Below are positions 1 through 59,060 of a stretch of DNA of 59,060 nucleotides, piece after piece. How positions within the stretch are numbered: the stretch's first letter is position 1; each line of letters begins with the position of its first letter. A program made the translations under genes and the position numbers. A model generated the notes under the pieces. The model worked only from the letters and a program-made list of their open reading frames with translations. It did not search any database and had not been told where the DNA came from. The stretch spans positions 1-59,060 of the forward strand of contig JAFLDV010000028.1 in NCBI GenBank assembly GCA_017302255.1. The letters run 5' to 3'. The stretch comes from Gammaproteobacteria bacterium (GTDB taxonomy: Bacteria; Pseudomonadota; Gammaproteobacteria; Enterobacterales; Alteromonadaceae).

Positions 1-594
1 ATCGTTCTGGAAATGCAGGAATATCTCGAAATTTTAAAGAGCCATTGATCATTCGGTCTCAGCAATGTCCGCTTTCATTGAAAAGCGCCGATTTAACCGA
101 ATCTCAGTGAATGTCCGCAATTGGCACAAAGCAGCGGTCTCAAGTAGTTTCCCACTTTGAGATTTCGACTATTAAACCACTAGCCTACGCTTAAAGTTAA
201 ATTGAGATCCAACTGGTAAGTTAGCTACAACTTTTGCTCTGATGGACCAGCAACGGCTGGTAAGAATCGTTTGCTCTCGGATGGTAAATTACATGCAATT
301 AGCCAGAAGGCATGTATGGCTTTGATATGCAGTGACCAATCAAGAAGAAATCATCATAAGAATGCAGAAAAATCAAGCTAATGGTCAATTTCAAAAAATC
401 TCATTTTTAACCATTGTGACAAGGCTGCGCCAAGCAATTTTTCGATGAGACAGCACAAAGCGGAAAACGTACGGCCACTCCTAAAATCGATGTCTCATTA
501 TATATTATTTATGCTACTGTTTTTATTATATTTATTCTTATTTTCTAGCTTATTAATTAATTTACACGATGAGAAATCAATTTATATTTTCACC

Positions 595-631
595 CTCATA
601 ACCCGAAGTTCAAATCCGGCTCCCGCAACCA
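595..631 (+). pseudogene. Broken 3' part of initiator tRNA (tRNA-fMet)
   Basis: The bases CTCATAACCCGAAG (595-608) match the CAU anticodon loop and 3' anticodon stem of tRNA-fMet. They are followed directly by TTCAAATCCGGCTCCCGC and the AACCA end (609-631), which match the T-loop and acceptor end with one difference (GGCTCCCGC for GGCCCCCGC). The eight bases that normally lie between (variable loop and 5' T-stem, GTCGTCGG in E. coli) are missing, and nothing upstream resembles the 5' half. It cannot fold as a tRNA. The 3' end of a tRNA gene is a common integrase attachment target, so this may be a decayed attachment site. Confidence 0.75.
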
Positions 632-722
632 ACTTTACCAGTTTATAACTCACTGATTTACATAGACTTCCCTTTTTAGGGATTTTCTTGTTTCTAAAAA
701 TGAAAATCTGTGACGTGGTTGT

Positions 723-738
723 GACGAAAATTTTCGTC
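723..738. repeat. 16-bp perfect palindrome
   Basis: GACGAAAATTTTCGTC is a perfect 16-bp palindrome, preceded by two TGTGACG/TTGTGAC words. It could be a binding site for a dimeric regulator. No adjacent gene on the right makes an obvious target, the nearest being the small minus-strand gene ending at 1063. Confidence 0.4.
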
Positions 739-817
739 AACTCGAAATTTTCACAATTTTTTTGTTTCTAAAAAGTCAAATTTTTGACCTTCAGACATTT
801 CTCCCCTGCACAAAAGC

Positions 818-839
818 TTGTCACAAAATTCTGTGACAA
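818..839. promoter_or_regulatory. Inverted repeat TTGTCACA-N6-TGTGACAA
   Basis: Perfect 8-bp arms are separated by six bases (AAATTC). The arms are the reverse of the CRP layout (TGTGA-N6-TCACA), so it is not a standard CRP box. Further TGTGAC words occur at about 711, 719 and 965. The role is unknown; an operator or a short hairpin are both possible. Confidence 0.35.
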
Positions 840-1062
840 TAATTGCTATTAATTGACTTTAAATGCTTTTAACTTAGCTTCTGCTTTGATTTATTTTTAT
901 CAATGAACTGAATTAGTTAGCGCTTGGGGGGATTTAAAATTCTTTACGTGTGGAATTCGATTGCTGTGACAAAAATCAAAGTGGATATTCAAAACTAGCT
1001 GAGCAGTTAACTGGTGAAAATTTTAGTTCAATTTTGCATAGAACCAAACAATCGATTTTACT

Positions 1063-1404
1063 TTAATCTTGGCTCTTCTGCGAATTCAGTAAATTATTTC
1101 TAGCCAACCCACGCCTAACTCCAAGGCACATCTTTCCGAATTGACGAATTTGTTCAAAGTTAGGGATAACTCCTTTTGCCATCGCATGTTCCCAATAGCT
1201 TATTTCGCCATCGACCAACTCTAACAATTTCTTTGGGCAGCCTTGGCAATCAGTATTTGCGCCACAGATATATGTACTTGGCTCGTACAAAGGAAACTCT
1301 GCTTTAACAGCTTCGATGATTTGGCGCATCGCAGTAGTTCTATCTGGTTTAGGAATTTTTTGCTCGGATAATTCTGCCAGATCACTCATAGGGCAATCGC
1401 TCAT
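1063..1404 (-). CDS. Small Cys-containing protein of unknown function
   Basis: About 113 residues if translation begins at the ATG at 1404; a TTG at 1413 in the same frame is also possible and neither has a strong ribosome site. The centre carries a cysteine cluster, CGANTDCQGCPKK (C-x5-C-x2-C), which could bind a metal or an iron-sulfur cluster. No membrane segment or signal peptide is seen and the product should be cytoplasmic. It lies downstream of, and on the same strand as, the NIT chemoreceptor and narX, 160 bases beyond the chemoreceptor stop, so it may belong to the same nitrate-response group. I do not recognise the family with confidence. Confidence 0.6.
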   Translation of the reverse strand: MSDCPMSDLAELSEQKIPKPDRTTAMRQIIEAVKAEFPLYEPSTYICGANTDCQGCPKKLLELVDGEISYWEHAMAKGVIPNFEQIRQFGKMCLGVRRGLARNNLLNSQKSQD

Positions 1405-1566
1405 CGAAACCAAAGTCTAATTGTCGCGCGAACAGCTTCGGTTTGAAAATCCCCAACTATGGGTAGATCCAAACCGACATTCACTCAAATAACGATAAGT
1501 TTTGTGGGCTAGAGGTTTTGGTGGCTAAAAAGACCTTTAAAATGGATCCAATAGAGTTCTCGTTAT

Positions 1567-3525
1567 TTAAAAACGAGCTCCTAAATTGAACTTAGCAACT
1601 AATCGCTGTAACTCAGCAGCTAAGCGGGCAAGTTCGGCCGCCATTTCTGCGGTTTGCGAAGCGCCAGAACTCGTTTGCATAGAAACGTCACTAATTCGTG
1701 TGATGTTGATATTAATTTGCTCGGCAACAGTACTTTGTTCCTCGGCAGCAGAGGCAATTTGAGTAGTCCGGTCATGAATAGCATGAACACCGTCAACAAT
1801 AGCTGTCAACAACAAAGCCATTTGTCCCATTTGCTCATTGCCGGAGTTCGCTTTTTCGACGCTAATATTCATCGAATTCACCGATTGCTTTGCGGTATTT
1901 TGGAGATTATCGATCATCCGCCGGATATCGATGGTCGATTGTTGTGTTCTCTGTGCTAAATGACGAACTTCATCCGCTACAACAGCAAATCCTCGACCCT
2001 GCTCTCCTGCTCTTGCTGCTTCAATTGCGGCGTTGAGTGCTAGTAAGTTGGTTTGTTCAGCAACACCTTTAATTACATCGAGCACACTATTTATTTCTTG
2101 AGTGTGCTGATAAAGCGTATCCAGTTGCTCGCCAGTAGTTTGCACTTGCTGTGTTAGATCGGCAATCAACCCCCTAGTTAACTCCAACTGCCGCTGCCCT
2201 GCCGCGGTGCGTTCTTGGATATGGTCAGCTTGCTCTGCGGCTTGAGCTGTACTCATCGCAACGTCGGCGACCGTGGCCGACATTTCATGCATTGCGGTTG
2301 CCGCTTGTTCGGTATCAGATTGTTGCTGACTCACGCCTTGTTTGGTCAATTCAGTTATAGCAGAGGCTTCTTCAGCTGCTGCCGCAACCTGATCAGTTGC
2401 AGAACGAATCTCAAGGAGAACATTATTTAGTTCACCGGTAACTTGATTTAGTCCTGTGGAAAGATGACCAAATTCATCCCTTGTATGAACGTTGCTGCGA
2501 TGGGTCAAATCATGCAGCATCAAATAAGACATCAGGCCATCAATTTCACGAAGAGAATTTCGGATAGCTCTCGAAATGTACACACTTACCCAAAGCACCA
2601 AAGTAATCAAAACTACGAGGACAACACTTATCAACCACATTAGTCGAGTGGAGTCATTCACCATAGTTTCCGAATCATTATTTAAGACTTCTAAAATGTT
2701 ATTTTGGGCATCTCTTAAGCTTGAAATTCGTTTAGTCGCAACTTGAAACCATTGCTGAGGCAGGCCATTAAGTGTCTCGCTAACCTTTGTTTTTTGGATA
2801 GTCTCAATTTGTTGAGAATACCCATTTACATCAATTTCCGAAATTTCTATACGAATATTCTGGGCTTTTAACCATGAAGATTCAGTAACTTCGGTTTTGA
2901 AAATTTGTTGTGCCCCTGAGTTTGCTTGCCAACGGCGCAGTAATTCATCAGACAACTTTTGCTCGGTGAGCAACAAACTTACAATCGCCCTCTCACGGCC
3001 CGCACGCTCTATCCAATTCATTAGCGAGACCAAATTGCTTAAGCCCTGACGTTCATTTAAATCTGAGACTTTATTAACATCCGATTGCAGAGCAGAAATT
3101 AACGTATTAATTTGGTCAGTATAAATTTTGGTGATTTCTGGTAATGTCAAATCAAAGCTATCAATCTTAGGTCGTATATTTTCAATCTCAGCCCAGCTAT
3201 TTGCGTGTTCTGCGACAAGAGCTTTACTTAATTTTTGTCTTGCATCGTCAAGATTACGCCGGGCAAGCTGCATTTCCTCACTAAATTGCGTTCCACGACT
3301 TATCAAAAAGACACCACTTGTACCTCTCTCGGCTTGTATCGCACTGATGTAATTTGACAGTTGTGTCGAATCAATCACTATTTTCTTTACATATTGTGCT
3401 GTTCGAGCTTGTTCAAACAGATCTAGAAGTTGCTGACCTGCTAGTAAAGCAATCAACACCATCGGTAAAAACAATAAAATTGCTAACTTTTTTCCGATCG
3501 AAAAATGTTTTATGAATGTCAACAT
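1567..3525 (-). CDS. Methyl-accepting chemotaxis protein with nitrate/nitrite-sensing NIT domain
   Basis: A 652-residue chemoreceptor. An N-terminal membrane segment (about 14-34) is followed by a periplasmic helical domain with the NIT-family signature around IQAERGTSGVFLIS, a second membrane segment (about 296-318), a HAMP linker and a cytoplasmic signalling domain whose hairpin tip, EQTNLLALNAAIEAARAGE, is intact. NIT domains are known from NasR-type regulators and bind nitrate or nitrite. The ATG at 3525 is preferred over an in-frame GTG at 3531 because AAGGAG lies six bases before it. The gene starts 19 bases after narX and is probably cotranscribed, so nitrate taxis and nitrate-responsive transcription would be linked. 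Ligand identity is inferred from the domain and neighbours. Confidence 0.9.
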   Translation of the reverse strand: MLTFIKHFSIGKKLAILLFLPMVLIALLAGQQLLDLFEQARTAQYVKKIVIDSTQLSNYISAIQAERGTSGVFLISRGTQFSEEMQLARRNLDDARQKLSKALVAEHANSWAEIENIRPKIDSFDLTLPEITKIYTDQINTLISALQSDVNKVSDLNERQGLSNLVSLMNWIERAGRERAIVSLLLTEQKLSDELLRRWQANSGAQQIFKTEVTESSWLKAQNIRIEISEIDVNGYSQQIETIQKTKVSETLNGLPQQWFQVATKRISSLRDAQNNILEVLNNDSETMVNDSTRLMWLISVVLVVLITLVLWVSVYISRAIRNSLREIDGLMSYLMLHDLTHRSNVHTRDEFGHLSTGLNQVTGELNNVLLEIRSATDQVAAAAEEASAITELTKQGVSQQQSDTEQAATAMHEMSATVADVAMSTAQAAEQADHIQERTAAGQRQLELTRGLIADLTQQVQTTGEQLDTLYQHTQEINSVLDVIKGVAEQTNLLALNAAIEAARAGEQGRGFAVVADEVRHLAQRTQQSTIDIRRMIDNLQNTAKQSVNSMNISVEKANSGNEQMGQMALLLTAIVDGVHAIHDRTTQIASAAEEQSTVAEQININITRISDVSMQTSSGASQTAEMAAELARLAAELQRLVAKFNLGARF

Positions 3526-3544
3526 AACCACTCCTTGCGTGTGT

Positions 3545-5347
3545 TTAAACGCCGGTATTGGATTGATTCCTCAAATAATCCGGTGTAAATCTAAAATAGA
3601 CACCGGTTCCGCCTTGCATACGTCTTGCTATGTTCAACACTCCAAACAGCTGACGACTCCGTTCTTGCATGATTGCAAGTCCGTAGTGATTTAGTTTTTC
3701 CGCACTTTCGGGAATGCCTACTCCGTTATCTTCCACCGCTAACTCAATACTTTGATCAATATTTTGAACTAAACGAATGATGACTTCCGTACCTTTACTA
3801 TGGTGAACCGCGTTTTGACTTGCCTCACGGATAATTTGCAGTAGATGAATTTCTTCATGTGGAGAAAGAGGCACGTTAATTAGTTGATAATCGACTCTAA
3901 ATTGTAATCCGGACTGTGAAGTGAGCGCTTGAATCGCCTGATCAATCGCCTGTGCGAGCCCCCCTCCTTCTACTTTTAAGCGGAAGGTAGTTAACAGCTC
4001 GCGTAACTGACGATAAGCGTTATCTAACCCCTGCTTCAACTCTGCCGTAATGTCCAACATCATGGCATCGTCATGTTTTGGAATAGCCTTGTTTAACCGG
4101 CTGACTTGAATTTTTAAATACGACAGCGCCTGCGCTAGAGAATCATGCAATTCTCGCGCAATCACTGTTCGTTCCTGCATCAGCGCAATCCGTCGAGTTT
4201 GTTCATGTTCACTCTTTAATCCCATAGCGATTGCGATATGATCCGCAACTGTGCTCAGCAACTGCTGTTGCCAATCAAGCAGCACAGTCGATGTACCAGT
4301 TCTTACAACCAATACTCCATAATAATGATTATCTCGCTGCACCGCATATCTGTAAACATAGCCATCCTCACCGCACTCGCCTTGCTCGTTTGCAGTTACA
4401 CAATCGTGACAACTTGATTTTTCACAGGGTTCTTGTTGATCGCTAGGTAGGATTTGTAAGTACGGTCTATTGCCATTCTCAGTAATTAAACACAATTCAA
4501 TGTCGTCAATAGTGACCACACGTTGCAAGTTTTCTACTATGTCATCGAGCTTAGATTTATCAACCGTTTCAATAGTGAGATTTCGAACCATATCGTAGAG
4601 AAACTGCAATTTAATATTGGTGTTTTGCAGCGCAGCGGTTTGCGAGTCAACTCGTTTTTGTAAATTGCCATACATTGAGGCTATGGCATCGGACATTTTA
4701 TTTAGAGTAGTCGCAAGAACCCCTAATTCATCTGGCTGTTGCTGGACCAACCTCGTGGTAAAGTCACCCTGACCAATGCGATGCGCTGCACGAGTCAATT
4801 CACTTAGAGGTTGTTCAACACGATTTCGCAACCAGTGCAAAACAATTGCGGCAAGTAGAACTGTGGTAAACAATGCTATCACTTGCACAGCTCGTAATAA
4901 TCGCACTTTATACTCAGCATCACGTTGAATTTGATTAACTAAATCATCGAGTAAATCAACTTGACTAGTCGCTAACGCGAATCTCTGATCAACATCGACT
5001 TTTAATATTTTCTGATCAATTATCTCCCATGCAGCTTTGCCTTGTTCAAAAGTGTCGCTCATATGATTTTGTTTGGAATTAAGTCTTTTAAATACAGGAT
5101 GTCGCCAGGTTTCAAATATTTTTTGTTTTGCTCGATTAAAGGCTGGATCTGCGGGTGTTGCCGATAACATCACAACTTTATACGTTTGCATACGCAGCGA
5201 ACCCGCGATATTAATCGCCAATGCATCGCTATCAGCACGTTCTGATATCCAATAAGAGATAATCATAGTGCCGAGCGCAAGAGCAACAATTAATGCTAGT
5301 GCGACTCCGATCCGAGTCACAATTGAAAATTTCATCTTATTGTTCAT
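3545..5347 (-). CDS. narX: Nitrate/nitrite sensor histidine kinase NarX
   Basis: A 600-residue membrane sensor kinase, close in length and layout to E. coli NarX (598). Membrane segment about 12-32, periplasmic P-box with AINIAGSLRMQTYKV (44-58) which binds nitrate/nitrite, a second membrane segment about 152-172, HAMP, and a central module with a cysteine cluster (C308, C313, C316, C325). The HisKA_3 phosphoacceptor is H401 in ARELHDSLAQ, followed by an HPK7-type ATPase domain with N-box EASQNAVHHS and DNGVGI. Its partner should be the NarL regulator at 56072-56725, about 51 kb away on the same strand, an unusual separation. It is divergent from narG across a 334-base control region and is followed by the NIT chemoreceptor. 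Confidence 0.95.
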   Translation of the reverse strand: MNNKMKFSIVTRIGVALALIVALALGTMIISYWISERADSDALAINIAGSLRMQTYKVVMLSATPADPAFNRAKQKIFETWRHPVFKRLNSKQNHMSDTFEQGKAAWEIIDQKILKVDVDQRFALATSQVDLLDDLVNQIQRDAEYKVRLLRAVQVIALFTTVLLAAIVLHWLRNRVEQPLSELTRAAHRIGQGDFTTRLVQQQPDELGVLATTLNKMSDAIASMYGNLQKRVDSQTAALQNTNIKLQFLYDMVRNLTIETVDKSKLDDIVENLQRVVTIDDIELCLITENGNRPYLQILPSDQQEPCEKSSCHDCVTANEQGECGEDGYVYRYAVQRDNHYYGVLVVRTGTSTVLLDWQQQLLSTVADHIAIAMGLKSEHEQTRRIALMQERTVIARELHDSLAQALSYLKIQVSRLNKAIPKHDDAMMLDITAELKQGLDNAYRQLRELLTTFRLKVEGGGLAQAIDQAIQALTSQSGLQFRVDYQLINVPLSPHEEIHLLQIIREASQNAVHHSKGTEVIIRLVQNIDQSIELAVEDNGVGIPESAEKLNHYGLAIMQERSRQLFGVLNIARRMQGGTGVYFRFTPDYLRNQSNTGV

Positions 5348-5518
5348 TGTTTATCCAAAACTGATACAAGCCTAACTCGTTTTCAACGTATTCGCTTGCT
5401 TTAAAGTCTGAACACAGGGGCTACCCCCTTTGCTCCCAACATCAGGAATTAAGTTGCTCAATCCAACATTATGAGCAAACCATCTCTTAATTATCAACGA
5501 TTTACAGGATTTTACATC

Positions 5519-5534
5519 TACCTATTTGGTGGTA
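5519..5534 (+). promoter_or_regulatory. NarL/NarP-type 7-2-7 site upstream of narG
   Basis: TACCTATTTGGTGGTA has heptamers in the inverted 7-2-7 layout (consensus TACYYMT with spacer 2), with matching TACC and GGTA ends. It lies about 95 bases before the proposed narG start of transcription (about 5622), close to the position of the high-affinity NarL site at E. coli narG. It sits in the shared region between narX and narG, so it could serve both directions. Confidence 0.6.
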
Positions 5535-5573
5535 GAAAATCAAGGTTGTACCGAAATGCCCCACGTAGCAAGC

Positions 5574-5615
5574 TTATCCTAGATCAATCATTATTCCTCT
5601 CGGCAATCTTATATT
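5574..5615 (+). promoter_or_regulatory. Probable narG promoter: FNR half-site and -10 element
   Basis: TTATCCTAGATCAA (5574-5587) has one perfect FNR half (ATCAA) and one poor half. A -10-like TATATT lies at 5610-5615. If transcription begins near 5622 the site is centred at -41.5, the class II FNR position. The rest of the 5348-5681 intergenic region shows no gene. Confidence 0.4.
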
Positions 5616-5681
5616 GCAGGCAAGTTCAGCACCGATGGACGTTAAATAGTTAGGCGTACCATCGCCAGCAGGAGTAAAACA

Positions 5682-8600
5682 ATGAGTCACTTGCTCGACA
5701 AATTGCGTTTTTTTAAAACACGCAAAACCCCATTCGCCGAGGGTCATGGCGTCACTACAAATGCAGATAGAACCTGGGAACAGGGTTATCGTCAACGTTG
5801 GCAGCACGACAAAATCGTACGTTCAACTCATGGCGTAAACTGCACTGGCTCTTGTAGCTGGAAGATTTATGTCAAAGATGGGTTAGTTACTTGGGAAACC
5901 CAACAAACCGACTATCCACGCACCAGACCTGACTTACCGAATCATGAACCACGCGGCTGTCCTCGTGGCGCAAGCTATTCATGGTATATCTACAGCGCAA
6001 ACCGCTTAAAATACCCGAAAATTCGTCAGCATCTGATGAAATTATGGCGAGAAGCTCGTGCAGTTCATAAAGATCCAGTTCTTGCTTGGCAATCAATCAT
6101 CCAAGATCCAGTGAAAGCGAAAAGCTACAAAGAACGTCGCGGTTTAGGCGGATTCATTCGCGCAAGCTGGGACGAAGTCAATGAACTAATCGCAGCTGCA
6201 AATATCTACACAGCGAAAACCTACGGTCCAGATCGCATCAATGGATTCTCGCCAATCCCTGCAATGTCGATGGTCTCGTACGCAGCTGGTTCACGTTACC
6301 TGTCATTAATTGGTGGTAACTGTTTAAGTTTCTACGATTGGTATTGCGATTTACCGCCATCTTCACCACAAGTTTGGGGTGAACAAACCGACGTTCCAGA
6401 ATCTGCAGACTGGTACAACTCCAATTACATCATCGTTTGGGGTTCGAATGTTCCGCAGACCCGCACGCCTGATGCGCATTTCTTATCCGAGGTTCGTTAC
6501 AAAGGCACTAAAACTTGCGTAATAACTTCCGATTACTCAGAAGCTTCAAAATTTGGTGACACTTGGCTTGCACCAAAACAAGGGACAGATGCAGCATTAG
6601 CAATGGCCTTTGGCCATGTAATTTTGCGCGAATTCCACGTAGAAAATCCAAGCACTTATTTCACTGACTATGTACGTCGCTATACTGACATGCCAATGCT
6701 GGTGATGTTGGAAGAACAAGACGGAAAACTGACTCAAGGACGCTTCTTAAGAGCTGCCGATTTAGTTGATAACCTCGGTGAAGCCAATAATCCAGATTGG
6801 AAAACAATTGGCGTTAAACAAAACGGTGAACTGACAAGCCCAAATGGCTCGATCGGTTATCGTTGGGGTAAAAAGGCGGAAGAGCCTGGTAAGTGGAATT
6901 TAGAGCAAAAAGATAAAGATGGCGAAGTCGAACTGTTATTGTCCTTGGTTAAAAACCACGACGAAATTGCCGAAGTCGCATTCCCATATTTTGGCGGTGC
7001 ACCGCACGAATACAAATACTTTCAGCACACAGAACATGAAGAAGTGCAGGTTCGTCAGATCCCTGCTCGCCGCGTTCGTCTAGCGAATGGTACAGAAGCG
7101 CTAGTTGCAACTGTGTTCGATTTAACACTGGCTCATTATGGTGTGGACAATGGCCTCAATGATCCGAGCAGAGCAAAATCATTCGATGACAATGTGCCTT
7201 ATACACCAAAATGGCAACAAGCGATTACTGGTGTTGAACCTGAAGCAGTGATCCGAGTTGCTCGTGAATTCGCCAGAAATGCCGATAAAACTCGCGGTCG
7301 CTCAATGGTCATAGTTGGTGCTGCACTTAACCATTGGTACCACATGGATATGAACTACCGTGGCCTTATCAACATGTTGATGATGTGCGGCTGTATCGGC
7401 CAAAGTGGCGGTGGTTGGGCGCATTACGTTGGACAAGAAAAGTTGCGGCCTCAAACTGGTTGGGCTCCGCTGGCTTTCGCACTTGATTGGCAACGTCCGC
7501 CACGTCATATGAATGGTACTTCATTTTTCTACAACCACTCTAGCCAATGGCGTTATGAAAAACTGGACATGTCTGAGGTAATTTCGCCCTTAGCTAACAA
7601 GGAAAAATGGACGGGTTCTATCATCGACTTTAACAGTCGCGCTGAACGGATGGGCTGGTTGCCTTCCGCGCCGCAACTCGGCACTAACCCACTGCGTGTT
7701 GCGGCGAAGGCAAAAGCCGCAGGCATGGACGTTAAAGATTATGTGGTTGATCAATTAAAAACCGGCGCAATTAAGTTCGCCTGCGTCGAACCAGAGAATC
7801 CAGTTAACTTCCCGAAAAACATGTTTATTTGGCGCTCAAACTTACTGGGTTCAAGCGGTAAAGGCCATGAGTACATGCTCAAACATTTACTCGGCACAAA
7901 ACACGGTTTGATGGGTAAAGATTTAGGTGAATCTGGCGGTAAAAAACCAGAAGACGTCGCATGGGTAGATCAAGGAGCCGAAGGCAAAGTTGACTTATGG
8001 GTCACTCTGGATTTCCGCATGTCAACCACCTGCTTATATTCTGACATCGTACTGCCAACTGCGACTTGGTACGAAAAAGACGATATGAATACTTCGGACA
8101 TGCATCCATTTATTCATCCATTGTCAGCGGCAATTGACCCTGTCTGGGAAGCCAAAAGTGACTGGGAGATCTTTAAAGGTATTGCTAAAGAATTCTCAAA
8201 ATTATGTCCAAACCACCTAGGGGTTGAAACGGATGTAGTCACTATTCCAATGCATCATGATACTCCAGCAGAACTTGCACAGCCATATGGCGTTAAAGCA
8301 TGGTGGAAAGGTGAATGTGAACCAGTCCCTGGTGTGACTATGCCTCACATCAATGTGGTTGAACGTGATTATCCTAATACTTATCAGCGCTTTACCTCAC
8401 TTGGGCCTCTACTTGAGAAAATCGGTAACGGCGGCAAAGGCATAGGCTGGGACACTAAAGAAGAAGTTAAATTCCTCAAACAGCTAAACCGCACACACGT
8501 CAAGGACGGTGTGAATCAGGGAATGGCTCGGATCGAAAGTGCCATTGATGCTTGCGAAGTTATTTTGTCACTTGCCCCGGAGACCAACGGCCACGTTGCA

Positions 8601-9410
8601 GTAAAAGCTTGGGATGCCTTGTCGAAAATTACTGGACGAGACCATACCCATCTGGCGACTAATAAAGAAGAAGAGAAAATTCGCTGGCGCGATATTGTTG
8701 CTCAGCCGCGGAAAATTATCTCTTCGCCAACTTGGTCAGGTTTAGAAGATGAGCACGTGTCCTATAACGCAGGCTATACCAACGTTCATGAGCTGATCCC
8801 TTGGCGCACAATTACCGGTCGGCAACAATTCTACCAAGACCATGAATGGATGCGCGATTTCGGTGAACAACAATGTTCTTACAAGCCGCCAATTAACTTA
8901 AAAACAGTACAACCAGTGCTGCAGAAAAAGCCAAATGGTAACAAGGAAATTGTCCTCAACTGGATCACACCGCACCAAAAATGGGGTATCCACAGTACAT
9001 ATACCGACAACCTTTTGATGCTGACACTCTCTCGTGGTGGTCCAATCGTCTGGATCAGCGAGTTGGATGCAAAAGCTGCGGGCATCGAAGATAACGATTG
9101 GATAGAAATCTTTAACGTCAATGGCGCAATTGCAGCACGGGCTGTAGTTTCTCAAAGGGTGCCTGAAGGCATGAGCATGATGTATCACGCTCAAGAACGG
9201 ATCGTTAACGTACCGGGCGCTGAAACAACTGGTACTCGTGGCGGCATTCATAACTCGGTCACTCGAGCTGTGATGAAACCGACGCATATGATCGGTGGTT
9301 ACGCTCAGCAATCCTATGGCTTTAACTACTACGGTACTGTTGGCTGTAACCGTGACGAGTTTGTCATTGTCCGTAAGATGGCCAAAGTCGACTGGTTAGA
9401 TACAAAATAA
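5682..9410 (+). CDS. narG: Respiratory nitrate reductase alpha subunit NarG
   Basis: The 1242-residue catalytic subunit (E. coli 1247) reduces nitrate to nitrite at a bis-MGD molybdenum centre on the cytoplasmic face. Residues H50, C54, C58 and C93 are the ligands of the FS0 [4Fe-4S] cluster at exactly the E. coli positions, and D223 in the SFYDWYCDLPP segment matches the aspartate ligand of molybdenum. There is no twin-arginine export motif of the periplasmic kind, fitting a cytoplasm-facing enzyme. AGGAG precedes the ATG by seven bases. It is first in narGHJI, 15 bases before narH, and is probably activated by FNR and NarL from the upstream sites. Confidence 0.98.
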   Translation: MSHLLDKLRFFKTRKTPFAEGHGVTTNADRTWEQGYRQRWQHDKIVRSTHGVNCTGSCSWKIYVKDGLVTWETQQTDYPRTRPDLPNHEPRGCPRGASYSWYIYSANRLKYPKIRQHLMKLWREARAVHKDPVLAWQSIIQDPVKAKSYKERRGLGGFIRASWDEVNELIAAANIYTAKTYGPDRINGFSPIPAMSMVSYAAGSRYLSLIGGNCLSFYDWYCDLPPSSPQVWGEQTDVPESADWYNSNYIIVWGSNVPQTRTPDAHFLSEVRYKGTKTCVITSDYSEASKFGDTWLAPKQGTDAALAMAFGHVILREFHVENPSTYFTDYVRRYTDMPMLVMLEEQDGKLTQGRFLRAADLVDNLGEANNPDWKTIGVKQNGELTSPNGSIGYRWGKKAEEPGKWNLEQKDKDGEVELLLSLVKNHDEIAEVAFPYFGGAPHEYKYFQHTEHEEVQVRQIPARRVRLANGTEALVATVFDLTLAHYGVDNGLNDPSRAKSFDDNVPYTPKWQQAITGVEPEAVIRVAREFARNADKTRGRSMVIVGAALNHWYHMDMNYRGLINMLMMCGCIGQSGGGWAHYVGQEKLRPQTGWAPLAFALDWQRPPRHMNGTSFFYNHSSQWRYEKLDMSEVISPLANKEKWTGSIIDFNSRAERMGWLPSAPQLGTNPLRVAAKAKAAGMDVKDYVVDQLKTGAIKFACVEPENPVNFPKNMFIWRSNLLGSSGKGHEYMLKHLLGTKHGLMGKDLGESGGKKPEDVAWVDQGAEGKVDLWVTLDFRMSTTCLYSDIVLPTATWYEKDDMNTSDMHPFIHPLSAAIDPVWEAKSDWEIFKGIAKEFSKLCPNHLGVETDVVTIPMHHDTPAELAQPYGVKAWWKGECEPVPGVTMPHINVVERDYPNTYQRFTSLGPLLEKIGNGGKGIGWDTKEEVKFLKQLNRTHVKDGVNQGMARIESAIDACEVILSLAPETNGHVAVKAWDALSKITGRDHTHLATNKEEEKIRWRDIVAQPRKIISSPTWSGLEDEHVSYNAGYTNVHELIPWRTITGRQQFYQDHEWMRDFGEQQCSYKPPINLKTVQPVLQKKPNGNKEIVLNWITPHQKWGIHSTYTDNLLMLTLSRGGPIVWISELDAKAAGIEDNDWIEIFNVNGAIAARAVVSQRVPEGMSMMYHAQERIVNVPGAETTGTRGGIHNSVTRAVMKPTHMIGGYAQQSYGFNYYGTVGCNRDEFVIVRKMAKVDWLDTK

Positions 9411-9425
9411 GTTGGAGTATGTGAA

Positions 9426-10961
9426 ATGAAAGTCAGAGCTCAAATTGGCATGGTGCTGAACCTCGATAAGTGCATCGGCTGCCACACTTGCTCCATTACG
9501 TGTAAAAACGTTTGGACCTCGCGTGAAGGCGTGGAATATGCGTGGTTCAACAACGTTGAAACAAAACCTGGCATTGGTTTTCCTAAAGAATGGGAAAACC
9601 AACAAAAATGGCATGGTGGCTGGGTTAAAAACTCAAGCGGAGAATTAGAACTACGCATCGGTGGCAAACGTCGGGTGTTGGCGAACATTTTCGCTAACCC
9701 TGACTTACCGGAAATCGACGATTATTATGAACCTTTTGATTTTGATTATCAGCATCTGCACACAGCAGCTGATAGCAAGCATCAACCGGTTGCGCGCCCG
9801 CGCTCGTTAATTACCGGCAAACGCATGGAGAAAATCGAATGGGGTCCAAACTGGGAAGAAATTCTTGGGACTGAATTCGAAAAACGGAAGAAAGATCAGA
9901 ACTTTAATGACGTGGTGCAAAAAGACATTTACGGTCAATTCGAAAAGACCTTTATGATGTATTTACCACGTCTATGTGAACACTGCCTCAATCCAGCTTG
10001 TGTCGCCGCCTGCCCTTCAGGCGCGGCCTACAAACGGGAAGAAGACGGTATCGTTCTGATAGACCAAGATAAATGCCGTGGATGGCGGATGTGCGTTTCA
10101 GCATGTCCATACAAAAAAATCTATTACAACTGGAAAACCGGTAAGTCAGAAAAATGTACATTTTGCTTCCCTCGTATTGAAGCGGGTATGCCTACAGTAT
10201 GTTCAGAAACTTGTGTGGGACGTATTCGTTATCTTGGGGTGTTGTTATACGACGCTGACCAGATTGCGAAGGCTGCAGGTGTTGCTGATGAAAAAGACTT
10301 GTATCAAGCCCAGCTTGATATGTTCTTAGACCCGACAGATCCTAAGGTAATCGCTGCGGCTCAAGCTGAAGGTATTCCTGATAATTGGATTAAAGCTGCA
10401 CAGCAAAGCCCGGTGTATATGATGGCAATGGAATGGAAAGTAGCACTACCACTGCATCCTGAGTATCGGACTTTACCAATGGTTTGGTATATCCCGCCAC
10501 TGTCACCGATTCAAAGTGCCGTGCAAGCGGGTCATGTTGGTACCAATGGTGAAATTCCGGACCTAAAATCATTGCGCATTCCGCTTCGTTACCTCGCGAA
10601 CATGTTAACAGCAGGCGACGAAAAACCAGTGGTGCGCGCACTTGAACGCATGATTGCTATGCGTGCATTTAAACGCGCTCAACAAGTTGACGGTGTCGAG
10701 GATCTCGATGTCTTGAAACAAGTAGGTTTGACATCTCACCAAGTTGAAGAAATGTATCGATACATGGCTCTGGCCAATTACGAAGATCGTTTCGTGATCC
10801 CAAGTAGTCATCGTGCCTATGCAGAAAACGCCTACGACTTGAAGAGCTCTTGCGGCTTCAGTTTTGGTAATGGCTGCGGCGACGGCAATAACTCGGTTAA
10901 CCTGTTTGGCGCTAAAGCAAAAGGCGTTCGGCAAGTCATCCCTGTAGAAATTAAGGATTAA
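9426..10961 (+). CDS. narH: Respiratory nitrate reductase beta subunit NarH
   Basis: The 511-residue iron-sulfur subunit carries electrons from NarI hemes to NarG. Four cysteine groups are visible: CIGCHTCSITCKN near residue 16, CEHCLNPACVAACPSGA near 184, KCRGWRMCVSACPY near 217, and CTFCFPRIEAG...CSETC near 244. The third has tryptophan in place of a cysteine, the known signature of the [3Fe-4S] cluster of NarH. GGAG precedes the ATG. It follows narG by 15 bases and narJ begins three bases after its stop. Confidence 0.98.
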   Translation: MKVRAQIGMVLNLDKCIGCHTCSITCKNVWTSREGVEYAWFNNVETKPGIGFPKEWENQQKWHGGWVKNSSGELELRIGGKRRVLANIFANPDLPEIDDYYEPFDFDYQHLHTAADSKHQPVARPRSLITGKRMEKIEWGPNWEEILGTEFEKRKKDQNFNDVVQKDIYGQFEKTFMMYLPRLCEHCLNPACVAACPSGAAYKREEDGIVLIDQDKCRGWRMCVSACPYKKIYYNWKTGKSEKCTFCFPRIEAGMPTVCSETCVGRIRYLGVLLYDADQIAKAAGVADEKDLYQAQLDMFLDPTDPKVIAAAQAEGIPDNWIKAAQQSPVYMMAMEWKVALPLHPEYRTLPMVWYIPPLSPIQSAVQAGHVGTNGEIPDLKSLRIPLRYLANMLTAGDEKPVVRALERMIAMRAFKRAQQVDGVEDLDVLKQVGLTSHQVEEMYRYMALANYEDRFVIPSSHRAYAENAYDLKSSCGFSFGNGCGDGNNSVNLFGAKAKGVRQVIPVEIKD

Positions 10962-10964
10962 GCC

Positions 10965-11705
10965 ATGCAACTGTTACAGGTCATCTCATTATTGCTTGAT
11001 TATCCAACAGAAGATTTGACGAAAAGCCGTCAAGAAATAGTTGAGTTAATAAGTAAAAGTTCTTTGTCAGAGACCTGTCGCCAAGCGTTGCTGCACTTTG
11101 TGCAGCAACGGTTTAATGGCGACTTGATGGAATGGCAAGCTGATTATGACAGCTTGTTTGAACGGGGACGCTCGTTAAGTCTTTTGTTATTTGAACACTT
11201 ACACGGAGAATCTCGCGACCGTGGTCAAGCCATGGTTGATTTGCAAGCACAATACAAAAGTGCCGGTCTAGAGATTTCTTTAAAGGAACTTCCTGATTAT
11301 GTGCCACTTTACTTAGAGTTTTTGTCCACGCAAGGCGATGAGAATGCAAAATACGGCCTGCAAGAAGTTGCGCCTATTTTGGGTCTATTGGCAGCTCGCC
11401 TACATCAACGTGATTGCGACTACCAAGTGCTATTTAATGCGCTGTTAGAAGTGTCGGAAGCAGACATAGATGTTACTGATTTACTAAAGCAGATCAGTGC
11501 TGAAAAACGCGATGACACACCAAAAGAGCTCGACAAAGTGTGGGAAGAGGAAATGGTGAGCTTTATGTCGGCACAGTCCGAAAACAGCTGCCCAAGTAGC
11601 CAACACAAACCGAGCGAAGGCCAACGACGTGACCAATTTGTTCCAATCAATACTGATTTGTTAAACGCATCCTCGCTCGCGCGAAATGCAGGAGTTTCAT
11701 CATGA
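10965..11705 (+). CDS. narJ: Nitrate reductase assembly chaperone NarJ
   Basis: A 246-residue cytoplasmic chaperone, all-helical, that binds NarG, allows molybdenum-cofactor insertion and times the attachment of NarGH to NarI. The characteristic segment LPDYVPLYLEFLS (about residues 107-119) is present. It is not part of the final enzyme. The C-terminal 40 residues are polar and probably disordered. Its stop overlaps the narI start by four bases (ATGA), indicating translational coupling. Confidence 0.95.
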   Translation: MQLLQVISLLLDYPTEDLTKSRQEIVELISKSSLSETCRQALLHFVQQRFNGDLMEWQADYDSLFERGRSLSLLLFEHLHGESRDRGQAMVDLQAQYKSAGLEISLKELPDYVPLYLEFLSTQGDENAKYGLQEVAPILGLLAARLHQRDCDYQVLFNALLEVSEADIDVTDLLKQISAEKRDDTPKELDKVWEEEMVSFMSAQSENSCPSSQHKPSEGQRRDQFVPINTDLLNASSLARNAGVSS

Positions 11706-12391
11706 CGCATTTTGATACCTTTGCTTTTGGCATCTATCCCTACATAGCGATGGCTGTGCTGTTTCTAGGTAGTTGGGTTCGCTATGACCGCGAACAATAT
11801 ACTTGGAAAACTAGTTCTAGCCAGCTTTTAGAGAAAAAACAACTACGAAAAGGCAGCTACGCCTTTCACATCGGCGTCATTGCCATTCTGATGGGCCACG
11901 GTGTCGGCTTACTGACCCCCCCAGAGGTATGGCATTTAGTCGGAATTGATGCGCCAACCAAACAACTCATCGCGATGGGTGTTGGTGGATTCTTCGGCTT
12001 GATTTGTTTATATGGATTAGTCACCTTACTGCTAAGACGTTTGAACAACCCGAGAGTGCGTGCAACCAGCAGCACGATGGACATTGCCATCTTATGGCTT
12101 CTGCTTGCACAACTACTGTTAGGCCTTGGTTCAATTTTTGTATCTGCAGGCCATTTAGATGGGCATGAAATGTTGAAATTAATGGCCTGGGCGCAGAATA
12201 CCGTAACCTTTAATAGCACAGCTGCGGTGGTTGCGATTTCCGACGTACACTGGATTTTCAAAGCGCACATCTTTTTAGGTATGACGTTATTTGTCGTTTT
12301 CCCATTTAGTCGATTGGTCCATATGTTTAGTGTGCCACTGCAATATATTCGCCGGCCGCACCAAATAGTCCGTCAACGGTCATCACGTTAA
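11702..12391 (+). CDS. narI: Respiratory nitrate reductase gamma subunit NarI
   Basis: A 229-residue membrane diheme cytochrome b (E. coli 225) that oxidises quinol at the periplasmic side and passes electrons to NarH. Five hydrophobic segments are visible, with histidines suited to heme ligation in the second (HIGVIAILMGHG) and fifth (HIFLGMTLFVVFPFSRLVHMF) segments. Together with the anaerobic ubiquinone genes at 18-20.7 kb this gives a complete quinol-to-nitrate chain. It is followed by a strong hairpin and then the foldase gene. Confidence 0.97.
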   Translation: MTHFDTFAFGIYPYIAMAVLFLGSWVRYDREQYTWKTSSSQLLEKKQLRKGSYAFHIGVIAILMGHGVGLLTPPEVWHLVGIDAPTKQLIAMGVGGFFGLICLYGLVTLLLRRLNNPRVRATSSTMDIAILWLLLAQLLLGLGSIFVSAGHLDGHEMLKLMAWAQNTVTFNSTAAVVAISDVHWIFKAHIFLGMTLFVVFPFSRLVHMFSVPLQYIRRPHQIVRQRSSR

Positions 12392-12400
12392 TAGCAAGAT

Positions 12401-12433
12401 AAGTCGAGGACAATCAGTTATGGTCCTCGACTT
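12401..12433 (+). terminator. Strong hairpin between narI and the foldase gene
   Basis: AAGTCGAGGAC and GTCCTCGACTT form 11-bp perfect arms with an 11-base loop, followed only by TCAAA rather than a T-run. It could be a partial terminator or an mRNA-processing and stabilising structure that lowers foldase expression relative to narGHJI. Confidence 0.55.
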
Positions 12434-12456
12434 TCAAATACAAAGAAGGGATCCCC

Positions 12457-13206
12457 ATGATCACGGTGAACCAAGAAGTTATTGCTGAGGCCGATATTTT
12501 TGCCGAAATGCAGTATCATCCCGCATCCTCAAAACGCCAAGCAATGGTAGATGCCGCGCAAAGCCTAATAATTTCGACACTTTTACGTCAACAAGCTCAC
12601 AAGTCTGGATATGTTGAAGTGGAAGACGATATCGCTATAGAGCAATTATTGTCACAACAGGTCGATGTTCCGACAGCAAACAGCATTGAATGTCAAAGTT
12701 ACTATCAGCAGAACCCAGAACGTTTCTTTAGCTCACCACTGTTAGAAGTGCGTCACATCTTGTTGGCATGTCCGCCAGATGATGCACAAGGGCGGATAGA
12801 TGCCAACGACAGCGCCAAAGCGCTCATTACGCAGTTACAAAATGGCGAAAGCTTCGCCAAGTTAAGTCAGACGTTTTCTGCGTGTAGTACCAAAGATAGT
12901 GGCGGCTTATTAGGCCAAGTAAGTAAGGGACAAACAGTTCCTGAACTTGAAAGAGTATTGATGAAATTGCCAATTGGCTTACACCTTCATCCCTTAGAAA
13001 CTAGGTATGGTATCCACATAGTTGAAGTTTTAGAGCGGATCGACGGTCAACAATTGCCTTTTGTCGCAGTGCAACAACGCATTGCCGATTATCTTAATGA
13101 GAAAGTCCGCCGAAAAGCTGTTGCACAATATATTCACCAGCTAGTAGCGACTGCCGAAATCGAAGGTTTTGATTTTAATATTGAAGCAAGTCCATTAATG
13201 CAGTGA
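12457..13206 (+). CDS. PpiC-type peptidyl-prolyl cis-trans isomerase of the nar cluster
   Basis: A 249-residue parvulin-family protein. The N-terminal half is helical and NifM/SurA-like; the parvulin domain covers about residues 95-205, with VRHILLAC, the FAKLSQTFSAC segment and GGLLGQVSKGQ. No signal peptide is seen, so a cytoplasmic role is likely. Genes of this type follow narI in Pseudomonas and several other proteobacteria and are thought to help nitrate reductase folding, although the role is not settled. AGGGAT precedes the ATG. Expression probably comes partly from the nar promoter past the preceding hairpin. Confidence 0.85.
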   Translation: MITVNQEVIAEADIFAEMQYHPASSKRQAMVDAAQSLIISTLLRQQAHKSGYVEVEDDIAIEQLLSQQVDVPTANSIECQSYYQQNPERFFSSPLLEVRHILLACPPDDAQGRIDANDSAKALITQLQNGESFAKLSQTFSACSTKDSGGLLGQVSKGQTVPELERVLMKLPIGLHLHPLETRYGIHIVEVLERIDGQQLPFVAVQQRIADYLNEKVRRKAVAQYIHQLVATAEIEGFDFNIEASPLMQ

Positions 13207-13325
13207 GAACAACGATAAAAATGACGTCGGCTGGATACTTTATCAACGTAAAGTGTCCGGCACTCTGTTGCTATTTGCCTGCCATTTAATTTTACCCACT
13301 TAGTGATACACCCATGTCCCACACC

Positions 13326-13341
13326 TACCAAAATTTAGGTA
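13326..13341 (+). promoter_or_regulatory. NarL/NarP-type 7-2-7 site upstream of the first porin gene
   Basis: TACCAAAATTTAGGTA has TACC and GGTA ends in the 7-2-7 layout. A partial FNR-like word (TTGAT-TTAA-TTGGT) follows at 13347-13360 and a TATAAT -10 element lies at 13389-13394. This suggests that the porin gene at 13428 has its own nitrate-responsive promoter. Confidence 0.55.
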
Positions 13342-13427
13342 TTCGATTGATTTAATTGGTATTTTTAACTTGATAAATAAAAATCCTATATAATCTGCGA
13401 CAAGAATCGTCAAGAAGGATAGAAGTT

Positions 13428-14615
13428 ATGAAAGCAAGTTCATGGTTATTGCCTGTTGCATTTTTAACAAGTTGCGGAGTCGCAGCATCGGCAGAACAGG
13501 CACTAAAAGACAGTACTGTTAAATTCAATTTTAGATACCGATTGGAACAAGCAAACCCAGATAATTCGCAAGAGACGGCTCTTGCATCGACTTTACGAAG
13601 CCGTATCAGCATCCAAACTGGCAAATGGCAATTCACTGACAATCAAAGCCTGAAAGCACTCGTCGAATACGATAACGTGACAAATCTGGGTGGTGAAACA
13701 TATAACAGTACGGTTAACGGCAATAGTAGTTACGCAACTATTGCAGACCCAAGCGGTACCGATTTGAATCAAGTGGCACTTCAATACGCTTATACCAAAG
13801 GAGGCCAAGTCACGATTGGTCGCCAGCGGTTAAATCTGTTAAACCAACGTTTTATCGGCAGCGTCGGTTGGCGGCAAAATGAACAAACTTTTGATGGCTT
13901 GCGTGTAGAGCAACAGCTCAGTGACAACTGGCAAATTGACGTGGCGTCTTTACACAATGCTAACCGCGTATTTGGACCAGAGGGTTCAGCTGCCGATTTG
14001 CACGGCCGGTTTAATGTCGCTCATCTAAATTGGGCTATCGCACCAAAACATAGTGCTAGCGCTTTTTACTACGACACCGATTTTGACACCCTACTGAGTC
14101 GAAGCAGCAACACCACAGGAGTCGACTATCAAGGTGAACAAAATGCATGGAAATGGCAGCTAAGCGCAGCCCGGCAGCAAGACGCGCACGCAGCTACCAA
14201 TAACTACCAACTGAACTATCATCGTTTAGAAACAAGCTACAAGCTGCAAAAATTGACATTCAAAGTATGGCAAGAACGTTTGGCTAGTGATGGTACCAAT
14301 GCCTTTCAAACGCCATTTGCGACTTTACATGCCTTTCAGGGTTTTGCTGACATGTTTTTAACCACCCCTACTCAAGGGATCCGAGAAAATGCACTACAAG
14401 TTGGCTACCCAGTTATGGGTGTGAAATCGACGCTTAGTTATCATCAATTTGACGCTGACGTTGGCAGTGCAAAACTGGGATCTGAGATTGATGCGACTGC
14501 TAGCTATGATATTTCAGAAAACTTACAGATGATGGCGAAACTTGCTTTTTATCAAGCTGATACTTATCAAGTCGATACACATAAAGTTTGGTTAATGTTT
14601 AGCTATCAGCTATAG
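13428..14615 (+). CDS. Outer-membrane beta-barrel porin, alginate-export-like family, candidate nitrate/nitrite porin
   Basis: A 395-residue precursor with a signal peptide (about 1-22, ending ASA) followed by amphipathic beta-strands and a C-terminal hydrophobic-aromatic strand (VWLMFSYQL), the usual barrel-assembly signal. Conserved phrases such as DPSGTDLNQ, GRQRLNL and GSVGWRQNEQTFD resemble the alginate-export barrel family. A paralogue sharing the same phrases lies at 46497-47765 beside nirBD. Its placement directly after narGHJI and its own NarL-type site suggest that it passes nitrate or nitrite; the substrate is an inference. AAGGAT precedes the ATG. Confidence 0.8.
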   Translation: MKASSWLLPVAFLTSCGVAASAEQALKDSTVKFNFRYRLEQANPDNSQETALASTLRSRISIQTGKWQFTDNQSLKALVEYDNVTNLGGETYNSTVNGNSSYATIADPSGTDLNQVALQYAYTKGGQVTIGRQRLNLLNQRFIGSVGWRQNEQTFDGLRVEQQLSDNWQIDVASLHNANRVFGPEGSAADLHGRFNVAHLNWAIAPKHSASAFYYDTDFDTLLSRSSNTTGVDYQGEQNAWKWQLSAARQQDAHAATNNYQLNYHRLETSYKLQKLTFKVWQERLASDGTNAFQTPFATLHAFQGFADMFLTTPTQGIRENALQVGYPVMGVKSTLSYHQFDADVGSAKLGSEIDATASYDISENLQMMAKLAFYQADTYQVDTHKVWLMFSYQL

Positions 14616-14673
14616 ATGCAATACTTTTTCACTACCATTTTATAGATTTTGAGTAACTCATGACTCACTCGGC

Positions 14674-14690
14674 CCGACAGCTACTGTCGG
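14674..14690 (+). terminator. Hairpin after the first porin gene
   Basis: CCGACAG and CTGTCGG form a 7-bp stem with a CTA loop, followed by ATTTTAC. It precedes a stronger terminator and may act in tandem with it. Confidence 0.5.
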
Positions 14691-14697
14691 ATTTTAC

Positions 14698-14733
14698 AGC
14701 GCCAATCTAGGCTCAGTTGGCGCTCTTTTTTTT
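14698..14733 (+). terminator. Intrinsic terminator of the first porin gene
   Basis: AGCGCCAA (14698-14705) and TTGGCGCT (14717-14724) form a perfect 8-bp stem followed by C and a run of eight or nine T. It separates the porin from the nrdG promoter. Confidence 0.9.
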
Positions 14734-14866
14734 GCAAGAATAACATTCGCACTTCGTAAAAATTCCCAGCGGTCCAGCAACTCGCATATTCCCTCTTTAA
14801 TTTTCGTCCTCATCTCCCTCAAGTCTTTGATTAATTCACGCAAATAAATAGCTTCCTGTCAGCCGC

Positions 14867-14882
14867 TACTCCCGATGGGGTA
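14867..14882 (+). promoter_or_regulatory. NarL/NarP-type 7-2-7 site upstream of nrdG
   Basis: TACTCCCGATGGGGTA has TACTCCC and TGGGGTA in the inverted 7-2-7 layout. Its centre is 39 bases upstream of the centre of a perfect FNR box, giving a composite anaerobic and nitrate-responsive promoter. Confidence 0.6.
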
Positions 14883-14906
14883 TCAGACTCTTTTCCCTTA
14901 AAATAA

Positions 14907-14920
14907 TTGATCTAGATCAA
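14907..14920 (+). promoter_or_regulatory. FNR box upstream of nrdG-nrdD
   Basis: TTGATCTAGATCAA is a perfect match to TTGAT-N4-ATCAA. As a class II activator site at -41.5 it predicts transcription from about 14955, which places the upstream TTG at 14960 too close to be a likely start codon and supports ATG 14990 for nrdG. Confidence 0.85.
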
Positions 14921-14989
14921 ACTCCAAACGTGCCGGAAACTTAAGCTAAACACAACATATTGTGGCAAGAATTCATTAAGAAACTAAAT

Positions 14990-15502
14990 ATGGTGCCTCA
15001 GCTAAAATACTGCGCAGAACAAGTTGTGCTACAAGAGATCCCAGGTGAAGTCTGTCTTAGCTTCCTTATCAGTGGCTGCCCAATCGGCTGCGCTGGTTGT
15101 CATAGCGTTGATAGTTGGGATGCTGAATTCGGCACAGCAATTAACAGATTCGTACTGCTGGAAAAAATAGAACAATCTCGTTCACTGATTACCGGTGTTC
15201 TATTCATGGGTGGTGAGTGGGCTTCGGAATTCCTTATTCCTTTGCTGCAATGCTGCCGGGAATTTGAACTTAAGACCGCCTTATATACTGGCCTAGACTA
15301 CTGCCCTAGTGAGTTACTGCCCTATCTTGATTTTGTGAAGACTGGTCGATGGATTAAAGAATTAGGCGGCTTAGAACAACCTGGTACCAACCAACGATTA
15401 ATCGACTTACGGCAGAGTGTTTGCTTAAACCCACTGTTTTGGCAAGCGCCAGAGCTCCCCTTTGCAATGTCATTAACCAATATAAATATAACTTTCGACT
15501 AG
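14990..15502 (+). CDS. nrdG: Anaerobic ribonucleotide reductase activating protein NrdG
   Basis: A 170-residue radical-SAM activase that generates the glycyl radical on NrdD. The cluster motif is ISGCPIGCAGCHS (C-x3-C-x2-C), followed by a short radical-SAM core with FMGGEWASEF. It lacks the rest of a full TIM barrel, as expected for NrdG. A TTG at 14960 would add ten residues, but the inferred transcription start argues against it. The gene lies 25 bases before nrdD. Normally nrdG follows nrdD in enterobacteria, so the order here is reversed. Confidence 0.93.
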   Translation: MVPQLKYCAEQVVLQEIPGEVCLSFLISGCPIGCAGCHSVDSWDAEFGTAINRFVLLEKIEQSRSLITGVLFMGGEWASEFLIPLLQCCREFELKTALYTGLDYCPSELLPYLDFVKTGRWIKELGGLEQPGTNQRLIDLRQSVCLNPLFWQAPELPFAMSLTNINITFD

Positions 15503-15527
15503 CTCACCACCATTTGAGGGAACCACC

Positions 15528-17372
15528 ATGCAGGCATTTACTCCAGAACAACTTACGCAAAAAATCGGATTTATTCAAAACTATGTGCACGCAAATAACG
15601 CAGCAGATGGTTCAAAACTTGATGCAAATGCCAATGTGACACAGAAGAACATCGCAACGCTTGAAGCAGAGTTAATGAAAGATTGTTTCATTCAAGTCAA
15701 TCGCGCGTTGGTGCAAGAAAAGATTGCCACCCTCTTTGGTCAAGAGCTCGCTCAAGAGTATGCACGGCAAATCCGCGATCACGAGATTTATGTTCATGAT
15801 GAAACTAGCCTCAAGCCATATTGTGTGTCAGTGACCATGTATCCTTTTTTATTGGACGGTTTAACTAAATTGGGTGGCGAATCCGCCGCCCCTAAACACA
15901 TCGAGTCGTTCTGTGGCTGCTTCGTTAACTTCGTATTTGCGGTGTCGAGTCAATTTGCCGGTGCAGTAGCAACCGTTGAGTTTCTCACATATTTCGATTA
16001 TTTCGCTCGCAAAGATTATGGTGATGAATATCTAACAACCCACAAAAAACAAATTGAGAATCACCTACAACATGTTGTGTACGCGTTAAATCAGCCAGCT
16101 GCTGCCCGCGGTTACCAAAGTGTATTTTGGAATATCTCAGTGTATGACCAGTTTTATTTCGATAGCATGTTTCAGAACTTTGTTTTCCCAGATTTCTCGG
16201 CACCAAGTTGGCAAAGTGTATCGTCACTACAACTGTTTTTCCTGAAGTGGTTTAATCAAGAGCGCAGCAAGGCAGTACTGACATTTCCTGTGGTAACAGT
16301 TGCAATGCTTAGTGATGGCATAAAATGTAAAGACCGGGATTTTGCAACAGCTATCGCCAATGAGATGGCAGAAAGTAACAGTTTCTTTGTTTATCTCTCG
16401 GAAAGTCCAGATTCATTAGCTTCATGCTGTCGCCTTCGGAGTGAGATTAGTGACCGAACATTCTCCTACTCTTTGGGTGCCGGCGGTGTAGCTACTGGCT
16501 CCATCAATGTAATAACTCTGAATATGAATCGATTAATTCAAGACGGACGGGACCTTAGCTGTGAAGTTAAGAAAATCCAAAAATATCAAGTCGCCTATCG
16601 GCAACTGATGGAAGACTATCAAAAAGCCGGAATGCTCACTGTTTACGATGCTGGTTTTATAAGTTTGGACAAACAATTTCTGACTATCGGTATTAACGGT
16701 ATGGTAGAAGCAGCAGAGTATTTAGGCATTCACGCCAGCAATAACCCACAATACTTAAGTTTTGTTAGAGAACAGCTTCAAGTAATTTATTCTTCGAATC
16801 AGGCTGCAAGAGCGGAGTTTGGCTACCTGTTTAACACTGAATTTGTGCCAGCTGAAAATCTTGGAATTAAAAACGCGAAGTGGGATAAAGCAGATGGTTA
16901 TCGAGTGAAGCGCGATTGCTATAACTCCTATTTTTATGTGGTGGAAGATGACGAAACAAATATTCTTGATAAGTTCGTTTTGCACGGGCGCAGCTTATTG
17001 GAGTATTTGGATGGTGGGTCAGCATTACATCTAAATCTCGAAGAAAAATTGCATTGTCAGGGTAATCTCGCGCTTCTAGATCTTGCCGCTCGGGCCGGCT
17101 GCAACTATTTCTGTATTAATGTAAAAATCACTATTTGCAATCAATGTGACCATATCGATAAAAGGACGCTTGCTCATTGTGTTAAATGTAATAGTGCTGA
17201 CGTCGACTACGGAACTCGAATTATTGGTTATTTAAAGCGAGTTTCGGCATTTAGCCAAGGACGACGGGCCGAGCAGCGGCGCCGACATTATCATATGACT
17301 GAATCGCATACAGCAAACAAACAGGCTGCTCTGAGAGAGCCGGCATCAAAAGCGACAGAACCTAATAATTAA
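15528..17372 (+). CDS. nrdD: Anaerobic (class III) ribonucleoside-triphosphate reductase NrdD
   Basis: A 614-residue oxygen-sensitive enzyme that makes deoxynucleotides with a glycyl radical. The C-terminus has the zinc cysteines in CNQC and CVKC and the radical loop GTRIIGYLKR (about residues 566-575). The substrate-site cysteines lie in FCGCF and elsewhere. It is shorter than E. coli NrdD (712) and appears to lack an N-terminal ATP-cone, so allosteric control is probably different. GAGGGA precedes the ATG. Its control by FNR and possibly NarL ties DNA precursor synthesis to anaerobic nitrate growth. Confidence 0.93.
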   Translation: MQAFTPEQLTQKIGFIQNYVHANNAADGSKLDANANVTQKNIATLEAELMKDCFIQVNRALVQEKIATLFGQELAQEYARQIRDHEIYVHDETSLKPYCVSVTMYPFLLDGLTKLGGESAAPKHIESFCGCFVNFVFAVSSQFAGAVATVEFLTYFDYFARKDYGDEYLTTHKKQIENHLQHVVYALNQPAAARGYQSVFWNISVYDQFYFDSMFQNFVFPDFSAPSWQSVSSLQLFFLKWFNQERSKAVLTFPVVTVAMLSDGIKCKDRDFATAIANEMAESNSFFVYLSESPDSLASCCRLRSEISDRTFSYSLGAGGVATGSINVITLNMNRLIQDGRDLSCEVKKIQKYQVAYRQLMEDYQKAGMLTVYDAGFISLDKQFLTIGINGMVEAAEYLGIHASNNPQYLSFVREQLQVIYSSNQAARAEFGYLFNTEFVPAENLGIKNAKWDKADGYRVKRDCYNSYFYVVEDDETNILDKFVLHGRSLLEYLDGGSALHLNLEEKLHCQGNLALLDLAARAGCNYFCINVKITICNQCDHIDKRTLAHCVKCNSADVDYGTRIIGYLKRVSAFSQGRRAEQRRRHYHMTESHTANKQAALREPASKATEPNN

Positions 17373-17396
17373 AATACCGCTTAGTAGGTAGATTCT

Positions 17397-17420
17397 GACT
17401 GCTCCTTTCGGGGAGCAGTC
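17397..17420 (+). terminator. Hairpin after nrdD
   Basis: GACTGCTCC (17397-17405) and GGAGCAGTC (17412-17420) form a 9-bp stem with a six-base loop, without a T-run. It may be a processing hairpin or weak terminator before the small gene at 17514. Confidence 0.5.
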
Positions 17421-17513
17421 GCAGTCTTGGCAAATTGTTAAACTTACTGACAATAGGCTCCCCCTATCATGCTCAATCTATTACGAGCGCAACTTATTTA
17501 GAGGACTGTCATT

Positions 17514-17963
17514 ATGGCGTGCCAACATACAACGCATCAATCGCATACCGATCATCAACTCGTGCTAACGAGCTATCAAGATTTCATTAATGCTGCACAG
17601 TCACAACCCGAGCCGCAGCGCCTATTATGGGTCTTCGCCAAAGCCGAGTTACCGAACGGATATACCGATAGTCAACTGGCGTTATTTCAACAAGGGCATG
17701 GTGGCGCACTTGATACAGTGTTGTGTGTCGACAAATTACCGGAAGAAGTTATCGACTTTAATACAATCGTCGAAGAGTCTGCTGCAACTGGGGCACAATG
17801 GGATATTGCTTTTGTTGGCAGTATGGCCGGTCGAGCTGGCATAGCGCCAAATAGTGATGAGGCTGAACAGCCGCTACGGATGATGCTAAAACAAATCCAA
17901 GCTGGAATTATTGCTGACTTTTTAACCTTCGACCGTCAAGGTCAATTGGTTAAACTGCTTTAA
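17514..17963 (+). CDS. Conserved small protein linked to anaerobic genes, function unknown
   Basis: A 149-residue soluble protein. The core contains QPEPQRLLWVFAKAELP, a GGALDTVLCVDKLPEE segment and a C-terminal AEQPLRMMLKQIQAG followed by ADFLTFDRQG. I recall similar proteins from beta- and gammaproteobacteria that databases have named ribonucleotide reductase subunit alpha, but no reductase domain is visible, so that name should not be relied on. The N-terminal 14 residues are His-rich (ACQHTTHQSHTDHQ) and could bind metal. AGAGGA precedes the ATG. It lies 141 bases after nrdD on the same strand and may be cotranscribed or have its own promoter. Confidence 0.75.
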   Translation: MACQHTTHQSHTDHQLVLTSYQDFINAAQSQPEPQRLLWVFAKAELPNGYTDSQLALFQQGHGGALDTVLCVDKLPEEVIDFNTIVEESAATGAQWDIAFVGSMAGRAGIAPNSDEAEQPLRMMLKQIQAGIIADFLTFDRQGQLVKLL

Positions 17964-18008
17964 AGCCGTCCCAGTTAACCAATTTATCCGTATGCAGAAC
18001 GCCCCTAA

Positions 18009-18605
18009 CTATGGGGCGTAAACTAATAACTCGACTGCAGCTAAATGCAGCCAATTTGGTAATTTTGTATCGACGGATATCTGATCCAAATAATTTTTCA
18101 AATGTAATCCAGTTTCAGTATCACCACTGACTAGCAGTTTACGGCGAAAAAATAATGTATCGGCATCCGCTTGCTGACATATCATCGATATTAATGACGA
18201 CAAGTCAGCCCGAAAAAGCACATCACAATCACCACTATCGCTCACAAATAGCTGGCGACTTGCAGAGCATGACACCACATAACTACATATTATGGTTTTT
18301 CCAGAAACCAACGCCGAATCGATTACGTGCATTTGGCTAAAAGCTTGCTCTGCAGGTTTTTTAGCAATACTTTGAGTCTTGTCAGTAGTTCTCGCTTCCG
18401 TACTGCTAACCTCAATTCGAATGGATTTACCGATTAAAAAATCGAGTTCACCAAGCTTTGCTCGTTGAGCAAAGAAACCTCTCAGTAATCGCTGCAAAAG
18501 CTCGCAGCGCAATTGTTTAGGAAGTTGACGTTCACCGAAAACAATCAACTTTGGTGTCATCTGCCAAACTGACGGGCCAGTGCAAGTAAATATATGTTTT
18601 ATCAT
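18009..18605 (-). CDS. ubiT: Anaerobic ubiquinone biosynthesis accessory factor UbiT (SCP2 domain)
   Basis: About 198 residues with an SCP2-type lipid-binding fold: the GELDFLIGKSIRIEV segment and, near the end, DADTLFFRRKLLVSGDTETGLHLKN, which closely matches E. coli UbiT (YhbT). UbiT is needed with UbiU and UbiV to make ubiquinone without oxygen. A polar insertion of about 20 residues after IRIEV makes this protein longer than E. coli UbiT (174). The ATG at 18605 has AAGG eight bases upstream; an in-frame GTG at 18656 would extend it by 17 residues. It is divergent from ubiU. Confidence 0.88.
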   Translation of the reverse strand: MIKHIFTCTGPSVWQMTPKLIVFGERQLPKQLRCELLQRLLRGFFAQRAKLGELDFLIGKSIRIEVSSTEARTTDKTQSIAKKPAEQAFSQMHVIDSALVSGKTIICSYVVSCSASRQLFVSDSGDCDVLFRADLSSLISMICQQADADTLFFRRKLLVSGDTETGLHLKNYLDQISVDTKLPNWLHLAAVELLVYAP

Positions 18606-18761
18606 TAGAACACCTTGAGTTTCTAATCTTTGAAATACCTCTTTTGGCTTAATCACACCCTACCTCCGTTGCTTTCTGCGATGAAAACTACACAACCCTA
18701 TAATGTCGGCATCGTGCAGCAAAACGCAAAAAATCAAAATCCCGCTAAAGAGGTAATCAGC

Positions 18762-19754
18762 ATGGAGTTGTTATGTCCCGCCGGTAGCATGGCGAGTCTG
18801 AAAATTGCTATAGCAGAGGGTGCTGACGCAGTTTACGTCGGACTTAATAATGATACTAACGCTCGCCATTTTGCCGGTTTGAATTTTAGCGACAGTCAAT
18901 TAAAAGAAGCTTGTGAATATGTGCATCGTGCAAAGCGAAAAATCCATGTCGCGATTAATACATTCGCGCATCCAGGGCAACTTTCCCGTTGGCATCGTTC
19001 GATAGACGCGGCAGTCGATGCAGGTGCAGACGCGATTATTTTGGCAGACATTGCCCTACTTGATTATATCAAACACCACCACCCTGCAACCGAAGCGCAT
19101 CTATCTGTACAAGCCAGTGCAACCAACGCAGCCGCCATTGAGTTTTATCAGCAATTTGATGTCAAACGAATTGTGCTACCGCGGGTGTTAACCATTCAAC
19201 AAGTTCGCGCGTTGGCTAAACAAACTAAAATCCCTTTGGAAGTCTTTGCCTTTGGCAGTTTGTGCATCATGGCGGAAGGTCGGTGCTATTTAAGTTCTTA
19301 CTTAACGGGAGAATCGCCGAATACTACGGGTGCATGCTCTCCTGCGGCATTTGTCAGATGGACTGAGCAAGATGGTGTATTGGAATCTCGATTAAACGAT
19401 GTACTCATCGATAAATTTCAACCCAATGAGACTGCGGGCTACCCGACATTGTGTAAAGGTCGATTCACTGTCGAGGGCGAACGCTACCATGTATTAGAAG
19501 AACCAACGAGTCTAAACACCCTAGAGCTACTACCTGTTCTCTATCGTGATGGTATCGTCTCCTTAAAAATCGAGGGTCGACAACGTAGTCCCGCTTATGT
19601 TCGCGACCTGACCCGTGTATGGCGCGCGGCAATTGACGCAGTCAAAACTAATCCTGAGCATTTTCAAACCTCAACCCAATGGCAACAAGTGCTTAGTAAT
19701 TTATCCGAAGGTAACCAAACAACGTTAGGTGCTTACCACCGCCATTGGAAATAA
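18762..19754 (+). CDS. ubiU: Oxygen-independent ubiquinone hydroxylation protein UbiU (peptidase U32 family)
   Basis: A 330-residue iron-sulfur protein (E. coli 331). It begins MELLCPAGSMASLK, as in the family; AGAGGT lies before the ATG at 18762 and the longer frame upstream is discarded. Cluster cysteines follow the E. coli pattern C-x6-C-x16-C in CIMAEGRCYLSSY...GAC plus C in PTLCKGRF. UbiU and UbiV form a heterodimer, each with a [4Fe-4S] cluster, that hydroxylates the ubiquinone ring without oxygen, using prephenate as oxygen donor in E. coli. Its presence beside nitrate reductase fits a need for quinone during nitrate respiration. Confidence 0.94.
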   Translation: MELLCPAGSMASLKIAIAEGADAVYVGLNNDTNARHFAGLNFSDSQLKEACEYVHRAKRKIHVAINTFAHPGQLSRWHRSIDAAVDAGADAIILADIALLDYIKHHHPATEAHLSVQASATNAAAIEFYQQFDVKRIVLPRVLTIQQVRALAKQTKIPLEVFAFGSLCIMAEGRCYLSSYLTGESPNTTGACSPAAFVRWTEQDGVLESRLNDVLIDKFQPNETAGYPTLCKGRFTVEGERYHVLEEPTSLNTLELLPVLYRDGIVSLKIEGRQRSPAYVRDLTRVWRAAIDAVKTNPEHFQTSTQWQQVLSNLSEGNQTTLGAYHRHWK

Positions 19755-19777
19755 ATTCGCTATTTGACGGGAGTCAT

Positions 19778-20698
19778 ATGTCGCTAGCCAGCCCAACAGC
19801 TAAAACTATCAAAATAAGTCAACCTAGAGTTGCCGTTGGCCCAGTATTGTATTTCTGGCCAAAAGGGCAACTCGAGCAGTTTTATCTAGACATAGCCCAA
19901 AGTAGCGCGGAAGTTGTTTACTTGGGTGAAACTGTATGTAGTAAAAGGCGAGAGTTTAAAACCGAAGATTATTTAAAAACAGCGTATTCACTTAGAGATG
20001 CCGGCAAGCAAGTGGTACTTTCGACGCTCACTTTGGTAGAACAACAAAGTGAACTTCATACCTTGCGTCGCATTATCGACAATGGTGATTTTATGGTGGA
20101 AGCCAACGATTTTGGTGCTGTGGCGTGGTTACATCAACATCGACTTCCCTTTGTCGGTGGTAGCGCACTTAATATTTACAATGAGCATTCACTGGCTCTC
20201 ATGACAGAACAAGGAATGAAACGTTGGGTATTACCGGTTGAGCTATCTCGTGATTGGATATTGACACTTCTTGATCAGCCACTTGTGCAAAATATACGTC
20301 AACAACTAGAAATTGAAGTTTTCGGTTATGGTCATTTGCCACTGGCATGGTCTGGACGTTGTTTCACCGCTCGCTCAGAGAATAGAGCGAAAGATCAATG
20401 TGAACTTTGTTGCATCAAGTACCCAAAAGGGAGATTGGCTGAAAGCCAAGACGGTACATCCCTTTTTGTTTTAAATGGTATCCAAACCCAATCAGGCGAG
20501 CGCTACAATTTACAAAATGATCTTGCTTCAATGACTGACTGGGTGAGCTATGTAAGACTAAGCCCAGAGCCTGAGTATTTTTTTGACAAAATTGAGCAAT
20601 TTGCGAATTTACAGACCATGCCACTAAAAGACGGTGAGGTAAATGGTTACTGGCATCAACTTGCTGGTTTTTGCCGACTACAGGAGAATTTAGCGTGA
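19778..20698 (+). CDS. ubiV: Oxygen-independent ubiquinone hydroxylation protein UbiV (peptidase U32 family)
   Basis: A 306-residue partner of UbiU. Cysteines expected for the [4Fe-4S] cluster are in SGRCFTARSENR...CELCCIKYP, plus an earlier C near residue 45. The ATG at 19778 has GGGAG just upstream; an earlier TTG would overlap ubiU and is rejected. It follows ubiU by 23 bases and its stop overlaps the mogA start by four bases, so ubiU, ubiV and mogA form one operon. Confidence 0.93.
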   Translation: MSLASPTAKTIKISQPRVAVGPVLYFWPKGQLEQFYLDIAQSSAEVVYLGETVCSKRREFKTEDYLKTAYSLRDAGKQVVLSTLTLVEQQSELHTLRRIIDNGDFMVEANDFGAVAWLHQHRLPFVGGSALNIYNEHSLALMTEQGMKRWVLPVELSRDWILTLLDQPLVQNIRQQLEIEVFGYGHLPLAWSGRCFTARSENRAKDQCELCCIKYPKGRLAESQDGTSLFVLNGIQTQSGERYNLQNDLASMTDWVSYVRLSPEPEYFFDKIEQFANLQTMPLKDGEVNGYWHQLAGFCRLQENLA

Positions 20699-21228
20699 GT
20701 ATTATTAAAATCGGTATCTTAACTGTGAGTGATCGCGCTTCGCAGGGCATTTATTCTGATATTTCTGGCAAAGCGATTGAGGAAACATTACAGGCGTATC
20801 TGAACTGCGAATGGCAGGTCGAGTATCGGCTTATCCCCGATGAACAAGTGTTAATAGAGCAAACGCTAATTGAACTTGCTGATACGACCGGCTGCTGTTT
20901 GGTAGTGACGACCGGCGGCACTGGGCCAGCACTTAGAGATGTAACCCCTGAAGCGACCGAAGCTGTGTGTCAGAAATTAATGCCAGGGTTTGGTGAATTG
21001 ATGCGCACCGAGTCACTCAGATACGTCCCTACAGCGATTTTGTCGCGGCAAACAGCTGGGATCCGAGGCAAGACCTTAATCGTGAATTTGCCAGGTAAGC
21101 CAACGGCGATAAGACAGTGTTTAGACGCGGTTTTCCCAGCAATCCCTTACTGCATAGATTTACTGGAAGGCCCGTTTCTGACAACCGATGAGAAGGTTCT
21201 TAAAGTCTTTCGGCCAAAACAAGGCTGA
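20695..21228 (+). CDS. mogA: Molybdopterin adenylyltransferase MogA
   Basis: A 177-residue protein closely matching MogA: IGILTVSDRASQG at the start, TTGGTGPALRDVTPEAT in the nucleotide loop, MPGFGELMR and LPGKPTAI. It adenylates molybdopterin before MoeA inserts molybdenum. The start is GTG at 20695 (CAGGAG upstream) overlapping the ubiV stop. A MoaB homologue is present as well at 35571-36158, as in E. coli. Coupling mogA to ubiUV gives a mixed anaerobic cofactor operon. Confidence 0.93.
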   Translation: MSIIKIGILTVSDRASQGIYSDISGKAIEETLQAYLNCEWQVEYRLIPDEQVLIEQTLIELADTTGCCLVVTTGGTGPALRDVTPEATEAVCQKLMPGFGELMRTESLRYVPTAILSRQTAGIRGKTLIVNLPGKPTAIRQCLDAVFPAIPYCIDLLEGPFLTTDEKVLKVFRPKQG

Positions 21229-21247
21229 CTATAAATATTCTTGGAAG

Positions 21248-21266
21248 TGGCCAGGTAAACTGGCCA
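21248..21266. terminator. Hairpin between convergent mogA and the MBL-fold gene
   Basis: TGGCCAG and CTGGCCA form a 7-bp stem with a GTAAA loop between two convergent genes, with no long T-run on either side. It is a probable bidirectional stop or end-processing structure. Confidence 0.5.
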
Positions 21267-21284
21267 GTCCAATGCACGATCTAT

Positions 21285-22019
21285 TTAACGAACAGCAGTA
21301 CCCACTGGCAATTGCTCGAACCAATCTAAAAATTGCCCAACAGCATCGCCCCTAAAAATGCGGCCATGTTGTGGACACATCAGTTCGATATCGAGTTTTC
21401 GCACTCGCCTGATCCAGTCTTGTTTAGCAGCCTCAGAAGGCATCCAGCGTTGGTGAAAGAAACTCATTTTGTCGATATGGTTGCTAAAGTTATCGACATA
21501 AAGTGGACTGTCAACCGACTCAAGAGCTGCACCAACATCACCACTAAAAAGAATTTTAGCTTTGGGGTCGTAAATATGATGATTTGCCGAGGAATGTAAA
21601 TAATGCGCTGGAATGCATTGCAACTGGAACCCTGGTAACTCGATCACTAAGCCTTCATCAGGGATCCCAGCAAATTTTGTCCTTTCCATACCAAAATGAC
21701 GAATAAAACCTTCCCATAACCATGGACTGTAAAGCGTGGCACCATCTAAAATCTGGTCCCACAGCCCAAGCGAGGAGATAATGTCGGGATCTTGGTGGGA
21801 AGCAAACAAAGTCTTAATTTGGGCTAATGGCACTATCTTTACTAGCGCTTCTAGCATAGGTGCAAATAGTTCTATACCACCTGGATCGAGGATAATCGCT
21901 CCAGCGTTGCTATGAATCAAATATTGGTTAGTATCAATTATACGATCTGGTTTTGAGCTGTCACGACCTAACATAGTCCAGCGATGGGTAGAGTCTGAGT
22001 AAATCTCGGTTGCTTTCAT
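21285..22019 (-). CDS. MBL-fold diiron (ODP-like, flavodiiron-related) protein
   Basis: A 244-residue metallo-beta-lactamase-fold protein. The metal motif is H75-Q-D-P-D79 in LFASHQDPDIISSL, in place of the HxHxDH of hydrolases and close to the HxExD of flavodiiron proteins. Further ligand candidates lie in AHYLHSSANHH, FSGDVG and CPQHGRIFRG. This pattern is that of the oxygen-binding diiron (ODP) family, which includes an oxygen sensor for chemotaxis in Treponema. No flavodoxin domain is attached, so it is more likely a sensor than an NO or oxygen reductase. It directly abuts the preceding coiled-coil gene (stop TAA then ATG), last in the narK operon. Confidence 0.75.
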   Translation of the reverse strand: MKATEIYSDSTHRWTMLGRDSSKPDRIIDTNQYLIHSNAGAIILDPGGIELFAPMLEALVKIVPLAQIKTLFASHQDPDIISSLGLWDQILDGATLYSPWLWEGFIRHFGMERTKFAGIPDEGLVIELPGFQLQCIPAHYLHSSANHHIYDPKAKILFSGDVGAALESVDSPLYVDNFSNHIDKMSFFHQRWMPSEAAKQDWIRRVRKLDIELMCPQHGRIFRGDAVGQFLDWFEQLPVGTAVR

Positions 22020-22673
22020 TTATTCCAAGTCCTTAAGCCATTGTCGACAACTACGAACCTCGGCCAGAATGGCGCTCGTCGCTCGTTGTATTTGTGCAGT
22101 GAGTTCAGCAAGTTGTTCATGATATTCTGGAACTGCAGATGCTTCGATTCGAGCATTCACCACAATGACTTGCATACTTCGCATTTGTTGATCTAACTCA
22201 TCGATAGCAAATGTTAAACGCCGAGACTCAATCTGCGATTGTTCAGTTAAATTTTTTATTTGGCCGTGGGCCACCTTGAGTTTTTGTTCAATAAGCTCAT
22301 CCTGCGCCGCCCCCATACTGTGCTGTACACGCTGTAAGTTGTCAGAGAACATGAATTTGCGCCACAAAGAGACAGAGTTCTTCGCGATTACGCCCGCTTG
22401 ACCATTGATTTCCAGGCTTATCTTTATCGAAGCTTTGGCAAGTTCATCATAAAACCCTGACAAGGTCTTTAAACCAACACCAGCAATACCCATACGCATT
22501 GCCAGCACAGCTAAATTCTTTGCACTTAAGGATAATCTGGATGCGTCTTTTTGCGCCGAATTGAGCCTCGCAGCAATATCAGCACTCGCTAACGTTTTTT
22601 GTGCCAAAGCTAATCTTGGCAGGACAACGGACTCTGTATTTTCGGCTACCGCTTGCTGTTCAGAATTACTCAT
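22020..22673 (-). CDS. Helical coiled-coil protein with chemoreceptor-tip-like segment, function unknown
   Basis: A 217-residue, almost entirely helical, soluble protein. The C-terminal third has MQVIVVNARIEAS followed by repeated hydrophobic heptads (LAELTAQIQRATSAILAEV), which recalls the signalling hairpin of chemoreceptors (NAAIEAA) but with a short, altered tip and no HAMP or membrane segment. I do not know a named family. AAGGA precedes the ATG. It lies between the phosphatase-kinase and the diiron protein and abuts the latter, so the two are probably functional partners. Confidence 0.65.
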   Translation of the reverse strand: MSNSEQQAVAENTESVVLPRLALAQKTLASADIAARLNSAQKDASRLSLSAKNLAVLAMRMGIAGVGLKTLSGFYDELAKASIKISLEINGQAGVIAKNSVSLWRKFMFSDNLQRVQHSMGAAQDELIEQKLKVAHGQIKNLTEQSQIESRRLTFAIDELDQQMRSMQVIVVNARIEASAVPEYHEQLAELTAQIQRATSAILAEVRSCRQWLKDLE

Positions 22674-22747
22674 AATAGTCCTTCATATTTATGTTGCTGG
22701 ACACGAGAGCTAACTTAAAAAATGGTCATTTTAAAACGGTAGATCGC

Positions 22748-24475
22748 CTATCTTTGAGTACTAAAAAGCCAAATAACCAGCAACAACGTAACGAACCAAA
22801 ATCCGGACATCAGTTGCCAAAATAACAATTTATTGTTTTTTGTAGCCGCGACCACTTGTTGTCGCAAGTATAGAGGATTTGGATTTTGAAGGTCTTTGAC
22901 TAGATGCTCGATTGTGAGATAGCGTTGATGCAGATCAAATGACACGCCTCGCTCTAGTGCTCGGTCAAACCAAAGAGGGATCCGACTATTGCGCTTTGTC
23001 GCACTGACGTATTTCAATTTCTGATAATCAGAAAGTGAACGGCATTCGTCGACTTGCTCACCATAAGGTAAAAACCCAGTGAACAATTCATAAGCAACTG
23101 TCGCGAGTGCATAAACATCTCCTTGCTCTACTGAGTTGTGACCATGTAGATAATGAGGATCTGAGTAACTGGCTGTGCCTAATGCTAGTTCTTGAAGAAT
23201 TGGAGAGTAAATTTCTGCCAAGCCAGGAACGAACACTGAACCGAAATCAACTATTTTCAATTGCCCATCCGCCAGCCTCATAATATTTGCGGGCTTCAAG
23301 TCCTGATGGATCATGCCAAGTTTATGAAATGCATTAAGACCATCCGCAATTTGTTTTACCAACGAAATCGCAATACTTGGACGCAAGGGCTGAGCTTGCT
23401 GAAGCAACCAACAATCTAGTGAGTCTCCTTCCAGATATTCTAATAGATAATATAAAAAGGTTCGTGATCGGCCCTGCTGAATAACTTTAACGACATGGGC
23501 ATCATCAATGCGCAAACCTACCCACTCCTCACGGATAAAACGCTCTAAATAAGCCACGTCATCGGCAAAATTTTGCGAAGGAGTTTTCAAAACATAATTA
23601 GCTTGGTTTAACGAGTCTTTTACTAGGTATAAGTGGCTCCTAGAACTTGCAAACAGCGTTTGCACAACTTCATAACCATCAACCTTATTACCTGCTACTA
23701 AAGCTGGTAGCAAAGGTAAACGAGTCATTCGCTCACTGTATTCATCAAGACTGTCATCGCCTAAGGCTTTAACTTCACACAGAACTAAACTGACGTTGTC
23801 ATCGCTGGCCGTCGCAAGCTCTAAAGCTCGTTCGGATTTGTCCTGAAGCGAAAGTGGTACAGAAAGCAACGCTGCCAATTCTAGATCACTAACAAAATCA
23901 GATAATCCATCCGAACAGAGCAAGAATATATCGCCTACTTCGATTGCGATTGAATCATGCTGCCAACTAACACTTTCATCCATGCCAAGCGCTCGGCCTA
24001 AAAACTGCCGCTGCTCACTTAAACGCATCGTGTGGTCAATTGAAAGTTGGCGAATTGTGCCTTTTCTGAATAAATACAAACGGCTGTCGCCGATATGAAA
24101 CCAATAGGCAGTTCTGGATTTTACAATAAGACCGGTAAATGTGCAGAGATGCCCACGTTCATCAGACTGGTAAGTTCGACTTTGCTGATATAAAGCGGAG
24201 TTTATTGTTGATAAAACTATCCCCGCACTATGTGCTGTCGACCAACTATCAGGGGTTTTGAGATAATCAGTAATAAAATCAGAAGTTGCGCGTTCGCTTG
24301 CCAAAGCACCAGCCTCTGCAGAACTAACACCGTCTGCAAGCGCCAACACACAGCCTTTATAAAGCTGAAGATGAGGATCTGTTGGCATTTGCCAACAGAT
24401 CGCATCTTCATTTGAATCTTTACCACCGGCAATTGTTTTACCGGCGATATCGACCTGTAGCGTGAGTTTATGCAC
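22748..24475 (-). CDS. Tail-anchored PP2C phosphatase / Ser-Thr kinase fusion behind narK
   Basis: A 575-residue bifunctional protein. The PP2C phosphatase domain (about 1-235) has SNEDA, LADGVSSAEAG, CSDGLSDF and SDDNVS metal-site motifs. The Hanks-type kinase (about 265-540) has the ATP lysine in YVLKTPS, catalytic HQDLKPAN and DFG. One hydrophobic segment at the end (about 550-570, FWQLMSGFWFVTLLLVIWLF) would anchor it with both domains in the cytoplasm. It starts with GTG 18 bases after narK. A paralogue lies at 43975-45669 behind the nirC-like channel. Similar genes lie beside nitrate transporter and nirBD genes in Pseudomonas. Control of transporter activity by phosphorylation is inferred. 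Confidence 0.88.
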   Translation of the reverse strand: MHKLTLQVDIAGKTIAGGKDSNEDAICWQMPTDPHLQLYKGCVLALADGVSSAEAGALASERATSDFITDYLKTPDSWSTAHSAGIVLSTINSALYQQSRTYQSDERGHLCTFTGLIVKSRTAYWFHIGDSRLYLFRKGTIRQLSIDHTMRLSEQRQFLGRALGMDESVSWQHDSIAIEVGDIFLLCSDGLSDFVSDLELAALLSVPLSLQDKSERALELATASDDNVSLVLCEVKALGDDSLDEYSERMTRLPLLPALVAGNKVDGYEVVQTLFASSRSHLYLVKDSLNQANYVLKTPSQNFADDVAYLERFIREEWVGLRIDDAHVVKVIQQGRSRTFLYYLLEYLEGDSLDCWLLQQAQPLRPSIAISLVKQIADGLNAFHKLGMIHQDLKPANIMRLADGQLKIVDFGSVFVPGLAEIYSPILQELALGTASYSDPHYLHGHNSVEQGDVYALATVAYELFTGFLPYGEQVDECRSLSDYQKLKYVSATKRNSRIPLWFDRALERGVSFDLHQRYLTIEHLVKDLQNPNPLYLRQQVVAATKNNKLLFWQLMSGFWFVTLLLVIWLFSTQR

Positions 24476-24493
24476 GTTCGAATACCATTTAAA

Positions 24494-25984
24494 TTAACTC
24501 ACATGAATATGGTGAACATTACCATCTTCATCGACTTCAGTGAGATGGCCCTTCGGCTCGTCCAAAAACATCACAGAAACCAAGCCAATTAGCGCAGTAC
24601 CACCAATTACAAAGAAGAAAGTATGATAGTCCACGTAGCTTAAAATGGTTAAATACACCACAGCACCGACATTACCGTAAGCACCTGCCATACCAGCGAT
24701 CTGACCGGTCATCCGACGTTTAATCAGTGGCACTATCGCAAACACCGCACCTTCGCCACCTTGCACAAAGAAACTACAGGCCATACAGATAATAACGGCT
24801 AGAGCAATCGACCACGAGCTATCGATAAAACCCATAAGTAAGTAGCCAGCAGCCAAACCACCAATCAGCAAACCCATACTTTTCCGTCTACCAAATTTAT
24901 CTGAAAACCAGCCACCTAATGGGCGTGATACCAAATTCATAAAGGCGTAACCAGAAGCCAATAGACCAGCTGTTACTGGAGTTAAACTACTAAAAGTATC
25001 CAAGAAAAATAACGGTAACATTGATACTACCGCCAGTTCCGAGCCAAAAGTGGTGAAATAGGCAACATCGAGAATTGCTACTTGTTTGAATGAGTATTTT
25101 TCGTGTGCCGGCACGCCTTTGCGTAAATGTTCGACATTGACGCGCCATACCTGATGAGTTTGCACTACAAACAGAATAACCAAACCCACCCAAGTAGCTT
25201 GCATATAGAACTCAGAGAATAGGTTCACTCCAGCTGGCGACATCTTCCATGCCAGCATTGCAAGTGCTAAATACATTGGGATATTCATGATGATGAGCAA
25301 AAATAGATCACCCCAACTAGTCACTTCCATCGCACCTGATTTTTTTGGTTTGAAGTACACAGATCCTTTTGGTGTGTTGCGGGCATAGTGATAAAAAACC
25401 ACCGAATAGGCCATGCTAAATGCGCCAACCGCTAGCAGCGAATAGCGCCAGCCGTCAACTCCGCCAAACATTAACGCAATGGTTGGTAATGTCATCGCGG
25501 CAGCCGCAGAACCAAAATTCCCCCAGCCACCATAGATACCCTCAGCGGTACCAACTTGATGACTCGGAAACCATTCACTAACTAAACGGATACCAATCAC
25601 GAAACCTGCGCCTACAAATCCTAATAAGAATCGAAACAATGCGAGGGTTTCAAAAGTTTGCGCCAATGCGAAGCCGATACAAAATATCGAAGAGATGAAC
25701 AATAACAACGAATACATAATCCTCGGGCCGAACTTATCGACGAGAATACCGACAACAATTCGCGCAGGGATAGTTAGCGCCACGTTTAAGATCAATAACG
25801 CTTTGATTTGTGCATCCGTCATAGACAATGCTTGTTTAATTTCAAACAGCAAAGGTGCGTGGTTAAACCACATGACAAAGGTTAAGAAAAATGCGAACCA
25901 AGTGAAGTGAAGTGTTTTTATCTTCGGATCGGATATCTGCAGTAAATTTACTTTGCCTTGTTCGGCGTTGACAGGGGTCGCCAT
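24494..25984 (-). CDS. narK: NarK-type nitrate/nitrite transporter (MFS, NNP family)
   Basis: A 496-residue inner-membrane carrier with about 12 hydrophobic segments. The NNP nitrate signatures are visible as [12 protein letters not shown] (about residue 165) and [11 protein letters not shown] (about 435), and substrate arginines in [12 protein letters not shown] and [13 protein letters not shown]. It should exchange nitrate for nitrite or take up nitrate with protons. ATG 25984 is chosen because GGAGGA lies just upstream; an ATG at 25996 would overlap that site. It is first of four genes (narK, phosphatase-kinase, coiled coil, diiron protein) under a perfect FNR box and two NarL-type sites. 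Confidence 0.94.
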
Positions 25985-26022
25985 AATGTCCTCCATAAGG
26001 GCCCGTTGTTATATTTGCCGCT

Positions 26023-26064
26023 AGCATAGGAGAACAAATGGTAAATTAGTTTGATTTCAATCAA
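26023..26064 (-). promoter_or_regulatory. narK promoter: perfect FNR box and -10 element
   Basis: TTGATTTCAATCAA (26051-26064) is a perfect FNR box. On the minus strand TATGCT at 26028-26023 is a -10 element, so transcription should begin near 26016, with the FNR box centred at -41.5. Confidence 0.88.
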
Positions 26065-26102
26065 GCAAGTAATCATAGTAATCCATTGAAAAATAACGAC
26101 TA

Positions 26103-26118
26103 TACCACCAAGTGGGTA
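26103..26118 (-). promoter_or_regulatory. NarL/NarP 7-2-7 site upstream of narK
   Basis: TACCACCAAGTGGGTA has heptamers TACCACC and GTGGGTA (TACCCAC on the other strand) separated by two bases. It is centred about 94 bases upstream of the predicted narK start of transcription. Confidence 0.75.
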
Positions 26119-26158
26119 GACGAAAACTGGCTTGAAACTCGCGAAAATCAACAACAAA

Positions 26159-26174
26159 TACCACCTTAGTGGTA
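26159..26174. promoter_or_regulatory. NarL/NarP 7-2-7 site between the divergent transporter genes
   Basis: TACCACCTTAGTGGTA is a near-perfect palindrome in the 7-2-7 layout. It lies between the two divergent NarK-type genes, about 150 bases from the narK start and about 95 from a likely plus-strand start near 26262 (TAGGAT at 26252-26257), so it may serve both. Confidence 0.7.
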
Positions 26175-26280
26175 ACAAAAATGCGCAAAAACCACCATTG
26201 CGAAGCGTTAGGTGTACTCACTCGCCGCTGCCCCTCAATAGTCAATCTTCGGTAGGATCGCGATAAAGAGGAGCATTCAA

Positions 26281-27564
26281 ATGCGTGGATCTTACAACTT
26301 ACTGGTGAGTACGTTAACCTTCGGCTGGTGCTTTTCAATTTGGACATTGTATGCTTTCGCCGGACTTGGCTGGCAAAGCCAATGGCATCTATCGGCAACT
26401 GAACTTAGTATATTACTGGCAAGCCCAATATTTTCAGGCGCCTTAATGCGCTTACCAGCAGGCTTTTTAATAGACCGTTTTTGTCCAAAGAGAATTTGGC
26501 AACTCGCATTATTAATGCAGACCCCGCCACTTTGGCTACTGGCATCTGCACAAAGTTATGTTGATCATCTGATGCTTGGTTTATGGCTGGGGGTCGCAGG
26601 TGTGTCTTTTACGGTTGGTAGCAAAATCGCAATTCAGAATGTGCATCCCAATAATGCTGCTATTAGTTTAGGGATCTTTGGTATTGGTAATGCTGGTGCC
26701 ATCATCTCGCTTTTGTTGATTAGCTACCATACTACACTCGGTTTAACAATGCCGTTGCTCTATAAGTCGCTTGCTGTGCTTAACCTCATTGTTTTGTTGT
26801 TTTTTAGTATGTTCAGCACGAAAAACTCAACTTCTCCCTCTACGGAGCGAATTGCTCTAAAGGGGCATACAGAACCTGCAGAAAAAAATAATCCGATAAA
26901 TCTCTGGACTGAACCAAGGATCTGGCGATTCTCACTCTATTACTATTTCGTTTTTGGTTGCTTTTTAGCTTTAATGTTATGGCTGCCACATTACTATATG
27001 TCCGCATATCAATTGGACAGTGGGTCAGCTTTAGCTTTCACCCTATTTTTTGTCACCACTTCAAGCTTAGTGCGCGGTCTGGGTGGGTGGTTGTCCGCAC
27101 GTTATGGCGGTAGAAATGTGAGCTGGAGTGTTTTCTGGATTTGTTTGGTGTGCCTATTTTTCTTAAGCTACCCGCCGACCGAACTGACAATTTCCGGCAT
27201 CGAACATCAAGTCAATCTGCGTATAGAAGTTGGTATTTGGTTATTTACCGCGCTCATTTTTGTGATTGGCATCGCTCAAGGACTCGGAAGAGCCAGTGTC
27301 TATAGCTTGCTATATCAATATTACCCAAAACAATTTGGACAGGCATCAGGTCTTGTTTCCGCTGCCGGTGCTGTTGGTGGTTTTACTTTGCCGGTGCTGT
27401 TCGGTATATCTCAAGACCTTGTTGGCATCTATAGTGCGTGCTTTATGGTTCTATACGGAGTATTAGCCTGTTGCATGATGTTAATGTTCTTAGCCAATCG
27501 CAAAGAACAATTTCAACGTGAATTGGCTAAAGCACGTGCAGACAACTTTTTAATGGAAGACTAA
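26281..27564 (+). CDS. Second NarK-type MFS nitrate/nitrite transporter
   Basis: A 427-residue carrier with about 12 membrane segments, in size like the NarK1-type proteins thought to be nitrate/proton symporters. The NNP motifs are GIFGIGNAGAIISL (about residue 134) and VSAAGAVGGFTLPV (about 360), with arginine in FSGALMRLPAGFLIDRF. It is clearly divergent in sequence from the 496-residue narK across the intergenic region. GAGGAG precedes the ATG. nnrS starts three bases after its stop, so import of nitrate and NO tolerance would be coexpressed. Confidence 0.9.
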   Translation: MRGSYNLLVSTLTFGWCFSIWTLYAFAGLGWQSQWHLSATELSILLASPIFSGALMRLPAGFLIDRFCPKRIWQLALLMQTPPLWLLASAQSYVDHLMLGLWLGVAGVSFTVGSKIAIQNVHPNNAAISLGIFGIGNAGAIISLLLISYHTTLGLTMPLLYKSLAVLNLIVLLFFSMFSTKNSTSPSTERIALKGHTEPAEKNNPINLWTEPRIWRFSLYYYFVFGCFLALMLWLPHYYMSAYQLDSGSALAFTLFFVTTSSLVRGLGGWLSARYGGRNVSWSVFWICLVCLFFLSYPPTELTISGIEHQVNLRIEVGIWLFTALIFVIGIAQGLGRASVYSLLYQYYPKQFGQASGLVSAAGAVGGFTLPVLFGISQDLVGIYSACFMVLYGVLACCMMLMFLANRKEQFQRELAKARADNFLMED

Positions 27565-27566
27565 TA

Positions 27567-28769
27567 ATGCAAATTACTGATCTATCTGAGGAAATGAAAA
27601 TCCCTGTGTTACTACGATTGGCTTTTCGACCACTTTTTCTTGGTGCTTCGCTGTTCTCGATAATCGCTATTGCGTTTTGGGGATTATTACTATCAGGCCA
27701 TGGGATTTGGCAGACAGCTCTACCCCCGGTGTTTTGGCATAGCCATGAAATGCTGTTTGGTTTTACCTCCGCCGTGGTTGCTGGGTTTCTGCTCACTGCG
27801 ATGCAAAATTGGACAGGCTTACGAGCGCCTCACGGCAAACAACTCCTGTTACTGGTTAGTGTCTGGTTGCTAGCTAGAGTTTTGTTAATTTTGCCAGTAG
27901 CTATCCCAATCCAGGTCCTAATGGCCGTCGATTTGGCTTTTTTACCTATAGCGGCGATATTACTAGCAAAACCGATCATCGCTGCGCAGCAATACCGAAA
28001 TCTATTTTTTATTCCAGTGCTGCTCCTACTGACTCTATGCAATGCTTCAATGTGGGCAGGATTATGGTCAAATCAAGAACAGCTCATCAGTCATGGCAGC
28101 ACTAGCACTGTGTTTTTGATTACAATGGTGATGGCAATAGTGGGCGGACGAGTGCTGCCAATGTTTACCGCTAATGGCACAAAAACCAAACGGGTTGAAT
28201 CATTAGTATGGTTAGATCGCTTGAGTCTCGGCATGTTGTGGTTAGTATTTTTTATACACTTCTTGCACTTGCAACAATTAGTACCACCTATTGTGCTGGC
28301 AAGTCTGTTTGGGGGGGCAGCACTATTTTCCGCGATTAGGATTGCCCGCTTAAAAATCTGGATCACCTTTGGTACACCGTTGCTATGGTCATTACATTTA
28401 GCATATTGGTGCATCCCCCTGGGCATGGCATTATTTGCTGCTCGATACAGCGGCATGACTGTAAGTCATAGTTTGGCTTTGCACTGTCTTACCGTTGGCG
28501 GTATGGGCGGCATGATATTAGCGATGATGGCGCGAGTGTCACTGGGTCATACAGGTAGAATGCTGCAACCTCATCCATTGATGAGCAGCGCATTCGCAGC
28601 AATGCTCTTAGCCCTTGCCTGTAGAGTATTATTACCGCTAATAAAACCAGAACTTTACGTGACGGCAATAATTTTCACTTCATTGCTTTGGTGCTTCGCA
28701 TTCGGCTGTTTTGTGTTGATATATTGGCGAATTCTCACGTCTCCGCGAGCCGATGGACATCCTGGATAG
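27567..28769 (+). CDS. nnrS: NnrS-family heme/copper membrane protein, NO stress
   Basis: A 400-residue protein with about 12 hydrophobic segments and the NnrS phrases LLRLAFRPLFLGA, FWHSHEMLFGF and AVVAGFLLTAMQNWTG. Later histidine-bearing segments (LALHCLTVGGMGGMILAMMARVSLGHTGR, split around the HCLTVGGMGG core) fit heme ligation. NnrS counters nitrosative stress and prevents build-up of iron-nitrosyl complexes. GGAAG lies before the ATG. Its pairing with a nitrate carrier fits the production of NO as a side product of nitrate respiration. Confidence 0.93.
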   Translation: MQITDLSEEMKIPVLLRLAFRPLFLGASLFSIIAIAFWGLLLSGHGIWQTALPPVFWHSHEMLFGFTSAVVAGFLLTAMQNWTGLRAPHGKQLLLLVSVWLLARVLLILPVAIPIQVLMAVDLAFLPIAAILLAKPIIAAQQYRNLFFIPVLLLLTLCNASMWAGLWSNQEQLISHGSTSTVFLITMVMAIVGGRVLPMFTANGTKTKRVESLVWLDRLSLGMLWLVFFIHFLHLQQLVPPIVLASLFGGAALFSAIRIARLKIWITFGTPLLWSLHLAYWCIPLGMALFAARYSGMTVSHSLALHCLTVGGMGGMILAMMARVSLGHTGRMLQPHPLMSSAFAAMLLALACRVLLPLIKPELYVTAIIFTSLLWCFAFGCFVLIYWRILTSPRADGHPG

Positions 28770-28912
28770 ATATTTATTCTTCACATATTTACGATATGTC
28801 GAATGCGACTTTCTTATGGTACTGTAAAATCGCGAACAAAGATTGTGATTCAGCAGCGGAATATTAATCTAAGTCACGAATACTGAATCTGATTGATAAC
28901 AAGGAATTAACT

Positions 28913-29185
28913 ATGAATAAAAAAGAACTCATTACAAAAATTGCGACACATTCTGATATCACATTGGCAGACGCAGAACGGGCTTTAAACGCCTTGATAA
29001 GTGCTGTAACTGCAGAATTAAATAGCGGCGGAAATGTCAGCTTAGTTGGATTTGGTACGTTCTCGGTCAAGTCACTTGCGGCACGTACAGGCCGCAATCC
29101 CAAAACTGGCGAAGCTTTGAATATTCAGGCTAAGCAGACCCCTGCATTTAAGGCTGGCTCGATTTTAAAAACAGCAATCAACTAA
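28913..29185 (+). CDS. HU-family DNA-binding protein
   Basis: A 90-residue histone-like protein with the HU/IHF arm GRNPKTGEALNIQAKQTPAFKAG near residues 60-82 (GRNPKTGE and the intercalating proline region). The helical start MNKKELITKIA and the VGFGTF strand are typical. AAGGA precedes the ATG. It sits alone between nnrS and the DGC gene with its own 143-base upstream region and may be a paralogue of a housekeeping HU; whether it has a special role here is unknown. Confidence 0.93.
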   Translation: MNKKELITKIATHSDITLADAERALNALISAVTAELNSGGNVSLVGFGTFSVKSLAARTGRNPKTGEALNIQAKQTPAFKAGSILKTAIN

Positions 29186-29208
29186 CATCTCGCAGCTTCA
29201 CGATTAGC

Positions 29209-29236
29209 ATCGCTCTGCTTACAAATGCCGAGCGAT
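29209..29236 (+). terminator. Probable terminator after the HU gene
   Basis: ATCGCTC (29209-29215) and GAGCGAT (29230-29236) form a 7-bp stem with a 14-base loop, followed by CTTCACT. It is a weak terminator candidate. The rest of the 347-base gap (29186-29532) holds the promoter of the DGC gene. Confidence 0.4.
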
Positions 29237-29420
29237 CTTCACTAATACAAAACGTTGATAAGTAAATTGATTTAAATTGAAGATTCGAAACGAGTGTAAC
29301 TAACTAGCCGTTGCATCGGCATCAACATGTTTTCCGTGTGAGCATATATCCGTTTTATAAAGTTCGAAAAAGTTAAAGCTCCCCTGAAAATAAATATGAA
29401 TAGTGCATCCTGAAGCGAGC

Positions 29421-29436
29421 TACCTATGAGTGGGTA
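29421..29436 (+). promoter_or_regulatory. NarL/NarP 7-2-7 site upstream of the DGC gene
   Basis: TACCTATGAGTGGGTA has TACCTAT and GTGGGTA (TACCCAC reversed) separated by two bases. Its centre is 29 bases upstream of the centre of a perfect FNR box. Confidence 0.75.
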
Positions 29437-29450
29437 GTCAAAGTTGCAGT

Positions 29451-29464
29451 TTGATATGAATCAA
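29451..29464 (+). promoter_or_regulatory. FNR box upstream of the DGC gene
   Basis: TTGATATGAATCAA is a perfect match to TTGAT-N4-ATCAA. It predicts strong anaerobic induction of the gene at 29533, with transcription from about 29499 if it acts at -41.5. Confidence 0.85.
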
Positions 29465-29532
29465 TCCTTCACTGCATTTTAATGCGCAAACTCCGTCTTA
29501 CGATTTAAAGTTCTATTCTTCGGAGATTAGCA

Positions 29533-29973
29533 ATGCGCCAATTAAACAATGACCAATTAGAATCAGAAAACACCGATAAGCCACTTGTGTACGCATGCAG
29601 CGGCTGCTCGAATGTTGCGCAGTTAGCAAATGATGTTGCAGTAGTGCTAGATCGAGAGGGCCATGCTGAAATGTCCTGTATTGCAGGAGTCGGCGGTAAA
29701 GTAAAATCGTTGGTACATCTGGCACAGTCAGGTCGCCCGATTTTAGCTATCGATGGTTGTGGTTTAGGTTGTGTGCGTCAAACTCTAAAGCAAGTGGATG
29801 TCGTCCCGACTTGGCACCTTGAAGTCACTGATTTTGGCTTTAAAAAGATATCACAACAGGATTGCGACCTTGTCGATGCGTACAAAATACTACAACACAT
29901 CCAGTGCAATTTGCTTGCTCCGGCAGAATTTGCCTGCACTAAAGGTTCGCTAAAAATGGACAGACACCATTAG
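29533..29973 (+). CDS. DGC-domain putative zinc-binding protein under FNR/NarL control
   Basis: A 146-residue soluble protein of the DGC family. Cysteines occur in YACSGCSNVAQLA (near residue 25), MSCIAGVGG (near 55) and the family signature IDGCGLGCVRQ (near 80), and could bind zinc or an iron-sulfur cluster. The family has no established function, although it is often found near respiratory genes. GGAG precedes the ATG. A perfect FNR box and a NarL-type site are directly upstream and it is monocistronic, facing moeB. The strength of the promoter architecture implies a real role in anaerobic nitrate growth. Confidence 0.85.
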   Translation: MRQLNNDQLESENTDKPLVYACSGCSNVAQLANDVAVVLDREGHAEMSCIAGVGGKVKSLVHLAQSGRPILAIDGCGLGCVRQTLKQVDVVPTWHLEVTDFGFKKISQQDCDLVDAYKILQHIQCNLLAPAEFACTKGSLKMDRHH

Positions 29974-30046
29974 CTAAAGGGCTTTAAGGTGTCTGCATTC
30001 GAACACATTTACTTTAAGCCAAAACGGATTAAAGACAGCATATGAG

Positions 30047-30805
30047 CTAGTTAGAGCAAAGATTGCATTGGCAGCCAACTTTGACTGGAATTTTGAAACT
30101 TTGCCAATCATGGCGAAAACCATCAAATAATCGTAACTGATGCCATGGAACATCTCCTACTTTCACCAAGATCTGCAATGCAAGACAGGCTTGTGATGTT
30201 CCGACAACACCGACTACTGGTGCAAAGATTCCGGCCTCTAAACAATTTAAATTTTGTTCTCCAAACATATGACTAACGCAACGATAACAAGGGCCAGACC
30301 CTAAGTTTTCAAAACAGCATATTTGCCCCTCAAATCGGATAGCTGAAGCAGAAACTAGTGGGATTTTATATTCGACACAAACATCATTTATCGCCAGCCT
30401 GGTTGGTAAGTTGTCAGTGCAATCAAGCACTAAGTCATGTGAAGATACAAGACCTGCTAATTCCTGCTCACTTACAAAAGACGGAAAGGTACGGATATCA
30501 CAGGATGGTTCAAGCAAGCGAAGTCGTTTCGAAGCAATTATCGCCTTGTTCTCACCAATATCGGTCTCTGTATATAAGATCTGCCGCTGCAGATTCGTAA
30601 CATCGATACTATCACCATCAACCAGTGTAAGGGTTCCGACCCCTGAGCTTGCTAAATAAGGCGCCGCAGCACAGCCAAGCCCTCCCATACCAACAATGAG
30701 CACCCGGCTATTTAATAAGCGCTCTTGTCCTGCTAGATCCATAGCAGGCAACATGATGTGCCGACTGTAACGTCGGGTTTGCTCTAAACTTTCTAGCTGT
30801 TTCAT
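30047..30805 (-). CDS. moeB: Molybdopterin-synthase adenylyltransferase MoeB
   Basis: A 252-residue ThiF/E1-like enzyme that activates the C-terminal glycine of MoaD. Visible are the nucleotide loop IVGMGGLGCAAAPYLASSG, the adenylation-site LTLVDGDSIDVTNLQRQ, LDCTDN, and two pairs of zinc cysteines (CYRC and CQCNLC). The start is uncertain: ATG 30805 has GAGG about nine bases upstream, while ATG 30820 adds five residues. It follows the DUF454 gene by about 20 bases and is therefore last in a norR-DUF454-moeB minus-strand group. Confidence 0.93.
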   Translation of the reverse strand: MKQLESLEQTRRYSRHIMLPAMDLAGQERLLNSRVLIVGMGGLGCAAAPYLASSGVGTLTLVDGDSIDVTNLQRQILYTETDIGENKAIIASKRLRLLEPSCDIRTFPSFVSEQELAGLVSSHDLVLDCTDNLPTRLAINDVCVEYKIPLVSASAIRFEGQICCFENLGSGPCYRCVSHMFGEQNLNCLEAGIFAPVVGVVGTSQACLALQILVKVGDVPWHQLRLFDGFRHDWQSFKIPVKVGCQCNLCSN

Positions 30806-30825
30806 AACCGACAACCTCATTTAAA

Positions 30826-31212
30826 TTAGTTACTTACAAACCACAGCAAATAAAATCCGAGAAACACAAAACAGCTGAAAATCGCTGCGACTAATGGCGA
30901 AAATGTCATCCAAAAGACAATAACACTTATCAGCATGAGCATCGTGGCGAATAGTTTTACCTGCCTCGGTATTTCACGATGTTCTTGCCAGCGCAATAAG
31001 ATTGGTCCAGTCCATGAGTTCTGCCGAAGTTTAATCGCCAACGATGGCCATCCACGCTGCGCAGACCAACCTGCCAACAAAATAAAAGGCACCGTAGGAA
31101 GCCCCGGCAACACCACTCCGATTGCCCCCAATAGCAAACTCACCAGAGCTAGTCCCCTGTAGCCGATGTTCCTGAATATCTTTTGTGCTTTAACTTCTGA
31201 ATTAATGCCCAT
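30826..31212 (-). CDS. DUF454 (YbaN-like) small membrane protein
   Basis: A 128-residue protein with three hydrophobic segments and the DUF454 phrases LGAIGVVLPGLPTVPFILLAGW and FWMTFSP (first phrase split here as GAIGVVLPGLPTVPF). Its role is unknown in the family; YbaN of E. coli is uncharacterised. Its first codons overlap the end of norR (11 bases), suggesting that it is translated from the norR message. A link to NO or heme handling is only an inference from this neighbourhood. Confidence 0.85.
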   Translation of the reverse strand: MGINSEVKAQKIFRNIGYRGLALVSLLLGAIGVVLPGLPTVPFILLAGWSAQRGWPSLAIKLRQNSWTGPILLRWQEHREIPRQVKLFATMLMLISVIVFWMTFSPLVAAIFSCFVFLGFYLLWFVSN

Positions 31213-32824
31213 GACGCTGCGCCTTCAGCCCTAGCCGATTGGCTAATTTGTGCAAATTACTCGGGTCTAAATCCAGCAAACGGGCCGCCTGCGCCCAGTT
31301 AAATGCGACGTTTTGCAGAGTTTTTTCAATCAATTGACATTGAAACTGTTCTATCGCTAGCTTTAATGGCAGTTGCGGGGTTACCAAGGCAACTTCGTCA
31401 AAACATTGATGTTCTAGTCCAACACCATCACTTGGCAACGCATTATCTGAAATTGGCGAAGTATCAGTTATCCGCTTAGTGTCATTGAATTTGAATGTTT
31501 TGCTAGCTGAAAGATCTAAATCAAGCATCGCTGCCGAAATAGTCAAAATTTCATGACGATTCACAGATTGTGATAGTGCCTTGAGGGCCGCCCGACTCAT
31601 CGCATGCTCTAATTCCCGAATGTTACCAGGCCAACCGTATTGGGTTAACGCCCATTGTGCATCAGTTGATAATCTCAGTGCTCGTACGCCGAGACGAGTA
31701 CGATTTTGCTCAAGAAAGTGACCTGCTAGGAGCGGAATATCAGTCTTCCGTTCTCTTAAAGCGGGAATTAACAAAGGATAGACCGATAGACGATGAAACA
31801 AATCATTACGGAAATTTCCTAGCCGTACCTCTGCTTCTAAATCACGATTCGTCGCCGCAATAATTCGAACTTTTACTTGGCGGTAACTATCTGATCCTAG
31901 GCGCTGTATTTCGCCGTTTTGTAGAACTCGCAGCAGTTTTGCTTGCACCGACAGAGGTAACTCACCTATTTCATCCAAAAACAGTGTACCGCCATCCGCT
32001 TGTTCAAATTTACCAGCGCGGTCTTGATGAGCACCAGAAAAAGCGCCCTTGCGATGACCAAATAACTCACTTTCTGCCAACGCTTCTGGCAGAGCTGCGC
32101 AATTTACATATACCATTACTTTATGCTGGTGTTTTGATTGTTGATGCAAGCGTTTGGCAAAAAGCTCTTTGCCAACCCCAGTTTCGCCTAGCAGTAATAC
32201 CGGCAATTCAGTAGATGCCACGATATGAAGCTCATTGAGTACATTTAGTAAATTAGGCGCCTGACCAATTAACTCCTGATTGGAAGTATTACAGAGTTCA
32301 TCTAAGGGCATCGCCGCGGCAAGACGGGTTTGCCGCAGCATAGTTTCTAACGCACCGACCCTCAGCATAGCCTCAACCACTAAACTAAATCGCTGTAATT
32401 CCAAAATAGTTAATCTGCTAAATGTACCCGCTTGCAAGGCATCAAGAGTTAATACTCCCCAGCATTTACCATCGACATAGAGGGAAATCCCCATACAATC
32501 ATGCACAGGCAACGCTTGTCCGAGCATGCCATCGACTAAACCATCATAAGGATCAGGCAATTCACTATCTGGTGAAAAATGCACTGCCTGCCGACTTTGC
32601 AAAATTGTTCGAAGTCGTGGATGTTGTTCAATCAGAAAACGACGCCCTAATACTTCTTGTTGTAAGCCAACTGCCGCGACAGGGCGAAGCTGTTCAAGTT
32701 CAAGTTGCAACAGAGCCACAGCCTGACAACCAAAATGGCTTTGCAAAGTAATAACTAATCTCTCATAACGAACAGCAGCAGGTAAATCAGTCACTAAGTC
32801 TGCCAAAAGTGTTTCTTCTAACAC
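31202..32824 (-). CDS. norR: NO-responsive sigma54-dependent regulator NorR
   Basis: A 540-residue activator: GAF domain (about 1-170) that senses NO at a non-heme iron, AAA+ domain with Walker [21 protein letters not shown] and the arginine-finger region, and a Fis-type helix-turn-helix at the C-terminus ([22 protein letters not shown]). The sigma54-contact loop reads GAFSGA instead of the usual GAFTGA, a conservative change that should be noted. The start is GTG. It is divergent from ytfE, and three GT-N7-AC boxes lie between them, the first immediately upstream of its own start codon, so autoregulation is possible. Confidence 0.92.
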
Positions 32825-32881
32825 GGTACTTTTTACCTTATCTGGTGGAAACTACCCAATTTCAATAGGGTTAAATGTACC
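32825..32881 (+). promoter_or_regulatory. Three NorR-type enhancer boxes (GT-N7-AC)
   Basis: GGTACTTTTTACC (32825-32837), GGTGGAAACTACC (32844-32856) and GGTTAAATGTACC (32869-32881) each have the GGT-N7-ACC form. Centres are 19 and 25 bases apart. E. coli norVW also needs three such sites for NorR hexamer assembly. Confidence 0.8.
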
Positions 32882-32921
32882 ATCTAAAAAATAAAATCTA
32901 TATAAATCAAAGGTGGTAGTT

Positions 32922-32938
32922 TTGGCCTAATTCTTGGA
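32922..32938 (+). promoter_or_regulatory. Probable sigma54 promoter of ytfE
   Basis: TTTGGCCTAATTCTTGG has GG at the -24 position and, ten bases later, GG instead of the usual GC at -12. The match is imperfect, but position fits: downstream of the NorR boxes and 44 bases before the ytfE start codon. Confidence 0.5.
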
Positions 32939-32981
32939 TTCCTTTGTTTGTCTTATCGATATTCATTCAAAGGAACTACCC

Positions 32982-33665
32982 ATGATTAATGCTCAACAAA
33001 GCCTTGGCCAACTTGCAACTTCTATCGCTGGCGCGACTGCAGTATTCCATCAATACAAACTAGATTTCTGCTGCGGTGGCCAACAAAGTTTGGCCGACGC
33101 CGCCGCTAAACGTGGAATTGATGTTGAAACAATAATTGCCCAATTAGCAGATTTACAAAAAAAGCCAAGCAATAAACCTGATTGGCGAAAAGCAAAACCG
33201 GCTGATCTTGCTCATTTTATTTTGGAGCGATTTCATGCGCGTCATCGTCAACAATTGCCTGAACTTGTTCGGTTAGCACGACGAGTAGAACATGTCCATG
33301 GCGATCACCCTGAGTGTCCAATAGGCCTTGCCGAGCATCTTTCGCACATGGAACAAGAATTAGAGAGCCACATGCATAAAGAAGAACAAATACTCTTCCC
33401 AATGTTATGTAACGGTTTTTATCCAACGGGGCCAATTCATGTAATGCAACATGAGCATGTCCAGCATGGCGATGCCTTAGCGGAGCTTGAAAAGCTTAGT
33501 CATCAAATGGAGTTACCAGATGGTGCATGCAACACTTGGACAGCACTATATTTGGGACTTCGAGAATTGAAAGAGGATTTAATGGAACACATTCTTCTTG
33601 AAAATGAGATCCTCTTTGTCGAACCAGTTTCACAAAAAGGTCAATGCTGCGGCTCCTGCCAGTAA
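32982..33665 (+). CDS. ytfE: Diiron iron-sulfur cluster repair protein YtfE (Ric/DnrN)
   Basis: A 227-residue cytoplasmic hemerythrin-like protein (E. coli 220) that helps repair iron-sulfur clusters damaged by NO. The N-terminal ScdA-type motif HQYKLDFCCGG (residues about 22-32) is intact, and the diiron histidines and glutamates are in HHxx-type positions: FHARHRQQLPE, HLSHMEQELESHMHKEEQ, MQHEHVQHGDALAE and HILLENEILF. ATG 32982 has AAAGGA upstream; the longer frame from 32934 is rejected. The C-terminal CCGSC adds a further cysteine cluster. It is driven by NorR and sigma54. Confidence 0.94.
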   Translation: MINAQQSLGQLATSIAGATAVFHQYKLDFCCGGQQSLADAAAKRGIDVETIIAQLADLQKKPSNKPDWRKAKPADLAHFILERFHARHRQQLPELVRLARRVEHVHGDHPECPIGLAEHLSHMEQELESHMHKEEQILFPMLCNGFYPTGPIHVMQHEHVQHGDALAELEKLSHQMELPDGACNTWTALYLGLRELKEDLMEHILLENEILFVEPVSQKGQCCGSCQ

Positions 33666-33684
33666 TTTTGTTTCATAAAACAGT

Positions 33685-33719
33685 AAAGCCCTCCGCGATT
33701 AATTCCGGAGGGCTTTTTG
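33685..33719 (+). terminator. Intrinsic terminator of ytfE
   Basis: AAAGCCCTCCG (33685-33695) pairs with CGGAGGGCTTT (33706-33716) as an 11-bp stem, followed by T residues. Confidence 0.92.
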
Positions 33720-33735
33720 TTTGGCCAATCACAAC

Positions 33736-33751
33736 TACTCATTTGTGGGTA
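33736..33751 (+). promoter_or_regulatory. NarL/NarP 7-2-7 site upstream of the moaA operon
   Basis: TACTCATTTGTGGGTA has TACTCAT and GTGGGTA in the 7-2-7 layout, 175 bases before the moaA start codon. It would tie molybdenum-cofactor synthesis to nitrate. Only a lone FNR half (ATCAA) is seen near 33770. Confidence 0.65.
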
Positions 33752-33849
33752 GCCAAACTAAGCACTCAGATCAATAACATGTTGCGGCGAACAATTTTAA
33801 AATATGGCCATCACGCCGAGCTCTGATGGCTAAACCTATTTAGGCAAGT

Positions 33850-33925
33850 CAGCATAGCCGTGGCATTTTGCCACCGGGCCTGTTTGGAAACGGACAGACC
33901 TCCCCATTGGAAAGGTGTTCTATTT
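33850..33925 (+). ncRNA. Structured leader of moaA, candidate Moco riboswitch
   Basis: The leader holds a stem GTGGCA-TTT-TGCCAC (33860-33874), a second stem CTGTTTG-GAAA-CGGACAG (33880-33897) capped by a GAAA tetraloop, and then ACCTCCCC...AAAGGTG in which ACCT can pair with the AGGT of the moaA ribosome site. A tetraloop hairpin followed by a CCTCCC segment near the start site, in front of moaA, recalls the molybdenum-cofactor RNA motif. A covariance search is needed to prove the family. Confidence 0.5.
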
Positions 33926-34897
33926 ATGTTGCTAGACCAATACCACCGTAGATTTACATACTTGCGTTTGTCTTTGACTGAAAGCTGCAATTTTCGCTGC
34001 AATTATTGCCTGCCAAATGGTAGCGATTGCCAAAATAGAGCTGCAGAGTTAACCGCTGATGAGGTTGTTGCTTTAGTAAAAGGCTTTGCACTTGCCGGCA
34101 CTCGCAAAATTCGGTTAACAGGCGGCGAACCAACTCTCCGTAAAGATCTTTGTGACATCATTTCACGAGTGAAAAGCGTAGATGGCATCGAAAAAGTCGC
34201 AATGACCACTAATGGCTATCGCCTAAAGCGCGATATCGGCGATTGGTTGGCTGCAGGCTTAGACGCCATTAACGTTAGTGTAGATAGTCTAGACCCTGCT
34301 ACTTTTCATCTGGTGACCGGACAAGACCGGCTTCAAGATATTTTGTCGGGTATTGATTTAGCACTTGAACTTGGTTGTCGTCAGGTGAAATTAAACACTG
34401 TGCTATTGAAGCAATACAATGGGCAAGCGCTAAATCAGTTCCTAAATTTCGTGAAAAATCGTGCAATATCATTGCGATTTATTGAACTGATGCAAACTGG
34501 CGATAATCAGTCCTTTTTTAATAAGCAGCACCAAAGTGGCGCGTCAATTCAAGCGCAGTTATTGGCACTTGGTTGGACTCAACTACCAAAACTCGCTGAT
34601 GCTGGTCCGGCTTTAGAATATAGCCATCCTGATTATCACGGAACAATCGGCTTAATTATGCCGTACAGCAAAGACTTTTGTAATAGCTGTAATCGCCTTC
34701 GGGTTTCCAGTCTCGGCGATTTATACCTTTGCTTATTTGCCAGTGAACATCGCAATTTACGTCATCTTCTCACAGGCAATAATCCTGCTGAAATTGCAGA
34801 ATTTGTGCAAAAACAATTGCTGGATAAACCAATCGCTCACTCGCTGCAGCAGGCTCAGACAGGCTTAACAAAACAGCTCGCTATGATTGGCGGTTAA
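33926..34897 (+). CDS. moaA: GTP 3',8-cyclase MoaA
   Basis: A 323-residue radical-SAM enzyme, first in molybdenum-cofactor synthesis. The SAM cluster is in ESCNFRCNYC (C-x3-C-x2-C), the second cluster in FCNSCNRLRVSSLGDLYLCLF, TGGEPTLR is intact, and the conserved C-terminal glycine pair is the end of MIGG. ATG 33926 has AAAGGTG upstream; the longer frame to 33860 runs through the leader hairpins and is rejected. It begins an operon moaA-mobA-moaB-moaC-moaD-moaE-modA-modB-modC with several overlaps. Confidence 0.96.
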   Translation: MLLDQYHRRFTYLRLSLTESCNFRCNYCLPNGSDCQNRAAELTADEVVALVKGFALAGTRKIRLTGGEPTLRKDLCDIISRVKSVDGIEKVAMTTNGYRLKRDIGDWLAAGLDAINVSVDSLDPATFHLVTGQDRLQDILSGIDLALELGCRQVKLNTVLLKQYNGQALNQFLNFVKNRAISLRFIELMQTGDNQSFFNKQHQSGASIQAQLLALGWTQLPKLADAGPALEYSHPDYHGTIGLIMPYSKDFCNSCNRLRVSSLGDLYLCLFASEHRNLRHLLTGNNPAEIAEFVQKQLLDKPIAHSLQQAQTGLTKQLAMIGG

Positions 34898-34939
34898 GCT
34901 GCATTTGCCGAATTGTTGACGATCAAAGAGACCGCATTG

Positions 34940-35569
34940 ATGCACATTAAGCTGAATCACCAAAAAAAACATCAATCGAATTCGGACTTTGCTGAACCTA
35001 AGTTTACGGCCATAGTGCTTGCAGGCGGACTTTCTAGTCGTATGGGGACAGACAAAGCATTGCTTAGTGTGCGCGGAAACACGTTACTAAGCCGAACTAT
35101 AAACCTGGCTTATGAAGCCGGAGCACAAGAAGTGCTGGTGAGCCGAAACAAAGCGGGCTTTATCCAAGATGTCTACAAGAATCATGGACCATTATCTGGC
35201 TTGCATGCGACGTTACCTATTTGTAATTTTTCATATGCCCTTGTTCTTGCTGTCGATATGCCAATTCTTAGTTGCCATAGTTTAAGACAACTAGTGCAGT
35301 TCAAACCGCTTACAACAAGCAAAGTGAGCAACATGGATTTTACAGGTCAACATTTTGTCGGACATCCGTTACCTGCTTTTATCATGGTAAACGATGCTTT
35401 AAAGCAGGAGCTCACAAATCGTTTAACACAGGAAAGTGCACCAAAATCACTCAATAACCTTTGGCGGACCTTAAATTTCATCGAAATATCAAGTGAGTAC
35501 CCTGAAGAATTACTCAACACCAATGACCCTCAAACTTGGCAAGAATTTATAAAGGATCTGGAGCCATAG
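34940..35569 (+). CDS. mobA: Molybdenum cofactor guanylyltransferase MobA
   Basis: A 209-residue nucleotidyltransferase. The GTP-binding motif is LAGGLSSRMGTDKALL near residue 29, followed by GPLSGLHATL and VDMPIL. It converts Moco into the bis-MGD form used by NarG. The N-terminal 20 residues before the Rossmann core are polar and unusual. The ATG at 34940 is chosen over a TTG at 34913, which has no ribosome site. It lies between moaA and moaB, one base from the latter. Confidence 0.92.
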   Translation: MHIKLNHQKKHQSNSDFAEPKFTAIVLAGGLSSRMGTDKALLSVRGNTLLSRTINLAYEAGAQEVLVSRNKAGFIQDVYKNHGPLSGLHATLPICNFSYALVLAVDMPILSCHSLRQLVQFKPLTTSKVSNMDFTGQHFVGHPLPAFIMVNDALKQELTNRLTQESAPKSLNNLWRTLNFIEISSEYPEELLNTNDPQTWQEFIKDLEP

Positions 35570-35570
35570 C

Positions 35571-36158
35571 ATGAGTAAAAATACAGTGTTTTTGCCGCTA
35601 TCTGTCGCAGTCATTACCGTATCAAACCGGCATACTGCAGAAAGTGACACTACAGGACAAATGTTAGTCAACCAAATCAAGCAGCAGCAACATTTGTTTT
35701 ACAGACAGCAAATTGTTGCCGAAGACCGATATCAACTTAGAGCGGCTGTCAGCGATTTAATTGCCGACCCATACTGCCAAGTTATTATTTTAAACGGCGG
35801 TACCGGATTTCAAGCCAAAAACTGTACCAGCGATGCGCTAAAAGTACTATTCGACCGCACTATAGATGGTTTTGCCGAACTGTTTCGCCAATTAAGTTTT
35901 TCTGGGACAGTTAAGCATCAAGCAGTCCTTTCCGCAGCAATGCAGTCTGATGCTGTCGCAGGCCTTGCCAACGATACAATTATATTTGCCATTCCTGGAA
36001 GTCCTGATGCTGCCGATTTAGCCGCGAGTCAATTAATTTGGCCACAACTTGATGCGAGAACAAAACCCTGTAATTTTGCCAATTTATTAAATAATCGCCA
36101 ATGTCCTGCGATCTCGACACCGATTAACCATAACAGCAACCAAGAATTTAAATTATGA
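35571..36158 (+). CDS. moaB: MoaB, MogA-related molybdenum cofactor protein
   Basis: A 195-residue protein: [53 protein letters not shown] and [14 protein letters not shown] all match MoaB. MoaB has the MogA-type fold and adenylates molybdopterin in many prokaryotes, but the E. coli enzyme lacks that activity, so its role alongside MogA here is unclear. The C-terminal 20 residues are polar and extra. GGAG precedes the ATG and its stop overlaps the moaC start. Confidence 0.92.
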
Positions 36159-36631
36159 ATACATTAACTCACCTCAATCACGCTGGCGAAGCCGTAATGG
36201 TTGATGTCAGCGCAAAGACAATTAGTGAACGTATCGCCACCGCGCATGCTGTAGTTTCAATGTCGGCGGAGCTATTCGCAAAAATTCAAGATTTACCCAA
36301 AGGCGACGCATTAGCCTGTGCTCGCATTGCAGGGATAATGGCCGCGAAAAAAACATCAGACTTAATCCCACTATGTCACCCGCTCGCACTTAGTAAGGTC
36401 GAAATCCAATTTGAGTTGTTGGCTGAAACGTCCCAAATAAGAATAAAAGCCATCTGTAAAGTAAGTGGCCAAACTGGGGTTGAAATGGAGGCTTTAACTG
36501 CAGTATCGATAGCCGCATTAACAATCCATGATATGGGTAAAGCTGTCGATCCGAGCATTGATATCGGCCAAATTCATCTTTTAGAAAAAACTGGCGGTAA
36601 GTCAGGTAATTGGAGTCGGCATGCAAAATAA
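36155..36631 (+). CDS. moaC: Cyclic pyranopterin monophosphate synthase MoaC
   Basis: A 158-residue enzyme that follows MoaA. Motifs [44 protein letters not shown] and IHDMGKAVD, including the catalytic lysine region, are intact. It overlaps moaB by four bases (ATGA) and moaD by 11, indicating coupled translation. Confidence 0.96.
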
Positions 36632-36878
36632 TGTGCGTATCTTGTTTTTTGCTTCACTGCGCGAAGCTGTTGGATTTTCCGAAATGCACTTTCCGCTAAC
36701 CGAACCATGCTCGGCAAAAGAATTGCAAATAGCGATTACAAAACTAGACAAACTTGACAAGGCCGACATAGCTAATCGTGACTTGCTGGTGGCCATAAAC
36801 CAACAATTGGCAAGTTGGGACAGCCAAGTAACTCCTGGTGATGAAATCGCTTTTTTCCCACCAGTAACAGGTGGTTAA
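36621..36878 (+). CDS. moaD: Molybdopterin synthase small subunit MoaD
   Basis: An 85-residue ubiquitin-like sulfur carrier with the required C-terminal glycine pair (FFPPVTGG), which MoeB activates. [14 protein letters not shown] is typical of its first strand. GGAG precedes the ATG inside the end of moaC. Confidence 0.95.
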
Positions 36879-36879
36879 A

Positions 36880-37377
36880 ATGGAACTCTCTAATCCTAAT
36901 TGCCAGCTTAACTGCATTGTTCAGTTTGATGATTTCGATATTGCGACTGAATATGCAAAATTACAACTGACACCGCATTGTGGAGCTGTCGTGTTATTTT
37001 CTGGATTAGTCCGCCAGCAATTTGATGGTTGTTTACAAGGCTTAGAACTCGAACACTATCCGGGCATGACCGAACTAGCCATGCTTAAAATTGCCAAGCA
37101 AGCGAGCCTTAAATTTGAAATCGGTGCAATAACTGCCATTCATCGTGTAGGAATTTTGCTCCCGCATGACCAAATCGTATTAGTTGGGGTCGCCGCACCG
37201 CATCGAAAGGATGCATTTGCCGCTTGCGAATTTATGATGGACTTTCTGAAAAATGAGGTTCCGATCTGGAAGAAATCTCATTTCTATCACCAAGGATCAT
37301 CGCAAAGTGCTTGGGTAGAAACCAAACAATCAGACGTAAATGCAAAGGACAGATGGCATGGAAAAATTACTCGATAA
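36880..37377 (+). CDS. moaE: Molybdopterin synthase large subunit MoaE
   Basis: A 165-residue subunit that adds sulfur to cyclic pyranopterin with MoaD. LEHYPGMTELA, HRVGILLPHDQIV, HRKDAFAACEF and the catalytic lysine region KNEVPIWKKSHF are intact. It starts one base after the moaD stop (AGGTGG just upstream); a GTG at 36871 is the only earlier alternative. Its end overlaps the modA start by 20 bases. Confidence 0.95.
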   Translation: MELSNPNCQLNCIVQFDDFDIATEYAKLQLTPHCGAVVLFSGLVRQQFDGCLQGLELEHYPGMTELAMLKIAKQASLKFEIGAITAIHRVGILLPHDQIVLVGVAAPHRKDAFAACEFMMDFLKNEVPIWKKSHFYHQGSSQSAWVETKQSDVNAKDRWHGKITR

Positions 37378-38191
37378 TGTGAAAATGATTTTTGCTGTTT
37401 GCATCATTCTTTTTTCGACAGTATCGAAAGCAGAAACAGTAACTATTGCCGCAGCATCGGACTTACGCTTTGCCCTTGATATCCTTGTTGAGCAATTTAA
37501 ATCACAACAGGGTTCCACAAACAACAGTCAAAATATAAGAGTTATTTACGGTTCATCCGGAAAACTGAGCACGCAAATCCTCGCCGGCGCACCTTTTGAT
37601 ATCTTTTTTTCAGCTGACCGTCGCTTTACCGAAACGTTATTTAAAGCTGGCAAAACTGCGGACTCTGGTACCCACTTTGCCGATGGCCGCTTAGTGATTT
37701 GGAGCACTCAGCATGACGTTAGGTCTCTATCTTTGAGCGAGTTAACAAATCCGCTTTATGAACGGATTGCGATTGCGCAACCTAGCCATGCCCCATATGG
37801 CCAGCGAGCTAAAGAAGCGCTTATCGCGACCGGAAACTGGTTGCAAATTAAAGACAAAATAGTCTTTGGCGAGAATATTGCCCAAACAGCCCAATTTGCC
37901 AATAGCGGTGCCGTTGATATTGCGATTATCGCATTGTCATTAGTCAACAAGGCTGCAGAAAATCCCGAATTTGCGAAAGGAACTTATTCACTGATTGACA
38001 AAACTAGCCATCAGCCGCTACAGCAAACCTATGTATTGACCAACGATGGCGAACAAAAGACAACTGCCAAGGAATTTATAAGCTTTTTAAATTCAAAAAC
38101 TGCGAAGCACATACTGCAAAGTTATGGCTTTGAATTGCCTGCTGATGGCCAGACAACACCTTCACATGATGTTGATGAATTAAGGGAATGA
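37358..38191 (+). CDS. modA: Molybdate-binding periplasmic protein ModA
   Basis: A 277-residue precursor with a signal peptide (about 1-24, ending KAE) and the ModA core TIAAASDLRFALD, IYGSSGKLSTQI, GAPFDIFFSADRRF and NSGAVDIAIIAL. It binds molybdate for the ABC importer. The ATG at 37358 has AAAGGA upstream and lies within the end of moaE. modB overlaps its stop by four bases. Confidence 0.94.
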   Translation: MEKLLDNVKMIFAVCIILFSTVSKAETVTIAAASDLRFALDILVEQFKSQQGSTNNSQNIRVIYGSSGKLSTQILAGAPFDIFFSADRRFTETLFKAGKTADSGTHFADGRLVIWSTQHDVRSLSLSELTNPLYERIAIAQPSHAPYGQRAKEALIATGNWLQIKDKIVFGENIAQTAQFANSGAVDIAIIALSLVNKAAENPEFAKGTYSLIDKTSHQPLQQTYVLTNDGEQKTTAKEFISFLNSKTAKHILQSYGFELPADGQTTPSHDVDELRE

Positions 38192-38877
38192 CCAATTTGA
38201 ACGTCGAAGACTGGCAAGCCATTTTATTGACTTTAAAGTTGGCTTTCGCGAGTACGTTAATACTTTTGGTGATTGCAACTCCTTTAGCTTGGTGGCTAAG
38301 TGATGCCAAACATCAAACGATCAAAACCGCAATTCAAGCTATTGTTGCGCTGCCGCTGGTGTTGCCACCGACTGTTCTCGGATTTTATTTATTAATTTTA
38401 CTTGGCCCTGAGGGTCTTATTGGACAAACACTCGGGCAAATGGGATTGCCGAATATGGCATTTAGTTTTTCCGGAATTCTGCTTGCTTCAGTGCTGTATT
38501 CCCTGCCCTTTGCTGTTCAACCATTACAGCAGGCATTTGAGCAATTGGGGCGACAGCCGATTGAAGTCGCAGCGAGTCTGGGCGCAGGTCCAATAGATAG
38601 ATTTTTAACAGTGATACTTCCAATGTGCAAAGGCGGCTTTATTGTTGCAGCAACCTTAAGCTTTGCCCACACGCTTGGAGAGTTCGGCGTTATTTTGATG
38701 CTCGGCGGCAGCATCCCGGGGGAAACCAAAGTCTTGTCGATATTAATTTATGACCACGCAGAAGCTATGAACTATCAGGGCGCCAGCCAATTATCACTTG
38801 GTTTATTAGTGTTTTCTTTTGTGGTACTCGTTTTAGTTTATCGCGTTCGCCAGCAACAATATGGGCAGAGAAAATGA
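38188..38877 (+). CDS. modB: Molybdate ABC transporter permease ModB
   Basis: A 229-residue membrane protein with five or six hydrophobic segments. The coupling-helix motif is EVAASLGAGPIDRFLTVILP, and LPPTVLGFYLL is typical of the family. ATGA overlaps on both sides tie it to modA and modC. Confidence 0.95.
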   Translation: MTNLNVEDWQAILLTLKLAFASTLILLVIATPLAWWLSDAKHQTIKTAIQAIVALPLVLPPTVLGFYLLILLGPEGLIGQTLGQMGLPNMAFSFSGILLASVLYSLPFAVQPLQQAFEQLGRQPIEVAASLGAGPIDRFLTVILPMCKGGFIVAATLSFAHTLGEFGVILMLGGSIPGETKVLSILIYDHAEAMNYQGASQLSLGLLVFSFVVLVLVYRVRQQQYGQRK

Positions 38878-39962
38878 GTCTTAGAATTAAAGCCAATTGG
38901 CAACGAGCACAGTTAAATCTGCAAATAGATACGAACATTCCAACGAGCGGTATCACCGCAATATTTGGCCGGTCGGGCTGCGGTAAAACCAGTTTATTAC
39001 GCTTAATTGCTGGCATTGAACGAGTTAAAAATGCCGAGGTATTGTTTAACCAACAACCTTGGCAGATAGATTCTAAGTTTGAACCAATAGAACGCCGACG
39101 TATTGGTCTAGTGTTGCAACAGCCAAGTTTATTGCCTCATCTTTCGGTTGAAGACAATTTACTGTATGGCTACAAACGCACTCCACTCGCTGAGCGCCGC
39201 GTACACCCAGAGTTAATTATCAATTTACTGTCCTTATCACATTTTTTAGGATCGGATGTTTCAACCCTTTCAGGAGGACAGCAGCAAAGAGTTGTATTAG
39301 GCAGAGCACTTTTAACCAGTCCTCAATTGCTATTACTCGACGAACCATTTTCAGGTCTTGATAATCAAAGCAAAGCTGAAATATTGCCATTTGTTCGTGA
39401 AGTTGTTGAGCGGACTAACATCCCAGTATTACTGGTCACCCACGACACTCGAGAAGTTGAAAAACTAGCAGATCACGTAGTATTTATGGAGAATGGTCGA
39501 CTCGCTCCACCACAAACAATAGCGGACGCGCTACACCAGCCATTTTCACCGCTTTTTATCGGATCAGAGTGTGCATCAATATTCGTCGGGATTTTGCAAA
39601 AAACAGATGATTTCGGCCGGCAAAAAGTGTCTTCAACTAAAAACGATGGATGCTATTTATGGCTATCACAAATCCCTACTGCGGCAGTTTATAACACTAA
39701 GCATGGCTTTGATTCACGAGTGCGCATCTTAGCCAAAGATGTAGGGATAGCTTTAGCTCCAATTCCTGATATTTCAATTCAAAATCAACTTTCAGCTACA
39801 ATTACCGACATAAACCACAACGAAAATTATGTCTTGTTAACACTAAAGCTAGAAGACGGCCAAATTTTACATTCAGAAATAACAGCTTATTCATTTTCTA
39901 AATTAGAGCTTACATTTGGTATTAAAATTGTAGCAATGATTAAATCGTTGGCTTTAGATTAA
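38874..39962 (+). CDS. modC: Molybdate ABC transporter ATP-binding protein ModC
   Basis: A 362-residue ATPase. Walker A GRSGCGKTSL near residue 35, Q-loop VLQQPSLL, signature LSGGQQQR, Walker B LLLLDEPF and switch VTHDTREV are intact. The last 65 residues resemble a TOBE/molybdate-binding domain (QNQLSATITDINHNENYVLL), so feedback by molybdate is likely. It ends the moaA-modC operon and is convergent with the antiporter gene 25 bases away. Confidence 0.95.
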   Translation: MSLRIKANWQRAQLNLQIDTNIPTSGITAIFGRSGCGKTSLLRLIAGIERVKNAEVLFNQQPWQIDSKFEPIERRRIGLVLQQPSLLPHLSVEDNLLYGYKRTPLAERRVHPELIINLLSLSHFLGSDVSTLSGGQQQRVVLGRALLTSPQLLLLDEPFSGLDNQSKAEILPFVREVVERTNIPVLLVTHDTREVEKLADHVVFMENGRLAPPQTIADALHQPFSPLFIGSECASIFVGILQKTDDFGRQKVSSTKNDGCYLWLSQIPTAAVYNTKHGFDSRVRILAKDVGIALAPIPDISIQNQLSATITDINHNENYVLLTLKLEDGQILHSEITAYSFSKLELTFGIKIVAMIKSLALD

Positions 39963-39987
39963 ATAATGTTATCTCAAAGTAGAAGGA

Positions 39988-41220
39988 TTACTTTTGATGA
40001 CGACCATAAACAAGATGAAAGATCGGAGTTGCCATCAAGGTCGTAACTATCGCCATAAGGACCATAATAGAGAACAAACCTTGTTCAATTATCCCAAACT
40101 TAAGTGCGATATTAATGATGATAAGTTCCATCAATCCCCGCGAATTCATCAGCGCGCCAACTGCCATTGCAGTGCGATTGTCAGCTCCACCAATTCGAGC
40201 CGCAGCCCAACAAGCCACTCCTTTGGCAAAAACGGACGCTAGCAATATAACAATCGCGATCGACAATAGTTCAAATGAAGCCAAGACATTGAGCTGAGTT
40301 TTTAAACCAGAGTAGGTAAAAAACATCGGTAATAATAAAAACACAGTAACTTTATGAAGCTTTGCATCAATCAACTCAGTTAATTTGCCGCGCGGCATAG
40401 CAATGCCCAATAAAAAACCACCGAACACCGCATGGAGGCCAACCCACTCCATTGAGTAAGCCGAAAGTGCCCAAAATAGGATTATTAATAGCAATTGTGA
40501 CGAAGTTAACACTCCGGACTGTTGAACTCTGTCAGCTATGGGTTGCAACCATTTTCGTGCCATGGTCAACATGAAAATTGCATAGACACTACCTCCAATT
40601 ACAGCTTTTATCGCAAGCATGACGCCGCCACCAAAACTGGCAATGACGACTGCCAGTACAATCCAAGCTGCAGCGTCGTCAATAGCGCCAGCGGCAAGTG
40701 CTAACGTACCCAGCGCTGTGCCAGCTAATTTGCGTTCATAGATTATTCGAGCCAACATCGGAAATGCGGTAATTGCAATTGCTGCGCCCATGAATAATGA
40801 CGCGTTTGCATAAGAAATATTGCTAGCAAATAAGCCAGGTTTGTCTAGTAACCAAAGACACAGCAGCGCAGCGACAACAAAAGGAACGATCATCCCTGCC
40901 AAAGATACACCTAAAGCACTGCGAGCTTGTTGCCGAAACAATTGGGTATTGAACTCAAGACCGACCAAAAACATGTATAAACCAACACCAATCTGTGCTC
41001 CGAAGTACAAAATTGGCATGGTGTCAGCAATAAAAATTGATTTTTGTAAATCGGGTAGAAATAGACCAAATAGAGACGGTCCAAGCACAACGCCAGCTAG
41101 CATTTCACCCACAACTCGAGGTTGACCAATAAATTTTGCAAAGTAACCAAACACCTGAGCTGCTATAAGGATAATTACTAATTGCTGGGCAAAAGCAAGT
41201 GCCAGCTCAAATTTACTCAT
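39988..41220 (-). CDS. CPA2-family cation:proton antiporter
   Basis: A 410-residue membrane protein with about 12 hydrophobic segments, KefB/NapA-like. GQPRVVGEMLAGVVLGPSLFG near residue 31 (split as QPRVVGEMLAGVVLGPS) and AAGAIDDAAAWI, with the paired acidic residues of the ion site, are present. No regulatory RCK domain is attached. It should exchange Na+ or K+ for protons. It is the one gene here with no clear nitrate link; proton use by nitrite reduction and nitrate/proton symport could make pH control relevant, but this is speculation. Confidence 0.88.
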   Translation of the reverse strand: MSKFELALAFAQQLVIILIAAQVFGYFAKFIGQPRVVGEMLAGVVLGPSLFGLFLPDLQKSIFIADTMPILYFGAQIGVGLYMFLVGLEFNTQLFRQQARSALGVSLAGMIVPFVVAALLCLWLLDKPGLFASNISYANASLFMGAAIAITAFPMLARIIYERKLAGTALGTLALAAGAIDDAAAWIVLAVVIASFGGGVMLAIKAVIGGSVYAIFMLTMARKWLQPIADRVQQSGVLTSSQLLLIILFWALSAYSMEWVGLHAVFGGFLLGIAMPRGKLTELIDAKLHKVTVFLLLPMFFTYSGLKTQLNVLASFELLSIAIVILLASVFAKGVACWAAARIGGADNRTAMAVGALMNSRGLMELIIINIALKFGIIEQGLFSIMVLMAIVTTLMATPIFHLVYGRHQK

Positions 41221-41541
41221 CTACATATCCAATTTTAAATTTTATAATTTCTACTAACAAGATTGAACTGCAGCAGCGCGAATACTAAAGGTATTTTGGT
41301 GTACAAATGGTAAGCTATTTAGACCTGCCGAATAAATCATTTATTTGCTCATACAGTCCATAAAAAATGTTGTTTCTGACTGAAAATACAGGAAACCACC
41401 TCTTCAATTAAACAATATAATTTTCGTCATGTTACAGAAATGCCCGCAACAATTACACTAATGTTTTTGAAATTACGCATAAAGTTCATCGACTATTTCA
41501 TGGTTTTATTTAGCACTCATAAATTGAAACCAGTTTTATAT
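41221..41541. other. 321-base gap with no clear content
   Basis: The stretch lies upstream of the antiporter and downstream of the ANTAR gene. It is AT-rich and I see no gene, no strong hairpin and no FNR or NarL-type site. It presumably holds the antiporter promoter. Confidence 0.5.
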
Positions 41542-42810
41542 CTATAACAGTAACTTTGAAGCGATCTCCTTAAGGCTCAGCTGCTGATCCATCGACATTT
41601 TTTGCAGCTGATAATGCGCATCTTGCTCGCTAACACCCAGTTCTCGAATTAGATAAGCTTTGGCTTTTTGTATAATTTTCATCTCTTCAATTGCCGTTTG
41701 TGCGATAGCCAATTCGGCCTCAACTTTTGCAATATGCTCTGACTGTTCACGGAGTACACCAAAAAGCGTTTCGCTACCTGCCGAATGCCGCTTAATTAAC
41801 GATTCGTCTTTCGAACTAATTCTCAGTAATGAATCAATATGTTCAGAAGCACCCTGCCGAATCGCTATCTGTTGGGCTTCATAACTTTTTCTTAACACTT
41901 TCAACTCGAACGAAAGTGCGCTGCAAATTGGCTCTGTTAGTTCATGCAATAAATCGATCCGCTCAGATGCAAGTAAAAACCATGTTTCACTCAGAGTTGG
42001 TGCAGCCTGTTTTGTTTCGGTTAGACCTAGAATGATTTGCCTTAATTGCGAAAAATGTCCTGCTTCAAGTTGCGTAAGCTTCTCTTGATAATTCATCGAC
42101 AGATCCGAAGATAAAGTGGACCATAACCCCGAAAATACTTCGATCTGCGATTGTTGTTGAACTTTAAGTTTAGTCCACAAATCAATGTCATTTTTTACGC
42201 CAGCAAGCGCAACAATCCCCCATGCGCGTTCTAACCCGGCAAACTCTTTTGCTTGGAGCAAATAGATTAGCCCTAACATCAAGCGGCTCACTGAAACTGA
42301 GCTCGCAAGACTTGCTGCTTCAATGATTACATCAAGCCACAAATTGATCATTTCCGAATATTGCTCACATGGTGATGTCCGATATTCTTTTAACTCGAGG
42401 CATCCTTGAACCTCAGCCCTCACTGCTAGTAACTTCTCGGTATGAAAAAGCGCTGTAGCTAACGCCATCTTTAATTTTATTGCCGTAATTTCTGCACGAG
42501 TTTGAATAACCAATACTTGTTTATCCATTAGGATCAGCTGACTCAACACATTCTGCTGTACATGAAATAACTTGACGTTAATCGTTTCATCCTGAGAGAG
42601 CATCACTAAATTGCTAAAACCACGTTCTCGTTGCAACAAGTGTAACAACCCTGCGCACTTTAGAAAAAGTTCGATAAGTAAATGCAACTGGCTGAGGTTC
42701 GATATTTCTTGTTTTTTAGCTGACAACATCAGACGAGTAATCAATGAATTCATAGCTTTACACAATTTAAAAAGATTACTTATCACCGCAAAAAACGTTC
42801 CATTACTCAT
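41542..42810 (-). CDS. NIT-ANTAR nitrate-responsive antitermination regulator (NasR-like)
   Basis: A 422-residue cytoplasmic protein. The N-terminal half is a helical NIT domain with LLHLLQRERGFSNLVMLS near residue 60 (nitrate/nitrite sensor), and the last 60 residues are an ANTAR RNA-binding domain, with KAKAYLIRELGVSEQDAHYQLQ and SLKEIASKLL. NasR of Klebsiella has this architecture and, when nitrate binds, stops termination in the leader of the nas operon. The likely targets here are the leaders at 42899-43099 (nirC-like gene, divergent neighbour) and 51849-51951 (nirB), both with terminators. The start is uncertain, with ATG 42753 a possible alternative. No DNA-binding domain is seen. Confidence 0.9.
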   Translation of the reverse strand: MSNGTFFAVISNLFKLCKAMNSLITRLMLSAKKQEISNLSQLHLLIELFLKCAGLLHLLQRERGFSNLVMLSQDETINVKLFHVQQNVLSQLILMDKQVLVIQTRAEITAIKLKMALATALFHTEKLLAVRAEVQGCLELKEYRTSPCEQYSEMINLWLDVIIEAASLASSVSVSRLMLGLIYLLQAKEFAGLERAWGIVALAGVKNDIDLWTKLKVQQQSQIEVFSGLWSTLSSDLSMNYQEKLTQLEAGHFSQLRQIILGLTETKQAAPTLSETWFLLASERIDLLHELTEPICSALSFELKVLRKSYEAQQIAIRQGASEHIDSLLRISSKDESLIKRHSAGSETLFGVLREQSEHIAKVEAELAIAQTAIEEMKIIQKAKAYLIRELGVSEQDAHYQLQKMSMDQQLSLKEIASKLLL

Positions 42811-42898
42811 TTAAATTCATAAATCATTGTTTCAATGGAATATAAATCAATTTTACTTTTGAAATAACGATCCATTTAGTCACCCTATGCCCCATGTA

Positions 42899-42948
42899 AG
42901 TGCATCAAATGCACTCGGATCGCGCAGCACGTGCAGTCATGGATGACT
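42899..42948 (+). promoter_or_regulatory. Leader hairpins with ANTAR-type hexaloop
   Basis: AGTGCAT-CAA-ATGCACT (42899-42915) is a strong hairpin. AGTC-ATGGAT-GACT (42935-42948) is a stem closed by a six-base loop with A at position 1 and G at position 4, the loop pattern recognised by ANTAR proteins. It lies in the long leader of the nirC-like gene, upstream of its terminator. Confidence 0.5.
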
Positions 42949-43022
42949 ACAGACTTAATTTATGCATTAAATTCAATACCTTAATTATTTTTTATTTTTG
43001 GCATTAGAAATGCAAACTCAAA

Positions 43023-43099
43023 TTGAGCGCTAGGCTCAACACAGGCATGAATATATTGGACAAAAGCGTCCGCTCCTCGTTTGAGGGCGGACGCTTTTT
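43023..43099 (+). terminator. Leader hairpin and intrinsic terminator before the nirC-like gene
   Basis: A first hairpin TTGAGC-GCTAG-GCTCAA (43023-43039) is followed by a very strong stem, AAAAGCGTCCGC (43062-43073) with GCGGACGCTTTT (43087-43098) and a T-run, ending 31 bases before the start codon. A full terminator inside the leader means that the gene can be expressed only if antitermination occurs. The 319-base gap (42811-43129) contains no other gene. Confidence 0.9.
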
Positions 43100-43129
43100 C
43101 ATTTTGAAAAACAAAAAAGGAAACCCACT

Positions 43130-43972
43130 ATGGCTTATTTAGTACCAGCCGAATTTGTTACCAAGATGGTTGACGCAGGCGAATCAAAAATTTTTATGTC
43201 TACTCGTGACACCCTGATCCGAGCATTTATGGCTGGAGCAATTCTCGCACTTGCTGCCGTGTTCGCTGTGACCGTCTCCGTACAAACAGGCTCACCTTTG
43301 GTTGGCGCTATGCTCTTTCCTGTAGGTTTTATCATGTTGTATCTGATGGGCTTCGACTTATTGACTGGTGTATTTGTACTGACACCGCTGGCATTAATCG
43401 ACAAAAGACCTGGAGTTACTATAAACGGTGTTTTAAGAAACTGGGGCTTAGTCTTTACTGGCAATTTTGCTGGGGCATTGACTGTGGCAGCAATGATGGC
43501 TTTTGTATTTACCATGGGGTTTGATGCTCCTGCAGGCCCTGTTGGTGAAAAGTTGGCTGCTGTCGGGGAAAGCAGAACCGTCGGTTATGCATCCCACGGG
43601 ATCAGCGGTTGGTTTACCATTTTTATGCGTGGCATGCTCTGTAACTGGATGGTCTCAATGGGCGTTGTCGGCGCAATGATTTCGACGCATGTTAGTGGCA
43701 AAGTAATTGCAATGTGGATGCCTATCATGCTGTTTTTTTTCATGGTTTTTGAACATTCTGTTGTCAATATGTTTTTATTCCCATTTGCACTAATGATGGG
43801 CGGTAATTTCTCAGTATTAGATTATTTATTATGGAATGAAATCCCTACTGCTTTGGGGAACTTGGTGGGTGGACTAGCATTTACCGGATTGACTTTGTAC
43901 AGCACCCACTACAAAACTGCTCCAAAACGCGAAATATTAACAAACCCTAGCCACATCAAAAAGGCTGCCTAG
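43130..43972 (+). CDS. FNT-family nitrite (formate/nitrite) transporter, NirC-like
   Basis: A 280-residue inner-membrane channel with six or seven hydrophobic segments. Family features are FPVGFIMLYLMGFDLLTGVF, NWGLVFTGNFAGAL and, centrally, GMLCNWMVSMGV, followed by FEHSVVNMFLFP with the family's conserved histidine. It probably moves nitrite into the cell for NirBD, or out of it. AAGGAAA precedes the ATG. Control is by the leader terminator and the NIT-ANTAR neighbour. The phosphatase-kinase gene starts two bases after its stop, so the two are translationally coupled. Confidence 0.9.
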   Translation: MAYLVPAEFVTKMVDAGESKIFMSTRDTLIRAFMAGAILALAAVFAVTVSVQTGSPLVGAMLFPVGFIMLYLMGFDLLTGVFVLTPLALIDKRPGVTINGVLRNWGLVFTGNFAGALTVAAMMAFVFTMGFDAPAGPVGEKLAAVGESRTVGYASHGISGWFTIFMRGMLCNWMVSMGVVGAMISTHVSGKVIAMWMPIMLFFFMVFEHSVVNMFLFPFALMMGGNFSVLDYLLWNEIPTALGNLVGGLAFTGLTLYSTHYKTAPKREILTNPSHIKKAA

Positions 43973-43974
43973 CG

Positions 43975-45669
43975 GTGAGCTTGAATTTAACTATCGGCCA
44001 ATATTCAGTTATTGGCCGCGCTTCGAAAAATCAGGACTTTGTTGATTACAGTACTGTAAGTAACTCGCTCAGCCAGGAAAAAGGAATTGTTGTTGCAATT
44101 GCAGATGGCATTGGTAGTAGTTTGGTCAGTCAAATTGCCAGTGAAACTGCAGTTCGTAGCTTTATCGTTGATTATTATGCGACAAACTCAGCTTGGTCAG
44201 TTAAACATGCGGGCAACCAAGTACTTCTAGCATGCCATAGCTGGTTACTTCAACAGAACCGGCACCATTCCTACTCGGCCACTCCAGAAAAAGGTTTTTG
44301 TTGCACATTCTCTGCTGTCATCCTACGTGGTAATTTTGCTCATTTATTTCATATTGGCGATACCAGAATTTACCGGTTTGAACATCAGCAATTGAGTCTA
44401 TTGACTCGAGATCATCGTGTTTGGCATGAGCAAAAACACATCCTTTCGCAAGCGTTAGGCGCTCAAGAAAAATTAAACGTCGACTATGACGTAGTCGAAA
44501 TTACTGAAGCTTCTTTATTCGTGTTAGCTACTGATGGACTATTTGAATTTATTCCACTATCTGTCATGACTGAAATGCTCGCAAATATAAACGGGAATAC
44601 AGATTTAAATGATACCGCAAAACAAATGGTTGATTTTGCCTATTCAAATGGCAGCGATGACAATATTTCAATCCAAATAGTCAGAGTTAATAAACTACCA
44701 ACTCACGAATATCGGCCTTGCATTCTTGATACACAGCTACCGTCCCCAGAGCCTATGGAAGTTGGTCATCAGATAGACGGAATGACGGTAAAACAGATTC
44801 TATCCCGAACTACTCGAAGTTATGTTTACCTAATGCAACTTAGTGATGGCTCAAATGCAGTACTAAAAGCTCCATCTCGAGAATTTGCGGCTGATGACCT
44901 TGCGTTAGAACGACTATTGCAAGAGGAATGGATAGCAAACAGAGTTCATAGTGAATTTACTCTAAAGGCTGTTCATTTAAATAAGCAGCGAAGTGTTTTA
45001 TACAGTTTATTTGAATACGTTGATGGACAGTCCTTACAAGAATGGCGTTTTAAGCATCCAAAACCCGAGCTTGAGTCCGTGTTAGAAATCGTCACGCAAA
45101 TTGTAAAGGGTGTGCAAGCTATGCATCGTAGCGAGATACTTCATCAAGATATCCGCCTGACCAACATAATTCTGACAAAGTCCGGTCAAATTAAAATAAT
45201 TGATTTCGGCTCGGCCAAATTAACAGGACTAGATTCGGACATTTCGTTACAAATACCAGGAACAGCACTATTCATGGCGCCAGAATATTTTCTTGGACAA
45301 GCCGGGAGCCATGTATCAGATTTATATTCAGTCGCTGCTGTTTGTTATTTTCTCTTAACAGGGCAATCACCGTATGGTCCAGCGATTGCTCGATGCAAAA
45401 ATATCCAAGCGCAACAGAGACTAAATTATCAACCAATTATTGGCAAAGGTAATGATTGGCCTGAGTGGATTGACTTAGCATTGCAGAAAGCTCTTAACGT
45501 AGACCCAATCAAACGCTATCAACATTTATCTGAATTTATTTACGACCTGCATAAGCCGAATCCAACTTTAGCTCGAGAGCTTTCATTTAACGGAAATAAT
45601 ACAAATCGGTTCTGGCAACTACTCGCGGTATTCGAACTTCTTGTAATTATGTGGCTGTCAGTATTCTAA
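43975..45669 (+). CDS. Tail-anchored PP2C phosphatase / Ser-Thr kinase fusion behind the nirC-like gene
   Basis: A 564-residue paralogue of the protein at 22748-24475. The PP2C domain (about 1-235) has KNQDFVDY, IADGIGSS, ATDGLFEF and GSDDNIS. The kinase (about 260-530) has the ATP lysine in AVLKAPS, HQDIRLTN in the catalytic loop (arginine in place of the usual lysine of DLKPxN, which may weaken catalysis) and IDFGSAK. A final hydrophobic segment (FWQLLAVFELLVIMWLSVF) anchors it. The start is GTG two bases after the transporter stop. It probably adjusts nitrite channel activity or a shared partner. Confidence 0.87.
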   Translation: MSLNLTIGQYSVIGRASKNQDFVDYSTVSNSLSQEKGIVVAIADGIGSSLVSQIASETAVRSFIVDYYATNSAWSVKHAGNQVLLACHSWLLQQNRHHSYSATPEKGFCCTFSAVILRGNFAHLFHIGDTRIYRFEHQQLSLLTRDHRVWHEQKHILSQALGAQEKLNVDYDVVEITEASLFVLATDGLFEFIPLSVMTEMLANINGNTDLNDTAKQMVDFAYSNGSDDNISIQIVRVNKLPTHEYRPCILDTQLPSPEPMEVGHQIDGMTVKQILSRTTRSYVYLMQLSDGSNAVLKAPSREFAADDLALERLLQEEWIANRVHSEFTLKAVHLNKQRSVLYSLFEYVDGQSLQEWRFKHPKPELESVLEIVTQIVKGVQAMHRSEILHQDIRLTNIILTKSGQIKIIDFGSAKLTGLDSDISLQIPGTALFMAPEYFLGQAGSHVSDLYSVAAVCYFLLTGQSPYGPAIARCKNIQAQQRLNYQPIIGKGNDWPEWIDLALQKALNVDPIKRYQHLSEFIYDLHKPNPTLARELSFNGNNTNRFWQLLAVFELLVIMWLSVF

Positions 45670-45919
45670 AGCTTTCTAAAACCAGACCGCACCCATTGCG
45701 AGGTATCCACTTAGGCTACTAGCCTTCTGCTATTTAAAGCCATTAAGCTACACGCGATTTTCTGATGGCGATATTCGCACATACTGCATTTGATACCAAA
45801 CCTCAGTTAAAAAAGTATGTCCTTCACACGCTATTGTGCAATTGTAATATTTAGCTAAACACATCATCAATTAACTTCATTTTTTCCTTAAATTAAAAGT
45901 CTAACAGCAGGATTTATCA

Positions 45920-46369
45920 ATGACAGATCAACCAAGTTTCAACGTTACCCTTCGACTGCTTAAAGGTTATAAATTTGAAATTGATTTTGGCAATGCCGGC
46001 AATATTTTTAGCGATGAACCTGCGCCGCTTGGAAATGGTGACGGGCCAAATCCAGAGAATCTGCTGGCCGCTGCTGTTGCGAATTGCTTGGCAGCCAGTC
46101 TGTTATTTGCTCTACGTAAATATAATAACGATCCTGGGCAAATCCATGCTGAAGTTCAAGGAGAGTTGGAAAGACAAAGCGGTCGACTTCGAATAGCAAA
46201 ATTGCAAGTATCTCTTCAGCTGGGTAATGAAGTTATCTCAACGGCAATATTAGATAAGGTTTTAAGCCAATTTGAAAATTTCTGTGTCGTCACTCAGAGT
46301 GTTCGCAGCGGTATCGACATCGGGGTAACTGTGCAGGACCACGCTGGTGAATTACTGCATGTGAGCTGA
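45920..46369 (+). CDS. OsmC/Ohr-family protein
   Basis: A 149-residue cytoplasmic protein of the OsmC superfamily. Cysteines sit at the expected sites in AVANCLAASLLFAL (near residue 54) and ENFCVVTQSVRSG (near 118). Such proteins reduce organic hydroperoxides or related thiol-reactive species, here perhaps products of nitrosative stress. CAGGAT precedes the ATG. It is monocistronic, with a terminator after it shared with the convergent porin gene; the 250 bases upstream show no recognisable site. Confidence 0.88.
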   Translation: MTDQPSFNVTLRLLKGYKFEIDFGNAGNIFSDEPAPLGNGDGPNPENLLAAAVANCLAASLLFALRKYNNDPGQIHAEVQGELERQSGRLRIAKLQVSLQLGNEVISTAILDKVLSQFENFCVVTQSVRSGIDIGVTVQDHAGELLHVS

Positions 46370-46461
46370 ATAAATTAACAGGCAATTTCCGACACGAAGA
46401 TTTTTTATAATATATCGACCACAGGCAATTTTTAAGTGTAACTAGTTTTATGGGCCGAAAC

Positions 46462-46491
46462 TCGGGCTTGTTGAACATATTACAAGCCCGA
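46462..46491. terminator. Bidirectional terminator between osmC-like gene and the second porin
   Basis: TCGGGCTTGT and ACAAGCCCGA form a 10-bp stem with a 10-base loop, flanked by AATTTG on the right and by AAAC on the left. It lies between convergent genes. Confidence 0.75.
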
Positions 46492-46496
46492 ATTTG

Positions 46497-47765
46497 TCAA
46501 AATTTAGCAATCGCTTGCAACCACACTTTTGTGGTATCAGTAGCTAATTGCTCCGCATCATAATTCGCCATTTTCAATAACACAGAGTATTGGTCATCGA
46601 ATGAATAGGCAACATTCAAATCAAGCTCGTTACCATAGTTAATCTCGCCGACAGCGGAACTTAGCCAATGGTACTGCACTCCAACATCCCAATTCTTCCG
46701 TTTATAACCAAGTTTTATTTGGCCGTCATTAATTCCGCCACTGGGTGTTACAAGGAATTTATCTGCAAATCCCTGATATTTATGAAGTGTCGCTAACGGT
46801 GTCATAAAGCCGACACCATTATTTGAGCCAAGGGTTTCATATCCGAATGCGGCTTGAAAAACGCCACGTGTTAACTGAAGTTCTATGTTTTTGTAGTTCG
46901 CTCGAAAATCCATTGGCTGGGCCCCAACCTCTTGTTGAGTCGCCAACGCTGTGAACAACTGCCATTGCACCAAACCAAACTCGCCAATATGTTGATAATC
47001 AACACCAATGGTTTGATTCGACATTAAAGGGGCGGCTTGAAAGTCCAACGAATAGAAGTAAAACTTAAATTGTGAACTAGCAGCGATTTTGTAATGTAAA
47101 TCGACAAGGTGAAGGTCACTTTGCCATTGACCTTGTGCACTTTCACTGCCAAAAACTCTATGTACTTTATTACTCAGACTATAATCAAATCGCCAATCAT
47201 CACCTAAATTAGTTTGATATCTAACTGCATCAAACGTTTGTTCATTCTGCCGCCAGCCAACACTTCCGACAAATCGTTCGTTGCCAAGGCCAATTTTTTG
47301 TCTCCCAACCTTGATCTGATGCTCCCTAACTTGGTATTGAATAAATGCCTGATTTAAATCTGTACCGCGGGGATCTGCAACCGTTGGGAATTGAGTTTTG
47401 CCATTAACTGTATCGTTATATTGGCTATCCCCAACAACGGTTACATTGTCAACTTCAACGCCTGCACTTAAATTCTCTGTTAATGACTGCGCAATAGTCA
47501 CTCTTGACAACAATGTATTCGCTAGCGCTCGCTCTGGGACACCAACCTGTTCAACGTGTTCTAATCGATAGCGAAACAGCCATTTAATCTCACTGTTATC
47601 TTTGGTCTTCACCGAGTCCGTTGATTTCGGTGTTTTCGCAACCGCACTATTTTTTTCTGAAGCGGCCCAAATTTGTTCGCAACCGAATAGCCCGAAAAAT
47701 AAGACAATTGCCAAACAGTAATTAAACTGGCTAGTTGATAAATCGTTTAAATTTTTATCCATCAT
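46497..47765 (-). CDS. Second outer-membrane porin, paralogue of the narI-linked barrel
   Basis: A 422-residue precursor sharing with the porin at 13428-14615 the phrases FRYRLE, DPRGTDLNQ, GRQKIGLGNERF and GSVGWRQNEQTFDA, and a similar last strand (VWLQAIAKF). The N-terminus is a signal peptide (about residues 14-36, ending WAA) followed by a polar, Lys/Ser-rich linker. It lies just after the terminator of the nirB-nirD-cobA operon on the same strand, as the first porin lies after nar. Nitrite or nitrate passage is inferred. AAGGA precedes tandem ATG codons at 47765 and 47762. Confidence 0.78.
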   Translation of the reverse strand: MMDKNLNDLSTSQFNYCLAIVLFFGLFGCEQIWAASEKNSAVAKTPKSTDSVKTKDNSEIKWLFRYRLEHVEQVGVPERALANTLLSRVTIAQSLTENLSAGVEVDNVTVVGDSQYNDTVNGKTQFPTVADPRGTDLNQAFIQYQVREHQIKVGRQKIGLGNERFVGSVGWRQNEQTFDAVRYQTNLGDDWRFDYSLSNKVHRVFGSESAQGQWQSDLHLVDLHYKIAASSQFKFYFYSLDFQAAPLMSNQTIGVDYQHIGEFGLVQWQLFTALATQQEVGAQPMDFRANYKNIELQLTRGVFQAAFGYETLGSNNGVGFMTPLATLHKYQGFADKFLVTPSGGINDGQIKLGYKRKNWDVGVQYHWLSSAVGEINYGNELDLNVAYSFDDQYSVLLKMANYDAEQLATDTTKVWLQAIAKF

Positions 47766-47791
47766 ATAATCCTTGCGGCATTTTTCTAAAA

Positions 47792-47818
47792 TCCTGCCTT
47801 AAAGAACTAAAGGCAGGA
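47792..47818 (-). terminator. Terminator of the nirBD-cobA operon
   Basis: TCCTGCCTT and AAGGCAGGA form a 9-bp stem with a nine-base loop. On the minus strand it is followed by TTTTAG. It separates cobA from the second porin gene. Confidence 0.75.
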
Positions 47819-47867
47819 AATCAACATGGTTAGGGAATTTTGAACATCAACTTGCTGCGTGAAGCAG

Positions 47868-48797
47868 TCAACTGTGATAAGTGAGGGGCAAACTAACGCA
47901 ATTCGGACTCAGTAAGTTAACGTCGATACCCATCGGGTTCTCAATAACATCGCCGATAATAATCAAAGTGGGTCCAGTCATTTGGCGAGGTCCCATTTGA
48001 TGTTGGCGATAGACTTCGACTATAGTTGAGATAGTGGCGCGCAGTTCTTGCTGATCTGGGCTGGACACTCTGTCTAGTAGGGCAATTGGTGTAGTCGATG
48101 GCCAACCTACGCTTTGTAGCCCATTACAGAGTTCCTCTAGACGATTTAGTCCCATATAAACAACTAGAGTGCAAGAGTTTTCTGGACAATATGCGTAATT
48201 GTCCCAAAACGGCTGTTTGTTTTGTTCTGCAAATTGAGCGGTGAAAAACCGCACCGAAGTCGAGATCCCTCTAGCCGTGAGTGGGATGCCGGTATAAGCA
48301 CTCGCAGCACTTGCACTGGTAATGCCGGGAACTATGGCAAAAGGGATATTTGCCTCTTTAAGCGAGCTAGCTTCTTCAGTAACTCGCCCAAATATCGCAG
48401 GGTCGCCACCTTTTAATCGAACGACAACATGGCTTTGACACAGGCTTTCACGGCCATACTCTACAAGGAGTTGGTTGATTTGTGCTTGTGGCATTGCATG
48501 CTGACCAGCTCGTTTGCCGACATAAATTTTGCGAGCTCGACTTCCACATAATTGCAGCACGGAATTGCTTACGAGATTGTCATATAGAACGACGTCAGCA
48601 TCGGCCAATATCCGCGCCGCTTTTACTGTTAGCAGTTCTGGATCACCAGTGCCCGCCCCCACAAGGAAAACTCCTGCATTGGTTTTTTTGGTTTGGGAAT
48701 ACGAAGACCTTTTACCCCAAGAAAAAAAACCGCTTGAGTCCACAGCACGTTGAAGCAGATCCATACTTATTTGATGGACGAAAGTCATAACGTTCAT
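47868..48797 (-). CDS. cobA: Uroporphyrinogen-III C-methyltransferase (CobA/SUMT)
   Basis: A 309-residue enzyme that makes precorrin-2, the first step to siroheme for NirB. The motif VGAGTGDPELLTVKAARIL, LYDNLVS, GKRAGQH, RLKGGDPAIFGR and PGITSA are intact. An N-terminal extension of about 45 residues precedes the fold. ATG 48797 has GGAG six bases upstream. There is no siroheme oxidase/ferrochelatase domain, so CysG- or Met8-type activity must come from elsewhere. It follows nirD by 57 bases. Confidence 0.93.
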   Translation of the reverse strand: MNVMTFVHQISMDLLQRAVDSSGFFSWGKRSSYSQTKKTNAGVFLVGAGTGDPELLTVKAARILADADVVLYDNLVSNSVLQLCGSRARKIYVGKRAGQHAMPQAQINQLLVEYGRESLCQSHVVVRLKGGDPAIFGRVTEEASSLKEANIPFAIVPGITSASAASAYTGIPLTARGISTSVRFFTAQFAEQNKQPFWDNYAYCPENSCTLVVYMGLNRLEELCNGLQSVGWPSTTPIALLDRVSSPDQQELRATISTIVEVYRQHQMGPRQMTGPTLIIIGDVIENPMGIDVNLLSPNCVSLPLTYHS

Positions 48798-48853
48798 TTT
48801 GTTCTCCATATTTGTAATCGGCAAATTGACGTGTCAATCTAATAAACGCGTTC

Positions 48854-49222
48854 CTAAGCAGCGATAGATTCTAAATCCACGGCTTTCTCGCTAATGAACA
48901 CTCGATCACCACGTAGTTCCGTTTTATATACCGCCACAAAGATTTCTGGATGTTGTAGACATTGACCACTGCTTAAACAAAAATGCTGTTTATACAGTGG
49001 TGATGAAACGGTCAAACGATCATCGAAGGAACAGATAATGCCGCGAGAAAGCACGTTTGCACCACCAATTGGATCATAATTATCGATAGCATATATCTCT
49101 CCCAATTCACCAGATTCAGGATGTTTGTCCCAAAATATTGCGACCTGCAAATCACCAACTAATACTCCAACGCCACTATTTTCCACTAAATCATCAAGAC
49201 TACAGATATCAATTAATCTCAT
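48854..49222 (-). CDS. nirD: Nitrite reductase (NADH) small subunit NirD
   Basis: A 122-residue subunit with a Rieske-like fold. The cluster cysteine/histidine pairs are absent, as is normal for NirD. Segments VGDLQVAIFWD, IYAIDNYDPIGGANVLSRG and FVAVYKTELRGDRVFIS match. It overlaps nirB by four bases (ATGA) and has GAGGGG before its start. Confidence 0.93.
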   Translation of the reverse strand: MRLIDICSLDDLVENSGVGVLVGDLQVAIFWDKHPESGELGEIYAIDNYDPIGGANVLSRGIICSFDDRLTVSSPLYKQHFCLSSGQCLQHPEIFVAVYKTELRGDRVFISEKAVDLESIAA

Positions 49223-51798
49223 GCTAAAGTCCCCTCGTTGATGGATATGATTGAAATTTGCTGTTGAAAACCCTGCTTTTCTGCTTGAGTTGCCGGCCTG
49301 ATCTGTGAACGTTCTTCGACAAATAAAATATTTGGGTCAATTTTGTCACTGTTGACAAAATGGCGAAATCTCTTCAAAGCGACAGGATCGTCAAGTACGG
49401 CTTTCCATTCGCAGCGATATGTGCCTACCAGCTTTAACATTTGCTGATCCAACTCGTCACAAATTCCAAGATGGTCTTGTATGACTACAGCTTTCAGATA
49501 ATCTAAACCGCCTTCTAATTTCTCAAGCCAAACGGAGGTTCTGGTTAATCGATCTGCTGTTTTTATGTAAAACATTAAAATGCGGTCGATATATCGAACT
49601 AAAGTTGCGGTATCTAAATCCGTTGCAAACAAATCTGCATGTCTTGGACGCATTCCTCCGTTGCCTCCGACATACAAATTCCAGCCTTTTTCAGTGGCTA
49701 TCACACCAATATCTTTGCTTTGAGCTTCAGCGCATTCACGTGTACAGCCCGATACTGCCATTTTGATTTTATGAGGGGAGCGTACGCCTTTATATCGATC
49801 TTCAATAGCAATAGCTTGGCCGACGCTATCTTGCACGCCATACCGACACCAGGTGCTACCGACACAGGATTTTACAGTTCTGAGCGATTTGCCATAAGCA
49901 TGTCCGGTCTCAAAGCCGGCGTCGATAAGTAACTGCCATATTTGCGGTAATTGCTCCAAGCGCGCACCAAACAAATCAATTCGTTGGCCACCAGTAATTT
50001 TGCAATACAAGTTAAATTGCTTTGCAATTTGACCAATGACTATTAATTTTTCCGGAGTAATTTCGCCGCCAGCGATCCGAGGAACTATTGAATACGAACC
50101 GTCTTTTTGCATATTCGCTAAAAAAGTATCGTTAGTGTCTTGCAGTCCTACGTGTGATTTTTTTAACACGAACTCGTTGTGAACTGATGCGAGCAGTGAT
50201 GCAACTGTCGGTTTGCAAATCTCACATCCATGCCCTTTGCCATGCTTGGTAATGAGCTGGTAAAAGTTTGTTATACCTTCAACTTGAATTAGGTGTAATA
50301 GTGATTGCCTTGAATGGGCAAAATGCTCACATAAATGATTATTAACATTAACTCCCCGACTTCTTAATTCATCATCAAGCACCGACTTCAGAAGTGCGCT
50401 GCAGCCACCACAACCCGTTGCAGCCTTTGTACAGGACTTGATACTTGCGAGATCGCAGATCCCTGTGTCTATAGCGCCAATAATGTCTGATTTCGCTACG
50501 TTATGACATGAACAAATAGTCGCACTGTCAGGTAACCTGAATTCAGCGGCTTTCTCACCAGTTTGGGTTGGAAGAATTAATTGCTCTGGCTGTGCTGGCA
50601 GTGGAATGTCGTTGAGTACATACTGCAATAGCGTATCGTAGTTACTTGTATCACCGACTAACACTGCCCCAAGCAGTTTCTTGCCATTTGCACTAACTAC
50701 TAATTTTTTATAATTACCAAGTTTCGGATCTGTATAAACATAACTTAACGCGCCGTCGGTTTTGCCGTGAGCATCGCCAATCGAACCGACTTCTACTCCG
50801 AGTAATTTTAATTTGGTGCTCATATCAGCACCAAAAAAACGAAGTTTTGATTTACTATCCACTAGGTTATCAGCAAGCACTCGCGCCATTTGATACCCAG
50901 GGGCAACTAGACCAAATATTCTGTTCTGCCATAAGGCACATTCACCGATTGCAAAGATATTATTGTCAGAGGTTTGGCAAGCATCATCAATCACAATGCC
51001 ACCTCTAGCACCAACATTTAAGCCAGCCGCTTTTGCGAGTTGGTCATAAGGCCGGATCCCAGCCGAAAACAAGACCAGATCTGCATCTAGGCTAGTACCA
51101 TCGGAAAATTGCAGTTTATATCGATTACGGTCGCCATTAATAATCGCTTGTGTCGATTTTGCCGTATGTACCGTCAAGCCGAGCTTTTCAATTTTGCGAG
51201 CAAGTAACTCTCCAGCAGCGCTATCGAGTTGAACAGCCATTAGCTGAGGCGCGAATTCCACGACATGAGTGGTCAAGCCAAGTTGCTCTAAAGCATTTGC
51301 CGCTTCAAGTCCCAACAAACCGCCACCGATGACTACTCCGACTTCACTGGTTTTAGCACTTTGCTCAATAGCTTTTAAGTCCTCTAAGGTTCGATAAACC
51401 AAACAATTCGGTTGTTCATTCCCCGGAATTGGCGGCACAAATGGATAGGAGCCTGTTGCTAAAACCAGGTGGTCATATTTGAAAATTCGACCATCGCGAC
51501 AGAAGACTTGCTTTGACTCTGGCTCAATTTTGTCAACCCAGCAGTCGAGTTCAAGCCTTACGTTATTGATTTGATACCATTCTTCAGTCGATAGGGCGAG
51601 TTCCGCCATTGGCGTACCACTGAAGTATGAAGATAAATACACTCGATCATAAGCAACATGCTTTTCACCACACAATACGGTAACGCTAAGCACATCGCTT
51701 CGCTGCCGAAGCTGTTCGATAAAATGGTGCCCCACCATGCCATTACCAATAACGAGTACATTTGATTTCACAGCATCGCTTTCGTCTACTAATTGCAT
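49219..51798 (-). CDS. nirB: Nitrite reductase (NADH) large subunit NirB
   Basis: An 859-residue cytoplasmic enzyme that reduces nitrite to ammonium. Domains in order: FAD/NADH binding (about 1-330; VIGNGMVGHHF and GGGLLGLEAANALE), BFD-like [2Fe-2S] motif near 430-480 (CSCHNVAKSD, CTKAATGCGGC), a further C-x2-C (HGCEICKP), and the siroheme/[4Fe-4S] part with SCVGSTWCRYG and SGCTRECAEAQSKD. It is complete compared with E. coli NirB (847). The operon nirB-nirD-cobA has an intrinsic terminator in its leader, suggesting nitrate-dependent antitermination. Confidence 0.96.
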   Translation of the reverse strand: MQLVDESDAVKSNVLVIGNGMVGHHFIEQLRQRSDVLSVTVLCGEKHVAYDRVYLSSYFSGTPMAELALSTEEWYQINNVRLELDCWVDKIEPESKQVFCRDGRIFKYDHLVLATGSYPFVPPIPGNEQPNCLVYRTLEDLKAIEQSAKTSEVGVVIGGGLLGLEAANALEQLGLTTHVVEFAPQLMAVQLDSAAGELLARKIEKLGLTVHTAKSTQAIINGDRNRYKLQFSDGTSLDADLVLFSAGIRPYDQLAKAAGLNVGARGGIVIDDACQTSDNNIFAIGECALWQNRIFGLVAPGYQMARVLADNLVDSKSKLRFFGADMSTKLKLLGVEVGSIGDAHGKTDGALSYVYTDPKLGNYKKLVVSANGKKLLGAVLVGDTSNYDTLLQYVLNDIPLPAQPEQLILPTQTGEKAAEFRLPDSATICSCHNVAKSDIIGAIDTGICDLASIKSCTKAATGCGGCSALLKSVLDDELRSRGVNVNNHLCEHFAHSRQSLLHLIQVEGITNFYQLITKHGKGHGCEICKPTVASLLASVHNEFVLKKSHVGLQDTNDTFLANMQKDGSYSIVPRIAGGEITPEKLIVIGQIAKQFNLYCKITGGQRIDLFGARLEQLPQIWQLLIDAGFETGHAYGKSLRTVKSCVGSTWCRYGVQDSVGQAIAIEDRYKGVRSPHKIKMAVSGCTRECAEAQSKDIGVIATEKGWNLYVGGNGGMRPRHADLFATDLDTATLVRYIDRILMFYIKTADRLTRTSVWLEKLEGGLDYLKAVVIQDHLGICDELDQQMLKLVGTYRCEWKAVLDDPVALKRFRHFVNSDKIDPNILFVEERSQIRPATQAEKQGFQQQISIISINEGTLA

Positions 51799-51848
51799 CT
51801 GCCTTGCCCCTTGTTATATTTTTCGTCAACCAACTGATCCACAAGCAT

Positions 51849-51895
51849 AAAAAAAACCCAAGTTGCCCCCGCATTTACTGCAGGATTAACTTGGG
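51849..51895 (-). terminator. Leader terminator in front of nirB
   Basis: On the minus strand CCCAAGTT (51895-51888) pairs with AACTTGGG (51864-51857) and is followed by eight U. It ends 51 bases before the nirB start codon, so transcription must read through it to express nirBD-cobA. Within its loop CCTGC and GCGGG can form a second short stem. Confidence 0.88.
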
Positions 51896-51933
51896 CTTCT
51901 TTGCCATGTCAGTCGTTGACGAATCTATTGTAT

Positions 51934-51951
51934 ATATCGAGTTGTCGATAT
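51934..51951 (-). promoter_or_regulatory. Upstream leader hairpin of nirB
   Basis: ATATCGA and TCGATAT form a 7-bp stem with a four-base loop, just before the terminator in the message. It may be part of the antitermination structure, although a clear A1/G4 hexaloop is not obvious. The rest of the 442-base gap (51799-52240) holds a weak FNR-like word, TTTAGAGCAATCAA at 52068-52081, and no gene. Confidence 0.4.
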
Positions 51952-52240
51952 CTAATTAAAAGCAGAATCTAGGCCAACTTACAATCCTATTTAAATTCAA
52001 TCACTTAAATAATTAAAGCAAACAGAAAGAGCTTGCAATGCACATTTTCGGTGAATTTCCGCACTAATTTAGAGCAATCAATCTGTTGTAATGAACTTTA
52101 ATGCCCTTTATATCCACTTATCTTATTTGCAGATAATTAGCAGGGATTGTATAACCCAAATATGTCTATAACCGATATACTGCTAGCTTGTTTCCAGTCA
52201 AACAAAATTTTAGGAAAAAAACCACTTTAGGAGCAATCAC

Positions 52241-52876
52241 ATGTCCGACCAAGCTTATTGGGAAGGTGTTTATAGCAGAAATGCAGAAACTTCATTAAGT
52301 TGGTTTCAGAATTCTCCCGACAATTCCTTAGCACTAATCACCAAACACTCGGCTCTAGTGAACAAACACGTCTTGGATGTTGGGGCTGGAACATCAAGGT
52401 TAATTGACAAGTTGCTACATGCAGGTGTTAGCTCGGTTTCCATTTTAGATTTATCAGAGGTTGCGCTCAAAACGGCATACTCCAGGATCCCGCCTGATAA
52501 CGTCGATAAGGTTAGTTTACTCCACGGAAATGTGCTTAATTATGATTTGCAGCCCGCCAGCATCGACATATGGCACGATCGTGCAGTTTTTCATTTTCTA
52601 ACAGAACACCAACAACGCCAAAGCTACCTCGAACAGTTGGCAAGAGTACTTGCACCCAATGGTTTATTTGTAATATCAACATTTGCACATGACGGACCTG
52701 AACGTTGCAGTGGTTTGCCCGTTTGTCGTTACAGTATCGAAGAACTCAAGACTATTTTTGGTGAGGAATTTTCATTACTTGAATCGATAGAAGAGCGCCA
52801 TTTGACGCCAACAGGTAGAGCCCAATCATTTATTTATGGCTGTTTTAAATACACACCTGCCGTAATTAATAAATGA
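52241..52876 (+). CDS. Class I SAM-dependent methyltransferase, divergent from nirB
   Basis: A 211-residue soluble methyltransferase. The SAM loop is VLDVGAGTSRLIDKLL near residue 44, followed by the acidic residue in ILDLSEVAL and the post-II motif WHDRAVFHFL. The start SDQAYWEGVYSRN and GLFVISTFAHDGPERCSGLPV are reminiscent of small-molecule methyltransferases of the thiopurine/arsenite/tellurite type. Genes like this are seen near nitrate or nitrite reductases in other bacteria, but no substrate is known. AGGAG precedes the ATG. Confidence 0.85.
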   Translation: MSDQAYWEGVYSRNAETSLSWFQNSPDNSLALITKHSALVNKHVLDVGAGTSRLIDKLLHAGVSSVSILDLSEVALKTAYSRIPPDNVDKVSLLHGNVLNYDLQPASIDIWHDRAVFHFLTEHQQRQSYLEQLARVLAPNGLFVISTFAHDGPERCSGLPVCRYSIEELKTIFGEEFSLLESIEERHLTPTGRAQSFIYGCFKYTPAVINK

Positions 52877-52907
52877 AATACCAACCGCTTAACATGGAGG
52901 CAGCGTG

Positions 52908-54557
52908 TTAAACCACGCTGCCGTCAACCATTGATTCTCCCCTCATCGCCCCAGAGAACTTTGCGAGACAGTCACTAAAACTGTCTTTGGGCAACATAAC
53001 TTCAATCAGACGAAAGCGACCATCGTCTGCTATTGCATCAGCAATCGCGCTGACAAACTGATGACCGTTCCAAACCTGCCTAGCACCACCATTCATTGCC
53101 CGAGCGAGTGCAGCGTAATTCCATCCACTTAGCGAGGTTGCGCTGAGTTCTGGAGCAAATGCTTTTATCATCCCCCAACTTTGGTTATTCAGTACAATAA
53201 CAATTGGATTCCAGCCATACCGTTGACAATGACCAAGTTCAAGCCCCGTCATTTGAAAGGCCCCATCCCCAACAATTACTATCGGACGTTTTTTAGAAAC
53301 TTGTTGAAGTCCAAGAGCTGCAGGAACAGCATACCCCATGGATGCATAAAACGCGGGTGCCAATAACCAACGCGGCTCAGTGTAAAGCGAAGCAAACAAA
53401 CAGTCACCAATGTCGAGCACAAACGGAAACAACTCTGATTGCGCGCTCAACTCTTGATGTAACAACTTCATCGCAGTACCAGAGCTCCAACACGTCTTTG
53501 CAAGTTTATCTTCGACGTCCAAGTCTTGAACCCAGCTATTGGGCGCTGAACGAGGTTCGTACCGAATATTAAAATCCGCCAACCATGCTGCGACCGCTGC
53601 AGGCTCGATCCGATAGTATTTTCCATTTGGTAACACAATGCCGTTCTCGTCCCACCAAAGCACTTTTTTGTTGTGGAGCAGTGCTGGGTTGCCTGCAAAA
53701 TTACTGTCAGATTTGATAACCCCGCAGACCAGCAACAAATCACTCTGTTGAAGAAACGGCAATAGAGGATCTTGCCCAGTTCCTGAGAAAACTCCAACAT
53801 AGCAGCACGCACTTGGATTAAGTACCGAGCGTCCTAGCAGCGTTGCCGCACAGGGTGCATTACTTGATAAACTGAAGTGTGAAATTGCTTGGTCAAAGCC
53901 AAACCTTCTAGCCTTTGCCCCAACCAAACAACAAGGAGCTTTCGCAGAGGTAAGCAGTACCGACAAACTCTCCGTCAATTCATGAGGTAATTGTTTAGGT
54001 TTGGCTTTAAGTGATTCTTGAATCTTAAGATTCTTAGGGCTGAATTTTTCTACTGCATAATCTCTAGGCAGCTCAATAAGCACCGGCCGACGTTCTTGTA
54101 AGCAGGTCGCCAATACATCTTGCCATAGCAGTTCAATTGTACTTGCATCATCAAAGCGAACTTGCTTCGCCGTTATTTCTGCAAGTATCCGGCGTTGACC
54201 ATCAACATCACCAATTTGATGATGCAACAAGTACCCTGACTCGATTTCACGTTTTGATGGAAAGCCCGCAAAAACAATCATTGGCACAAATTCCATGAAG
54301 GCTTGCGCTATCGCATTTGTTGCATTAAGCGCGCCGGCGCCATATGTCAATGCCACTGCAGATGGACGATTAGTAAATCTTGCAGCTGCATCGGCAGCAA
54401 ACACCGCAGCAGGTTCATGACTTAGTTGAATCAGCTTAAGTTTGGGTTGCTGCTCAAACCGTTCCAACCACGGCAAAATAAAATCTCCGGGGATAGCAAA
54501 GACATCATTGATATCCGCAGCTAATAATTGCTCAGCTAAATAGTCGGCTATTAACAT
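52908..54557 (-). CDS. Thiamine-diphosphate 2-oxoacid decarboxylase (pyruvate/indolepyruvate decarboxylase family)
   Basis: A 549-residue enzyme. The catalytic glutamate is in LSHEPAAVFAADAAAR near residue 50, the paired histidines of decarboxylases in LLHHQIGDVD near 114, and the ThDP/Mg2+ motif is GDGAFQMTG through VLNNQSWG near 420-450. These favour a non-oxidative decarboxylase such as a pyruvate, phenylpyruvate or indolepyruvate decarboxylase, yielding an aldehyde; the exact substrate cannot be read. ATG 54557 is chosen over a longer frame to 54608. A set of five heptamer repeats lies upstream and could affect its promoter. Confidence 0.85.
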   Translation of the reverse strand: MLIADYLAEQLLAADINDVFAIPGDFILPWLERFEQQPKLKLIQLSHEPAAVFAADAAARFTNRPSAVALTYGAGALNATNAIAQAFMEFVPMIVFAGFPSKREIESGYLLHHQIGDVDGQRRILAEITAKQVRFDDASTIELLWQDVLATCLQERRPVLIELPRDYAVEKFSPKNLKIQESLKAKPKQLPHELTESLSVLLTSAKAPCCLVGAKARRFGFDQAISHFSLSSNAPCAATLLGRSVLNPSACCYVGVFSGTGQDPLLPFLQQSDLLLVCGVIKSDSNFAGNPALLHNKKVLWWDENGIVLPNGKYYRIEPAAVAAWLADFNIRYEPRSAPNSWVQDLDVEDKLAKTCWSSGTAMKLLHQELSAQSELFPFVLDIGDCLFASLYTEPRWLLAPAFYASMGYAVPAALGLQQVSKKRPIVIVGDGAFQMTGLELGHCQRYGWNPIVIVLNNQSWGMIKAFAPELSATSLSGWNYAALARAMNGGARQVWNGHQFVSAIADAIADDGRFRLIEVMLPKDSFSDCLAKFSGAMRGESMVDGSVV

Positions 54558-54710
54558 ATAGTTCTCTGATTTTAGGTAACACTGAATGAAGCCAAAACAA
54601 CTAGGCAAATTTTTATCGGATTTTACTCGTTAGCTAAGAGATCAAAACCAATCGACAGAGATATAAGGGCGAGGCAAAAGGGGTAGTAAATTGTAATTGA
54701 TTAAATTGTT

Positions 54711-54745
54711 GGTTATTGGTTATTGGTTATTGGTTATTGGTTATT
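54711..54745. repeat. Five tandem copies of the heptamer GGTTATT
   Basis: Five exact head-to-tail units of 7 bp lie about 150 bases upstream of the decarboxylase start codon on the minus strand. A heptanucleotide microsatellite of this kind can gain or lose units by slippage and so change promoter spacing. It lies in an intergenic region (54558-54824). Confidence 0.9.
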
Positions 54746-54754
54746 TCTGAAGAG

Positions 54755-54797
54755 TTTGGCTAAAGATCGACAGCTCAATCGTCTATCTTTAGCCAAA
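54755..54797. terminator. 13-bp inverted repeat downstream of moeA
   Basis: TTTGGCTAAAGAT (54755-54767) and ATCTTTAGCCAAA (54785-54797) are perfect 13-bp arms around a 17-base spacer. It lies just after the moeA stop and before the heptamer repeats, so it is probably the end of the narL-moeA message, but there is no T-run, and an operator or mobile-element remnant is possible. Confidence 0.5.
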
Positions 54798-54824
54798 CAG
54801 CAAATTCAAATTGCGTTTGAGCCC

Positions 54825-56075
54825 TTAAATAAGCCAAGAACTTTTAAGTTGAATGTGAATTGGGTCATCGGTGTTAATATTGCCTCGGTCTTGCTCTAAC
54901 CACGTCCATCCATCGGCGTTTAGCAGCGAAGTAAGCATTCCGGAGCTATCGAGTCCCACAGGTTCAGCCGTTACACCATCCACCGTAACGTTCACAGAAA
55001 TCCGCTGAAAATCTAACCGGCCCATTTTTTTTCTAAATGGCTGTTTGGCCGAAGCCGGGATGACTTTATGCTGTGATGCAACAAATGAAGCCTTCGATTG
55101 GCCAGCGCGTTTTGCAAGCCCCGCTAACACTAGCTGCTCTAGCGTTATAACCGCTGAAACTGGGTTCCCAGGTAAACCAAAAAACAAGCAATTGCCAAGA
55201 ACTCCAAATGCAAAAGGCTTGCCGGGCTTAATCGCGACTTGCCAAAAATGCATTTGGCCAATTGACTCTAAAACAGCCCTCGTATGGTCGGCATCACCCA
55301 CAGACACACCGCCACTGGTAATAAGTGCGTCTACTTCTGATGATGCTTTGTCGAAAAGTTGTCTTAACTTCACTGGATCATCAGCGACCCAACCATAATC
55401 AATAACTTGGTAACCGAGACGCATCAACACAGCTTTAATAACAACACGATTACTATCATACAACTCACCCAGAGTTAACTGCTCACCAGGTTGTTTTAAC
55501 TCATCTCCGCTTGATAAAACACCAACTCGTAACTGCTTATAAACTGCAACGTTTGCTACACCTAAGGTAGCAAGCAAGCCAAGTTGCAGAGGACCTAAAC
55601 GGTCTCCTTGCTTCAAAACCGTTTGTCCATGCTCGATTTCGCTACCGCACAATCGAACATGTTGACCTGCTTTGGGTCTATTCTGCAGACAAATCAATTG
55701 ACCTTCTTGTTGGTTTAAAATTGTCACATCTTCTTGCATCACCACAGTATCAAAATCATCAGGAACTAATGCGCCAGTCGTTACCCGGATACATGAGCCT
55801 TCCTCGGCTGCAGCTAAAAATGGATGGCCGGCCAAGCTTTGCCCAACAATCTTAAATAGATTATTTTCAGAAACATCGGCAAAGCGGATCGCATAACCAT
55901 CCATCGCTGAATTATTCACTGTAGGAATTGCGAGCGGTGAAATAACATCTTCTGCCAAAATTCGTTCAAAAGCAGCATCTAAAGATACCCATTCGACAAA
56001 GGTGGGGTCTGGTATATCTTTCAACATCTTACTGAGTGCTTCAGACAAACTTTGCATTTTTGGCTTCTCACTCAT
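54825..56075 (-). CDS. moeA: Molybdopterin molybdenumtransferase MoeA
   Basis: A 416-residue enzyme that inserts molybdenum into adenylated molybdopterin. NNSAMDGYAIRF, TGALVPDDFDTVVMQED, GVLSSGDEL, SGGVSVGDADHTR, KPGKPFAFG and LPGNPVSAVITLEQLV are intact. Its start overlaps the narL stop by four bases, so moeA is cotranscribed and translationally coupled with the nitrate response regulator. This completes the local set MoaA, B, C, D, E, MoeB, MogA, MoeA and MobA. Confidence 0.96.
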   Translation of the reverse strand: MSEKPKMQSLSEALSKMLKDIPDPTFVEWVSLDAAFERILAEDVISPLAIPTVNNSAMDGYAIRFADVSENNLFKIVGQSLAGHPFLAAAEEGSCIRVTTGALVPDDFDTVVMQEDVTILNQQEGQLICLQNRPKAGQHVRLCGSEIEHGQTVLKQGDRLGPLQLGLLATLGVANVAVYKQLRVGVLSSGDELKQPGEQLTLGELYDSNRVVIKAVLMRLGYQVIDYGWVADDPVKLRQLFDKASSEVDALITSGGVSVGDADHTRAVLESIGQMHFWQVAIKPGKPFAFGVLGNCLFFGLPGNPVSAVITLEQLVLAGLAKRAGQSKASFVASQHKVIPASAKQPFRKKMGRLDFQRISVNVTVDGVTAEPVGLDSSGMLTSLLNADGWTWLEQDRGNINTDDPIHIQLKSSWLI

Positions 56076-56725
56076 GCGGGTTTTCCTTGAAAGCTAACCA
56101 TCCACACTGCTGCTTCGACCCTAGATCGCAAATTCAATTTTTTCAATAAGTGCTTCACATGCACCTTTACCGTGCCATCTGAAATATCCAGCTCGCGAGC
56201 AATAAGTTTATTACTTAATCCTTTAGCAATGAGCTCCAAAATTTCTAATTCGCGATTGGTTAAATTAGAAATATCCGTCACCGGCTTTTCTACAGGTCGA
56301 CGAATGGCATCAGCGAGTGCCGCGTTCACTGCGTCACTTAGCACCATCTTGCCATGCACTGCTTTTTTTATTTGCGCTAATAAATCATCAGGATCTGAAT
56401 CTTTAAGTAAGTAACCATCTGCACCGAGACTGATTGCTTTAATCACGTCTTCGTTAGAGTCAGACACAGTAAGCATGACAATCCTAGACGTAACGCCGTC
56501 GTCACGCATGCGTTTTAGAGTCTCATGTCCATCCATTCCTTGCATATTTAAATCAAGGATAATCAAATCTGGCTCTAAGTCGTTGGCTAACCCAATTGCT
56601 TCCGGTCCATTGCTCGCTTCAGCGATAACGTCTAAATCGTCTTCAAAGGCTAACAACTGGCGCAAGCCTTTGCGCAATAATGGGTGATCATCAACTAACA
56701 TTACTGAAAACTTATCGTTCGACAT
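56072..56725 (-). CDS. narL: Nitrate/nitrite response regulator NarL
   Basis: A 217-residue response regulator: receiver with MLVDDHPLLRKG, phosphorylated aspartate in LIILDLNMQGMDG (about D59), conserved threonine and lysine in LTVSDS and YLLKDSD, and a LuxR-type helix-turn-helix LTNRELEILELIAKGLSNKLIARELDISDGT (split as LTNRELEILELIAKGLS and NKLIARELD). It should be phosphorylated by NarX and bind the 7-2-7 sites seen at eight places here. ATG 56725 has GGAG six bases upstream; the earlier GTG/ATG at 56740/56737 lack one. narP cannot be excluded, although the narX partner suggests NarL. Confidence 0.93.
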   Translation of the reverse strand: MSNDKFSVMLVDDHPLLRKGLRQLLAFEDDLDVIAEASNGPEAIGLANDLEPDLIILDLNMQGMDGHETLKRMRDDGVTSRIVMLTVSDSNEDVIKAISLGADGYLLKDSDPDDLLAQIKKAVHGKMVLSDAVNAALADAIRRPVEKPVTDISNLTNRELEILELIAKGLSNKLIARELDISDGTVKVHVKHLLKKLNLRSRVEAAVWMVSFQGKPA

Positions 56726-56782
56726 GCGAGACTCCATCACGTTATTTCCTGCCTATTAGGAAGTAATCCTTAATATTGTTAT

Positions 56783-56796
56783 TTGATTTATATCAT
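56783..56796 (-). promoter_or_regulatory. FNR box near narL
   Basis: TTGATTTATATCAT matches nine of the ten defined FNR positions. For narL on the minus strand a -41.5 placement would start transcription near 56748, just before the gene, fitting a short leader. It could alternatively affect the divergent transporter. Confidence 0.65.
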
Positions 56797-56908
56797 GTTC
56801 GAGTGGATAGCTGAAATTGCGGCTTAGATACAGCCAAAAAAAAAGACACCAGAGATACTCCTACACTATTGTTTTATATGGATAATATTAACCTCACCAG
56901 ATGTGATA

Positions 56909-56924
56909 TACCTATTTATAGGTA
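56909..56924 (+). promoter_or_regulatory. NarL/NarP 7-2-7 site upstream of the last NarK gene
   Basis: TACCTATTTATAGGTA is a perfect palindrome with TACCTAT heptamers and spacer 2, an excellent NarL/NarP site, about 127 bases before the transporter start codon. A weak FNR-like TTGTGGTAACTCAA follows at 56969-56982 and could be the anaerobic element of that promoter. The 310-base gap (56726-57035) has no gene. Confidence 0.75.
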
Positions 56925-57035
56925 TCCCTTTCGCGCTTTTAGCCAAAAACTATAACCATTCAGCTTCATTGTGGTAACTCAACGCAACTTGCATAGTTGT
57001 CGCGATGCGTGCGCATTAGACCCATTGGAGCTTTT

Positions 57036-58652
57036 ATGTCTAACTTAAATAAATGGCAGCCGGAAGATGAATCCTTCTGGAACCATACCGGCAAATCGAT
57101 TGCAAGTCGTAATCTTTGGATTTCAATCCCAAGCCTACTTTGTGGCTTCGCAGTTTGGATGTTATGGAGCATCCTCACTGTTCAGATGATGAATCTTGGC
57201 TTTCCATATAGCCCAAGCGATTTGTTTTCATTAACTGCAATAGCTGGCTTAACCGGCGCTACCTTGCGTATTCCGTCTAGTTTCTTTGTTCGGATGTGTG
57301 GTGGCCGTTACACCATTTTCTTAACAACAAGTCTATTAATGCTGCCGGCAATCGGTACTGGCTTAGCGCTCCAAGATAAAGACACGCCATTTTGGGTGTT
57401 TCAAGCGATGGCCTTACTTTCCGGTATCGGCGGCGGCAACTTTGCGGCATCGATGTCAAACATCAGTTTCTTCTATCCAAAAAAACAACAGGGCCTTGCT
57501 CTTGGGTTAAATGCTGGCTTAGGTAACTTTGGTGTTACCACTATGCAGATTTTAGTACCACTGTTCATGACATTTGGCGCCTTTACCTTCGCAGGTGGCG
57601 GTGATGCAATGATATTACAAAAAGCTAGTGGCACATTGATTGGCAGTATCCCAGCAGGTAGCGAGACATGGGTGCAGAACGGCGGTTTTGTTTGGCTACT
57701 ATTATTAGTGCCGCTTGCATTTGCAACTTGGTTTGGCATGAATAACATCAATACAGAAGAAGTTACTCCGAAACAACCTGGTGCGCTTGTTGCCTTTAGT
57801 ATCATCTTAGCAATGCTGGCGATTGGCTTTATCACATCCATCGGTGGTTTGTGGTTAATGTTGCCTGCCGCAGTTAATGGTTCAGGTTTTGGTGTGCCAA
57901 AAGAATTAGTGCTAATCGGTGTTTTATTTAGCACCGTGTTCCTATTGAAATTGCTGCCGGGTGCTATCCGCACGAATCTTGACCGTCAATACAAAATTTT
58001 TTCGAATAAACACACTTGGGTAATGAGTGTTTTGTATGTGATGACTTTCGGCTCATTCATTGGTTTCTCAGCAGCTTTCCCACTGTCTATTCAGGTGATC
58101 TTTGGTTTCAGCCATCAAATGGTTGATGGTGTAATGACCCACACTACCGTTAATCCAAATGCACCAAGTGCTTTAACTTACGCATGGATAGCGCCATTTA
58201 TTGGAGCATTAATTAGACCTGTAGGCGGATGGTTAGCAGATAAACTGGGCGGTGCGTTTGTAACACAGCTTTGTTCAATTACGATGGTCATTTGTGCACT
58301 GGGAGCAGCGTATTTCATGCAACTGGCCTACCAATCTCCAACCCCAGAGCAATACTTCATGCCATTCTTTTTGATTTTCTTAGGTCTATTTGCAGCAAGT
58401 GGAATTGGTAATGGTTCAACCTTCCGCACTATTGCAGTAGTATTTCCAAAAGAACAAGCTGGCCCTGTCCTTGGTTGGACATCAGCAGTAGCTGCATACG
58501 GCGCATTCTACATACCACAAGTGTTTGGTGAGCAAATCAAAGCAGCAACCCCTGAGTATGCAATGATTGGCTTTGCTGTTTTCTATGCATTATGCCTAGT
58601 TATTAACTGGTTCTTTTATTTACGTAAAAATGGTGATTTCTATAACCCATAA
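57036..58652 (+). CDS. Third NarK-type nitrate/nitrite transporter (MFS, NNP family)
   Basis: A 538-residue carrier, longer than the other two, with about 12 hydrophobic segments. It shows the nitrate signature GLGNFGVTTMQI near residue 160 (NNP motif with conserved glycines), GATLRIPSSFFVRM with the substrate arginine, and IRPVGGWLADKLG. The stretch around residues 190-215 is an insertion (periplasmic loop) seen in some NarK/NarU proteins. ATG 57036 has GGAG upstream; the extended frame from 56997 is rejected. A terminator follows. It may be a nitrate/nitrite antiporter, but the polarity cannot be told from sequence. Confidence 0.92.
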   Translation: MSNLNKWQPEDESFWNHTGKSIASRNLWISIPSLLCGFAVWMLWSILTVQMMNLGFPYSPSDLFSLTAIAGLTGATLRIPSSFFVRMCGGRYTIFLTTSLLMLPAIGTGLALQDKDTPFWVFQAMALLSGIGGGNFAASMSNISFFYPKKQQGLALGLNAGLGNFGVTTMQILVPLFMTFGAFTFAGGGDAMILQKASGTLIGSIPAGSETWVQNGGFVWLLLLVPLAFATWFGMNNINTEEVTPKQPGALVAFSIILAMLAIGFITSIGGLWLMLPAAVNGSGFGVPKELVLIGVLFSTVFLLKLLPGAIRTNLDRQYKIFSNKHTWVMSVLYVMTFGSFIGFSAAFPLSIQVIFGFSHQMVDGVMTHTTVNPNAPSALTYAWIAPFIGALIRPVGGWLADKLGGAFVTQLCSITMVICALGAAYFMQLAYQSPTPEQYFMPFFLIFLGLFAASGIGNGSTFRTIAVVFPKEQAGPVLGWTSAVAAYGAFYIPQVFGEQIKAATPEYAMIGFAVFYALCLVINWFFYLRKNGDFYNP

Positions 58653-58674
58653 CTAGCCAGTGAATTAACAATTG

Positions 58675-58709
58675 AAGGCTCCATGACTTAGATCTTGGGG
58701 CCTTTTTGT
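58675..58709 (+). terminator. Intrinsic terminator after the third NarK gene
   Basis: AAGGCTCC (58675-58682) pairs with GGGGCCTT (58697-58704) and is followed by a T-run. Confidence 0.88.
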
Positions 58710-59060
58710 TTAGATATTTTATTTAGCATAGATGGCACGGTGCCCCCCTTAGCAAACAACTAACGTGACAAACCATCCTTTAATACTATAAACACAATGT
58801 TATTGGCACCTATTGCGTCAGCCATTACCCCTTACGCGTGCACACACTAATTCTCATTAGCTTATCTTTAGAATACCCACCCGAATCATCCTCTTTATCT
58901 GGATTTCCGTTTTGTAGCGCAAATTTCATTCTCGGTTAGCCTGCTCGCAAGTGACGAATTGTCGTTACTGCTAGGCCGCGTTAACTTCGATATTTAAATG
59001 ATTTTCACAAGCTGGGAGCTTTGTGGCGTGAATTTAAAGTCGGGGTAACGTGTTCTCAGT
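58710..59060. other. Right-edge stretch without a gene
   Basis: I see no gene, tRNA fragment or strong hairpin here apart from a short GGCAC-G-GTGCC palindrome near 58734. A second copy of the tRNA-fMet remnant, which would mark the other end of an island, is not present. Confidence 0.5.

Follow-up and report, generated by a model that had tools for sequence, protein, structure and literature searches.

The kinase/phosphatase fusion described here forms, with the channel gene directly before it, a gene pair that belongs, as a variant, to a known type still awaiting characterisation, and the pairing is real and conserved. It was found in a stretch of 59,060 nucleotides (contig JAFLDV010000028.1; hereafter the window) from a gammaproteobacterium of the Alteromonadaceae. 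Judged from sequence, the fusion is a variant branch of the PpkB type, because its clade nests among the MFS-linked members of the family; it stands behind an FNT-family channel gene and not behind an MFS nitrate transporter gene, as ppkB does behind nasA. Since the fusion follows a nitrite-type channel, in the window as in many other bacteria, and its sister family follows nitrate transporters, it probably serves as a dedicated on-off control of uptake. To the more specific claim, that the fusion would be dedicated to controlling, after translation, the channel whose gene precedes its own and would act through the phosphorylation state of that channel, we give even chances.

The channel gene (43130..43972, plus strand, 280 aa) ends with the stop codon TAG and is followed, two bases later, by the GTG start of the fusion gene (43975..45669, plus strand, 564 aa). 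Pfam assigns residues 11-191 of the fusion to PP2C_2 (7e-17) and residues 284-515 to Pkinase (3e-30); the order of domains in the single chain, PP2C and then a Hanks-type kinase, is that of PpkB-type proteins. The structure model (mean pLDDT 91.5, pTM 0.87) folds into two compact domains, with a helix at the end of the chain. Based on Pfam, the model, and Foldseek, we delimit a PP2C domain at aa 1-240 (43975..44694), with aspartates 21, 44, 129, 187, and 229, which we take to be metal ligands, and a kinase domain at aa 266-527 (44770..45555), with K298, E317, D392, N397, and D410. Foldseek matched the former to the cyanobacterial PP2C tPphA (2j82, 4.3e-16) and the latter to the kinase PknB (3oro, 8.9e-17). 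The catalytic loop HQDIRLTN (aa 390-397; 45142..45165) carries arginine 394 where lysine is usual. A single C-terminal transmembrane helix is predicted at aa 543-563 (45601..45663), a tail anchor with only one or two residues beyond it.

The original prediction from the same DNA had named the arginine and the tail anchor, and both are present. It had also placed the start of the fusion two bases after a nirC-like gene. The gap and the FNT family stand (PF01226 over the full-length domain, 215 bits vs. a gathering score of 34.6, 1.2e-63), but the channel is not NirC proper, with 36.6 bits against a NirC cut-off of 293. The best equivalog score, 121.5 for FocA, is also below cut-off, and the closest solved relative by sequence is LCIA (9v2a). 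Divergent to the operon lies a gene for a NIT and ANTAR nitrate/nitrite sensor, a regulator of the antiterminator type (41542..42810, minus strand; PF08376, PF03861); a cobA-type methylase gene, nirD, and nirB (47868..51798, minus strand) bring nitrite reduction genes into the same locus. The view of the fusion as a paralogue of a narK-linked copy was borne out. The second fusion (22748..24475, minus strand, 575 aa), with lysine in its catalytic loop, is 33% identical to the first over nearly the full length, and it follows by 18 nt a NarK-family MFS gene (24494..25996, minus strand) that scores above the TIGR00886 cut-off. These two are the full-length fusions found in the genome, where two further matches are kinase pieces.

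The family is widespread. A single-protein search (E <= 1e-30) found a match in 23 of the 40 genomes of a draw of relatives, the window's own included. A profile built from 20 family members gave matches in 123 of 369 class genomes at E <= 1e-80 (146 places, most of them full length and some truncated where a contig ends). At E <= 1e-60 it matched 99 of 299 genomes of a phylum-wide draw, partly the same genomes as in the other draws. Eight of the 146 places were left out (short or cut fragments, G310). One of the three loci from a protein scan of named genomes, in Myxococcales, was rejected as a different kinase (L035). The retrieved stretches provided 167 distinct fusions for the analysis of neighbours; the way the search was built ensures that each has both domains in one chain. 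In plasmid records the protein is mostly named 'bifunctional protein-serine/threonine kinase/phosphatase'.

Among the 159 assessable fusions (167 minus eight that have no more than about 400 nt of contig upstream), 138 are preceded by an MFS or FNT gene in the same orientation; therefore, the pairing is not due to chance. HMM scoring accounts for 136 of them, within 1.5 kb (95 MFS, 41 FNT), and the remaining two (L185, L116) follow MFS genes that escaped the HMM, the ORF having extended upstream into the MFS. The gap is at most 150 nt in 124 of the 136 (median 35.5 nt), and a cyanase gene intervenes between FNT and fusion in three cases. These counts include non-independent cases from the window's own genus, 12 with FNT and eight with MFS. 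In two further loci (L114, L122) the fusion faces a divergent FNT gene. Nineteen of the 167 have no transporter ahead, which counts against a role in transporter control. Other neighbours are genes for a nitrate-reductase-type molybdopterin oxidoreductase, cyanase, Moco genes, and nitrate-type ABC transporter genes; two neighbour clusters (c5, c11), mixed or without a family, were not used as gene names.

The same association is observed from the side of the transporter. In the class draw, 77 of the 94 NarK-type MFS genes are followed at no more than 1 kb by a fusion on their own strand, one has a fusion nearby in another orientation, and 16 have none within 1 kb, at least six of these ending near a contig end. 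For FNT genes of the window's subfamily (at least 60% identity) the figures are 26 of 39 with a fusion behind, two divergent, and 11 without, two of the latter being halves of one broken gene; these unpaired channels also count against control. Other FNT genes (below 45% identity) are paired in none of nine cases, a weak control, as only two of the nine lie in fusion-holding genomes. Among 12 plasmid stretches with gene tables, FNT is directly upstream in eight and NarK in two; of the other two, the Sulfitobacter fusion starts at the first bases of its record and the Shewanella one has no same-strand upstream transporter. In a thirteenth stretch, without a gene table, FNT was detected by HMM. 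One whole 17-kb Psychrobacter plasmid lists 13 genes, among them FNT, the fusion, and cyanase but not nirB, nasC, or a nitrogen regulator; the others are replication and mobilisation genes, mscL, a recombinase, a restriction system, and two hypotheticals.

The phylogenetic tree points to one change of partner. All 43 FNT-linked copies, the divergent two included, group in a single clade (45 rows, support 100) that is nested among MFS-linked copies; its two further members are L153, with no transporter, and L087, at a contig end. FNT and MFS labels change once on the tree, or 14 times with 'none' as a third state. The tree (FastTree, 167 rows) carries local support only, with 46 of 164 inner branches weak, and has long branches, that of L179 in the FNT clade and several in its deep part. 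Many independent pairings were rejected because of the single FNT/MFS change on this tree. For the same reason the 'repeated pairing' of the original prediction is a poor description of a history with one swap, from MFS to FNT, after which the pairing was held across the clade. What it had said of two unrelated transporter folds agrees with the 138 of 159 assessable loci, and the count of pairs across genomes that it proposed as a check gave neighbours far from random in both directions. Its extension to transporter control in general is too wide, the partners being NarK/NasA-type MFS and one FNT subfamily, in loci for nitrate or nitrite and sometimes cyanase.

The active sites of both domains are retained. 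All 43 FNT-linked and all 97 MFS-linked rows retain K298, E317, H390, D392, N397, D410, and the five aspartates of PP2C, with one exception, a D21E; loss of several catalytic residues is confined to L180, L189, and L199, none of them transporter-linked. A C-terminal transmembrane segment is present in 166 of the 167 fusions, the exception being cut by a contig end. The glycine-rich loop of kinases is missing: 148 of the 167 rows have no glycine at three aligned positions and 19 have one, a Ser/Arg loop standing in its place, and for this reason kinase activity is not certain.

Against this constant background, certain positions, in both enzyme domains, differ between the FNT-linked and the MFS-linked clade. 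Position 394 is arginine in 41 of 43 FNT-linked and lysine in 96 of 97 MFS-linked rows (29 of 31 and 88 of 89, respectively, without the window's genus). Five more rows, without a label or without a transporter, have arginine as well, two of them inside the FNT clade. Another 29 fusions outside the tree, top-scoring or plasmid loci that lean towards FNT, ten of them from one family and with three of 32 removed as duplicates, have arginine in 24 of 24 FNT-linked and lysine in two of two MFS-linked cases. The three without a partner by script have R, R, and K; one of these, from Ideonella, has an FNT by annotation. Among the sampled fusions, the catalytic-loop arginine is a mark of the FNT-linked clade, not a quirk of the window copy; arginine at this position is also known from Src-type tyrosine kinases. 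A different balance of phosphatase and kinase in the two copies, as the original prediction had suggested, would be conceivable. With the 26 rows of the deep clade excluded, position 303 is asparagine in all 84 MFS-linked rows; in FNT-linked rows it is aspartate (34), glutamate (8), or threonine (1). Such positions were selected with the split already in view, and any two clades will show some fixed differences through descent.

On the MFS side, the transporter itself carries a feature that goes with the kinase. The tail EEPxGxxxExxPDG(T/S/N)VxxIxV ends 88 of the 95 kinase-linked MFS; the remaining seven have another tail, and their fusions are in the deep clade. In the window's NarK this tail (aa 480-500; 24497..24559, minus strand) is modelled by AlphaFold as a beta-hairpin (aa 483-499); the confidence there is modest, at about 65. 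The threonine position of the motif is T or S in 78 of the 88 and asparagine in the window's own NarK, which counts against control; because of this asparagine the threonine is at most a possible phospho-acceptor.

Unlinked NarK proteins were compared with these. Fifteen rows were considered and seven set aside: two near contig ends, G162 (linked), G103, one linked copy, and two pieces of one broken gene. G103 has its fusion at 1.5 kb from NarK and also counts among the 95 linked MFS. G162, first scored as fusion-free, has the tail, and a cut fusion fragment was then detected immediately downstream of its NarK, where the contig ends. Of the eight kept, with no adjacent same-strand fusion, five are without an intact tail. 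The NarK of G250 and G350, from one genus, branch from within the tailed, linked NarK with starred support, and neither the fusion nor a PP2C_2 domain was found in either genome. No full-length fusion was found in the third (G109), whose genome is 78% complete, and in G200 and G402 the fusions belong to other partners or to none. The other three (G375, G287, G283) keep the tail though unlinked, each with a fusion in the genome, which counts against control. Among these NarK, tail decay together with kinase absence is one clear correlated loss, not many. The conserved tail hints at a physical partnership between NarK and the fusion.

No equivalent was found in the channel. A tail or Ser/Thr specific to kinase-linked FNT was sought against unlinked FNT of the same subfamily, residue by residue in 41 linked and four unlinked proteins and in the C-terminal tails of seven unlinked ones, three being the same genes; none was seen, which again counts against control. 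Conserved Ser/Thr proved common to linked and unlinked proteins; a linked-specific phosphosite was rejected, and for this reason we name no target site in FNT. In 11 loci of the window's genus the channel is far better conserved than the fusion (84-90% vs. 49-58% identity).

If the fusion controls its partner, both enzyme domains would lie on the cytosolic face of the membrane, next to the channel, where the fusion would add phosphate to, and remove it from, cytosolic residues of the channel. In NarK, the C-terminal tail may be the docking or target site. Uptake would be closed when nitrogen is ample or nitrite toxic, and then reopened.

Another scenario is that the fusion is co-expressed with the transporter, a mere operon neighbour, and acts on NirB/NirD, the NIT-ANTAR or NasT regulator, or a PII-type protein. 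Within a range of four genes, in stretches many of which are clipped, nirB occurs near 56 of the 167 fusions, nirD near 35, and an ANTAR gene near seven; AmtB and PII genes adjoin some loci, and the 19 fusions with no adjacent transporter fit as well. However, the gene directly before the fusion is a same-strand MFS or FNT in 124 of 167 cases and nirB in one, plasmid stretches whose (incomplete) gene tables list no nirB, and one whole plasmid, carry FNT-fusion units, and the NarK tail tracks the kinase. We consider such other targets rather unlikely.

The two domains may instead act on each other in a cycle of autophosphorylation, the fusion gating the channel by binding. The tail anchor and the fusion of both domains in every row, although the latter follows from the search, agree with this, as do the lack of linked-specific Ser/Thr in FNT and a conserved NarK tail that resembles a docking beta-hairpin and whose threonine is not universal. 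Nothing in these data separates this scheme from phosphorylation of a substrate, since intact active sites fit both. We hold it to be unlikely.

Transcription of the operon in the window probably responds to nitrogen. Its leader contains a sigma-54-like -24/-12 element (GG-N10-GC; 42999..43013, plus strand) and a hairpin GGAC(AAAAGC)GTCC with a hexaloop like those of ANTAR targets (43058..43071, plus strand), which overlaps the 5' arm of a terminator-like hairpin with a T-run (43062..43099, plus strand; z -3.59 for the whole folded stretch 42960-43130). The ANTAR rule, as in NasR-type attenuation, is two hexaloop hairpins, with A at position 1 and G at position 4 of the loop, before or in a terminator. 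The window leader has the NIT-ANTAR gene beside it and one terminator-overlapping hexaloop hairpin with A at position 4, with no clear first hairpin. An Rfam scan of the window gave no match in this leader; the sole match in the window was a Moco riboswitch. A hexaloop hairpin before a T-run occurs in 17 of 41 FNT leaders vs. 0.04 expected from first-order shuffles, an expectation that flatters the pattern because it was set after the leaders were viewed, and the window's genus contributes 12 of the 17. In the five leaders outside this genus two stems are changed (GAGC/GCTC and AAGC/GCTT) with pairing kept. The sigma-54-like element is present in 21 of 41 leaders vs. 0.5 expected. The NIT-ANTAR gene and these elements suggest that transcription probably takes place when nitrogen is limiting and that nitrate or nitrite then releases the operon.

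Such co-regulation by nitrate is likely, given the sigma-54-like elements and ANTAR-like hairpins of the leaders, and clade-fixed residues can come from descent alone; however, that adjacency reflects co-regulation only, with no mechanistic meaning, is very unlikely in view of the paired NarK-type MFS and subfamily FNT against the unpaired distant FNT (a weak control), the tail decay with kinase absence, and the retention of the pair across the clade after the swap.

Control of the partner transporter by the fusion, the reading that we prefer, would add a post-translational layer over the transcriptional control of the operon. We propose more tentatively, and with some doubt, that the family as a whole consists of dedicated transporter kinase/phosphatases, that the NarK beta-hairpin evolved as their docking and control module, and that both domains were rewired on the move from MFS to FNT (K394R, N303D/E, and a three-residue insertion in PP2C) so as to recognise an unrelated fold. 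If so, this would be the missing rapid switch for nitrate and nitrite uptake in Pseudomonadota. Measurements in several Pseudomonadota have shown that ammonium controls nitrate uptake on a short time scale, and we know of no mechanism for it. The fusion would be a candidate that is present, with a fixed partner, in a third of the sampled class genomes and that offers handles for mutation, the clade-marking active-site residue and the transporter tail. One enzyme family that gave up an MFS carrier as its partner and took on an FNT channel would be a clean case of rewired kinase specificity.

The kinase and PP2C folds, for which Foldseek gave PknB and tPphA, are common to the window fusion and to the PknB/StkP kinases with their Stp/PstP phosphatases. 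Those systems consist of two separate proteins, with PASTA sensor domains outside the cell, whereas the window protein is fused and tail-anchored, with one or two residues outside and no glycine-rich loop. The channel shares a full-length FNT domain with FocA, NirC, and NAR1/LCIA but scores below the FocA and NirC equivalog cut-offs; it belongs to its own subfamily, mostly with a kinase partner. The kinases NprI and CIPK8 have only the general protein-kinase fold in common with the fusion, and no fused phosphatase. In PMC3596284 (2013), NprI-Ynt1 of Hansenula and CIPK8 of Arabidopsis, examples of kinase control of nitrate transport or response, are cited beside ppkB, which lies there in the cluster nasST-nasA-ppkB-nasDEC-cobA of Pseudomonas sp. 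UW4, and an analogy is drawn to transporter phosphorylation in both organisms. Thus, the idea of transporter phosphorylation is already in print, as a hint, for the MFS side.

The PP2C-kinase fusion was first reported in Pseudomonas, as an uncharacterised class, according to PMC1262709 (2005). Other papers place PA1783 nasA, PA1782 ppkB, and PA1781 nirB side by side in a table (PMC6954232), count PA1782 as one of three P. aeruginosa Ser/Thr kinases (PMC8560001), and mention in passing that some PP2C proteins contain kinase domains (PMC12088040). By term search the words nitrate and nitrite are absent from the searched portions of PMC12088040 and PMC6213207. No report of an FNT-linked fusion was found in the open-licence PMC literature searched, and neither were the single swap, the clade-marking residues, or the NarK tail; these, with the FNT branch, are new relative to the literature found. 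According to PMC1262709, PMC3596284, and PMC6954232, PpkB/PA1782 sits in nitrate-assimilation clusters (nasA-ppkB-nirB) and, as in the family analyzed here, has PP2C N-terminal to the kinase and a nitrate transporter gene beside it. Likened to PA1782 by architecture and gene order only, the window fusion differs from PpkB in its FNT partner, in the arginine of its catalytic loop, and in forming a clade of its own.

Most of the NarK-type MFS transporters linked to a kinase/phosphatase fusion possess a conserved C-terminal tail, delineated by sequence comparison and located in the window at positions 24497-24559 of the reverse strand. The window tail is common to 87 other linked MFS proteins. 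According to modeling, the tail is predicted to fold as a beta-hairpin. Comparison of tail sequences along the tree demonstrated that it has decayed in one lineage without the kinase.

Two degenerate sister copies of the fusion, L180 (genome G402) and L189 (genome G309), have no adjoining transporter. Both have lost active-site residues from the kinase and phosphatase alike.

Comparison of FNT leaders revealed a hexaloop hairpin upstream of the window FNT gene (43058-43071, forward strand). Its loop position 4 is A; all 16 other hairpin-bearing FNT leaders (16/16) have G. Because cyanase is encoded near 17 of the 167 distinct fusions (neighbor-gene count), cyanate might be a further FNT substrate. 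The small, mobilizable Psychrobacter plasmid pA17P2 (L295; 17 kb, viewed whole) bears FNT, fusion, and cyanase genes.

Elsewhere in the window, a molybdenum cofactor (Moco) riboswitch (33802-33933, forward strand; 85 bits) lies where a moaA-type gene begins. The gene at 1567-3531 (reverse strand), close to the narG cluster, encodes a methyl-accepting chemotaxis protein that carries a NIT domain, of the nitrate/nitrite-sensing type, and is a possible nitrate taxis receptor.

In most members of the fusion family, a Ser/Arg loop stands where the glycine-rich loop of the kinase is expected; in the window fusion, the alignment places it at residues 272-287 (44788-44835, forward strand). Glycine is absent from all three aligned positions of this loop in 148 of the 167 fusions. 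Such a replacement is unusual for an active kinase.
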